Of a stretch of DNA of 35,591 nt, positions 1 through 35,591 are shown piece after piece. Below the pieces are notes generated by a model. The model was not told where the DNA came from, ran no database searches, and saw only the letters and a program-made list of their open reading frames with translations. This DNA is from a bacterium (lineage in GTDB: Bacteria; Vulcanimicrobiota; Vulcanimicrobiia; Eremiobacterales; Eremiobacteraceae), in assembly GCA_902812405.1 (NCBI GenBank), contig CADDZI010000024.1:1-35591 (forward strand), given 5' to 3'. The translations under genes and the position numbers were made by a program. Position 1 is the stretch's first letter. Each line of letters begins with the position of its first letter.

Positions 1-289
1 TGCGTCCCCAGTACTTGCCACTGAAGACGTGGGTATGCACGATATCCGGATGGCAGCCACGTGTAATTTCGGCTAGACGGCGGAGTGCGCCAATATCCCA
101 TCGCCCGCGCCGACCGCAGTCGTAGACGGGGGTGTGTAATTCCTGGATCTCGGCGGGAGTTAGACCCGACGCATACAGACTCGCAGCTATCGTCTCCACG
201 CCACGGCTGCGCAAACGGGGCAAGAGGTATCGGATCACGGTCTCGGCACCTCCGCCTTTTAGGGTTTGGACGATATGGAGAACTCTCAC
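1..289 (-). CDS. Glycosyltransferase family 4, N-terminal fragment
   Basis: The minus strand reads from a GTG at 289 and stays open to the window edge, giving about 96 residues. The protein begins MRVLHIVQTLKGGGAE, the usual N-terminus of GT-B fold family 4 glycosyltransferases: a first beta strand followed by the glycine-rich loop near the acceptor site. It later contains the VHTHVFSGKYWGR stretch, matching the 'HxH' segment common in this family. The C-terminal nucleotide-sugar-binding half lies outside the window, so donor and acceptor are unknown. No good Shine-Dalgarno is seen before GTG, but the family N-terminus fits this start exactly. The gene is divergent from the GT4 gene at 487, which suggests a glycan cluster extending to the left. 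Confidence 0.82.
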   Translation of the reverse strand, partial: MRVLHIVQTLKGGGAETVIRYLLPRLRSRGVETIAASLYASGLTPAEIQELHTPVYDCGRRGRWDIGALRRLAEITRGCHPDIVHTHVFSGKYWGR

Positions 290-398
290 GCTCGCACAGC
301 TGGTGAAGGGTTCGTCAGTGCCAACTCCTGGTTCTTGGGTCCATTAGGCCATCCAAGGAGGATTTTCAGCCCGGTGCGGGTCGTGTCAACGTAGTGGC

Positions 399-427
399 TT
401 GCTGGATAAGCATCTGCTGTATTATAC
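399..427 (+). promoter_or_regulatory. Possible sigma70-type promoter for the GT4 gene
   Basis: TTGCTG (399-404) and TTATAC (422-427) are separated by 17 bases. An overlapping alternative -10, TATTAT at 420-425, has a shorter spacing. A start of transcription near 434 would fit translation from the GTG at 487 and would exclude the upstream ATG at 394. It is a weak match in AT-richer DNA between divergent genes and rests on pattern only. Confidence 0.35.
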
Positions 428-486
428 GTACATATGCCGCGGAACGTCACGAAGGCCAACTCTCGGTCAGAACGAAAGGGCACTTT

Positions 487-1842
487 GTGAAGATCGACAG
501 GCAAAGGCCCGACGTCGACGCGCCCCGGGAACGGCGCGTGCTCCTTGTCGCGTACTTCTTCCCCCCGCGGGAGGCCTCGGGGAGTTTACGAGCTGCGCAC
601 CTGGCCCGGTACTTGCCCCGCTACGGGTGGAACGTCACCGTCCTCACCGCCAAGTTTACGGATGGGCAATGCCCACCTGGCATAGATGTCGCGCAGACCG
701 ACTATACGGACGTTGTTGAGCGTTTCAAGAAAGCCCTCCGTGTCCCTACCGGTCGATCCGTCCATGAGCTCGCCGGCGTCCCGGCTCCGGTTTTTGGCAC
801 ACGCCCGACGTTCACTCAAGGTCTACTTATGTCGCTGCACTGGTGTATCGCCTTCCCGGACGCGTACATCGGGTGGACGAGCCATGCTTGCCATGCTATC
901 GAGCGGATTCTGACCAAGCGCCATTATGACGCTGTCATCACGACGTCATTCCCCTATACGGCACACACGATCGGGGCCAGAGTCCTGGCCAAGCGGCCCG
1001 AGGCATGGGTAGCTGACCTGCGTGACGCATGGGGCGACAACCACTATATTCGCCCGCATCTCTTTCGATGGCTCTCGAAGCATGCCGAACGATATGCCCT
1101 GCGACGCGCCGATGCCATTACAACGGTATCCGCACCCTTGGTGCGTGCCCTGCGAAAGAACCATCCAGGCAAAGACGTGTTCGAAATCCGCAACGGCTTT
1201 GACCCGGAAGAATGGGACGGCGTACCGTTTGTGCGGCCGGAGAAATTTACCATAACCTATGCCGGCTCTCTCCTCGACGGGCGACGAGATCCACGACCGC
1301 TCCTCGCTGCCGTTCAGGTTCTCTGTGCCAACGGCACTCTGCCGCGCTCCAACGTGTCGATCGACTTCTACGGGAGGCCGGAAGCGTGGTTACGCCAGGA
1401 GCTCGCTGATCGGAACCTGCAGGATATCGTGACCATTCATGGGGAGGTGCCGCGCAGGCTTGTCCTCGCGCGAGAGCGAGCGAGCAGCGTCAACCTGCTG
1501 CTGCTGTGGGACCACCCAGACGAAGCAGCCGTCTATACCGGTAAGCTGTTTGAATACCTCGGGGCTCGCCGCCCGATTCTCGCCGTCGGGGGACCGGAGA
1601 GTTCTGTGGTCCACGACCTGCTCACGAAGCTAGGTTGTTGGCATGTGCGCACGCAGCCGGACATCTGCCGGGCATTGCAAGTGCTCTACAGCGACTATGA
1701 GCAGGGGCGAGAGAGGGTTCTGAGCCCGGAACAGGTTGCCCCGTACTCCGCTCTCCACACGGCACAACAGATGGCCGAGGTGCTGAACGCGGTCACCGCC
1801 AAACGCCAACCCGGATCAAACCGACGGGTCTTGGCGTCTTAA
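487..1842 (+). CDS. Glycosyltransferase family 4 (GT-B fold)
   Basis: A 451-residue cytosolic GT-B glycosyltransferase, expected to transfer a sugar from a nucleotide-sugar to a glycan or lipid acceptor. Residues 18-54 carry the N-terminal strand and acceptor loop (VLLVAYFFPPREASGS, then RYLPRYGWNVTVLT), typical of GT4 proteins of exopolysaccharide clusters. The middle has ADLRDAW and IRNGFDPEEW. The C-terminal donor domain has ITYAGSLLDGRRDP and KLFEYLGARRPILAVG, the region where GT4 enzymes hold the nucleotide-sugar. I chose GTG at 487 because AAAGGG ends six bases upstream. The frame is open back to an ATG at 394, but that extension is cysteine-rich, unlike the family, and overlaps a possible promoter. 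It is divergent from the partial GT4 gene and convergent with the ABC permease. Sugar specificity cannot be read. Confidence 0.85.
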   Translation: MKIDRQRPDVDAPRERRVLLVAYFFPPREASGSLRAAHLARYLPRYGWNVTVLTAKFTDGQCPPGIDVAQTDYTDVVERFKKALRVPTGRSVHELAGVPAPVFGTRPTFTQGLLMSLHWCIAFPDAYIGWTSHACHAIERILTKRHYDAVITTSFPYTAHTIGARVLAKRPEAWVADLRDAWGDNHYIRPHLFRWLSKHAERYALRRADAITTVSAPLVRALRKNHPGKDVFEIRNGFDPEEWDGVPFVRPEKFTITYAGSLLDGRRDPRPLLAAVQVLCANGTLPRSNVSIDFYGRPEAWLRQELADRNLQDIVTIHGEVPRRLVLARERASSVNLLLLWDHPDEAAVYTGKLFEYLGARRPILAVGGPESSVVHDLLTKLGCWHVRTQPDICRALQVLYSDYEQGRERVLSPEQVAPYSALHTAQQMAEVLNAVTAKRQPGSNRRVLAS

Positions 1843-1902
1843 CAGCCGACAACATTCCTCGAGAGTTCGGGCGAGCCCGGCCCAGGACGGCACCGGCTAG
1901 GG

Positions 1903-2751
1903 TTAGTACTGCCCCAACGTACCGTCAACCTGAGCTCGTTTCACCGCTCGGGCGAAAGTCCACAAGGAGATCGGCAACAAAATGGCCGCTGCAGCGCAGA
2001 GCCATAAAGCCTCCGGGGTGAGCTCGCGCAAGCCTGCGCCGTGCATCGCCCCTCGAATGCCCTGTAGAGCGTGAGTAATGGGCAGAAGCCACGACACATA
2101 TTGTAAAGCGAGCGGGAGGGTGCTAACCGGAAAGAAGATTCCGCCCAGCAACTGCGTCAGACCCCCCATGACAAAACTCGCACCCCCCGACTGCTTGAAA
2201 GTCATGATGCTGGCTGCGCTCATGACCCCCAGTGGCGACATGCAGGCAATCGTCAGTGCGATGAAGACTCCGACGCTCAGAATGTTGACATGCGCGAAGC
2301 GAACGCCCAGCACCATCCCGAGGATCAAGAAGAACGCCACCTGAGCAGCGGTCAGGGTGAAAGCCCACAGGCCGCGAGATAGGATGATCAGGGCCAAGCT
2401 GGTCGGCGTCGCAATGATCGATTCGAGGGTGCCCGCTAGCTGGTCGTCGCGAATGGCATTCTGAAAGCACTGAATTGCCGTCGCCTGGAATCTGGCGAAT
2501 GCCAAATTCACGACAACAAAATCGAAGTAATTGGATATTTGCCCCCCAAAACCATATTTCGGCGACGCCGGGATAAGCTTGCCGATGAAGTAAAAACTAA
2601 GGACCTGAATGGCGATACTGGCCCACGTGAACCAGAAAGCGACATCGTACGAGAGGGCCACCTCCGCGTCGCGGACGAACATCGCCATCGCCTTGCGCAA
2701 AGCGGCGCGCGTGCCTCGCAAGGCGGGCAGAGCACTAGCGAGGGCCGCCAT
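1903..2751 (-). CDS. ABC-2 type transporter permease
   Basis: A 282-residue integral membrane protein with about six hydrophobic segments: roughly residues 35-60, 75-95, 115-150, 158-185, 195-225 and 250-270. It follows the ABC-2 layout, including the amphipathic LAGTLESIIATPTS stretch before the third segment, which in this family contacts the ATPase (coupling helix). It starts 17 bases inside the end of the ATPase gene at 2735, so the two are translationally coupled and should form one exporter in the inner membrane. The lack of a Wzm-type sequence and the DrrA-like ATPase partner leave the cargo open: a lipid-linked glycan, glycolipid or small molecule. The glycan genes around it make a surface-glycan substrate plausible, which is inference. 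Confidence 0.85.
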   Translation of the reverse strand: MAALASALPALRGTRAALRKAMAMFVRDAEVALSYDVAFWFTWASIAIQVLSFYFIGKLIPASPKYGFGGQISNYFDFVVVNLAFARFQATAIQCFQNAIRDDQLAGTLESIIATPTSLALIILSRGLWAFTLTAAQVAFFLILGMVLGVRFAHVNILSVGVFIALTIACMSPLGVMSAASIMTFKQSGGASFVMGGLTQLLGGIFFPVSTLPLALQYVSWLLPITHALQGIRGAMHGAGLRELTPEALWLCAAAAILLPISLWTFARAVKRAQVDGTLGQY

Positions 2752-3811
2752 ACTGGGTCACCTCCAAAAAGACATCCAGTGGTTGCGGTTCTTCAGAGCG
2801 CAGGCTGAGGATACAACCCCCGTACGAGACGAGGACGCGCAGCAGTGTGTCAACGGATGCCTCATCTCGGTGGAACTCGATGACCAGCTTGTGTCCCTCC
2901 GGCACGGGGTGTGCGGTGACGCGAAGAACGCCGGGAATCGAACGCAAGCTCGCCGGCAGCTCGGGTGGCAGATGTGACAGGACGACATGATAGCGCGTGG
3001 ACAGCGTGAATTGGGCGTCCAATGTTTGCGGCGACCCCTGCGCGACAATGCGCCCGTCGTGCACCACGGCTACCCGATCGCACAGCGACCAGGCTTCCTC
3101 CAGAATGTTCGTGGCTAAAATGGCCGTCTTTCCTTGCCGGTTCACGAATTCGTCGCGAATGAGCGTCCGGATCTCACGCGCGTGGAGCGGATCGACGGCG
3201 CGGGTAGGCTCGTCGAAAAAGACGATATCTGGGTCGCCGATAATCGCTCGCGCCAGCGAGAGTCTCTGCTTCATGCCCGAGGAGAACGTATCGAAGCGCC
3301 GGTCCAAAGCGTCGGTAAGATCGACCAGGCGGGCAACCTCGACGATGCGCTGCTCCAGGAATCGACCGTAGAGGCCCATGAGGGACCCGAAGAAGCGTAA
3401 GTTGGCCCGCGCGGTCAGGCGAAAATAGAAGCTACGCTCCTCACTCGTACACAGTCCGATTTTGCGTTTCACAGCTCCCGGGTTGCGCCGGGCATCGATG
3501 CCGGCGACCACAATCTGCCCTGCGTCGGGTATACACAGTGTGGCCAGCATCTTCAGGAGAGTCGTTTTGCCGGCCCCATTGGGTCCCAGAAGCCCAAACA
3601 GTTCTCCCCGCTGGACCTGAAGGGAGATGTCACGCAACACCGTGCGCCGTGGGACACGACCCCGGTAGCGCACAAATGCCCCCGCACTGAGCGTCACCGG
3701 GAACGATTTCGTCACCTTGTCGACGAAAATCGCAATGTCGGGCGGGCCGTGCCGGAGGGGTGGCGAGGCGGCGGTCGGGACGGTTGCGAGCGGCATGTCG
3801 GAGGAAGACAT
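2735..3811 (-). CDS. ABC transporter ATP-binding protein (DrrA-like)
   Basis: A 358-residue ATPase for the permease that follows. Walker A is GPNGAGKT (residues 76-83), the signature is SSGMK (177-181) followed by QRLSLARAI, and Walker B ends in DIVFFDEPT with D200 and E201. The last ~90 residues form the C-terminal domain common in DrrA-type exporter ATPases, not the carbohydrate-binding domain of Wzt. Two switch positions look altered. The Q-loop region reads CTSEERSFYFRLT with no glutamine, and the H-loop reads ATNILEEA with asparagine where the switch histidine (TH-x-EEA) is expected. The ATG at 3811 is 38 bases below metF, so metF, ATPase and permease are probably co-transcribed. A second in-frame ATG is at residue 6. 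Confidence 0.9.
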   Translation of the reverse strand: MSSSDMPLATVPTAASPPLRHGPPDIAIFVDKVTKSFPVTLSAGAFVRYRGRVPRRTVLRDISLQVQRGELFGLLGPNGAGKTTLLKMLATLCIPDAGQIVVAGIDARRNPGAVKRKIGLCTSEERSFYFRLTARANLRFFGSLMGLYGRFLEQRIVEVARLVDLTDALDRRFDTFSSGMKQRLSLARAIIGDPDIVFFDEPTRAVDPLHAREIRTLIRDEFVNRQGKTAILATNILEEAWSLCDRVAVVHDGRIVAQGSPQTLDAQFTLSTRYHVVLSHLPPELPASLRSIPGVLRVTAHPVPEGHKLVIEFHRDEASVDTLLRVLVSYGGCILSLRSEEPQPLDVFLEVTQYGGPR

Positions 3812-3849
3812 GCTTTATGCGGCCCCCGTGCGGGGCCTTGGGAAGAAAG

Positions 3850-4758
3850 TCATGGCAGGCTCGTACCTACGCCGCGGGGTACGCGTATCCGCTCGGCGAC
3901 CAGCAGCGCCGACACCACCGCACGGGCAGCGGGTGACCTATTAAGCGTATAGAAGTGAATTGCCGACACCCCGGCAGCCAGCAGGTCGGCGCATTGGAGA
4001 GTTGCATACGCGACACCCAGATCGAGGACGGCTTCGGGTTGGTCGCGCCGGTCCTCGAGCTCCCGTACTAGTGACGCCGGGATCGTGGCACCGCACATGG
4101 TGGTGAAGCGTTTCACCTGGTCGACGCTTGTGATGGGCATAATACCCGGAATAATGGGGACGCCGATACCGACATCTCGGACCCGCCTGAGGAAGTCGTA
4201 GAAGCGCGCATTGTCAAAGAAGAGCTGGCTGATGAGAAAACTCGCCCCAGCCTCCACCTTCGCCGCGAGCGCGCTGATATCACTTGCAAGATCCGGCGAT
4301 TCCAGGTGTTTTTCCGGGTAGCATGCGGCTCCTACGCAAAAGTCAAATTCCGATGTCACAAAGCGAATCAAGTCCGAGGCATGCCGAAACTCGCCCAGCT
4401 CGAGGGCCTCTGCGCTTGGACCAGATGGCTGATCGCCGCGCAAAGCCAGAATGTTTTCGATGCCTGCCTTTTTGAGTTCCGTGAGAATGGCATACAGGTC
4501 ACGACGAGTCGCCCCGATACAGGTCAGGTGGGCCATAACCTCGAGACCTAGCTCGTGGTGCATGGCCTTAACCACGTCCAGGGTCCGTGCCCGCGTGCTG
4601 CCGCCGGCGCCGTACGTTACAGAGACAAAGGCCGGTGCGAGAGATCGCAATTGTGCGGCGGCCATCATGAGCGCCGCAACTCCTCCCTCGGTCTTGGGCG
4701 GGAAGAATTCAAATGAAAAGCACGGCCGGTCTCGGGCGAGAATGTCGGGGATTCTCAT
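3850..4758 (-). CDS. metF: 5,10-Methylenetetrahydrofolate reductase
   Basis: A 302-residue FAD-dependent enzyme reducing 5,10-methylene-THF to 5-methyl-THF, the methyl donor for methionine synthesis. Family motifs are clear: FEFFPPKT at 16-23 with the catalytic glutamate E17, SVTYGAGGSTR at 46-56, HLTC near 77-80, and ALRGDQPSG at 105-113, whose aspartate contacts the flavin/folate. LISQLFFD and GIMPITS follow in the barrel's later strands. The frame is open upstream to 4815, but that extension is Arg/Cys-rich; MRIPDIL at 4758 matches family N-termini, so I use it. It lies just upstream of the ABC exporter genes on the same strand. The window also has the glycine cleavage system, another one-carbon source, though 26 kb away. 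Confidence 0.93.
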   Translation of the reverse strand: MRIPDILARDRPCFSFEFFPPKTEGGVAALMMAAAQLRSLAPAFVSVTYGAGGSTRARTLDVVKAMHHELGLEVMAHLTCIGATRRDLYAILTELKKAGIENILALRGDQPSGPSAEALELGEFRHASDLIRFVTSEFDFCVGAACYPEKHLESPDLASDISALAAKVEAGASFLISQLFFDNARFYDFLRRVRDVGIGVPIIPGIMPITSVDQVKRFTTMCGATIPASLVRELEDRRDQPEAVLDLGVAYATLQCADLLAAGVSAIHFYTLNRSPAARAVVSALLVAERIRVPRGVGTSLP

Positions 4759-4902
4759 ACGACAGCTACGCCAGGTTCTGCGCTGCCTTTGTCGACCACA
4801 GCACACACGGCACACGGTTTCGGTTTGGCAGCGGAGCGCTCCTCGAATTCATGATGATCGCTCCTCCGCGTCTACGTCGGTGCAACGACGTGAAGGATTC
4901 TC

Positions 4903-6747
4903 GTGAAGACGGCCGTCGTCGTCGGATTCGACTACCACGTCCGGGCTTTATGTCAACGGATGAACCGGCATGCCGGGGGTTGGCGTTTTCTCGCCTACCC
5001 CACCAGCCGAGCAGGCTTGGTGCGTGCCCTCGCTCGTTTGGCCTGGGCCGATGTTATCATCCGAGTCGGCGGTCCGCTGCCACACAGCAGCCTCATGGCC
5101 CTGGCGCGTCTGCGAGGCATCCCCGTTGTCGTCATCTGGGCCGGCACCGACGTGTTGACCCTTTTGCGTAATCCGTCCCTCTTGAAAGAATCGCAAAAGT
5201 GTGAGGTCGTCCACCTTGCCGTGGCACCCTGGCTGGTCGACGAATTGAGTGCCGCGGGAATCCGGGCCCAGTACCTGCCGATCATAGGTGTCGAAGACAC
5301 AGCTGCCCCACCAAAGAGCCCGTGCCAGCCGTACATCCTGACCTATCTTCCCGAACCGCGCCGCGAGTTTTACGGCCGCGATTTTGTGTATGAGGTCGCG
5401 CGCGGGCTCCCCGAGATGCGATTTCTTGCCGTTGGGGCGGGCGAACAGGATGCGGGGGCGCCTCCGAACGTCCGGTACCTCGGGTGGCGGGGTAGTCTCA
5501 ACGACCTGTACGATCAATCGTTTGCCATCCTTCGTGTTCCGGAGCATGACGGCATGTCGCTGGTCGTCCTGGAAGCCTTAGCCCGGGGTAAATTCGTGAT
5601 CTGGAAGTATCCGTTACCGGGCGTTAACAGGGTCTCCAGCCCTGAGGAAGCACGTGCCTGTTTGCGTGCATTGTGGGACAAACAACAGCGCGAGCCGGAA
5701 CGCCACAATATCGAGGGCATGACATTCATTCAAAAGCATTACGAGGCAGGCCGCGTTGCGCGTGGCTTGGGAGAGTTCCTCGATGCCACACTTCAGGAGT
5801 ATGCATCGCGCCGCCAGAAACGAGCCGTTGCCATCGTCGGCCACGACCTCTTCTGCGCGGAAGTCGCTCGCCTTACGAACGACTCGCCGATGCCGTGGCA
5901 AGCAAACGTATTGCACTTTGAGACAAAGATTGAGCACCTGTCGTCTCTGCTCCAGCTTGTGCGTGCCGACGTCCTGTACTCGATCGGCCAGCCCATGTTG
6001 GGCAAAACCGTCAGCGCAGTAACACGACTGCTCGGCAAGCCGCGGGTCGTGCATTGGGTGGGGTCGGATATTCGGTTATTAGAGTCACGGCCGCAATTGC
6101 GTGGTGATCTCAACGGTGCTCGCATGGCCCATATCGCCGAGATCGAATGGGAAGTGGAAGAATTGCGTTCGCTAGGCATTGAGGCCGCAATCGCGCCGCT
6201 GCCGCCCCGTCTGTCAAACGGCCCTGTTCTGCCCGCCCTGCCAGAGATCTTCACAATTCTCGCCTACCTACCGCCACAGCGTACTGCGTTCTACGGGGGG
6301 CGCGAGGTCGAGCTGCTGATCCGTGATTTCTTAGGCAAACCGGTGAGGTTCATCATCGTTGGCGGCGGTATGGTGGAAGCGCCTCCAGGGGCGTCGGTCG
6401 AGAATCTCGGGTGGACGCACACCTTAGGGGAGGTGTATGCGCGGTCGACGGTGCTGGTACGATTTACAGGCAACGACGGCTTGGCGCTCATGGTTTTGGA
6501 GGCTCTCGCGGCGGGTCGTCAGGTAGTATGGACAAAGCGTTTTCCTTTCGTCCATACCGTTGCGAGCTACAGCGATGTCAGACGAACACTCGCGGAGTTG
6601 TTTGAACAACACACGGCCGGCCTTTTGACTCTCCAGTGGGAAGCCTCGCAGTATGTCCGCAACGGCTATGCCCCAACCAGGTGCATTGAAGGGTTGGCAC
6701 GGCATTGGGATTCGGTCATCGCGGGGGAGAAGAGTGGTGATGCCTGA
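4903..6747 (+). CDS. Tandem-duplicated GT4-like glycosyltransferase (two fused halves)
   Basis: A 614-residue protein made of two homologous halves, about residues 1-300 and 307-614. Each half starts with a similar strand (MKTAVVVGFD and KRAVAIVGHD). Each then has a W-x-G-[TS]-D element (IWAGTDVLTLL and HWVGSDIRLLE), and a donor-domain run: YLPEPRREFYG / YLPPQRTAFYG, RYLGWRGSLNDLY / ENLGWTHTLGEVY, and D-G-[ML]-[SA]-L-x-VLEALA. The last block is the nucleotide-sugar-binding region of GT4 enzymes, with the glutamate of VLEALA in both halves. Neither half is a full-length GT4 (about 370 residues); each looks like a compact version. No signal peptide or membrane span is seen, so it is probably cytosolic. 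It is divergent from metF and convergent with the small unknown gene at 6804. The fusion could make a two-step transferase or a pseudo-dimer with one active half. Confidence 0.75.
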   Translation: MKTAVVVGFDYHVRALCQRMNRHAGGWRFLAYPTSRAGLVRALARLAWADVIIRVGGPLPHSSLMALARLRGIPVVVIWAGTDVLTLLRNPSLLKESQKCEVVHLAVAPWLVDELSAAGIRAQYLPIIGVEDTAAPPKSPCQPYILTYLPEPRREFYGRDFVYEVARGLPEMRFLAVGAGEQDAGAPPNVRYLGWRGSLNDLYDQSFAILRVPEHDGMSLVVLEALARGKFVIWKYPLPGVNRVSSPEEARACLRALWDKQQREPERHNIEGMTFIQKHYEAGRVARGLGEFLDATLQEYASRRQKRAVAIVGHDLFCAEVARLTNDSPMPWQANVLHFETKIEHLSSLLQLVRADVLYSIGQPMLGKTVSAVTRLLGKPRVVHWVGSDIRLLESRPQLRGDLNGARMAHIAEIEWEVEELRSLGIEAAIAPLPPRLSNGPVLPALPEIFTILAYLPPQRTAFYGGREVELLIRDFLGKPVRFIIVGGGMVEAPPGASVENLGWTHTLGEVYARSTVLVRFTGNDGLALMVLEALAAGRQVVWTKRFPFVHTVASYSDVRRTLAELFEQHTAGLLTLQWEASQYVRNGYAPTRCIEGLARHWDSVIAGEKSGDA

Positions 6748-6803
6748 CCCGGCGAATCGCGGCGGCCCGAACCTAGTGGGTACTCCGTACACTGTGTCGG
6801 CAG

Positions 6804-7256
6804 TCAGGTTCGCCGGTGTTGCAAAAGCTTATGGGTGTCATCTTGCAGGGCATTCTCTATGCCGGCAGCGAGATCGCACACCGTGGTCTGCAGACGGTCC
6901 AGCCTATCGAGGAGGAACGCTAAAAGCGGCATGTCCGCCAGGTATTCCTCGGCCCACGCCGCCATCTCCGGGGGTTGTTCGCGCAAGAGTTGATAGAGGC
7001 GATCGATGTGGTTGGCCACGTCCGCGTCGACACACCGACGCCACTCTGCGCGGCGATACATCCTATCGCACGGTGCCTCCATCTCGAGATCCGGCGGCCA
7101 CGACCAGTCCCAGTCGGGGAGAAGAACGGCAGGTTCGTCGGCGGTGTAGTACTGCAAGGCCCAGCGCAGACGTTCGCAGTTGCGGGCGTACGCAGCGATA
7201 TTGGAACGCACCTCGCGCCAGAGCTGGCGTCGTGCCCGGCGAGCCTCACCGCTCAT
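6804..7256 (-). CDS. Conserved unknown protein, copy A, divergent from a sulfotransferase
   Basis: A 150-residue soluble, helix-rich protein that I do not recognise. It is homologous along its whole length to the protein at 10682-11137. Shared features, in order: [RD]E[VI]R[SK]N near residues 14-19, a W-x-x-QY element near 32-36, the aromatic motif WDWxWP at 49-54, a W near 72, [DE]RLY-x-LL near 85-91, PL[LA]-x-FL near 110-114, and [CN]-x-L-x-x-GI near 127-134. It starts at 7256; a GGA sits 10 bases upstream. It is divergent from a sulfotransferase gene, with 58 bases between the start codons, and the same arrangement recurs in the second copy. No signal peptide or membrane segment is seen. 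A partner or regulator of the sulfotransferase is a reasonable inference from the duplicated pairing only. Confidence 0.7.
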   Translation of the reverse strand: MSGEARRARRQLWREVRSNIAAYARNCERLRWALQYYTADEPAVLLPDWDWSWPPDLEMEAPCDRMYRRAEWRRCVDADVANHIDRLYQLLREQPPEMAAWAEEYLADMPLLAFLLDRLDRLQTTVCDLAAGIENALQDDTHKLLQHRRT

Positions 7257-7314
7257 GGATCAGTGTTCCTTTACAGGCCACCTCCTCGTTCCGAGACATC
7301 GGAGGACTACCGTT

Positions 7315-8343
7315 GTGTGGTCGGTGACCGCCCGCCTGCGCCGGCACTGCCCGGACGCCGTGAAGGTGTGGCTGCGCAACCAAGTGCTCGATTGCGGCGG
7401 CTACCAGCGTTCGGTCTTTCTGTCGGGGACCGGGCGCGGCGGTACGACGTGGATTTCCGAGCTGCTCAATTACGACAACCGTTATCGAGATATCTTTGAG
7501 CCCTTCAACGCGCACTTTGTGCGTTCATCCCGCCTATTCGTCTATTCGCTCTACCTGCGACCCGATGGCGAGTATCCCGAGTACCGCCGGCAAGCGCGGG
7601 CTATCCTGGAGGGGCGCATCGGCAACGGGTGGACAAATCGAGCGAACCGGCGCTTCGTGGCCTTTCGGCGTTTGATCAAAGAGGTACGGGCCAATCTCTG
7701 GGTCAAGTGGTTACAAGTCCAGTTTCCCCGTCTGAAGATCATCCTGCTCCTGCGCCACCCGTGTGCCGTGGCAGATTCCCGGCTGCGCCTGGAGTGGCCG
7801 ACGCGGTTGTCGATGTTCTTGGTGCAACGCGAGCTCATGACCGACTACCTGGCACCCTACCGCGACGCTATGCTGCGCCTGTCGACGGATTTTGAGAAGC
7901 ACATCATGGCTTGCTGCATCCATTACTATGTTCCGTTGCAGCAATTTAAAAACGGAGAGGTCTACTGTGCATTCTATGAAGATTTCCTGACCGCTCCGGA
8001 GCGCGAAATCGCAAGCCTCTTCTCATTTCTGGGAGAACGTTACGACGACCGTATCTTCTCCTTGTTGGACCGGCCATCCGGGACAACAAGCCAGGAGAGT
8101 GAGGCGCGAGCCCACCACGGTGCGGCTCTCGCCGGTTCCTGGCAAAAGCGAATCTCTCCGGATATGCGCAAGCGGGCCGTGGAGATCATGAGTTGGTTTG
8201 GGTTGGACACCATCTACAACGAGGATCCCCTGCCGTCGCCGGCCGCAATCGCTCATCTGGCAAACTCGCGAGATCCACGATACGGTCCTCACACCCGCCA
8301 CGTGGATGCCGGCAGAGATACGTTGAGTTTGAGATCCGAGTAG
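7315..8343 (+). CDS. Sulfotransferase, copy A (PAPS-dependent)
   Basis: A 342-residue P-loop sulfotransferase expected to move a sulfuryl group from PAPS to a hydroxyl on a glycan or lipid. The 5'-phosphosulfate-binding loop is GTGRGGTTW (38-46), and the 3'-phosphate-binding element is LLRHPCAVADSRL near 145-157 with the arginine and serine that contact PAP. The C-terminal QKRIS segment is also shared with copy B. The frame is open back to 7180, including an ATG at 7255 that overlaps the neighbour's start codon. I chose GTG at 7315 because GGAGG lies nine bases upstream (7301-7305) and the N-terminus then matches copy B in length. Its last 55 bases overlap the end of the convergent LolA-like gene. 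No membrane span is seen. The substrate is probably the local surface glycan. Confidence 0.85.
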   Translation: MWSVTARLRRHCPDAVKVWLRNQVLDCGGYQRSVFLSGTGRGGTTWISELLNYDNRYRDIFEPFNAHFVRSSRLFVYSLYLRPDGEYPEYRRQARAILEGRIGNGWTNRANRRFVAFRRLIKEVRANLWVKWLQVQFPRLKIILLLRHPCAVADSRLRLEWPTRLSMFLVQRELMTDYLAPYRDAMLRLSTDFEKHIMACCIHYYVPLQQFKNGEVYCAFYEDFLTAPEREIASLFSFLGERYDDRIFSLLDRPSGTTSQESEARAHHGAALAGSWQKRISPDMRKRAVEIMSWFGLDTIYNEDPLPSPAAIAHLANSRDPRYGPHTRHVDAGRDTLSLRSE

Positions 8344-8945
8344 GTTACCTGCTTCAGGATGCTGCCGTCGGCTGCATACTCGGTGCTCTGCACCGGCAAT
8401 CCGTTGGGGCCTAGGAGCAGCGTCCAGCGAGCGACGTCGTCGTCGGGCGGTGCCATGTGCAGCGGCGTGCTCACCAGGATGTTCTCGCCGACCGGCGTGA
8501 CGGTCATGCTCTTGGGGTCTAAGGACTGCAGCTGGTTAAGGAGTGCACCGAAGTTGGCCTGTGCGATCGTCGTGCCGCGCAAACTAACCGCGAGGCGGTT
8601 ATGGATGTCCAGATTCAAGGTGATAAACGAGAGCAAGCCGCCCTGGTGACCCACCACGCGGGTACCCCCGGTCCAGACGGCAACGCTGCCGCGACCGTCG
8701 CCGGCGACGATCTCAGCCCGCGTATCGAACGGCTTTTGGAAGAAGAGGTGATAGGTACGGTCTTGCGTCCGCGAGCCCTTCACCTCGTGAACGGTTGCCG
8801 TCACGGTGTACGACTGCACGCCCGCCCAGGCGTCGGCAAAACGCTGTACGGCTTGCGCGACCGGGTCGGCGGGAGCGCCGGCAGCTCTTGCCGTCGCGGC
8901 GCACGCAAGGAAGACGATAAGGGGCAGCGCCCTGTCTACCTTCAT
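8289..8945 (-). CDS. Exported LolA-like/outer-membrane lipoprotein-sorting-like protein
   Basis: A 218-residue protein with an N-terminal signal peptide (hydrophobic core about residues 6-20, ending in ATARAAGA). After it comes a sequence with the pattern of LolA/DUF-type half-barrel proteins: AVQRFADAWAGVQSYTVTATV, then alternating beta strands such as RTYHLFFQKPFDTRAEIV and SVAVWTGGTRVVGH, ending in TYSDLKLNVSLP. In related proteins the half-barrel binds lipid or lipoprotein; specific function is unknown here. Its ATG overlaps the end of the UspA-like gene by four bases, so it is the last gene of a three-gene operon. Its 3' end overlaps sulfotransferase copy A on the other strand. The LolA assignment rests on fold-like pattern only. 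Confidence 0.6.
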   Translation of the reverse strand: MKVDRALPLIVFLACAATARAAGAPADPVAQAVQRFADAWAGVQSYTVTATVHEVKGSRTQDRTYHLFFQKPFDTRAEIVAGDGRGSVAVWTGGTRVVGHQGGLLSFITLNLDIHNRLAVSLRGTTIAQANFGALLNQLQSLDPKSMTVTPVGENILVSTPLHMAPPDDDVARWTLLLGPNGLPVQSTEYAADGSILKQVTYSDLKLNVSLPASTWRV

Positions 8946-9559
8946 GACCGTTTGAGGGCGTTGGGAAGTGCGCCCAAACTCAACATGCTCTCCTCCCCGG
9001 TGGCGCTCGAGACGCCGACGATGGCGTCGGTCTGCGTGTGAGCCAAAACGTACTCAATGGCCTGGCCCAGAGGTGCTCCGGCGTAGCGGTGCTCACGGTA
9101 GGTCCCCATGACGATCAGCGATGCCCCCTCCTCTTTCGCGGCCTGGATGACCGCTGGACCGGTCTGACGGTCGCGAATAGTGCGACTTATGATCTCGACC
9201 CCAATTTTGCGGCCTATCTCCTCGGCTGCGGTCAGGACACCCAGAGCCTCCCGTTCTTCGTTGGGCAGCTCGGCATCGATCGGCAGCGTGTAGGGAACCT
9301 CGATGATATAGATGGCAACCAAACGTGCCTGGCGCCCCTTGGCCATCCGCGCCGCCAGTGCCACCAAAACTTCCGAGCGGATCTGGCGCGAGAAGACAAT
9401 GAGAATGACCCCGGTGATCTCCTGGGCCTGCTCCGTGGCATGCTCGGCGATCATCTCGGTGGGGCTGGTTGGTGCATGCAGCATACGGTAGAGCGTCGTG
9501 CCGATCGCTCCTACCAGCAGAATGGCCAAAACCGCGCCGACGGGGTCGGGGTGAGGCAC
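8942..9559 (-). CDS. Membrane-anchored universal stress protein (UspA-like)
   Basis: A 205-residue protein with one N-terminal membrane segment (about residues 7-25, AVLAILLVGAIGTTLY) and a C-terminal UspA-type domain from about residue 50. The domain shows strand VILIVFSRQIRSEVLVALAARMA, then ARLVAIYIIEVPYTLP, then VIQAAKEEGASLIVMGTYREH, ending with GAPLGQAIEYVLAHTQTDAIVG. The last block resembles the G-x2-G-x9-G nucleotide-binding pattern of ATP-binding Usp proteins, in a degenerate form. Start is GTG two bases after the stop of the 70-residue membrane protein gene; GGGG lies about eight bases before it. It overlaps the LolA-like gene by four bases. Membrane tethering of a Usp domain is unusual among well-studied Usp proteins. 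Role unknown; envelope stress sensing is speculative. Confidence 0.72.
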   Translation of the reverse strand: MPHPDPVGAVLAILLVGAIGTTLYRMLHAPTSPTEMIAEHATEQAQEITGVILIVFSRQIRSEVLVALAARMAKGRQARLVAIYIIEVPYTLPIDAELPNEEREALGVLTAAEEIGRKIGVEIISRTIRDRQTGPAVIQAAKEEGASLIVMGTYREHRYAGAPLGQAIEYVLAHTQTDAIVGVSSATGEESMLSLGALPNALKRS

Positions 9560-9561
9560 GT

Positions 9562-9774
9562 TTAGACCCCGCGCAGGCTGAGCAAGGCCTGCAAGTACAG
9601 CCAGCCGCGCCAGAAGCCGGCTACGGTCAAGAGGCCGGCCACGAGCACGGCGGGAAGAATTTGCAGCGAGATAGGTCCGGCAATCGAAAACAGCCGCAAT
9701 AGCGTAATGATGCCGAGGAGAGACATTCCGAACGAGCTCGCAGTCTTAAAGCGCAGGAGGAAGAGGCTGGGCAT
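9562..9774 (-). CDS. Small two-segment membrane protein
   Basis: A 70-residue protein with two hydrophobic stretches, about residues 14-35 (FGMSLLGIITLLRLFSIAG) and 38-55 (QILPAVLVAGLLTVAGFW), and a basic N-terminus (LLRFK). The frame is open far upstream, but that portion is the antisense of the GT2 gene, so I start at ATG 9774, just outside it. It is the first gene of a tight operon with the UspA-like and LolA-like genes (two-base gap to the next start). I do not recognise a family; it may serve the Usp-type protein at the membrane. Confidence 0.6.
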   Translation of the reverse strand: MPSLFLLRFKTASSFGMSLLGIITLLRLFSIAGPISLQILPAVLVAGLLTVAGFWRGWLYLQALLSLRGV

Positions 9775-9816
9775 CACGCCTTGGTTCTGGGCGGCTCTAC
9801 GCGGGTCCTCGGCTGC

Positions 9817-10725
9817 ATGACGGACCTTGGGGTAATGACGCGGACGGAGTGCCCGACGGTCTCGGTCATCATCCCGACCTTCCAGTGTGCACCCTATCTG
9901 CGGCAGTGCCTCGATAGCGTCCTCGGCCAGACATACCCCACGGATCGCATCGAGATCATCCTGGTAGACGATGGTTCCACGGATGAAACTCCGCAGGTGG
10001 CGGCAGCGTATACGGGACGCATCCAGTATCTGCGTCAGCCTAACCGGGGAGTCTCGGCGGCCCGCAATGCCGGCATTGCGGCGGCCGAAGGTCACTTGCT
10101 TGCTTTTCTGGATGCCGATGACTATTGGCTGCCTCGCCGCCTCGAACTGATGGTTCCCCGCCTCGCACGCGCGGAGAAGACTCTCGCAACGACCGACTTC
10201 TACGTCCAGGAAGGCGATCGGGTGCACGCACGCAGCTTCTTTTCGCAGCGGCCGCAGCATCGCGAGACGTTAACTGATCCCGCGAGGACGTACAGAAGCA
10301 TCTTGGAGGATAATTTTCTCCCCTACATGATGATGTTGCCGCGCCAGGTTATCGAGGAGGTCGGTAACTTCGACACAGGCCTGCGCTATGGTGAAGATTG
10401 GGACTTGTGGCTGCGCTGCTTGCGGGCGGGCTACCGTGTCGAGCTGGTCGACGAACCGTGTGCCGTGTACCGTCACTTGAGGCCGGGCGCCACGACCACC
10501 CAGGGCACATGGGCCAAGGCCAGGGATCGGGTGACGGTCTTGTCGCGTCACCGGCGCCATGTATCGCGGCGTCGCTGGGCGCTCGCGACCGGGATCGTGC
10601 ATCACCTCGCAGTGCGGGAGTTGGGTGCGCAACGCCGCTACCTCGCTGCTGCCATTCACCTCGGCGCACTGGCGCCCAACATCACGTACGTTCGGGAGTG
10701 GGTGAAGGCGAAGACGGGCATATGA
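9817..10725 (+). CDS. Glycosyltransferase family 2 (GT-A fold)
   Basis: A 302-residue inverting GT-A glycosyltransferase. It shows the family's first strand SVIIPTFQCAPYL, nucleotide-binding VDDGSTDETP, QPNRGVSAARNAGI, the metal-binding DADD motif in LAFLDADDYW, and the catalytic-base region YGEDWDLWLR. The C-terminal ~80 residues are Arg-rich with no clear membrane anchor. The frame opens at TTG 9781; ATG 9817 and ATG 9835 are alternatives. None has an ideal ribosome site (GGGG lies just before 9835), so the start is uncertain by up to 18 residues. It is divergent from the small membrane-protein operon, and its last 44 bases overlap the end of unknown gene copy B. Likely adds a sugar to the same surface glycan; donor unknown. 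Confidence 0.88.
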   Translation: MTDLGVMTRTECPTVSVIIPTFQCAPYLRQCLDSVLGQTYPTDRIEIILVDDGSTDETPQVAAAYTGRIQYLRQPNRGVSAARNAGIAAAEGHLLAFLDADDYWLPRRLELMVPRLARAEKTLATTDFYVQEGDRVHARSFFSQRPQHRETLTDPARTYRSILEDNFLPYMMMLPRQVIEEVGNFDTGLRYGEDWDLWLRCLRAGYRVELVDEPCAVYRHLRPGATTTQGTWAKARDRVTVLSRHRRHVSRRRWALATGIVHHLAVRELGAQRRYLAAAIHLGALAPNITYVREWVKAKTGI

Positions 10726-11137
10726 GTCGATCGAGCTCTGCGATAATACCTTCACCAAGATTGCAAATCTCTCGTTCGCGTTGAGCCAACTTGCCGGATA
10801 AGAATACCGCCAGAGGCAGGCGGCCATCCCACTCGTTCTCCCAGCGATCCAGACGCGGTGGGGTGTCCTTCAAAAGGGCGTACAATCTTTCGACGCGCTC
10901 GCGCAGAGCTGGTGTGACCGCATTCTGCCAGCCTGGCGAGCGAGAATTTTGCTCCTCGGTCGGGGCCAGCCGAACGCCGCGTGGCCAGTGCCAATCCCAC
11001 TCCTCAAGCACGACCAGGGAATCGCCGATGTACTGGATTAACCAGTGCAATTCGGCCATGTTGCGGCGATGGAGTGTGACGTTTTTCCTAATCTCATCGC
11101 GCAAGCGCATCAAGGAGGCCCTGCCTGGTCTTGGCAT
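10682..11137 (-). CDS. Conserved unknown protein, copy B, divergent from a sulfotransferase
   Basis: A 151-residue homologue of the protein at 6804-7256, sharing its full length (150 versus 151) and the order of motifs. These are DEIRKN near 14-19, W-x-x-QYI near 32-36, WDWHWP near 45-50, a W near 70, ERLYALLKDTPP near 84-95, PLAVFL near 108-113 and ICNLGEGI near 125-132. The frame is open upstream to 11332, but that region is antisense to sulfotransferase B. Start ATG 11137 aligns exactly with the start of copy A, while ATG 11110 would lose the first nine aligned residues. Only 32 bases separate its start from that of sulfotransferase B. The 3' end overlaps the GT2 gene by 44 bases. I recognise no known family. 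Confidence 0.7.
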   Translation of the reverse strand: MPRPGRASLMRLRDEIRKNVTLHRRNMAELHWLIQYIGDSLVVLEEWDWHWPRGVRLAPTEEQNSRSPGWQNAVTPALRERVERLYALLKDTPPRLDRWENEWDGRLPLAVFLSGKLAQREREICNLGEGIIAELDRLICPSSPSPTPERT

Positions 11138-11169
11138 AATTTGTGTTGCCTGTCTATTTAGTGGTGGGA

Positions 11170-12189
11170 ATGAATCTTCCGCTTGATCCTGTTGTTCATA
11201 TGCTCCGTCGCAGAGTTCCGGCTCCCATCCGCGAACTCTTTCAGTCTGCTCTTTTCGAATGCAATCATGATTACCGCAAAGCGGTGTTCTTGGCGGGAAC
11301 CGGTCGAGGCGGCACGACGTGGGTTTCGGCAATCCTCAACTACGATAATCGGTACCGCGACATGTTTGAGCCCTTTCACAGCCATTATGTCCGTTCGTCC
11401 GGCCGTTTTGTGTATACTCTCTATCTACGACCGGCAGACAACGACCCGTATTTTCTCAACCAGGCCAGGCGGATTCTCGAAGGACGTGTCCGCCACTGGT
11501 GGATAGATCAGGCGAACCGGCGCCGGATCGTGACGCACCGTCTGATCAAAGAAGTGCGAGCCAACCTGTGGCTGAAATGGCTGCATAGCCACTTCTCGGG
11601 CTTGCCTATCGTCCTCTTGCTGCGTCACCCCTGTGCGGTGGCTGATTCCCGGCTGCTGTTGGAATGGCCAACGCGACTTCAGATGTTCTTGAGCCAGCCA
11701 GACCTGGTTCAGGACCACCTCCAGCCGCTGCGCGATCGTTTATTGGCGCTGGAAACACCTTTTGAGCGGCACATCGCTGTCTGGTGCATTCAACACGCGG
11801 TGCCCTTGAGGCAGTTCCGGGCGGGTGACATCCATTTGGCGTTCTACGAGGGTTTCGTTGTGGAGCCTGAGTCGGAGATTCAGCGCCTTTTTGGGTTCCT
11901 CCGCGAGCCCTACTCGGATCGTATCCTGGAGACTCTGGAACGGCCGTCGTGGACAACCCGTCAGGGCAGTGCAGTGCGCAGTTCGCGGGGTCGCGCCTTG
12001 CTGGAATCGTGGCGCAAGAGAATCAATGCAAGCCAGCAAAAACGCGCGGTCGAGATCCTTGGATGGTTTGGGCTCTCGGGCGTTTATGGCCTCGATCCTC
12101 TGCCCGACCGCGCCGCGGCGGAAAGGCTGCTCGGTGGCCCGGGCGAAGCACTACAGGTGACGGCCGGTAGCACGCACCAAGCTCAATAG
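11170..12189 (+). CDS. Sulfotransferase, copy B (PAPS-dependent)
   Basis: A 339-residue paralogue of the protein at 7315-8343, more than half identical by eye across the core. The 5'-PSB loop is GTGRGGTTW (43-51). Next come NYDNRYRD-x-FEPF, the block RLIKEVRANLW-x-KWL, and the 3'-phosphate-binding LLRHPCAVADSRL followed by LEWPTRL-x-MFL, all shared with copy A. The conserved FEPF / RLIKEVRANLW blocks differ from Golgi-type and Nod-factor sulfotransferases, so this is a distinct bacterial subfamily. I start at ATG 11170, with GGTGGGA immediately upstream; an in-frame ATG at 11143 is possible but would leave almost no leader for the divergent partner. The end overlaps the convergent GT-C gene by 39 bases. 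Two diverged copies imply two acceptor sites or two glycans. Confidence 0.86.
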   Translation: MNLPLDPVVHMLRRRVPAPIRELFQSALFECNHDYRKAVFLAGTGRGGTTWVSAILNYDNRYRDMFEPFHSHYVRSSGRFVYTLYLRPADNDPYFLNQARRILEGRVRHWWIDQANRRRIVTHRLIKEVRANLWLKWLHSHFSGLPIVLLLRHPCAVADSRLLLEWPTRLQMFLSQPDLVQDHLQPLRDRLLALETPFERHIAVWCIQHAVPLRQFRAGDIHLAFYEGFVVEPESEIQRLFGFLREPYSDRILETLERPSWTTRQGSAVRSSRGRALLESWRKRINASQQKRAVEILGWFGLSGVYGLDPLPDRAAAERLLGGPGEALQVTAGSTHQAQ

Positions 12190-13644
12190 ACTTACCTGAG
12201 CACCCAAGAACGTTCTCGTCTGCGTGACGGTAAAATGATTGCTCAGGTAGGCAGCCAAAATAGCGCAACCGTATTGCCGGCTGCCGTAGTGGCAGATAGG
12301 TACCTGAATGAACCAGATTTGCTTCCGGTGTGAGTCCCCTGTCCTGTGGAGGGCTTCGTCAATCTGTCTGGCATCCGAAAGGGTGACCACCGTCGGATGG
12401 TGCCAGTCAAAGCTCGGTGCTTCGGGAAGCGGCACAACGGGATTGGGGCCGTGGTAGTAGAGTTCAAACGGTAACGCATACGGGCCTGGAAAGATCGCTA
12501 TCGGCTCCCCCGGCTTCTCCCATGCCGTGATGTAGGCCGCTACCCTGGCCCAGTCGCCCTCTTTTGCCATCGGCGCATACGTTGTACGCATGCTCGCAAC
12601 ACTTGCCGCCACGAAGACGAGAGAGTAGACGACGAACCACAGACGAGCGGCCGGCAGAGATGCGAGGAAGGTAACGGCGCCCATGACCACGGGTACGAAC
12701 ACCGTAAAGACATAGCGTGGCGCAAAGATCTCGTGCGTCGCCGCCATGCCGGCCCACAAGAGCGCGAGCGACACAGCGGCAATCCACCAGCCCAGCCTGA
12801 GCTCGGGGTTGCGGAGACTCAGAATGAAGGTCGCCAGAACGATGAGGAGCGAGAGCGGCCCGATGTGGCGGAAGGTAAACGGCACCACGTACGAGAGTGC
12901 CGTCCCATAGATGCCGGACGCGACGGACCATGCGCTGCGGATCTCGTGTGCTTGGGCAGTCCCTTCCCCTATCTGTACGGCGATGAACGATAAAACGGGC
13001 AGACAGAAAACCGCCGCACCGACCAGGTACGGAGCGTACGCCTTCACCATCCGCGGATAGGTGGTCGCCAAAGCCACAATAAAACCCGCGACGATAAACC
13101 CTAGAAAATACTGGGTGTAGATGGCGGCCACGACGAGGATTGCGTGCAGCAGCCGCGCGCGAGGGGTATCGGCAATAAAACCGTCGTAGAAGGTCCACAT
13201 CAGGAGCGCTCCGAGGAGCGCCGCAAACGCATAGACGCGGATCTCCGTTGCCGCCCATACCGCAGCCGGGTTGAGCGCGACGACAAACGCCGCCCAGCCG
13301 GGGCTGACGTTCCTGGCAAAGCGGCGCGACAACTCCCAGGCCGCATAGATCGTCATGGACGTGCACGCCACCGAGAAGAGGCGTGCCCAGAAGATGGTAT
13401 GACTGGCGATGCGCCAGACGGCCAAGAGAACAAAATACAGGGGCGGTTGCAGTTCAAAATGTATGGCCTGGTTAAAGGCATATGCTAGCCCCTGCCCGGT
13501 TGTGTGCAGCGTATACGACTCGTCAAGCCAGGCATTCAGTAGCCAGGCCAAAGGCACGCTGATTGCAAGGTGCAAGAAGATGGCGAGCCCGAGGAGGTAG
13601 CGGTCCAGGCGGCCGACGGGCCGGGGAGCGGTCTGCGCCACCAC
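12151..13644 (-). CDS. GT-C fold membrane glycosyltransferase (PMT/ArnT-like)
   Basis: A 497-residue polytopic membrane protein with about ten to eleven hydrophobic segments and a soluble C-terminal domain of ~120 residues facing the exterior. The first outer loop has LNAWLDESYTLH, with the acidic pair of GT-C enzymes (DE), then ELQPPLYFVLL, as in PMT_2/ArnT-like proteins that use polyprenyl-phosphate sugars. It probably moves a lipid-linked sugar onto an acceptor on the outer side of the membrane. It starts at GTG 13644, two bases after the kinase gene stop at 13647, so it ends the long minus-strand operon. The 3' end overlaps sulfotransferase B by 39 bases on the opposite strand. Substrate unknown. 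Confidence 0.82.
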   Translation of the reverse strand: MVAQTAPRPVGRLDRYLLGLAIFLHLAISVPLAWLLNAWLDESYTLHTTGQGLAYAFNQAIHFELQPPLYFVLLAVWRIASHTIFWARLFSVACTSMTIYAAWELSRRFARNVSPGWAAFVVALNPAAVWAATEIRVYAFAALLGALLMWTFYDGFIADTPRARLLHAILVVAAIYTQYFLGFIVAGFIVALATTYPRMVKAYAPYLVGAAVFCLPVLSFIAVQIGEGTAQAHEIRSAWSVASGIYGTALSYVVPFTFRHIGPLSLLIVLATFILSLRNPELRLGWWIAAVSLALLWAGMAATHEIFAPRYVFTVFVPVVMGAVTFLASLPAARLWFVVYSLVFVAASVASMRTTYAPMAKEGDWARVAAYITAWEKPGEPIAIFPGPYALPFELYYHGPNPVVPLPEAPSFDWHHPTVVTLSDARQIDEALHRTGDSHRKQIWFIQVPICHYGSRQYGCAILAAYLSNHFTVTQTRTFLGAQVSLLSLVRATGRHL

Positions 13645-13646
13645 CC

Positions 13647-14984
13647 TTAGGCCGATGCCGGAAGAGATTCCAAGGCTTGGAGGTTGGCTTCGGCTTCTTT
13701 GACGTCGCCGCTCAGACGGCGCTCCCGCAAAACCGGTAAAGCCTTCGTAAGATACTCGCGAGCGGCCGCAACCTCGCTGGGCGGCGCAACCCCGGTCGCC
13801 TTCATTTTGGCGCAGTACAGGGCCCCCAGGCGGGCATAGGTGCGCGCCAGTTCGGTCGGGTACTTCATAGGGGTTAGCATGCCGACGGCGGCGACGTAGT
13901 GGTCTTCGGCTTCACGCCACTGCTGCTTGCGTGCGCACATCATGCCCTGCATGACGCGGGTTAAGGCGGCTGTAAAAGTCTTGCTCGTTACGAACTCGTC
14001 GGTGGCAAATCGTGCCGTCGCCCGGTCTTCGCTCGGCTCGGCCGCAAAAGACTGCGACGTTTCTTCGGATGCGGGCTGGCTGACCGCAGCCGGCTGTGAC
14101 GCCGCCGCCTGCTCCGCATTCTCATCGAGCGCCGGCGCGTGCCTGGCAGGCGTCCGCAACGCAGCCTGCACCGCACGCAGGTCTTGGATGAGGGTCGCCG
14201 CATCGCCATAGCGTTTGGCGGGCTCCTTCTCGAGCAGCCGCATGACGATGCGATCCAGGGCCGGGGGGATGAGCGGGTTCTGCAGGCGCGGAGGCTTGGG
14301 GCGGTCGTTGACGTGTGCATACATGACGGCCGCCACGTCGCCCGAATCCAGCGCGAACGGCAGCCGGCCGCAGAGCAGCTCGTACAACAACACCCCGACC
14401 GAGTACAGGTCGCTCGCTTTGTCGCCGGATTTACCGAGGAAGCGCTCGGGCGGAAGGTAGGCGAGCGTCCCGACGATGTGCCCGCTCTGCGTCAGGTTGG
14501 ACATGTCGCTCATCCGCCGCGCCAGGCCGAAATCCATGACCTTGAGGACGTTGTCGTCGCTGACCATGAGGTTGCCGGGCTTGATGTCGCGGTGAATGAT
14601 GCCCTGGTCGTGAGCGTACTGCAGCGCCTCGAGCAGCTGCAGGATCAGCGTGAGCGCCGTGTCGAGCGGCATCGTCTTGCGATCCATCTCGCGCAGGGTG
14701 CGGCCGCGCACGTACTCCAAGATGATGTACGAGAGCGAGCGGTCCACCCCGACGTCGTACACGGCGACGATGTTGGGGTGGTTGAGTCGCGCCATGGACT
14801 GCGCCTCCATGAGGAAGCGTCGGGATACGTCGTCGGAGCGGTTGGTGAGGACTTTCACCGCGACCTCGCGCTCCAGGACGTGATCCATGCCGCGAAAGAC
14901 CTCGGCCATCCCGCCCTTCCCGATCCGTTCGACGATCCGGTAGCGGTTGGCTAAGACGGCATTGGGCTGCAGGTCAGTGCTCAT
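13647..14984 (-). CDS. Hanks-type Ser/Thr protein kinase with C-terminal TPR-like region
   Basis: A 445-residue kinase. All core motifs are present: glycine loop GKGGMAEV (22-29), ATP-anchoring K44, helix-C E60, catalytic loop HRDIKPGN (131-138, D133), DFG (151-153) and the P+1 loop ending LPPE (177-180). The kinase domain ends near 275. A low-complexity Ala/Gln/Ser/Glu linker (about 280-340) follows, then about 100 residues of helical repeats (EAEDHYVAAVGM, ARTYARLGALYC, AREYLTKALPVL) resembling TPRs, for protein binding. There is no membrane span or PASTA domain, unlike PknB/PrkC receptors, so it is cytosolic. The ATG overlaps the yraN stop by four bases. Position between yraN and the GT-C gene hints at control of envelope or translation processes; targets unknown. 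Confidence 0.92.
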   Translation of the reverse strand: MSTDLQPNAVLANRYRIVERIGKGGMAEVFRGMDHVLEREVAVKVLTNRSDDVSRRFLMEAQSMARLNHPNIVAVYDVGVDRSLSYIILEYVRGRTLREMDRKTMPLDTALTLILQLLEALQYAHDQGIIHRDIKPGNLMVSDDNVLKVMDFGLARRMSDMSNLTQSGHIVGTLAYLPPERFLGKSGDKASDLYSVGVLLYELLCGRLPFALDSGDVAAVMYAHVNDRPKPPRLQNPLIPPALDRIVMRLLEKEPAKRYGDAATLIQDLRAVQAALRTPARHAPALDENAEQAAASQPAAVSQPASEETSQSFAAEPSEDRATARFATDEFVTSKTFTAALTRVMQGMMCARKQQWREAEDHYVAAVGMLTPMKYPTELARTYARLGALYCAKMKATGVAPPSEVAAAREYLTKALPVLRERRLSGDVKEAEANLQALESLPASA

Positions 14985-15361
14985 GAGGCTGATGCAAAGG
15001 CGGCCTTCACATGGGTAATATCGGTATTTTTCCCGGACTTCATGACGGCAACGACGTCAAACCGGATCTGCCGGAAGACCTGGCCGCTGTAGGCCAAGTA
15101 CACCTGGGCCGCCTTGCGGACCCGTGCCTCCTTGACCGGGGTCACGGCCTCCAGGGGTGCTCCGCGGGCCAGGGAGCGGCGCATCTTCACTTCGATGAAC
15201 ACAAGGGTGCTGCCGTCCAACGCGATGAGGTCCACCTCGCCCCCGCGACAGCGAAAGTTGCGCTCCAGGATGTGATAGCCTCGTTGGATGAGGTAGTCCG
15301 CCGTTGCGCGCTCGCCCTCGTTGCCCAGACGTGCGGCGGCGCCTGAACCGCGCCGTCGCAT
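14981..15361 (-). CDS. yraN: YraN/UPF0102 family nuclease-like protein
   Basis: A 126-residue protein of the UPF0102 family, with the restriction-endonuclease-like fold. Motifs are GNEGERATADYLIQRGY (13-29), ILERNFRCRGGEVDLIA (31-47) with the E-x-D pair, and FIEVKMRR (55-62) with the E-x-K pair. Together these form the PD-(D/E)xK-type metal site known for the family. Cellular role is not settled; it commonly sits next to rnhB, as here. Its ATG directly follows the rnhB stop, and its stop overlaps the kinase ATG by four bases, so it is tightly coupled. Confidence 0.9.
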   Translation of the reverse strand: MRRRGSGAAARLGNEGERATADYLIQRGYHILERNFRCRGGEVDLIALDGSTLVFIEVKMRRSLARGAPLEAVTPVKEARVRKAAQVYLAYSGQVFRQIRFDVVAVMKSGKNTDITHVKAAFASAS

Positions 15362-16021
15362 TTACAGTGCGGCGCCGTCGAGGAGAAAGTCGAAACTGGG
15401 CGCTTGAACCGGCGCGTAGGTGCGCCGGTGAATGGGACTTGGGCCGAGCCGGGCCAAAGCCGCCAGGTGCTCGGCCGTGGCGTAGCCCTTGTGCTGGGCA
15501 AACCCGTAGCCTGGATAGAGCGCATCGCATTGGTCCATCCAGCGATCGCGGAACACCTTGGCGATGATGCTCGCCGCTGCAATGGCCGCTGACTTGGCGT
15601 CGCCGTCGGTGATCGGTTCCTGGGGACAGGCGCACTCTGGGATGTGTACGGCGTCAACCAAGACGTAGTCGGGCGTCACTGCGAGAGAGGAGAGCGCCCG
15701 ACCCATCGCCAGCTTGGAGGCCGTGAGGATATTCATCCTATCAATCTCGCCCGGTGTCGCCCAGCCCAGCGCATAAGCGACCGCCTGCGCGCGGATTGCG
15801 TCGCATAAGGCCTCGCGGCGGACTGCGGGAAGGACCTTGCTGTCGTTGAGGCCTTCAAGGTAGAGTGGCTCCCGAATGACAACCGCACAGGCGACGACGG
15901 GGCCGGCGAGCGGCCCACGCCCCACCTCATCCACGCCGCACAGCAAGCGTGCCCCCGCATCCCACGCCTGTCGCTCGTACGCATGCAGGCGCTGAAGCCG
16001 GCGACGTTCTTTGGCTGTCAT
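15362..16021 (-). CDS. rnhB: Ribonuclease HII
   Basis: A 219-residue RNase HII, which cuts RNA of RNA-DNA hybrids and single ribonucleotides in DNA. Catalytic residues are D31 and E32 in GVDEVGRGPLAGP, D123 in YVLVDAVHIP, and D159 in ASIIAKVFRDR. The GDAKS block (140-144) and a C-terminal HRRTYAPV complete the family pattern. The length is usual. It overlaps rbgA by four bases and abuts yraN, matching the conserved order rbgA-rnhB-yraN of many Firmicutes. Confidence 0.96.
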   Translation of the reverse strand: MTAKERRRLQRLHAYERQAWDAGARLLCGVDEVGRGPLAGPVVACAVVIREPLYLEGLNDSKVLPAVRREALCDAIRAQAVAYALGWATPGEIDRMNILTASKLAMGRALSSLAVTPDYVLVDAVHIPECACPQEPITDGDAKSAAIAAASIIAKVFRDRWMDQCDALYPGYGFAQHKGYATAEHLAALARLGPSPIHRRTYAPVQAPSFDFLLDGAAL

Positions 16022-16836
16022 CGTGTATCGTCAACCCGCTCGAAGGTCACGCGGCCCAGTTTGCCGGCACGAAATTCCCGCAGAAGCGCCCCGGCCGCGT
16101 TGCGGCGATTGAGTTCGTCGCCGCGTGTCAGCATCCCGCGCCGGCGCGCAAAACTTTCGAGGTCAAGAGAGTGTGGGGCATCGGACGGGCGATGATGCTG
16201 CCACCAGGCGCAAAGATGCATCGCAGCGTCTTCGGGATCGAACGCATTTTCGGGCAGTATCCCGCAGACAGCAAACTGCCACGCGGTGCGCGCGTCGCGA
16301 ATTGCGGGCTCGAGCACGCCCGGTGTATCCAGCATTTCGACGCGGCGGTCGAGAACGATCCAGCCGGTGTTGCGGGTTACGCCGGGCCGGTTCTGCGCCG
16401 GCGCACCTTTGCGCCGTGCCAGGGCATTGATGAGCGAGGACTTACCGGTATTGGGTGCCCCAATCACCGCAATTCGAAGCCGTGGCCCTCGGGCGGGCTG
16501 GGAAAGCAGGGCGGCCCGCAGCGGGCGCACGGTGGCCGGGCGCGTGGCCGCGATCGCAAAAGCCGTCTGCCCCTTCCGCCGAAGCGAGCATACCCAGCGT
16601 TCGGTCTCGACCGGGTCGGCCACGTCTGAGCGGTTGAGCACGATGAAACGGGGTTTGGCCCCAAGGCGCCCCGGGAGACGGGCGGGCGCCGTGCTACAGG
16701 GCAGCCGAGCATCGCGAACTTCGACCACGAGGTCGATAAGCGGCGCAATTTTCTCGAGCTTGAGAATGCCGGCGGCCATGTGGCCGGGAAACCAGGAAGC
16801 CGCCGCGCGCGTGTCCTTAACGGATCGGGTGGGCAC
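16018..16836 (-). CDS. rbgA: Ribosome biogenesis GTPase RbgA (YlqF)
   Basis: A 272-residue circularly permuted GTPase that helps late assembly of the 50S subunit. The N-terminal WFPGHM (15-20) is the hallmark of the family. Motif order is G4-G1-G2-G3: G4 LNRSD at 67-71, G1 GAPNTGKS at 126-133, G2 threonine in PGVTRNTGW near 151-159, and G3 DTPG at 170-173. G4 has arginine where NKxD usually has lysine, a conservative change that might alter nucleotide affinity. The C-terminal ~80 residues form the RNA-binding ANTAR-like helical part. It overlaps lepB by 20 bases and rnhB by four. Confidence 0.93.
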   Translation of the reverse strand: MPTRSVKDTRAAASWFPGHMAAGILKLEKIAPLIDLVVEVRDARLPCSTAPARLPGRLGAKPRFIVLNRSDVADPVETERWVCSLRRKGQTAFAIAATRPATVRPLRAALLSQPARGPRLRIAVIGAPNTGKSSLINALARRKGAPAQNRPGVTRNTGWIVLDRRVEMLDTPGVLEPAIRDARTAWQFAVCGILPENAFDPEDAAMHLCAWWQHHRPSDAPHSLDLESFARRRGMLTRGDELNRRNAAGALLREFRAGKLGRVTFERVDDTR

Positions 16837-17437
16837 GAGACAGGGGCCAGATCACAAACAGGGCCTTCCCGACGATCGCTGCCTCGCCTACCGGCCCGAA
16901 GGCGCGTGAATCCACCGAATCCGGACGGTCATCCCCCAGAACGAACAGGTGGCCGGCAGGGACCGTCTGCGGTCGAAGATTGCTCGTATCGCCGATAATA
17001 CGCGGAGCCGGCGCGAAGGGCTGCCCGTTCACAAACGTGGTACCGTTGACGAGCGCGATAGTATCCCCGGGTAGAGCGACGACGCGCTTAAGCAGGATGT
17101 GCCCGTCGCTTGCCGGCGTGCGGAACGCGACGACGTCACCACGCATGATCGGTCTGGCGCCCACAACGATCGGTCCGAGTCTCAAGCCGTAGGATAGCGT
17201 ATCGATCAAGACGTGACTGCCATCTGCGATGGACGGCAGCATCGAGCGCCCGTCAACCTGGGGCATGCGGAAGAAGGAGAGGGTGAGGAGCGCGGCAATG
17301 GCAGTAAGCTGCCAGGCAATGCGCAAACCGCGTCGCAATCGCCGGCGCGTGACGGCTTTGCGTTCCAGGGCGGCGAAGGAGGCGTCGTTGGCCAACGCCT
17401 CGTGCTCCCCAGGCCGGCCTGCAAGCGGCTGCAGCAC
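16817..17437 (-). CDS. lepB: Signal peptidase I, second copy
   Basis: A 206-residue type I signal peptidase with one membrane segment (about residues 40-57) and the catalytic domain outside. Nucleophile S65 is in VDGRSMLPS, general-base K117 is in LLKRVVALPGD, and the C-terminal box GDDRPDSVDSRAFGPV is present. The N-terminal cytosolic stretch of ~40 charged residues is longer than usual. It starts at GTG 17437, with AAAGGGG ending six bases upstream, which supports this start. It overlaps rbgA by 20 bases. A second, larger signal peptidase gene lies 1 kb upstream in the same operon; the two probably differ in substrates. Confidence 0.92.
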   Translation of the reverse strand: MLQPLAGRPGEHEALANDASFAALERKAVTRRRLRRGLRIAWQLTAIAALLTLSFFRMPQVDGRSMLPSIADGSHVLIDTLSYGLRLGPIVVGARPIMRGDVVAFRTPASDGHILLKRVVALPGDTIALVNGTTFVNGQPFAPAPRIIGDTSNLRPQTVPAGHLFVLGDDRPDSVDSRAFGPVGEAAIVGKALFVIWPLSRAHPIR

Positions 17438-17516
17438 GGGTGGCCCCTTTCAAACATTCATCCCGACAGCCCTCCTCGCGCGCCTGTCCGCACGCAACAC
17501 CTTTGGGGTCGCACGC

Positions 17517-18458
17517 TCAGGGCCTGCGGCGACGACGCAGCGCGCGCAGGCCCGAGCCGAGGTGTTCGCGAGCCCACTGCAATTCCAGCCGCATGCGCTG
17601 CAGGCGAGTCAAGCGATGAATGCCGCTGCGGGCAGACATGTAGTCCAGAATCTCTGCAACCGGGGCATACCACCCGGGCCGGGCGGCGAGTTCCGTAAGG
17701 GCCTGAACGACGTCGGGCCGGACACAGCCATCGCGTGCAAAGCCGGAGGCGAAGTGGACGTACAAGATGCAGGCGCCTCCGGAAGCCTGCAGGCGGTCGA
17801 GATTGGAAACTGTTAGGAGCCGGACAAAAGCATCGGCGTCGGCCGCATCCGAGCTGGAGAACCAGGCCTTGACGTGCGGGCGGCGTGGATCCCAGTACGG
17901 CATCCAGCGGTCCACGTTCGTCGTGACGATGTCATGAAACGTGAAATCACGCACATATGTCAGGTATTCGCCGCACACATCAACCCAATAGAACGGGCTT
18001 CCGGGAGTGGACCCCGCAAAACGCCTGCGGGTCGTCGACCGGTAGAGAGCGCGGATCAGGGGATTGTCAAACCGCTCCGGGCCCCAGTAGATGTTTTCGA
18101 TGTTGTCGGCGTGGTTGGCGTACGTGCGGGGCCAATATCCTAGGGCCTGCCTGAAGGTTTCCAGGCCGGCTAACGTCTCTTGCCGCGTCGAACCGCCGGA
18201 GCGGTTTCCGTGCCATCCAATCTCGAAGCCTTGACGCGCCAGGTCTTGCACCCATGCCGCGTACTCCGGGTCAGCCAGCGATTGTCCGGTGAAGCGGTCT
18301 CCGGGTGCGACGGGCGCGGACCACACGGTTTTGGTGGTCCGGATACCTAGCCGCGCGAGGAGATCGTAGATAGGGCGAAGATTCTCGAGCGTTCCATTGT
18401 CGGTGTCGTCGCAGATCGAGAAGGCAAACGCCTTGTTCTCAGGCCAGACGCAGCGCAT
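17517..18458 (-). CDS. Polysaccharide deacetylase-like (NodB-fold) protein
   Basis: A 313-residue protein with the opening of a NodB/CE4-like barrel: FAFSICDDTDNGT (acidic DD pair), then LRPIYDLLARLGIRTTKTVW. Later come GFEIGWHGNRSGGSTR and a NHADNIENIYWG element. These contain the aspartate and histidines expected for metal and catalysis, but the classical H-x3-H of CE4 is not obvious, so activity is uncertain. No signal peptide is seen. I start at ATG 18458 (MRCVWPENKAF); the open frame upstream overlaps the preceding lepB. It sits 19 bases after that lepB and 79 before the next, so it is inside the operon. A glycan-modifying role would fit the glycan genes of the window; this is inference. 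Confidence 0.65.
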   Translation of the reverse strand: MRCVWPENKAFAFSICDDTDNGTLENLRPIYDLLARLGIRTTKTVWSAPVAPGDRFTGQSLADPEYAAWVQDLARQGFEIGWHGNRSGGSTRQETLAGLETFRQALGYWPRTYANHADNIENIYWGPERFDNPLIRALYRSTTRRRFAGSTPGSPFYWVDVCGEYLTYVRDFTFHDIVTTNVDRWMPYWDPRRPHVKAWFSSSDAADADAFVRLLTVSNLDRLQASGGACILYVHFASGFARDGCVRPDVVQALTELAARPGWYAPVAEILDYMSARSGIHRLTRLQRMRLELQWAREHLGSGLRALRRRRRP

Positions 18459-18477
18459 GACCGTCAGGTGGACTCTC

Positions 18478-19170
18478 TCAGCGCAGGATTTTGACGTCGC
18501 GGGGCGGCCAGAACACCAAGAAGGCATGCCCGACAAAATGGCTGCGCGGCAAGAACCCCCAGATGTGGCCGTCGTTGGAGTCGTTGCGATTGTCCCCGAG
18601 CATTAGGTAGTAATCCTTGGGAACACGGTCGGGCGCCTGCCACTGCGAGCGCGGCGGGATGATGGCCCGTGAGGGGTCGAGCGGAATACCGTCCACGACG
18701 ATATCGTAATTTTTAATTTCCAGCTCGTAGTCGGGCCGCTGGGTTGCGGGTATGTACGGCTCCGCCAGGCGCTTGCCGTTGCGGTACACGGTGCCGTTGT
18801 GAATGCGTATTGTATCGCCGGGTGCCGCCATGACCCGCTTGATGAAGTCGGTCGTCCCCAACTCGGCGGGCGGTTCGAAAACAGCAATCTGACCGTCTCG
18901 TGGATCCTGAAAGCGGTACTGAATCTCGTTTGCGAGCAGGACGTCGTGGATCTTGAGCGTCGGTTCCATCGAACCGGAGGGAATCCAAAACGTGCGCACG
19001 ACGAAGTGCATGAGGAACAAAGCCGCCACGCCGGCGATGAGGAACGCATCGAGATACTCGCGCAGCACGCCGCGCTGCTTCTCGTCCGGCACCGCCGCGG
19101 GTGCAACCCAGATGACGACGCGCGCGACAGCCAAGATCGCGAGGATGGCGCCCAGGACGACAGGACTCAT
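18478..19170 (-). CDS. lepB: Signal peptidase I, first copy
   Basis: A 230-residue type I signal peptidase that removes signal peptides of exported proteins. It has two N-terminal membrane segments, about residues 3-24 and 43-61. Then comes the catalytic site: nucleophile S67 in WIPSGSMEPTL and general-base K111 in DFIKRVMAAPGD. The C-terminal box YLMLGDNRNDSNDGHIWGF is complete. The insertion between K111 and that box (PATQRPDYELEIKNYDI and following) is larger than in the second copy and could shape substrate choice. Start ATG 19170 is ten bases after the rplS stop; the open frame extends further back into rplS antiphase, so this start is preferred. Confidence 0.94.
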   Translation of the reverse strand: MSPVVLGAILAILAVARVVIWVAPAAVPDEKQRGVLREYLDAFLIAGVAALFLMHFVVRTFWIPSGSMEPTLKIHDVLLANEIQYRFQDPRDGQIAVFEPPAELGTTDFIKRVMAAPGDTIRIHNGTVYRNGKRLAEPYIPATQRPDYELEIKNYDIVVDGIPLDPSRAIIPPRSQWQAPDRVPKDYYLMLGDNRNDSNDGHIWGFLPRSHFVGHAFLVFWPPRDVKILR

Positions 19171-19180
19171 CCGCCGGGCA

Positions 19181-19525
19181 CTACTTCTTTTCTTTAATGC
19201 GGGTGGCTTTGCTGCCCACGCGATCCTGGAGGTAGTACAACTTGGCCCGGCGCACGACGCCGCGCCGGATGACGTCGATCTTCTCGATGCGCGGCGAGTG
19301 GATGAGGAACGACCGTTCGACGCCGACTCCATGTGCGATGCGGCGCACGGTGAAAGTTTCGGCTAGACCACCGTGTTTGCGTTCGATGACGACGCCCTCA
19401 AAGATTTGGGTGCGCTCTTTGTTGCCCTCGCTGACCCGCGTGTGAACCTTAACTGTGTCGCCCGGCCCAAATTCGACCACCTTTTTCTTCTTGTGGGCTT
19501 CGCCGACCAGATGTGCGAGATCCAT
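19181..19525 (-). CDS. rplS: Ribosomal protein L19
   Basis: A 114-residue L19 protein of the large subunit, at the 30S-50S interface. Family blocks are [68 protein letters not shown] and a basic C-terminus ending KEKK. The length is normal. It begins the downstream operon: a promoter-like element lies at 19620-19649, and lepB follows after ten bases. Confidence 0.97.
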
Positions 19526-19619
19526 GACGTTCGTCTTTCAGGGCCGCGAAAAAAGCGCCGCCCCGGGCTCGGGACCGACGCCGCGACCAGCGTTCAGCTC
19601 GTGAAGTTGGACAGACCCG

Positions 19620-19649
19620 AGTATAACAGACCCCGGGAGATTTTATCAA
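19620..19649 (-). promoter_or_regulatory. Sigma70-type promoter for rplS-lepB operon
   Basis: On the minus strand TTGATA (19649-19644) is followed, after 18 bases, by TATACT (19625-19620). Transcription would start near 19613, leaving a leader of about 88 bases before rplS. Two identical 8-base words GGGTCTGT flank the -10 box (19633-19626 and 19618-19611). Such paired direct repeats can be an operator, or a chance repeat. Both hexamers are one or two bases from consensus. Confidence 0.6.
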
Positions 19650-19670
19650 CCAGGCGGACCGTTCCTATGG

Positions 19671-19740
19671 CAGCGGGCGGCGGTGCCACGCCGGGCGCGA
19701 CTTTCGCACCCGGCCGGCGCCATGCGCCGCCCGGGGGCTG
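19671..19740 (-). other. Extended hairpin between trmD and the rplS promoter
   Basis: On the minus strand, an outer 9-base stem CGGGCGGCG/CGCCGCCCG (19733-19725 with 19682-19674) encloses an inner hairpin. The inner stem is GCCGGG-U-GCGA, loop AAG, UCGC-G-CCCGGC (19714-19690). The one non-Watson-Crick position is U-G on this strand but C-A on the other, so the structure is more continuous in a minus-strand RNA. Further CAG/CTG pairing extends the outer stem across a CCCC bulge. No U-tract follows, so it is not a classical intrinsic terminator. It lies 3' of trmD and upstream of the rplS promoter. Confidence 0.55.
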
Positions 19741-19767
19741 AGCGGATGCCATGCGCCTGCGCCTGCG

Positions 19768-20448
19768 TTAGTCCAACAGATCGCGCCTGCGCTCGCGGGT
19801 GCGGGCCAAAGCCGCCTCCTTGCGCCATGCGGCGATTCGCTGGTGATCGCCGCTGAGCAGCACGTCCGGCACGGCAAGCCCGCGAAACACCGCCGGGCGC
19901 GTGTAGTGCGGCCAATCCAGGGCGCCCCCGGCAAAGGAGTCCGCTCTGGCGCTCTCGGCCTTGATGACCCCGGGCACGAGGCGCACGGTGGCATCGAGGA
20001 ATGCCAGCGCCGCGACCTCGCCCCCGGTGAGTACAAAATCACCCAGCGACAGCTCGCTGGCCGGGACGAGAGAGAAGAAGCGCTCGTCGAGTCCCTCGTA
20101 GTGACCGCAGACGATGACGAGGCGGGAGAGAGACGCCAACTCTGCGGCCCTTGCGTGTGTAAAGCGTTCCCCGGCGGGTGAGGGCACGATGACGCGGCAG
20201 CCCTGAGGAACGGCCAGCCCCGCTCCGAGCAGCGATTCCATGCACGCGATCAAGGGGCCCAGCCGCAGGACCATGCCGGGCCCGCCTCCGTAAGGCGCGT
20301 CGTCGGCGCGCTCGCCGGGCGGCACGAAGGCCCACAGGTCGTGCACGGCGATCCGCACGAGCCCTTTGGTTTGCGCTCGCCCCACGATGCTGCCCGTGAC
20401 GAAAGGTTCGAAGAACTGGGGGAACAGGGTGACGACGTCAATCTGCAT
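19768..20448 (-). CDS. trmD: tRNA (guanine-N1)-methyltransferase TrmD
   Basis: A 226-residue SPOUT methyltransferase that methylates G37 next to the anticodon, using SAM. Motifs are DVVTLFPQFFEPF at the N-terminus, PYGGGPGMVLR near 51-61, the knot segment CGHYEGLDERF, and LGDFVLTGGEVAALAFLDA, the SAM-binding trefoil knot. The C-terminal PEVLLSGDH-type block appears as VPDVLLSGDHQRIAAWR. The usual upstream partners rpsP and rimM are absent: the gene is divergent from the TPR protein, and their ATG codons overlap in the word CATG. It is 242 bases upstream of rplS, separated by a hairpin and a promoter. Confidence 0.96.
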   Translation of the reverse strand: MQIDVVTLFPQFFEPFVTGSIVGRAQTKGLVRIAVHDLWAFVPPGERADDAPYGGGPGMVLRLGPLIACMESLLGAGLAVPQGCRVIVPSPAGERFTHARAAELASLSRLVIVCGHYEGLDERFFSLVPASELSLGDFVLTGGEVAALAFLDATVRLVPGVIKAESARADSFAGGALDWPHYTRPAVFRGLAVPDVLLSGDHQRIAAWRKEAALARTRERRRDLLD

Positions 20449-20953
20449 GCGCTTCGTCTTTTCGGATGCAGTGCAGACCCGACCTTTGGCAGAAAATCCA
20501 TCCGGCGTGGACAGCTACCGGCGCGGCCTGGCGGCGTACGAGCGAGGCAGGTTCGAAGAAGCAGCCTGTTTCTTCTCGCAGGCCATTGCGGCCGGCGAGC
20601 AGGTCGCGCCCTCTCTCGCCAAGCGCGGTGTGTGCTGGCTGCGCACGGGCAACCGCGAGGCCGCACGGCATGACTTCGAAGCGGCACTTGTAGCCGATGC
20701 CCGCTGCCTGCCGGCCTTGGTCAACCTGGGCAACCTCTCGCTGGAAGCCGGCAATCTCGATGAGGCGCAAGATTGCTACGAGCGCGCCTTGCGCATCGAC
20801 GCCACGTACGCCTTGGCACATCACAACCTGGGTGTCGTGTATCGCAAGCGGGGCAATCTGGCGGCCAGCATTCGCGAGCTGCGTCTGGCGGCGCGCTACG
20901 AAGGGCTACCCCACGCCGCCCGGCGCCGATTGGCGTGGTGGAAGCGCCGATAA
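20447..20953 (+). CDS. TPR-repeat protein
   Basis: A 168-residue protein made of about four tetratricopeptide repeats: YRRGLAAYERGRFEEAACFFSQAI, SLAKRGVCWLRTGNREAARHDF, ALVNLGNLSLEAGNLDEAQDCYERAL and ALAHHNLGVVYRKRGNLAASIREL. All show the A/G-x-x-x-x-x-G-x-x-x-x-A spacing. TPRs are protein-binding scaffolds; no signal peptide or catalytic domain is attached. Start is uncertain: ATG 20447 overlaps the trmD start codon and GTG 20507, just before the first repeat, is equally possible. It begins a plus-strand run with the FemAB-like and GINT1-like genes (nine- and seven-base gaps), so it may organise their products. Confidence 0.8.
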   Translation: MRFVFSDAVQTRPLAENPSGVDSYRRGLAAYERGRFEEAACFFSQAIAAGEQVAPSLAKRGVCWLRTGNREAARHDFEAALVADARCLPALVNLGNLSLEAGNLDEAQDCYERALRIDATYALAHHNLGVVYRKRGNLAASIRELRLAARYEGLPHAARRRLAWWKRR

Positions 20954-20962
20954 CTGAACGGA

Positions 20963-21943
20963 ATGGCCCGCCTGCACTTTGCGCCGCTGCCGATGGCTGA
21001 ATGGGCGGCCGTCGACGCCGCTGCTCCCGCCCCCACGTTCTACGCGCGGCCCGCTTGGGCGCGGGCGGTTGCCGCTGTTGCCCCGCGCTTCGAACCCTGG
21101 CCTTTGGTCTGCGAGGTGCGCCGGGTGGGGCGCGTCCTCGTGCCGCTCATGCGCACCCGGGGCAGGCGGCTGCCGTGGACGATTTTGCAGGGCGTGCCGA
21201 TGTGGGGCTACACGGCCGTGCAGCGCTGCGACGGCGGGGCGCTGGACGCCGCAACGCGCAGCGCGGTCGTCGAAGACGTCTTGCGGCAAGGTGACAGCGT
21301 GCGCTTGAACCTGTGGCCGTTTGAAGAGGTGAGCGTGCACGGGGCCACCGTGCGCGAGCCCGCGGAGACCTCGGCGCTTGACATGCAGGGCGGCGTCGAC
21401 GCCGCGTTGGCACGGATGAACCCCAAGGCCAGGCGCATGGCCGGCCAAGCGAAGAGGCGAGGCGCCACCTGCAGTCTGGAGAGCCGCGAGGACGCCATCG
21501 ACACCTACTACGCCCTGTTGTCGGCAGCCGCCGTCGAGCGTTGGAAGCGGCCGCAACCAGCGATCCCCAAGGAGTTCTTACGCGCGGTGTGGCGCGAGGG
21601 CGGCGAGAGCGTTGAACTGTGGTTTGTCCGGTACGAAGGCGAGCCGGTGGCGGGCGGTGTGGCACTTTATGGGGCGACCGAGGTCTCTCTGTGGACGACG
21701 GCCACCAAACCCGGGATGGAGATTTTGCGACCTCACAATTTGCTGCATGCCACCATCCTGGAGCACGCGGCCCGTCGCGGCCTGCGCTGGTACAATCTGG
21801 ATGCAAGTTCGGGCTTGGAAGGCGTTTTGCGCTTCAAACACGCGCTCGGTGCACAGCAAACCTTCTACGAGATCCTCGGGCGCGAGGGCCGCGTATTCCG
21901 GCTCGTCCGGGGCCTGCAGCGCTTGCTGGGCGTGAGGGGCTAG
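20963..21943 (+). CDS. FemAB/GNAT-like acetyltransferase
   Basis: A 326-residue protein of the GNAT/FemAB-like superfamily seen in polysaccharide clusters (CelD/BioF-like GNAT_6 type). The N-terminal half has TFYARPAWARAV and PLVCEVRRVGRVLVPL. The C-terminal GNAT-type core shows MNPKARRMAGQAKRRG, then ELWFVRYEGEPVAGGVALYG and TKPGMEILRPHNLLHATILE. WYNLDASSGLEGVLRFKHALG closes the fold and is typical of the FemAB-type fold. Such enzymes add acyl or amino acid groups to cell-surface molecules. No membrane segment is seen. It is nine bases after the TPR gene and seven before the next gene, so probably one operon. The acceptor cannot be predicted. Confidence 0.75.
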   Translation: MARLHFAPLPMAEWAAVDAAAPAPTFYARPAWARAVAAVAPRFEPWPLVCEVRRVGRVLVPLMRTRGRRLPWTILQGVPMWGYTAVQRCDGGALDAATRSAVVEDVLRQGDSVRLNLWPFEEVSVHGATVREPAETSALDMQGGVDAALARMNPKARRMAGQAKRRGATCSLESREDAIDTYYALLSAAAVERWKRPQPAIPKEFLRAVWREGGESVELWFVRYEGEPVAGGVALYGATEVSLWTTATKPGMEILRPHNLLHATILEHAARRGLRWYNLDASSGLEGVLRFKHALGAQQTFYEILGREGRVFRLVRGLQRLLGVRG

Positions 21944-21950
21944 GCGCGCG

Positions 21951-23744
21951 ATGGGGTATGTGTTTGCCCTCGTACTCGACGGCGACGAGTTGGCGTCCTG
22001 GCAAGCCGAGAGCGTGCGCCTGTTGGAAAGCGAGGGCTGGGCTCGCTTGGCGTCTATCATTGAGGTACGGTCTGCCCCACAAGGCGCAGGCGATGCGCGA
22101 AGCGTCGTGCACGGGGATTCGTCCTACGAGGCGTTCGTACGGCGTGTGGGCGTCGCAGAGTTGCTGCCCGTGAAAGCGCGGGATCTCTTTGCCGGCTGCC
22201 AGTGGCTCGATTGCGCAACTGGTGCTCCGGCCTGGCACGGCGAGGCGGCGGACGCATTGCACACTGCGGCGGGCGCGGGACCCGAAGGGGTTGAGGCGGC
22301 CCCGCCGCGCGGCGCAGCCGAGGCGGGCGGGGCGTGGGACTTCATCCTCGCGTTCACGAGGCGGCCCGAGGTGCCGGCCGAGATCGCCGCAGCAGCGCGC
22401 TACGGGATCTGGCAGTTCCTTTATGGCGACCCGGCGGCTTTTGAGGCTGCCGTGCCCGCCTTCTGGGAGGTCCTTGACGATCACGACGTCACGAGCGCCG
22501 CGCTCGTGCGCGTGCACCCGGGCGGGAACCTTGGTGTCGTTCTCAAACAGGCGCACCTGGCGACGCAGCGCACGTCGTTTGGCGACAACGCTGCCGTGTT
22601 GCTGCGGGAAATGCAGACCTGGCCGGCGCGAGTCTGCCGCGACCTTGCGGCCGGTGCGGCGGTATACCTCAATGCCGCCGCGCAGCCGCGGCCTCCACGC
22701 AGGTATGGGATGCCGGCTGCGCGCGACATCCGAACCCTGCGGGCGCGCGTGCGGGGGCGGACGTTTGCCCAGGTCTGGCGTCGGCGATTTCTCAAGCAGG
22801 ATTGGACGATTGCCCTTGCCGACCGCCCCCCGACCGACTTTGTTGACATCGATGCGCGCCCACAGGTGCGTGTGCTGGCGCCATACGACCGCAGGCGTTT
22901 CCTTGCCGATTGCTTCGTCGCCGGGCGTGACGGAAAAACTTTTGTCTTCTTTGAGGACTTCGACTACCGGCGCGGCCGCGGCGTCATTGGCGTGGCTCCG
23001 CTTGACGGGCGCGGACCCCTGCGTGCACGCATGGCGTTGGAGGAGCCTCATCACCTGTCGTATCCGCAGGTGTTTGAACACGGCGGCACGTTCTATTGTT
23101 TGCCCGAGTCGGTGTATGCGCGCGTGGTTCGCCTGTATCGCGCTGTGGAGTTTCCCTATCGGTGGGAGCCCGCAGCCACGCTCGTCGAGGATTTCGCGGC
23201 AGTTGATCCCACGCTGGTTTTCTACGACGGCCGGTGGTGGCTCTTTTGCACCAACCTCGATGAAGGCTACCATTCGCACGTGTACGTCTGGCACGCCGGC
23301 CATCTCTTCGGCCCGTGGCAACAGCACGCGGCAAACCCGGTCAAGGTGGATGTGCGCTCGGCGGGGCCGGCGGGACCGCTCTTCGTGCACCGGGGCGTGC
23401 TGTACCGGCCGGCGCAAGACTGCTCGCGCGTGTACGGCGGGTGCATTCGGCTCAACCGCATCGAGCGTCTTACCACACACGAGTTCAAAGAGGTGCCGGC
23501 GGGAACGATTCGGCCGCCGGGCGGCCCGTACTCGCAGGGTTTGCACACGATCGCGGCATGGGATGGGACCTGCGTCGTGGATGTGATGCGCTACGTCTTC
23601 AATCCGCAGGCGGCGCTGGGGGCGGCGCGGGGTTGGGCCGGCTTGCTGGCCCGAGGCGCGGGAGTTCCCGACGAGAGCCTGGCGGCGCTGAAGGCCAGGT
23701 TACGGGCTTGGCGAGGGTCTAAGGCCGGGAACGGCCGGCCGTAG
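21951..23744 (+). CDS. Formyltransferase-like / GINT1-like fusion protein
   Basis: A 597-residue protein in two parts. Residues ~1-245 resemble the formyltransferase fold: ALVLDGDELASWQ at the start, then YGIWQFLYGDP, AVPAFWEVL and TSAALVRVHPGGNLGVVLK. The Asn-His-Asp catalytic set of methionyl-tRNA formyltransferases is not visible, so this half may be inactive. From ~270 the sequence has the repeated blades of the GINT1 N-terminal-like domain of plant/bacterial glucosaminyl-transferase proteins: FVFFEDFDYRRGRGVIGV, HHLSYPQVFEHGGTFYCLPES, DPTLVFYDGRWWLFCTN, LYRPAQDCSRVYGGCIRLNRI. It probably builds or recognises a sugar-modified surface molecule. It starts seven bases after the FemAB-like gene. 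The joining of these two folds is known from bacterial databases in general terms, but substrate and reaction here are unknown. Confidence 0.7.
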   Translation: MGYVFALVLDGDELASWQAESVRLLESEGWARLASIIEVRSAPQGAGDARSVVHGDSSYEAFVRRVGVAELLPVKARDLFAGCQWLDCATGAPAWHGEAADALHTAAGAGPEGVEAAPPRGAAEAGGAWDFILAFTRRPEVPAEIAAAARYGIWQFLYGDPAAFEAAVPAFWEVLDDHDVTSAALVRVHPGGNLGVVLKQAHLATQRTSFGDNAAVLLREMQTWPARVCRDLAAGAAVYLNAAAQPRPPRRYGMPAARDIRTLRARVRGRTFAQVWRRRFLKQDWTIALADRPPTDFVDIDARPQVRVLAPYDRRRFLADCFVAGRDGKTFVFFEDFDYRRGRGVIGVAPLDGRGPLRARMALEEPHHLSYPQVFEHGGTFYCLPESVYARVVRLYRAVEFPYRWEPAATLVEDFAAVDPTLVFYDGRWWLFCTNLDEGYHSHVYVWHAGHLFGPWQQHAANPVKVDVRSAGPAGPLFVHRGVLYRPAQDCSRVYGGCIRLNRIERLTTHEFKEVPAGTIRPPGGPYSQGLHTIAAWDGTCVVDVMRYVFNPQAALGAARGWAGLLARGAGVPDESLAALKARLRAWRGSKAGNGRP

Positions 23745-23785
23745 ACTGCCGAAGGCTCTCAGGAATCCAAAAACCCCGGGGGTGC

Positions 23786-24265
23786 CTACCGCTCTTCGCC
23801 GACTTCGACGACCTCGGCGCTGAGGCTTTGGTGCAGGTACTCCATCAGTTGCGGCAGGGTGATGTGCTCAAGGGCCGAGCGGCGCGGGGAATCGTCGTCG
23901 TCCCCTTCGTCGCGCAGGTAGTAGCGGACGTCGAAGTCGCCGCTCTCGTCGGCGTGGAAGACGATGGCAAATCCCTTCGCCGGGTTGTCGTCGTAGACGT
24001 GCAGCGTGTGCGGGTTGACGATCTCAATCGAGTGCGTGGGGTTGCGGGCGTCGAAGAGGGTGATGAGGAGTTCGGTCGTGCCCTCGATCTCGAAGCGCTC
24101 GACCGTGAAGGTGTTCTTGACGGAGTAGACCTGCTGATGGGAGCGCTGGCGGGCCGACATCTCGTAGAAGACCCGGCGCTGGACGAAGCGCGACAGGACC
24201 TTCTTCAGGGTGCCCAAAGCCCCCACCGGCTCTTCCCGCTGGCTCTTCGCGAAGTAAATCTTCAA
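23786..24265 (-). CDS. Unknown protein of about 159 residues
   Basis: The frame encodes a soluble alpha/beta protein with no family I recognise. A central block is VKNTFTVERFEIEGTTELLITLFDARN, followed by SIEIVNPHTLHVYDDN and FAIVFHADESGDFDVRYYLRDE. An acidic run (DEGDDDD) and a helical C-terminus ending in VEVGEER follow. I start at TTG 24265 (MKIYFAKSQREEP), but no ribosome site is clear. The frame is open back to TTG 24331, passing through a T8 run (24294-24287) that could slip. It is convergent with the GINT1-like gene and divergent from tatA. Confidence 0.55.
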   Translation of the reverse strand: MKIYFAKSQREEPVGALGTLKKVLSRFVQRRVFYEMSARQRSHQQVYSVKNTFTVERFEIEGTTELLITLFDARNPTHSIEIVNPHTLHVYDDNPAKGFAIVFHADESGDFDVRYYLRDEGDDDDSPRRSALEHITLPQLMEYLHQSLSAEVVEVGEER

Positions 24266-24333
24266 GAGTATCGGGATTTCGCGGGCAAAAAAAAGATTAC
24301 CCGCAGGCGCACGGGGAACTAGGGCCGGCAAGT

Positions 24334-24699
24334 ATGCTCAGCCCATCCGATACCGCGATCGTCTTCCTGTTGGCCCTTCTCCTGTTCGGACCGGAACAGC
24401 TACCCAAACTGGCCCGCCAGCTGGGCGAGGCGATGCGCCACATCCAAAGCACGACGCAGTCCTTCATGCTGGAGATGGAGCGGGCGGCGCAGGCGGCCGA
24501 CGACCGCAGCACGGTGCCGGGTCCCGCCGGAGGGCCGGCCGCAGCCCTGCCAGATATACCCGTCGAGGTGGTGCCTTTCGATCCTCCCAACTCGCCGGAT
24601 GACGCCGCAGCGGATGGCATCGCAGCGGATGCACCGCCTGTTAGGCTGGACGATGACGGCACCGAGCGCTCACGCGGTCAACTGGCCGATAAGCCGTAA
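24334..24699 (+). CDS. tatA: Sec-independent protein translocase TatA/TatB-like
   Basis: A 121-residue Tat pathway protein. A short N-terminal membrane helix (about 5-18, SDTAIVFLLALLLFG) leads to the hinge FGPEQLPKLARQLGEA and an amphipathic helix to ~55. A long flexible Pro/Ala/Asp tail completes the usual TatA/B shape. TatA oligomers form the pore for folded, twin-arginine proteins; whether this is A or B type is unclear without tatC. AGGG lies nine bases before ATG. Its 3' end overlaps the lytic transglycosylase gene by 22 bases. The nearby carbonic anhydrase has a Tat-like leader. Confidence 0.85.
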   Translation: MLSPSDTAIVFLLALLLFGPEQLPKLARQLGEAMRHIQSTTQSFMLEMERAAQAADDRSTVPGPAGGPAAALPDIPVEVVPFDPPNSPDDAAADGIAADAPPVRLDDDGTERSRGQLADKP

Positions 24700-25292
24700 A
24701 AACGCCGCCACAGGGTGATGACCTTCCACACGTAGCGGATCGTCTCGTCGTAGGGAGGAACGCCCCGGTAGCGGTCCACGGCTCCCGTACCCGCGTTGTA
24801 CGCTGCGATCGCATAGACGTACTGGTGTTGGCGATCGAAGCGCGCGTAGTGTTCGAGGTCGCCTTTGAGCGTCATGACGGTGCCGTGGATATTCTGGTCG
24901 ATGTCCTCGACGTCGCTCACGCCGTCTTCGGCGGCCGTCTCCGGCATCAATTGCCCCAAACCTCGCGCGCCCGCCGGACTGCGGGCCGTCCGGTCGAAGG
25001 CGCTCTCGGCGGCGACGATGGCGACGACCAGGCGCGGGTCGACGCCCTGGGCCATGGACTCGCGGACGATCGCGGCGACGATCTGGCGCGCCTCGGCGTC
25101 GTCAATGCCGGGATTGAAGTACTGGATGGCGGCGACGTAGGCCTTCATCGCCACTTCGTTGTTGACGTTCTGCCATGCGCTGTAGGCTCCGGCGGGGTGG
25201 GAATCGGCCAGGCAGACACACAAGGTCAGACCGGCAACGGCGATGAGGGCACGCGCACGGAGGTGGACGCACCGGTGCAAAAGCCGGGGCAT
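24678..25292 (-). CDS. Lytic transglycosylase (SLT family)
   Basis: A 204-residue exported peptidoglycan lytic transglycosylase. The signal peptide is about residues 1-36 (basic start, hydrophobic core AVAGLTLCVCLA, AGA end). The catalytic glutamate is E96 in AIVAAESAFD, followed by SPAGARGLGQLMPETA and the C-terminal AYNAGTGAVDRY block, all standard for family-1 Slt domains. It cleaves MurNAc-GlcNAc links to make 1,6-anhydro ends. It is convergent with tatA and divergent from the carbonic anhydrase region, with 93 bases between their starts. Confidence 0.92.
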   Translation of the reverse strand: MPRLLHRCVHLRARALIAVAGLTLCVCLADSHPAGAYSAWQNVNNEVAMKAYVAAIQYFNPGIDDAEARQIVAAIVRESMAQGVDPRLVVAIVAAESAFDRTARSPAGARGLGQLMPETAAEDGVSDVEDIDQNIHGTVMTLKGDLEHYARFDRQHQYVYAIAAYNAGTGAVDRYRGVPPYDETIRYVWKVITLWRRFYGLSAS

Positions 25293-25371
25293 GTCAGCAA
25301 TATCGGAATGAACGGCAAGCAGCGTTAGCCAGCTGGGCTGAAGAGACCCCCACGCAATATGTCAGTGCCGC

Positions 25372-25461
25372 GGGAGGACGAACGTATGAACGGTCCATTT
25401 CCCCCATCCGCCAGGGCTGAGCCGAGGTGCCTTCCTGGCAGGGGCCGCTTCCGCGTCCGCA
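25372..25461 (+). other. Ribosome site, ATG and probable Tat leader, out of frame with the carbonic anhydrase
   Basis: GGGAGGA (25372-25378) lies seven bases before ATG 25386, a strong initiation site. The frame from this ATG does not continue into carbonic anhydrase; it gives an Arg-rich, non-family reading. Removing one C from the CCCCC run at 25401-25405 would join this ATG to the enzyme frame. The result reads MNGPFPHPPGLSRGAFLAG, then AASASALAFA, a twin-arginine-like leader (one R only) with the hydrophobic core and AxA end. So the window either carries a sequencing/assembly error or a real frameshift. Confidence 0.6.
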
Positions 25462-26094
25462 TTGGCGTTCGCGGGACGTCCGGCGTCGGCGGCGAACCAA
25501 GCGGCGCCCATGACTCCTCAAGCCGCTCTGGAACGCCTGCGCGACGGTCATGCGACCTTCCTGGCCGGCGCCGTGCAGACCAGACCACAGAGCGCGGCGC
25601 AGCGCGAGGCTTTGGCTGCCGGCCAGCATCCCTTTGCCGCTATTTTGGCCTGCGCAGACTCGCGAACCGGTCCCGAAATCGTCTTCCACCAGGCTCTGGG
25701 CGATCTCTTCGTCGTGCGCGTGGCGGGCAACGTCGCCGGAACGATGGAGCTTGGCAGCCTCGAGTACGCGGCGGCGGAACTGGCGGTTCCGCTCATCGTC
25801 GTGCTGGGGCACTCTCGATGCGGTGCGGTCAAGGCCGCGGTGGACGTCGCGAAAAACGGAACGGCATTGCCGGGGCACATCGCCGACCTGGCGGCCGCGA
25901 TCGTGCCGGCGGCGCAGGCGACGCGCGACCAATCGGGAGACTGGGTGGATAACGCGACGCGCGAAAACGTGCGGCGCAGCGTGGGCGTGCTCAAGGAGAG
26001 CCGCGTGCTCTCGCCACTCGTGGACGCCGGCCGGCTGCAGATCGTGGGGGCTGTCTACGCGCTGGAGACCGGGGCGGTTAGCTACCTGGACTGA
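25462..26094 (+). CDS. Beta-class carbonic anhydrase (leader frameshifted)
   Basis: A zinc enzyme that interconverts CO2 and bicarbonate. From TTG 25462 the reading has 210 residues. Zinc/catalytic residues are C64, D66 and R68 in ILACADSR, then H117 and C120 in VLGHSRCGA, complete for a beta-class enzyme. LGSLEYAAAELAVP and the C-terminal IVGAVYALETGAVSYLD are also standard. TTG 25462 is not a convincing start: it lies within the hydrophobic part of an apparent signal peptide, and the strong ribosome site is at 25372. The natural start is probably ATG 25386, lost by one base. A secreted enzyme would supply bicarbonate at the envelope. It is divergent from the lytic transglycosylase. Confidence 0.85.
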   Translation: MAFAGRPASAANQAAPMTPQAALERLRDGHATFLAGAVQTRPQSAAQREALAAGQHPFAAILACADSRTGPEIVFHQALGDLFVVRVAGNVAGTMELGSLEYAAAELAVPLIVVLGHSRCGAVKAAVDVAKNGTALPGHIADLAAAIVPAAQATRDQSGDWVDNATRENVRRSVGVLKESRVLSPLVDAGRLQIVGAVYALETGAVSYLD

Positions 26095-26109
26095 CGACGT
26101 ACGCCGGCA

Positions 26110-26346
26110 CTACAGTTTCAACTGCGAACGGACATCGGCAAGTTTGTCGCCGACGAACTTGCCGAGCTGGCGGCGCAGCGCTTCCCGCTGGTCCTCTTCG
26201 AGCCGCGAGTAGATGAAGTACCCGGCGGCCGCCACGACCGCGCCCACCAAGCCTGCCAGGAGAGTATTGCGAACCTCGTTGGGTGCGGCAGCTGTCTGCC
26301 CGGCTTCGTCCGCAAAGGGGCCGTTTCGATCGGTCGTCATTGCCAT
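26110..26346 (-). CDS. Small YtxH-like membrane protein
   Basis: A 78-residue protein with one membrane helix (about 29-45, TLLAGLVGAVVAAAGYFIY) and a charged amphipathic tail (EEDQREALRRQLGKFVGDKLADV). This resembles YtxH-type general stress proteins, function unknown. The ATG at 26346 follows GGAG at a spacing of 11 bases; a TTG at 26355 is too close to that site. It follows prp at five bases, where rpmA would be in most genomes. Confidence 0.65.
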   Translation of the reverse strand: MAMTTDRNGPFADEAGQTAAAPNEVRNTLLAGLVGAVVAAAGYFIYSRLEEDQREALRRQLGKFVGDKLADVRSQLKL

Positions 26347-26351
26347 GGTTT

Positions 26352-26870
26352 TCAACGCTCCACTGTGTCGGCTGGGGAAGAAGGCCGCCTGCGGGCCTTG
26401 GAACGGCTGGCTTTCGCGGCTTGCCGGCGGGGCCCTGTGGCCCGGGCAGTCCGGCTGGGGATGCTGATGGCACGACGCGCCGGCGGGGTGCGCTGACCCT
26501 TGTCGTCTCTCGTCCGGACCGTTCGGCTGCGGATGGTGACGTGGCCCGGGTAGGAACGCGCGACCGCTTCGAGTCCCGAGAGCATGGTGGCGAGCACGGC
26601 CTGGGCCCGGCTGTTGCGCCGGTCACGCTGGGTGAGCCGCAGCGAAAAGCGCCGGGGCGTGTCGGCGACCGCTGGCCGGACGCCGCAGTGGGCTCGCAGT
26701 CCGTGTGCCGCGGTGAGGACAAGTGCGCTGACCGCCGCACAGACGATGTCGCGACCCGCAGGTGCAAAGCCCGCGTGGCCGGTGATCGTAAAGCCGGCAA
26801 GCCGGCCGTCCCGGCGTTCGCAGGCGACGGTTACAGTTAAACCGCTCTTAGCCGAACGCGATGGACTCAA
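26352..26870 (-). CDS. prp: Ribosomal-processing cysteine protease Prp (YsxB) with basic tail
   Basis: Prp cleaves the N-terminal extension of ribosomal protein L27 in Firmicutes and related phyla. The first ~105 residues match the family: TVACERRDGRLAGFTITGHAGFA and GRDIVCAAVSALVLTAA, with catalytic histidine (H32) in GHAG and cysteine (C44) in DIVCAAVS. A C-terminal Arg/Pro/Ala-rich tail of ~60 residues (RTPPARRAIS, KASRSKARRRP and so on) is not part of the family and may be an extension or a read-through. Start is TTG 26870, overlapping rplU by 23 bases; no ATG is available. The expected downstream rpmA is missing. Confidence 0.85.
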   Translation of the reverse strand: MSPSRSAKSGLTVTVACERRDGRLAGFTITGHAGFAPAGRDIVCAAVSALVLTAAHGLRAHCGVRPAVADTPRRFSLRLTQRDRRNSRAQAVLATMLSGLEAVARSYPGHVTIRSRTVRTRDDKGQRTPPARRAISIPSRTARATGPRRQAAKASRSKARRRPSSPADTVER

Positions 26871-27162
26871 TGCGCAGTTCCGTCACCGGCTGGCGATGGC
26901 CGTGGCGGCGCCGCACTCTCTTCTTCGACTTGTAGCGGAAAGCCAAAATCTTGCGAGCACGCGACTGTCGCAGCACGCGCGCGATGACGCGGGCTTTGTG
27001 GAGCGTGGCTGGAGCAAGGAGCAGCTGTCGGCCATCGTGGGCCAAGAGCACGCGCTCGAAGACGATTTCGTGGCCTGGATCACCGGAAATCCGGTCGAGG
27101 CGGACGACGTCGCCCTCCCTCACCACGAGTGGTCTGCCGTTGGCTTCAATGACGGCGTACAT
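26848..27162 (-). CDS. rplU: Ribosomal protein L21 (divergent N-terminus)
   Basis: A 104-residue L21 with the C-terminal signature ILAFRYKSKKRVRRRHGHRQ. VFERVLLAHDGRQ and the closing RIESIAFG also match. The N-terminal stretch reads MYAVIEANGRPLVVREGD; the near-universal GGKQY-x-V of L21 is changed to NGRPLVV, which is unusual. AGGAG sits nine bases upstream of ATG 27162, choosing this start over the TTG at 27171. It is upstream of prp with a 23-base overlap. Confidence 0.92.
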   Translation of the reverse strand: MYAVIEANGRPLVVREGDVVRLDRISGDPGHEIVFERVLLAHDGRQLLLAPATLHKARVIARVLRQSRARKILAFRYKSKKRVRRRHGHRQPVTELRIESIAFG

Positions 27163-27171
27163 GCTCTTCAA

Positions 27172-27510
27172 CTCCTCGTCAATGGGACTGTGCCGGTACG
27201 GAAGGCTTTAGGGCCTGCCGCGGCGGCGCAGACTAGCTGGATTGGCAGGCTCCGCAAGGCGCCGTGCGGGCTCGCGAGGTGCACGCCGTGCGGGCCTCGC
27301 GAGCTGCACACCGTGCGGGTTGCGGCTCCGGTTTACGGTCCGGTCCCAGAACCGGTGGCTTGGAGCGGCCAGGCCAGTTGTTGCCGGCCTGCCTCTCGTC
27401 GCGTCGGCACCGTGGGCCAGGGCCGTTTGCGCGGCGCCTATGGCCTGCCGCCTGCGTCGGTTGCTTTGGCAGCCAGGCCGCCAAAACCTCACGCTCCTAT
27501 GCGCAAAGTA
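27172..27510 (-). other. Gene-free GC-rich stretch upstream of rplU, possible leader
   Basis: About 340 bases with no supported gene. It would be the 5' leader of rplU if transcribed from near the speD promoter region. It contains the tandem repeat at 27261-27320. L21 leader RNAs exist in Firmicutes (Rfam L21 leader), but I cannot match this stretch to that model by eye. No clear minus-strand -10/-35 pair was seen. Confidence 0.35.
27261..27320. repeat. Imperfect tandem repeat, about 24-25 bases, two and a half copies
   Basis: Units at 27261-27284 and 27285-27309 share gccgtgcggg-ctcgcgag-[gc]tgcac with one inserted base and one change. A third partial copy (accgtgcgggt) is at 27310-27320. 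The embedded CTCGCGAG-type words can form hairpins. It lies in the leader region of rplU. Confidence 0.65.
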
Positions 27511-27539
27511 TTTACAAAGCCGGCCAAATGGCCTATTAT
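27511..27539 (+). promoter_or_regulatory. Sigma70-type promoter for speD-speE
   Basis: TTTACA (27511-27516), a 17-base spacer, and TATTAT (27534-27539): both hexamers are near consensus with ideal spacing. The spacer contains GGCC-AAAT-GGCC (27522-27533), an inverted repeat that could be an operator. Transcription from about 27546 leaves an ~80-base leader to the speD TTG. Confidence 0.7.
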
Positions 27540-27627
27540 TTACCTTCGGTACGCGTTTTTGTGCGTGCCCTGTCCGTAGAATTGGAGGTCGGATCTCCCC
27601 CCACTCTTTGTCGCGAGGGCTGGATGG

Positions 27628-28065
27628 TTGAAAGCACTTGGTACGCACATCATCGTCGAATTGTCCGACTGTAACCCGCGCATTCTCAGTGACGTTGACC
27701 AAGTAGCGAGCATTCTCGTCGCAGCGGCCAAGGCCGCACACGCAGAGGTTCTCCAAACCGCCTTTCACCGCTTTTCGCCCCAGGGCGTCAGCGGTGTCGT
27801 CGTCATTGCCGAATCCCACCTTTCCATTCACACCTGGCCGGAGTACGGGTACGCAGCCATGGACATTTACACGTGCGGCGAAAAAACCGAACCCTGGAAA
27901 GCCTGCCGCTTGGCGGCGGCCGAATTCCAGGCCAAGCAGATGCTGACCACGGAAGTGCGCCGCGGGATGCCGGATGAGTATGGCGTCTATAGCCACGTCG
28001 TCGGCAAGCGCTCCAGCGGAGCCGTTCCGGGTGCCAAAAACAGAAAACTCGCAGTGGTACGTTGA
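27628..28065 (+). CDS. speD: S-adenosylmethionine decarboxylase proenzyme
   Basis: A 145-residue bacterial class-1 SpeD, which self-cleaves to form a pyruvoyl cofactor and makes decarboxylated SAM for aminopropyl transfer. The cleavage site is E62-S63 in IAESHLSIHTWPEYGYA; H68 and C83 (YTCG) are the processing and proton-donor residues. The start is TTG 27628, with GAGGG eight bases upstream; it gives the family N-terminus ALGTHIIVEL. An ATG at 27624 is out of frame. A ~20-residue basic/Ser tail (GKRSSGAVPGAKNRK) is extra, arising from overlap with speE by 35 bases. Confidence 0.94.
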   Translation: MKALGTHIIVELSDCNPRILSDVDQVASILVAAAKAAHAEVLQTAFHRFSPQGVSGVVVIAESHLSIHTWPEYGYAAMDIYTCGEKTEPWKACRLAAAEFQAKQMLTTEVRRGMPDEYGVYSHVVGKRSSGAVPGAKNRKLAVVR

Positions 28066-28909
28066 GCAAGTCGGCCCGGGAGAAATCCACGGGCACGCCG
28101 TCCTCCGTACGCTGGCTGCGGGCCGCTCGCGCTTCCAAGAGTATGCCGTCGTCGAAACCCGGCTCTTCGGCAAGATGCTGGTGCTGGACGGCGACACGCA
28201 AAGCTCGGCACTCGATGAGCACATCTACCACGAGAGCCTGGTCTTTCCGGCCTGCGTTGCCGCCGGAGGTGCTCCGGAGCGCGCTCTGATCCTCGGCGGC
28301 GGGGAGGGGGCGACGCTGCGTGAGCTGTTGCGCTTGCCCAGCATCCGCCAGGTGACCATGGTGGACATTGACGGCGAGGTCGTCGACGTCTGCCGGCGTC
28401 ACCTGCCCGAGTGGAGCGCAGGGGCGTTCGATGATCCGAGGACCGACCTCATCATCGGCGATGCCCGGGAGTACGTGTTCTCGTCACACGAGCAGTTCGA
28501 CGTCATCCTGGGAGATCTGACGGAACCGCTCGAGGGATCTCCCGCCGAGGGTCTCCATTCGCCGGAGATGTATGCGGCGATCCGCGCACGTTTGAGCCGC
28601 CGGGGTGCGTACGCGCTCCAAGCCTCGACCTGCGGCCCGCACAACTACGGGCTACACGTTCGGATGATCCGCCGGCTGCGGGATGTGTTTTCTGTGGTCG
28701 CCCCGTACAGCGTGTACGTGCCGGCCTTTGATACCGAGTGGGGGTTTGCCGTATGCGGCGGGATCGTCGGCATGCAGTCCGAGGAGGCGGCGCGCGGTGC
28801 CCAGCAGCTGGCCGGTGCCTGCGGCGGACTGCGTTTCTACGACGGGGAGTCGCATCGCCGGCTCTTCAACCTGCCACGGTACTTGCGCGAGGCGTACGAA
28901 GTTCGCTGA
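28031..28909 (+). CDS. speE: Spermidine synthase (aminopropyltransferase)
   Basis: A 292-residue aminopropyltransferase that uses decarboxylated SAM from SpeD. Motifs are QSSALDEHIYHESL (putrescine/dcSAM side), LILGGGEGATLREL (nucleotide loop), VDIDGEVVDVC, IIGDAREYV and the catalytic-aspartate loop LGDLTEP. The last differs from the usual D-x-x-D-P at the second acidic position (E), a common variant in thermospermine/spermine-type enzymes, so the polyamine product is not certain. GTG 28031 follows GGAG at nine bases; ATG 27974 is the alternative and would lengthen the overlap with speD. It is the last gene of the operon; a palindromic repeat region follows. Confidence 0.92.
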   Translation: MPKTENSQWYVEQVGPGEIHGHAVLRTLAAGRSRFQEYAVVETRLFGKMLVLDGDTQSSALDEHIYHESLVFPACVAAGGAPERALILGGGEGATLRELLRLPSIRQVTMVDIDGEVVDVCRRHLPEWSAGAFDDPRTDLIIGDAREYVFSSHEQFDVILGDLTEPLEGSPAEGLHSPEMYAAIRARLSRRGAYALQASTCGPHNYGLHVRMIRRLRDVFSVVAPYSVYVPAFDTEWGFAVCGGIVGMQSEEAARGAQQLAGACGGLRFYDGESHRRLFNLPRYLREAYEVR

Positions 28910-28945
28910 ACGCGCTCATGTAACGGCCGCGCGTGACGTTTCACC

Positions 28946-29018
28946 GGTCGCGCAAGCGCGACCGCTACACCTCACACGCCATCGGTCGCGCAAGCGCGAC
29001 GGTCGGCTAAAGCCGACC
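28946..29018. repeat. Dispersed palindromic repeats (REP-like) between convergent genes
   Basis: GGTCGCGC-AA-GCGCGACC at 28946-28963 is an 8-base perfect inverted repeat. A second copy of its core is at 28985-29000 (GTCGCGC-AA-GCGCGAC), followed directly by GGTCGGC-TAAA-GCCGACC (29001-29018). The word GACCGCTAC recurs after both. They lie in the 142-base gap between the ends of speE and the response regulator, a typical place for REP elements. There is no T-run for a classical terminator. Confidence 0.75.
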
Positions 29019-29051
29019 GCTACGCCGTGGCGGGGAACCCCTCGAACCCTC

Positions 29052-29690
29052 TTACGCCAGACCGGACTTGATCGCGTAGATCGCGGCTTGGGTCCGCGCC
29101 GTGACGTTCAGCTTGCTGAAGATGCGGCTAATGTGGTTCTTTACCGTCTTCTCGCTGAGGAACAAACGCTCGGAGATCTGCTTGTTCGAAAGTCCCATGG
29201 CAAGCAGCTGAATGACGTCCGTCTCACGCTCGGAGAGTTCCGTCGGGTCGCCCTTGTGCCGCCGTTCGCTCATCTGCCGCAGCATGCTGCCCGCCAAACG
29301 CGGGTCGACGTACATCTCGCCGTTGGCAATGGAGAGCAGAGCGCGGAGCAGGTCGTTGAGCCCGATGTCCTTGATAATGTAACCTTCCAGGCCGTGGACC
29401 AGGCTGCGCTCCAAGAGCGCTTTCTGCGAGTTCATGGACAGCAGGCAGATTTTTCCGGTTGGATGCGCCTGGCGCAATGCCCTGACGGTTTCCACCGGGT
29501 CGCCCTTTTGGAAGTCAACGTCGAAGAGCGTTAGATCGGGTTTGGCTGCTGCAATGCGCGCGACATCGCACGATTCCACGCATTCTTGAACAACCCGAAA
29601 ACGCTCGTCTTTGGCGAGCACGTGACACAGCGCCTTGCGAAAGAGCGCCTGCTCCTCCAAAACCGCGATGCGCACTTGTTCCGTAGCCAT
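29052..29690 (-). CDS. NarL/FixJ-type response regulator with altered receiver
   Basis: A 212-residue two-domain regulator: receiver 1-125, then a LuxR-type DNA-binding domain from about 150 (LSERETDVIQLLAMG, ISERLFLSEKTVKNHISRIFSKLNV). The phosphoacceptor D57 (LTLFDVDF), the Ser/Thr switch S85 and K107 (IIKDIG) are present. The acidic pair that binds magnesium is EE (E12, E13) instead of the usual DD, so phosphorylation may be altered. GGAGG lies six bases before ATG 29690. No adjacent histidine kinase is in the window. It is divergent from the LuxR-type gene 550 bases away. Confidence 0.9.
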   Translation of the reverse strand: MATEQVRIAVLEEQALFRKALCHVLAKDERFRVVQECVESCDVARIAAAKPDLTLFDVDFQKGDPVETVRALRQAHPTGKICLLSMNSQKALLERSLVHGLEGYIIKDIGLNDLLRALLSIANGEMYVDPRLAGSMLRQMSERRHKGDPTELSERETDVIQLLAMGLSNKQISERLFLSEKTVKNHISRIFSKLNVTARTQAAIYAIKSGLA

Positions 29691-29906
29691 CGATAACCTC
29701 CGTCCCTAGTTATTGCGCATGAGTTGGACTGAGCAATTCAGCCTTGACTCTTCGGTACAGTAAAGTACTTATAGCACAGTGATCTGTACGTGAGCATCCC
29801 TGAAATCTGGGGAAAGACCCATATGATGCGGGGTAGAATGCCCCAATACGAACGTATGTGTGAATGCTGGTGCTTCATGTTCGTTCATGCGGGGTAAAGT
29901 CTCCGC

Positions 29907-29939
29907 GGTGCGCCGTGTCGATCGCCCAAGCGCGACCGC
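29907..29939. repeat. REP-like 33-base repeat, copy 1
   Basis: Begins ggtgcgccgtgtcg and ends caagcgcgaccgc. It differs from the copy at 29973-30005 at two positions. The palindrome is degenerate here (GATCGCCC against GCGCGACC). Confidence 0.7.
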
Positions 29940-29972
29940 TACGGGTCAGCATGCCGGTTCAGTCGAGCCGCC

Positions 29973-30005
29973 GGTGCGCCGTGTCGGTCGCGCAAGCGCG
30001 ACCGC
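29973..30005. repeat. REP-like 33-base repeat, copy 2
   Basis: Same flank as copy 1 (ggtgcgccgtgtc), with the intact palindrome GGTCGCGC-AA-GCGCGACC at 29986-30003. This is the same core as the repeats after speE, about 1 kb away. Confidence 0.75.
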
Positions 30006-30241
30006 CACCTACGCGATCTCGTGGGCCTCGGCTTTAGGCTACCTGGCCTGGGTTATGACAACATGAAGGCGAGAAGAAAAAGACCCTTAAGCCGGCTGGC
30101 CCGGTGCCGCCCAACGGGATAGGCTAGACATCGACGGGACGGCCTAATGCTGGGCCATAGGTCCTAAGCCCGGTTTCGCTAAAGATACTCTTCCGACAGT
30201 TCATCCCCAGCGCCCTAAAGATCGTTGGTCTTGCGCCACCT

Positions 30242-30844
30242 ATGAAATCGAAAGCACGTTCGCTTCCCGCGCCGCTCATCGTTGCTCCCGCCAAGAGCGT
30301 CCATAACCGGCGCATGCCCGGCATTCTCATTTTGGACGCCCGGCGCAGAGTACTCTTTGCCAACAGCGCCTGCTTCGCGATGCTCAAGCCCGTCGCCGGC
30401 GCAGACCTGCGTTTGGGCTCCGGCAGTGCCCTCCCCGACAATCTGCAGCCTCTGCTGGAGGATGTGGAGAAACGCTTGGCGGGCGTGCCGGAATCGTGCA
30501 ACGTCATCCTGCCCTCGTACGACATCTGCGTCCGCGCCTGCAAGCTCCACGATCACGGCGACCCAGCCGTGTTGCTCTTGGTCGAGCGGGCCAGCCGCCA
30601 GGACGTCGTGCGCAGCGCACTGGCCAACTATCCCCTGACGCCGCGCGAGACCGAAGTCGCCGAGCTTGTGCTGCGCGGCTATCCCAACCGGCACATCGCC
30701 GATCAACTCGTGTTGGCCGAGTCCACGGTGGAAGACCACCTCAAACGCATCTTCGCCAAGGTCGGCGTGCGGTCGCGTTCCGCGCTGGCCTCGAAAATTC
30801 TCGGGATTAGGGAAGAAGCCGCAGGCCACGCCGGCGCGGGCTAG
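30242..30844 (+). CDS. LuxR-family regulator with PAS-like sensor region
   Basis: A 200-residue regulator. The N-terminal part (about 25-120) has GILILDARRRVLFANSACFAML, the opening of a PAS-like domain, and further strands to VLLLVERAS. The C-terminal LuxR-type domain has LTPRETEVAELVLRGYPNRHIADQL and ESTVEDHLKRIFAKVGV, the recognition helix being around STVEDHLKRI. There is no receiver domain. It ends 32 bases before gcvT, so it may be co-transcribed with, or regulate, the glycine cleavage operon. I saw no glycine riboswitch in this gap. No ribosome site stands out at the ATG 30242; ATG 30314 is an alternative. Confidence 0.85.
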   Translation: MKSKARSLPAPLIVAPAKSVHNRRMPGILILDARRRVLFANSACFAMLKPVAGADLRLGSGSALPDNLQPLLEDVEKRLAGVPESCNVILPSYDICVRACKLHDHGDPAVLLLVERASRQDVVRSALANYPLTPRETEVAELVLRGYPNRHIADQLVLAESTVEDHLKRIFAKVGVRSRSALASKILGIREEAAGHAGAG

Positions 30845-30876
30845 GACGGTTTTCCCGCACCGCCGAAGCGTCAACG

Positions 30877-31986
30877 GTGCTCACTTCAGCCGCCAAGACG
30901 GCGCTCTACGGGGCGCACGTCTCCCTGGGCGCCAAGATGTCCCCCTTCGGGGGATTTCTTATGCCCATTGTCTACACGAGCATCCTCGACGAGCACAAGG
31001 CGGTGCGCACCGCTGCCGGTCTCTTCGACCTCTCGCACATGGGGCAGCTTGTCGCCCGCGGCCCGGCTGTCGCCGAATGGCTGGATCGGCTCACGGTCAA
31101 TCGGGTTGCCGGCATGCGCGAGGGGCAAGCCCGCTACAACATCTTCACCAACGAACGGGGCGGCGCGCACGACGACGCCATCCTCTACCGATTTCCCGAG
31201 GATTGGCTGATTGTCGTCAACGCCGCCAACACGGCCAAAATGTGGGAGCTCTTGCAGGCGTCAAAACCGGCGCAGGTCGCTTTGGAGAACCGGACGCCGC
31301 AGTCTGCGCTCATCGCGATCCAGGGACCGCGGGCCGCGGAGATCCTGGCGCCCTTGTGCGGCGCTGACCTCGATGGATTGCGCTCATACCACGCGCTGCG
31401 GACACGCCTGGCAGATGGTGCGGGTGGTGTCGAGGTCGAGATAGCGCGCACGGGCTACACCGGTGAAGACGGCTTTGAGATCTTTTTGCCCGCCGGCGCC
31501 GCGCCCGCCGTGTGGGAGCGGCTCTTGGTTGCCGGCACCACCCACGGGTTGCGGCCGGCTGGACTCGGCGCACGTGATGTGCTGCGGCTGGAGGCCGGCA
31601 TGCCGCTCTACGGGCACGAGCTGGACGAAGATATCACGCCCCTGCAAGCCGGGCTGGGGTGGGCGGTGAGGTGGGAGAAATCGGACTTCATCGGCAAAAC
31701 CGCTCTTGCCGCCCAGAAAGCGGCCGACGACTACGATCGGATCGTCGGCGTGGTGATGGACGGAAAGGCGCCGGCCCGCGCAGGATATGCCGTTCACGCG
31801 GATGGGCGCCGCGTCGGTGAGGTGCGCAGCGGGTCGATCGCACCGGCTCTGGGCGGTCGCAACATCGCGACCGCGCTGGTTGCCAAGGCGGCCAGCGCTC
31901 CGGGGACCCGTTTGACAATCGAGATTCGCGGCACGGAACACCCGGCGACCGTGGTGCCCCTGCCTTTCTACAAGCGCCCGGCCTGA
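30877..31986 (+). CDS. gcvT: Aminomethyltransferase, T protein of the glycine cleavage system
   Basis: A 369-residue T protein that takes the aminomethyl group from lipoylated GcvH to THF, giving methylene-THF and ammonia. Family blocks are LYGAHVSLGAKMSPFGGFLMP near the start and GLFDLSHMGQ. NRVAGMREGQARYNIFTNERGGAHDDAI, RTGYTGEDGFEIFLP, and RDVLRLEAGMPLYGHELDEDITPLQAGL follow. The start is GTG 30877, without a clear ribosome site, fixed by family alignment. It leads a four-gene operon and ends 19 bases before gcvH. Confidence 0.95.
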   Translation: MLTSAAKTALYGAHVSLGAKMSPFGGFLMPIVYTSILDEHKAVRTAAGLFDLSHMGQLVARGPAVAEWLDRLTVNRVAGMREGQARYNIFTNERGGAHDDAILYRFPEDWLIVVNAANTAKMWELLQASKPAQVALENRTPQSALIAIQGPRAAEILAPLCGADLDGLRSYHALRTRLADGAGGVEVEIARTGYTGEDGFEIFLPAGAAPAVWERLLVAGTTHGLRPAGLGARDVLRLEAGMPLYGHELDEDITPLQAGLGWAVRWEKSDFIGKTALAAQKAADDYDRIVGVVMDGKAPARAGYAVHADGRRVGEVRSGSIAPALGGRNIATALVAKAASAPGTRLTIEIRGTEHPATVVPLPFYKRPA

Positions 31987-32005
31987 GGAGCGAGGGGAAA
32001 CCAAC

Positions 32006-32389
32006 ATGTCACAGCCCGCAGACCGCTTCTACACCAAAGAGCACGAATGGGTGAAGATAGAAGGCCAAACCGCGACGGTCGGGATCACCGACTACGCGCA
32101 GTCGTCCTTGGGCGACATCGTGTACGTTGAATTGCCCGCACCGGGCGCCGCGCTCGAGCGCGGCAAGCCGCTGGGCGTCGTGGAATCCGTCAAGGCCGTG
32201 TCGGACATCTACGCGCCGTTACCGGGCACCGTTGCCGAGGTCAATGCCGCCGTCGAGGACGATCCGGCGCTCGTCAACCGGGATCCGTTCGGCGAAGGCT
32301 GGCTTATCAAAGTCAGCCTGACGGGCGATGCCTCGCCGGACGGACTTTTGGATGCCGCAGCCTACGCCGAGTTCGTGAGGTCGTTATGA
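32006..32389 (+). CDS. gcvH: Glycine cleavage H protein
   Basis: A 127-residue lipoyl carrier. The lipoylated lysine is K63 in GVVESVKAVSDIYAP. KEHEWVKIEG, VGITDYAQSSLGDIVYVELP and NRDPFGEGWLIKV are standard. GAGGGGAAACCAAC precedes ATG 32006, a strong ribosome site. Its stop overlaps the gcvPA ATG by four bases. Confidence 0.97.
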   Translation: MSQPADRFYTKEHEWVKIEGQTATVGITDYAQSSLGDIVYVELPAPGAALERGKPLGVVESVKAVSDIYAPLPGTVAEVNAAVEDDPALVNRDPFGEGWLIKVSLTGDASPDGLLDAAAYAEFVRSL

Positions 32390-33738
32390 GCGGCTACGCT
32401 CCGCACACCGAACGCGACATCCAGGCGATGCTCGAGGTCATCGGGGCGCCCAGCCTCGAGGCGCTGTCATCAGTGCCGGACGGCCTTGAGCTGCGCGCTC
32501 ACCTCGACCTGCCGCCGCCGATGCCCGAATCCCAGGCCTTTGCTCATCTGCGCAGGCTTGCCGAGGCCAATCAGGCTGCTCGGATGACGTCCTTCCTTGG
32601 GGCAGGCGCATACCGCCACTACCGCCCGCCCGCCGTGTCATGGTTTGCCACCCGCTCCGAGTTTTTGACCGCCTACACGCCCTACCAGGCGGAAGCCAGC
32701 CAGGGTACGTTGCAAGCGATCTACGAATGGCAGACGTACATCAGCCTACTCACCGGCATGGACGTCAGCAACGCCTCTCTCTACGACGGAGCGACGGCTC
32801 TCGTCGAAGGGGTGATCATGGCCCTGCACGCGACAGGCAAGCGCCGGGTGGCGGTCAGTCTGGGCGTGCACCCGATGTACCGCGCAGTGCTGGCAACCTA
32901 CGCCGCGGGTATGGGGCTCGAGGTGCGGGAACTGCCGATGGACGAGCGCGGCCTCACCGTCTGCGAGGAACAGGCGTTGGACGGAGTGTCGTGCCTGGCG
33001 ATTCAGAGCCCAAACTTCTTCGGCTGCATCGAAGACGTGCCGACGGCAGCCCGCGCCGTGCACGCCGCCGGAGGGCTGTGCATCGCCGTGACAGCCGAAG
33101 CTCTCGCGCTGGCAGTCTTGCAGACGCCGCGCGAGGCGGGAGCCGACATTGCGCTCGGGGAGGCGCAATCGTTCGGTTTGCCGGTCGGGTACGGCGGGCC
33201 GTACGTCGGGTTCATCGCAACGACGCGCGAGCACGTGCGTCGGCTGCCGGGCCGGCTCGTCGGCGAGACGCGCGACGTTGACGGGCGCCGGGCCTTCGTC
33301 CTGACGCTGCAGGGACGCGAACAGCACATCCGGCGCGAGCTGGCAACGTCCAATATCTGCACCAACCAGGCTCTGTGCGCGCTGATGGCGACCGTCTACC
33401 TGGCGACCGTGGGTAGCCATGGTCTGCAGGCGATCGCCGCCACCAATCTGGAACGCGCGCGGCGGTTGCGCGACGCCCTGTGCGCCCTGGAGGGATTCTC
33501 GCAAACCTTCGCCGCGCCGTTCTTCAACGAGGTCTGCATCCGAACACCCGTGGCGGCAGAGCGTCTGGCGGCCCGGTTCTACGAGAAGGGCATCCTGGCC
33601 GGCCTGCCGCTCTCCCGCTTTTATCCTGGCCGCGACAACGATCTGCTCGTCTGCGCCACCGAGCTGACCTCGCCCGAGGATATCGCCCGCTTCGCCCGCG
33701 CTGTAGCTGCCGAGGTGCCGCATGCGGCAGTGGCCTAA
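32386..33738 (+). CDS. gcvPA: Glycine dehydrogenase (decarboxylating), subunit 1
   Basis: A 450-residue N-terminal half of P protein, encoded separately as in Firmicutes, Thermotoga and related groups. Motifs are MTSFLGAGAYRHYRPPAV, TAYTPYQAEASQGTLQAIYEWQ, and GMDVSNASLYDGATALVEGV. IQSPNFFGCIED and QHIRRELATSNICTNQALCAL also fit. It pairs with GcvPB for the PLP-dependent decarboxylation of glycine. Overlaps: four bases with gcvH, 17 with gcvPB. Confidence 0.96.
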   Translation: MSGYAPHTERDIQAMLEVIGAPSLEALSSVPDGLELRAHLDLPPPMPESQAFAHLRRLAEANQAARMTSFLGAGAYRHYRPPAVSWFATRSEFLTAYTPYQAEASQGTLQAIYEWQTYISLLTGMDVSNASLYDGATALVEGVIMALHATGKRRVAVSLGVHPMYRAVLATYAAGMGLEVRELPMDERGLTVCEEQALDGVSCLAIQSPNFFGCIEDVPTAARAVHAAGGLCIAVTAEALALAVLQTPREAGADIALGEAQSFGLPVGYGGPYVGFIATTREHVRRLPGRLVGETRDVDGRRAFVLTLQGREQHIRRELATSNICTNQALCALMATVYLATVGSHGLQAIAATNLERARRLRDALCALEGFSQTFAAPFFNEVCIRTPVAAERLAARFYEKGILAGLPLSRFYPGRDNDLLVCATELTSPEDIARFARAVAAEVPHAAVA

Positions 33739-35221
33739 GGAAGGCGTGCCCCTCCTTTTCGAGCAGGGAGCACCCGGCCGGGGTTCACGGTTCGTCGAGG
33801 ATGCGGGCCGGCCCGAGGATTTCCTGGACCCGGCACTGTTGCGGCGCAGACTCCCGCTGCCCGACCTGGCGGAGCCCGAGGTCGCTCGGCACTTTACGCG
33901 CCTCTCGCAGCGCAACTTCTCGGTGGACGGCAACTTCTATCCGCTGGGCTCGTGCACGATGAAGTATAACCCTAAGCTCAACGAGGCGGCAGCGGCGTAC
34001 GAGGGCTTCACCGAATTGCACCCGTTTGCGCCGGACGCCGGCGCGCAGGGGGCGCTGCACCTGCTGTGGGACATGCAGCGCTGGCTGAGCGAGCTCTTCG
34101 GGATGGCGGAGTTTTCGCTCATGCCGGCCGCCGGAGCCCACGGTGAGATCACGGCCATGCTCATGGCCAAGAAGTACTTCGCGCAGATCGGGCAGCCTGA
34201 GCGTCATGTCTGCCTCGTGCCCGACACGGCGCACGGCACGAATCCGGCCAGTGCGGCGATGGTGGGCTATCGTGTCGTCGCCATTCCCTCCACGCGGCGC
34301 GGGCGCACGGATGTGGGCGCCCTGCGCGCCCGCCTGGACGGGGCGACGGCCGTCTGCATGATGACCAACCCCAACACGCTGGGGCTGTTCGAGGACGACA
34401 TCGTGGACATCACCCGCGCCGTGCACGATGCCGGTGGGCTCATGTACTACGATGGCGCAAATGCCAACGCGATCGTCGGCCTGACGCGCCCGGGCGACAT
34501 GGGCTTCGACCTGCTCCACCTGAACCTGCACAAGACGTTTTCGGTGCCGCACGGCGGGGGCGGCCCCGGATCTGGCCCGGTCGGCGCGAGCGAGCGCCTG
34601 GCACGGTACCTGCCCCAACCGCTCGTGACGCGCCGTGGCGACGGCGGCTTCGCCCTGGAGTGGGATCGGCCGGACAGCATCGGCCCGGTGCGCGCATTTT
34701 GGTCGCATTTCTTGGCCATCGTGCGGGCCTATGCGTACATCATCGTTCACGGCGTCGAAGGGCTGCAGGCCAACAGCCGACTGGCCGTGCTCAACGCGAA
34801 TTACGTACGGGCCCGCCTCAAGGGTGTCCTGAGCGTACCCTACGAGGATCTCTGCCGCCATGAGTTCGTCTGTTCGGCCGAGGATCTCAAACGCGCGACC
34901 GGTGTGCGCGCTCTGGATCTGGCCAAAGGCCTGTTGGATGCGGGCATCCACGCACCGACGATGTACTGGCCGCACGTCGTCCCCGAGTGTCTCATGATCG
35001 AACCGACCGAAACGGAGACCAAAGAAACACTGGATGAGTTCGTCCGCGTCCTGAGCTCGCTCGTTGCGCGCGCACGCGAGGATCCGTCGGCGCTTGCCGC
35101 TCTCCCGCTCCACACGCCCGTCCGCCGCGTGGACGAAGCGCAGGCCGGACGCTTGGCCAACAAAGGCATCGGACTGCGCTGGGAGCCGCCGGCCGCAGAC
35201 GCCTCGCCCAACGGAACGTGA
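33722..35221 (+). CDS. gcvPB: Glycine dehydrogenase (decarboxylating), subunit 2
   Basis: A 499-residue C-terminal half of P protein with the PLP site. The Schiff-base lysine is K271 in LLHLNLHKTFSVPHGGGGPG, preceded by the FYPLGSCTMKYNPK block (72-85) and the AGAHGEITAML block (137-147). PDTAHGTNPASAAM and TNPNTLGLFE are standard. The length is usual for a split GcvP. It overlaps gcvPA by 17 bases, and its stop codon overlaps the Nudix start (GTGA). The L protein gene (lpd) is not in the window. Confidence 0.97.
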   Translation: MRQWPKEGVPLLFEQGAPGRGSRFVEDAGRPEDFLDPALLRRRLPLPDLAEPEVARHFTRLSQRNFSVDGNFYPLGSCTMKYNPKLNEAAAAYEGFTELHPFAPDAGAQGALHLLWDMQRWLSELFGMAEFSLMPAAGAHGEITAMLMAKKYFAQIGQPERHVCLVPDTAHGTNPASAAMVGYRVVAIPSTRRGRTDVGALRARLDGATAVCMMTNPNTLGLFEDDIVDITRAVHDAGGLMYYDGANANAIVGLTRPGDMGFDLLHLNLHKTFSVPHGGGGPGSGPVGASERLARYLPQPLVTRRGDGGFALEWDRPDSIGPVRAFWSHFLAIVRAYAYIIVHGVEGLQANSRLAVLNANYVRARLKGVLSVPYEDLCRHEFVCSAEDLKRATGVRALDLAKGLLDAGIHAPTMYWPHVVPECLMIEPTETETKETLDEFVRVLSSLVARAREDPSALAALPLHTPVRRVDEAQAGRLANKGIGLRWEPPAADASPNGT

Positions 35222-35591
35222 GTGCGCGGCGGCGCCGTTCGCGCAAGACCCAGGCCGGCGGACCTCAGCCTACCCACGCGGCAGACAAGCGCTTTACACG
35301 CGTCTACGAGCGTTCGGCAGGCGGACTCGTCCTGCGTCGCGTCGGCGCTCACTACGAAGGCCTCGTCATTGGGCGGTCGAGGCCGCGCATTTGGTCGCTG
35401 CCGAAGGGACATATCGAGTCCAACGAGACGGTGGAAGAGGCCGCTGTGCGCGAGGTAGAGGAAGAAACCGGCGTGCGGGCTGCGATCGTCACGAAACTGG
35501 ATGCGATCCGCTACTGGTTCTACGCGAACCGCGCCAAGCACAGCAAGGTCGTGCATTTTTTCCTCATGCGCTACGTGAGCGGGCAACCGAC
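35218..35591 (+). CDS. Nudix hydrolase, N-terminal part, cut by window edge
   Basis: Read from GTG 35218, overlapping the gcvPB stop by four bases (GTGA), the frame stays open to the window end, about 124 residues. The Nudix box G-x5-E-x7-REV-x-EE-x-G appears as GHIESNETVEEAAV then REVEEETGV, complete with metal-binding glutamates. Upstream, SAGGLVLRRVG and WSLPKGHIE give the family N-terminus. The first ~22 residues are basic and probably disordered. Nudix enzymes hydrolyse NDP-X compounds; substrate cannot be read. Co-transcribed with the gcv genes. Confidence 0.85.
   Translation, partial: MSARRRRSRKTQAGGPQPTHAADKRFTRVYERSAGGLVLRRVGAHYEGLVIGRSRPRIWSLPKGHIESNETVEEAAVREVEEETGVRAAIVTKLDAIRYWFYANRAKHSKVVHFFLMRYVSGQP

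Follow-up and report, generated by a model that had tools for sequence, protein, structure and literature searches.

The stretch of DNA analyzed here (the window) is the 35,591-nt contig 24 of a bacterial genome of 2.32 Mb that is 97% complete. It contains two sulfotransferase (ST) genes, each of which lies back-to-back with a gene for a small protein (SP), raising the question of what the SP does and whether it acts on the ST next to it. A preliminary description of the sequence reported this arrangement as a duplicated pair, and we confirm that observation: two minus/plus pairs are present at 6804–8343 and 10682–12189 in the orientation described, the start-to-start distances are indeed 58 and 32 bases, and the WDWxWP, GTGRGGTTW, and RLIKEVRANLW motifs are all found. 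The relevant features are as follows.

4903–6747, plus strand: two-domain group 1 glycosyltransferase, convergent with SP1
6804–7256, minus strand: SP1, orphan protein with a WDWSWP motif; 150 aa, predicted to be soluble and modeled as all-helical
7257–7314, no strand: gap of 58 bases separating the divergent SP1 and ST1 start codons
7315–8343, plus strand: ST1, matching Sulfotransfer_1/3; 342 aa from GTG 7315, with P-loop SGTGRGGTTW and 3'-phosphate motif LLRHPCAVADSRL
9781–10725, plus strand: family 2 glycosyltransferase situated between the modules, with 44 bases at its 3' end shared with that of SP2
10682–11137, minus strand: SP2, orphan protein with a WDWHWP motif; 151 aa from ATG 11137
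11138–11169, no strand: gap of 32 bases separating the divergent SP2 and ST2 start codons
11170–12189, plus strand: ST2, sulfotransferase paralogous to ST1; 339 aa from ATG 11170

The sequence GGAGGA precedes GTG 7315 of ST1 and AAAGGA precedes the SP1 ATG; the ST1 start is uncertain, since its frame is open upstream as far as TTG 7180, which lies within SP1. SP1 and SP2 are the only SP copies in the source genome, and ST1 and ST2 account for both of its Sulfotransfer_3 matches.

As the preliminary description proposed, the two SPs are homologous, with 31% identity over 119 residues (E 1e-23). Because open frames are also present on the opposite strand of both SP regions, we performed a six-frame comparison of three SP regions, including that of the relative described below. 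Conservation is confined to the SP frame (E 3e-22, 3e-12, and 1e-10 for the three pairs); the other frames scored 0.017 or worse, so the SP open reading frames are real genes rather than shadows of frames on the opposite strand.

Searching 60 related genomes with a profile of SP1 and SP2 returned one clear relative, SP3 (E 9.5e-15), in a genome (G007) that belongs to the same family of Ca. Eremiobacterota (Vulcanimicrobiota in the NCBI taxonomy) but to a different genus. SP3 (locus L009, 8320–8802, plus strand) is also divergent from an ST (7334–8287, minus strand), and the gap between the two is 32 bases if SP3 starts at GTG 8320 and 77 bases if it starts at GTG 8365, of which the latter fits the lengths given by the other SP starts better. 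The three SPs share 26–33% identity, and WDWxWP, a PP pair, one C, and several W, R, and L positions are invariant in all three. SP1 and SP2 are mutual best matches, at 77 bits compared with 50 and 46 bits to SP3. Neither the 117 genomes of the class nor the 149 of the phylum yielded another SP when searched with a three-member profile. A scan of genome contigs with the two-sequence alignment also returned nothing, although this is a weak negative for other phyla because its exact patterns would miss SP3 as well. Consistent with the preliminary description, whose author knew of no described family for the small protein, neither Pfam, NCBIfam, PHROGs, nor PADLOC gave a significant match, the best score being to DUF5632 (E 0.19; 12.2 bits against a cut-off of 25). 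The SPs thus constitute a real, undescribed orphan family of very narrow distribution.

Several other assignments were considered and dropped. Weak SP matches in five genomes (G018, G048, G049, G099, and G103; E 0.004–0.08) are attributed to chance, as they are short and partial and lie inside long open reading frames or across a stop. An origin of the SPs on phages or plasmids was discarded, since no copy was found among phages, plasmids, and viral contigs. The SP3 and ST genes in G007 are flanked by two nucleotidyltransferase-like proteins (L009:8768–9730 and L009:5431–6441), of which one matches NTP_transf_2 and the other, which overlaps the SP gene at its 3' end, is without a Pfam match. 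A HEPN-type partner of the nucleotidyltransferase-like gene beside SP3 was rejected, because Rx4-6H, judged by eye, is not conserved across the SPs; this reading is also disfavored by the lack of a match to defense profiles and of a nucleotidyltransferase gene beside the window copies.

AlphaFold2 models built from alignments of only three sequences predict, with confidence, the same architecture for SP1 (pLDDT 84.4, pTM 0.78) and SP2 (pLDDT 82.7, pTM 0.78), in which long helices at the N and C termini flank, in order, a loop with WDWxWP that is modeled less certainly and a set of short helices. The SPs are therefore predicted to have a helical fold, and they have no transmembrane stretch (maximum 19-residue hydropathy of ~1.1). 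Foldseek comparison of the models with the PDB gave no significant match (best E 2.2 for SP1 and 1.1 for SP2), and neither did comparison with viral structures.

The enzymes on the other side of each pair are of a known type. ST1 and ST2 are 56% identical over 313 residues (E 1e-126), and both score above the curated cut-offs of the PAPS-dependent sulfotransferase families PF00685 (Sulfotransfer_1; 36.8 and 25.5 bits, respectively; cut-off 22) and PF13469 (Sulfotransfer_3; 34.7 and 30.3 bits; cut-off 27). With these families they share the 5'-phosphosulfate P-loop, present as GTGRGGTTW near both N termini, and the 3'-phosphate Arg...Ser motif, in which R, H, P, and S are nearly invariant in the family alignment. 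The P-loop, the Arg...Ser motif, and an FEP-type glutamate are nearly invariant across the ST family, and we take the FEP motif to resemble the EP motif of carbohydrate sulfotransferases. Solved structures are only remotely similar, and the CurM sulfotransferase, among the nearest, matches over short pieces only (E 4e-5). Compared with PF00685 and PF13469 at large, the ST1/ST2 subfamily occurs mainly in one family of Ca. Eremiobacterota.

ST1 and ST2 look like PAPS-dependent carbohydrate sulfotransferases. Their motifs, the glycosyltransferase and ABC-2 transporter genes that surround them in the window, the adjoining APS kinase and ATP sulfurylase genes in the source genome, and an ST array in a sister genus make PAPS-dependent glycan sulfation their likely chemistry. 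In that array (L060:5118–13162, on contig C52 of genome G012), four tandem STs are divergent from genes for ATP sulfurylase, APS kinase, and a 3',5'-nucleoside bisphosphate phosphatase-like protein, which would place PAPS supply and, probably, PAP recycling beside the STs.

How tight is the link between SP and ST? Related STs gave 55 matches in eight genomes, with 8–11 copies each in G002, G003, G009, G010, and G012, five in G007, one in G008, and two in the source genome. The preliminary description named repeated co-occurrence as support for its reading, and this holds in one direction only: all three known SPs lie adjacent to and divergent from an ST, in two genomes of two genera, so that the SP is not a protein encountered mostly away from STs, while 52 of the 55 STs lack an SP, including four of the five in G007. 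Profile, motif, and profile-profile searches detected no SP-like protein beside these other STs.

In a tree of 57 ST sequences, the SP-linked STs all fall into one clade of six (support 98/92), in which ST1 and ST2 are sisters (100/99). Together with the mutual best match of SP1 and SP2, this fits a duplication of both genes together. The clade is completed by a tandem ST of G007 that has decayed and by single STs of G009 and G012; these last two are divergent from a GINT1_N-domain protein instead of an SP. The SP-linked STs are set apart from the remaining STs at only four alignment positions.

We note further features of these loci. Apparent internal stops in ten STs are the terminal stop in nine cases. 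The exception is the ST downstream of the SP3-linked ST (L009:6441–7322), which has lost the P-loop, contains an in-frame TGA near its N terminus, and appears to be a decayed copy or pseudoenzyme. The GINT1_N domain (PF24793, glucosamine inositolphosphorylceramide transferase 1 N-terminal) is found in proteins that recur near STs of this family, at 21951–23744 in the window and at L009:10880–12052, L058:3619–5193, and L065:6797–8264. Elsewhere in the window (27628–28909), the open reading frame for adenosylmethionine decarboxylase shares 92 bases with that for spermidine synthase, which is in a different frame, and the decarboxylase frame extends ~30 residues beyond its family model.

Comparative sequence data suggest that the SP is probably a dedicated helper or regulator of the adjoining ST. 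The proposal in the preliminary description that the two products work together, with the SP as an adaptor, chaperone, substrate-presenting partner, or inhibitor, is plausible and partly supported. The specific form that we favor, tentatively and as a possibility falling somewhat short of an even chance, is that PAPS-dependent carbohydrate sulfotransferases of one subclade have the SP as their dedicated accessory protein, small, soluble, and helical, which would contact them directly. In this model, a surface glycan or glycolipid built by the surrounding glycosyltransferases would receive sulfate from PAPS through ST1 and ST2, and each SP would act post-translationally on its cognate ST by direct contact, stabilizing it, gating it, or presenting the acceptor. 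The gene pair would have been duplicated as a unit in the lineage of the source genome, after which the copies diverged and kept their partners. The glycan substrate, the physical contact between SP and ST, and its effect are all what we infer. The main argument for the accessory protein is that the pairing has been kept across two genera and through a duplication despite divergence of the SPs to ~30% identity. Against it stand the three instances from two genomes, the lack of an SP beside most STs of the family, implying that STs of this type generally need none, and the presence of only four distinguishing ST positions, which offer no obvious interface.

Local autoregulators are classically encoded by a small gene placed back-to-back with its target, and the SP could potentially regulate the divergent ST gene at the transcriptional or post-transcriptional level. 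While the divergent layout and the predicted soluble, all-helical nature of the SPs fit this idea, an operator and two promoters would have very little room in the start-codon gaps of 58 and 32 bases; a scan for sigma-70-like promoters found no site in either gap and is uninformative. DNA binding is not favored because SP1 and SP3 are acidic (pI 5.25 and 4.5, respectively; SP2, 7.85), and the SPs match neither a helix-turn-helix nor any other DNA-binding profile, nor a DNA-binding protein in the structural search of the PDB. We consider such a regulator unlikely, though a live alternative. Close divergent pairs can also persist via a shared promoter region alone, in which case SP and ST would belong to the same glycan pathway without acting on each other, and the pair would be kept because separation would damage both 5' ends. 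The distance of 32–58 bases between start codons agrees with this, as does the GINT1_N-domain protein beside sister STs in two other genomes, which implies that STs of this clade usually have a divergent neighbor, not necessarily an SP. However, among 149 genomes of the phylum the SP is nowhere found without an ST, and the other neighbors of the STs vary between genomes. We regard a shared promoter region as the sole tie between the genes as rather unlikely.

It is more improbable still that the SP is a lineage-specific, fast-evolving gene unrelated to sulfation, e.g., a recent arrival hitchhiking with the ST. Its presence in only 2 of the 149 genomes and its faster divergence than the ST (31% versus 56% identity) would be expected of such a gene, but an open reading frame of ~145–160 codons has stayed in frame in both genera and through a duplication; its WDWxWP, PP, W, and C positions do not vary, and the predicted folds agree.

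The favored accessory protein has partial parallels in known systems. The synechan (xss) cluster of Synechocystis directs synthesis of a sulfated exopolysaccharide, and its sulfotransferases XssA and XssE are encoded among glycosyltransferase and export genes, as are the STs of the window; the accessible part of that report describes no SP-like partner and attributes regulation to XssS/XssR/XssQ, of which XssQ is a DNA-binding STAND protein (PMC8205485). In contrast to the xss cluster, the window has ABC-2 transporter genes rather than a demonstrated Wzx/Wzy set. In Myxococcus xanthus, the small cytosolic regulator EpsW activates the polysaccharide enzyme EpsZ by direct contact (PMC12802240). 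The likeness lies solely in the proposed mode, i.e., a small soluble protein that tunes a glycan-biosynthesis enzyme post-translationally; in that pair, a single-domain response regulator (EpsW) acts on a phosphoglycosyl transferase (EpsZ) (PMC12802240). Unlike EpsW, the SPs are predicted to be all-helical and match no response-regulator family.

Sulfated glycans seem unstudied in Ca. Eremiobacterota, as among the open papers searched just one names both the phylum and sulfotransferases, each a single time. We also know of no partner protein described as controlling a bacterial carbohydrate sulfotransferase. That the SP is a partner that controls or directs carbohydrate sulfation by direct binding, with a fold unmatched in the PDB, is a doubtful prospect but a consequential one: to our knowledge, such a dedicated protein partner would be the first for a bacterial carbohydrate sulfotransferase, and the SP would then provide a small, testable model for how bacterial glycan sulfation is directed.
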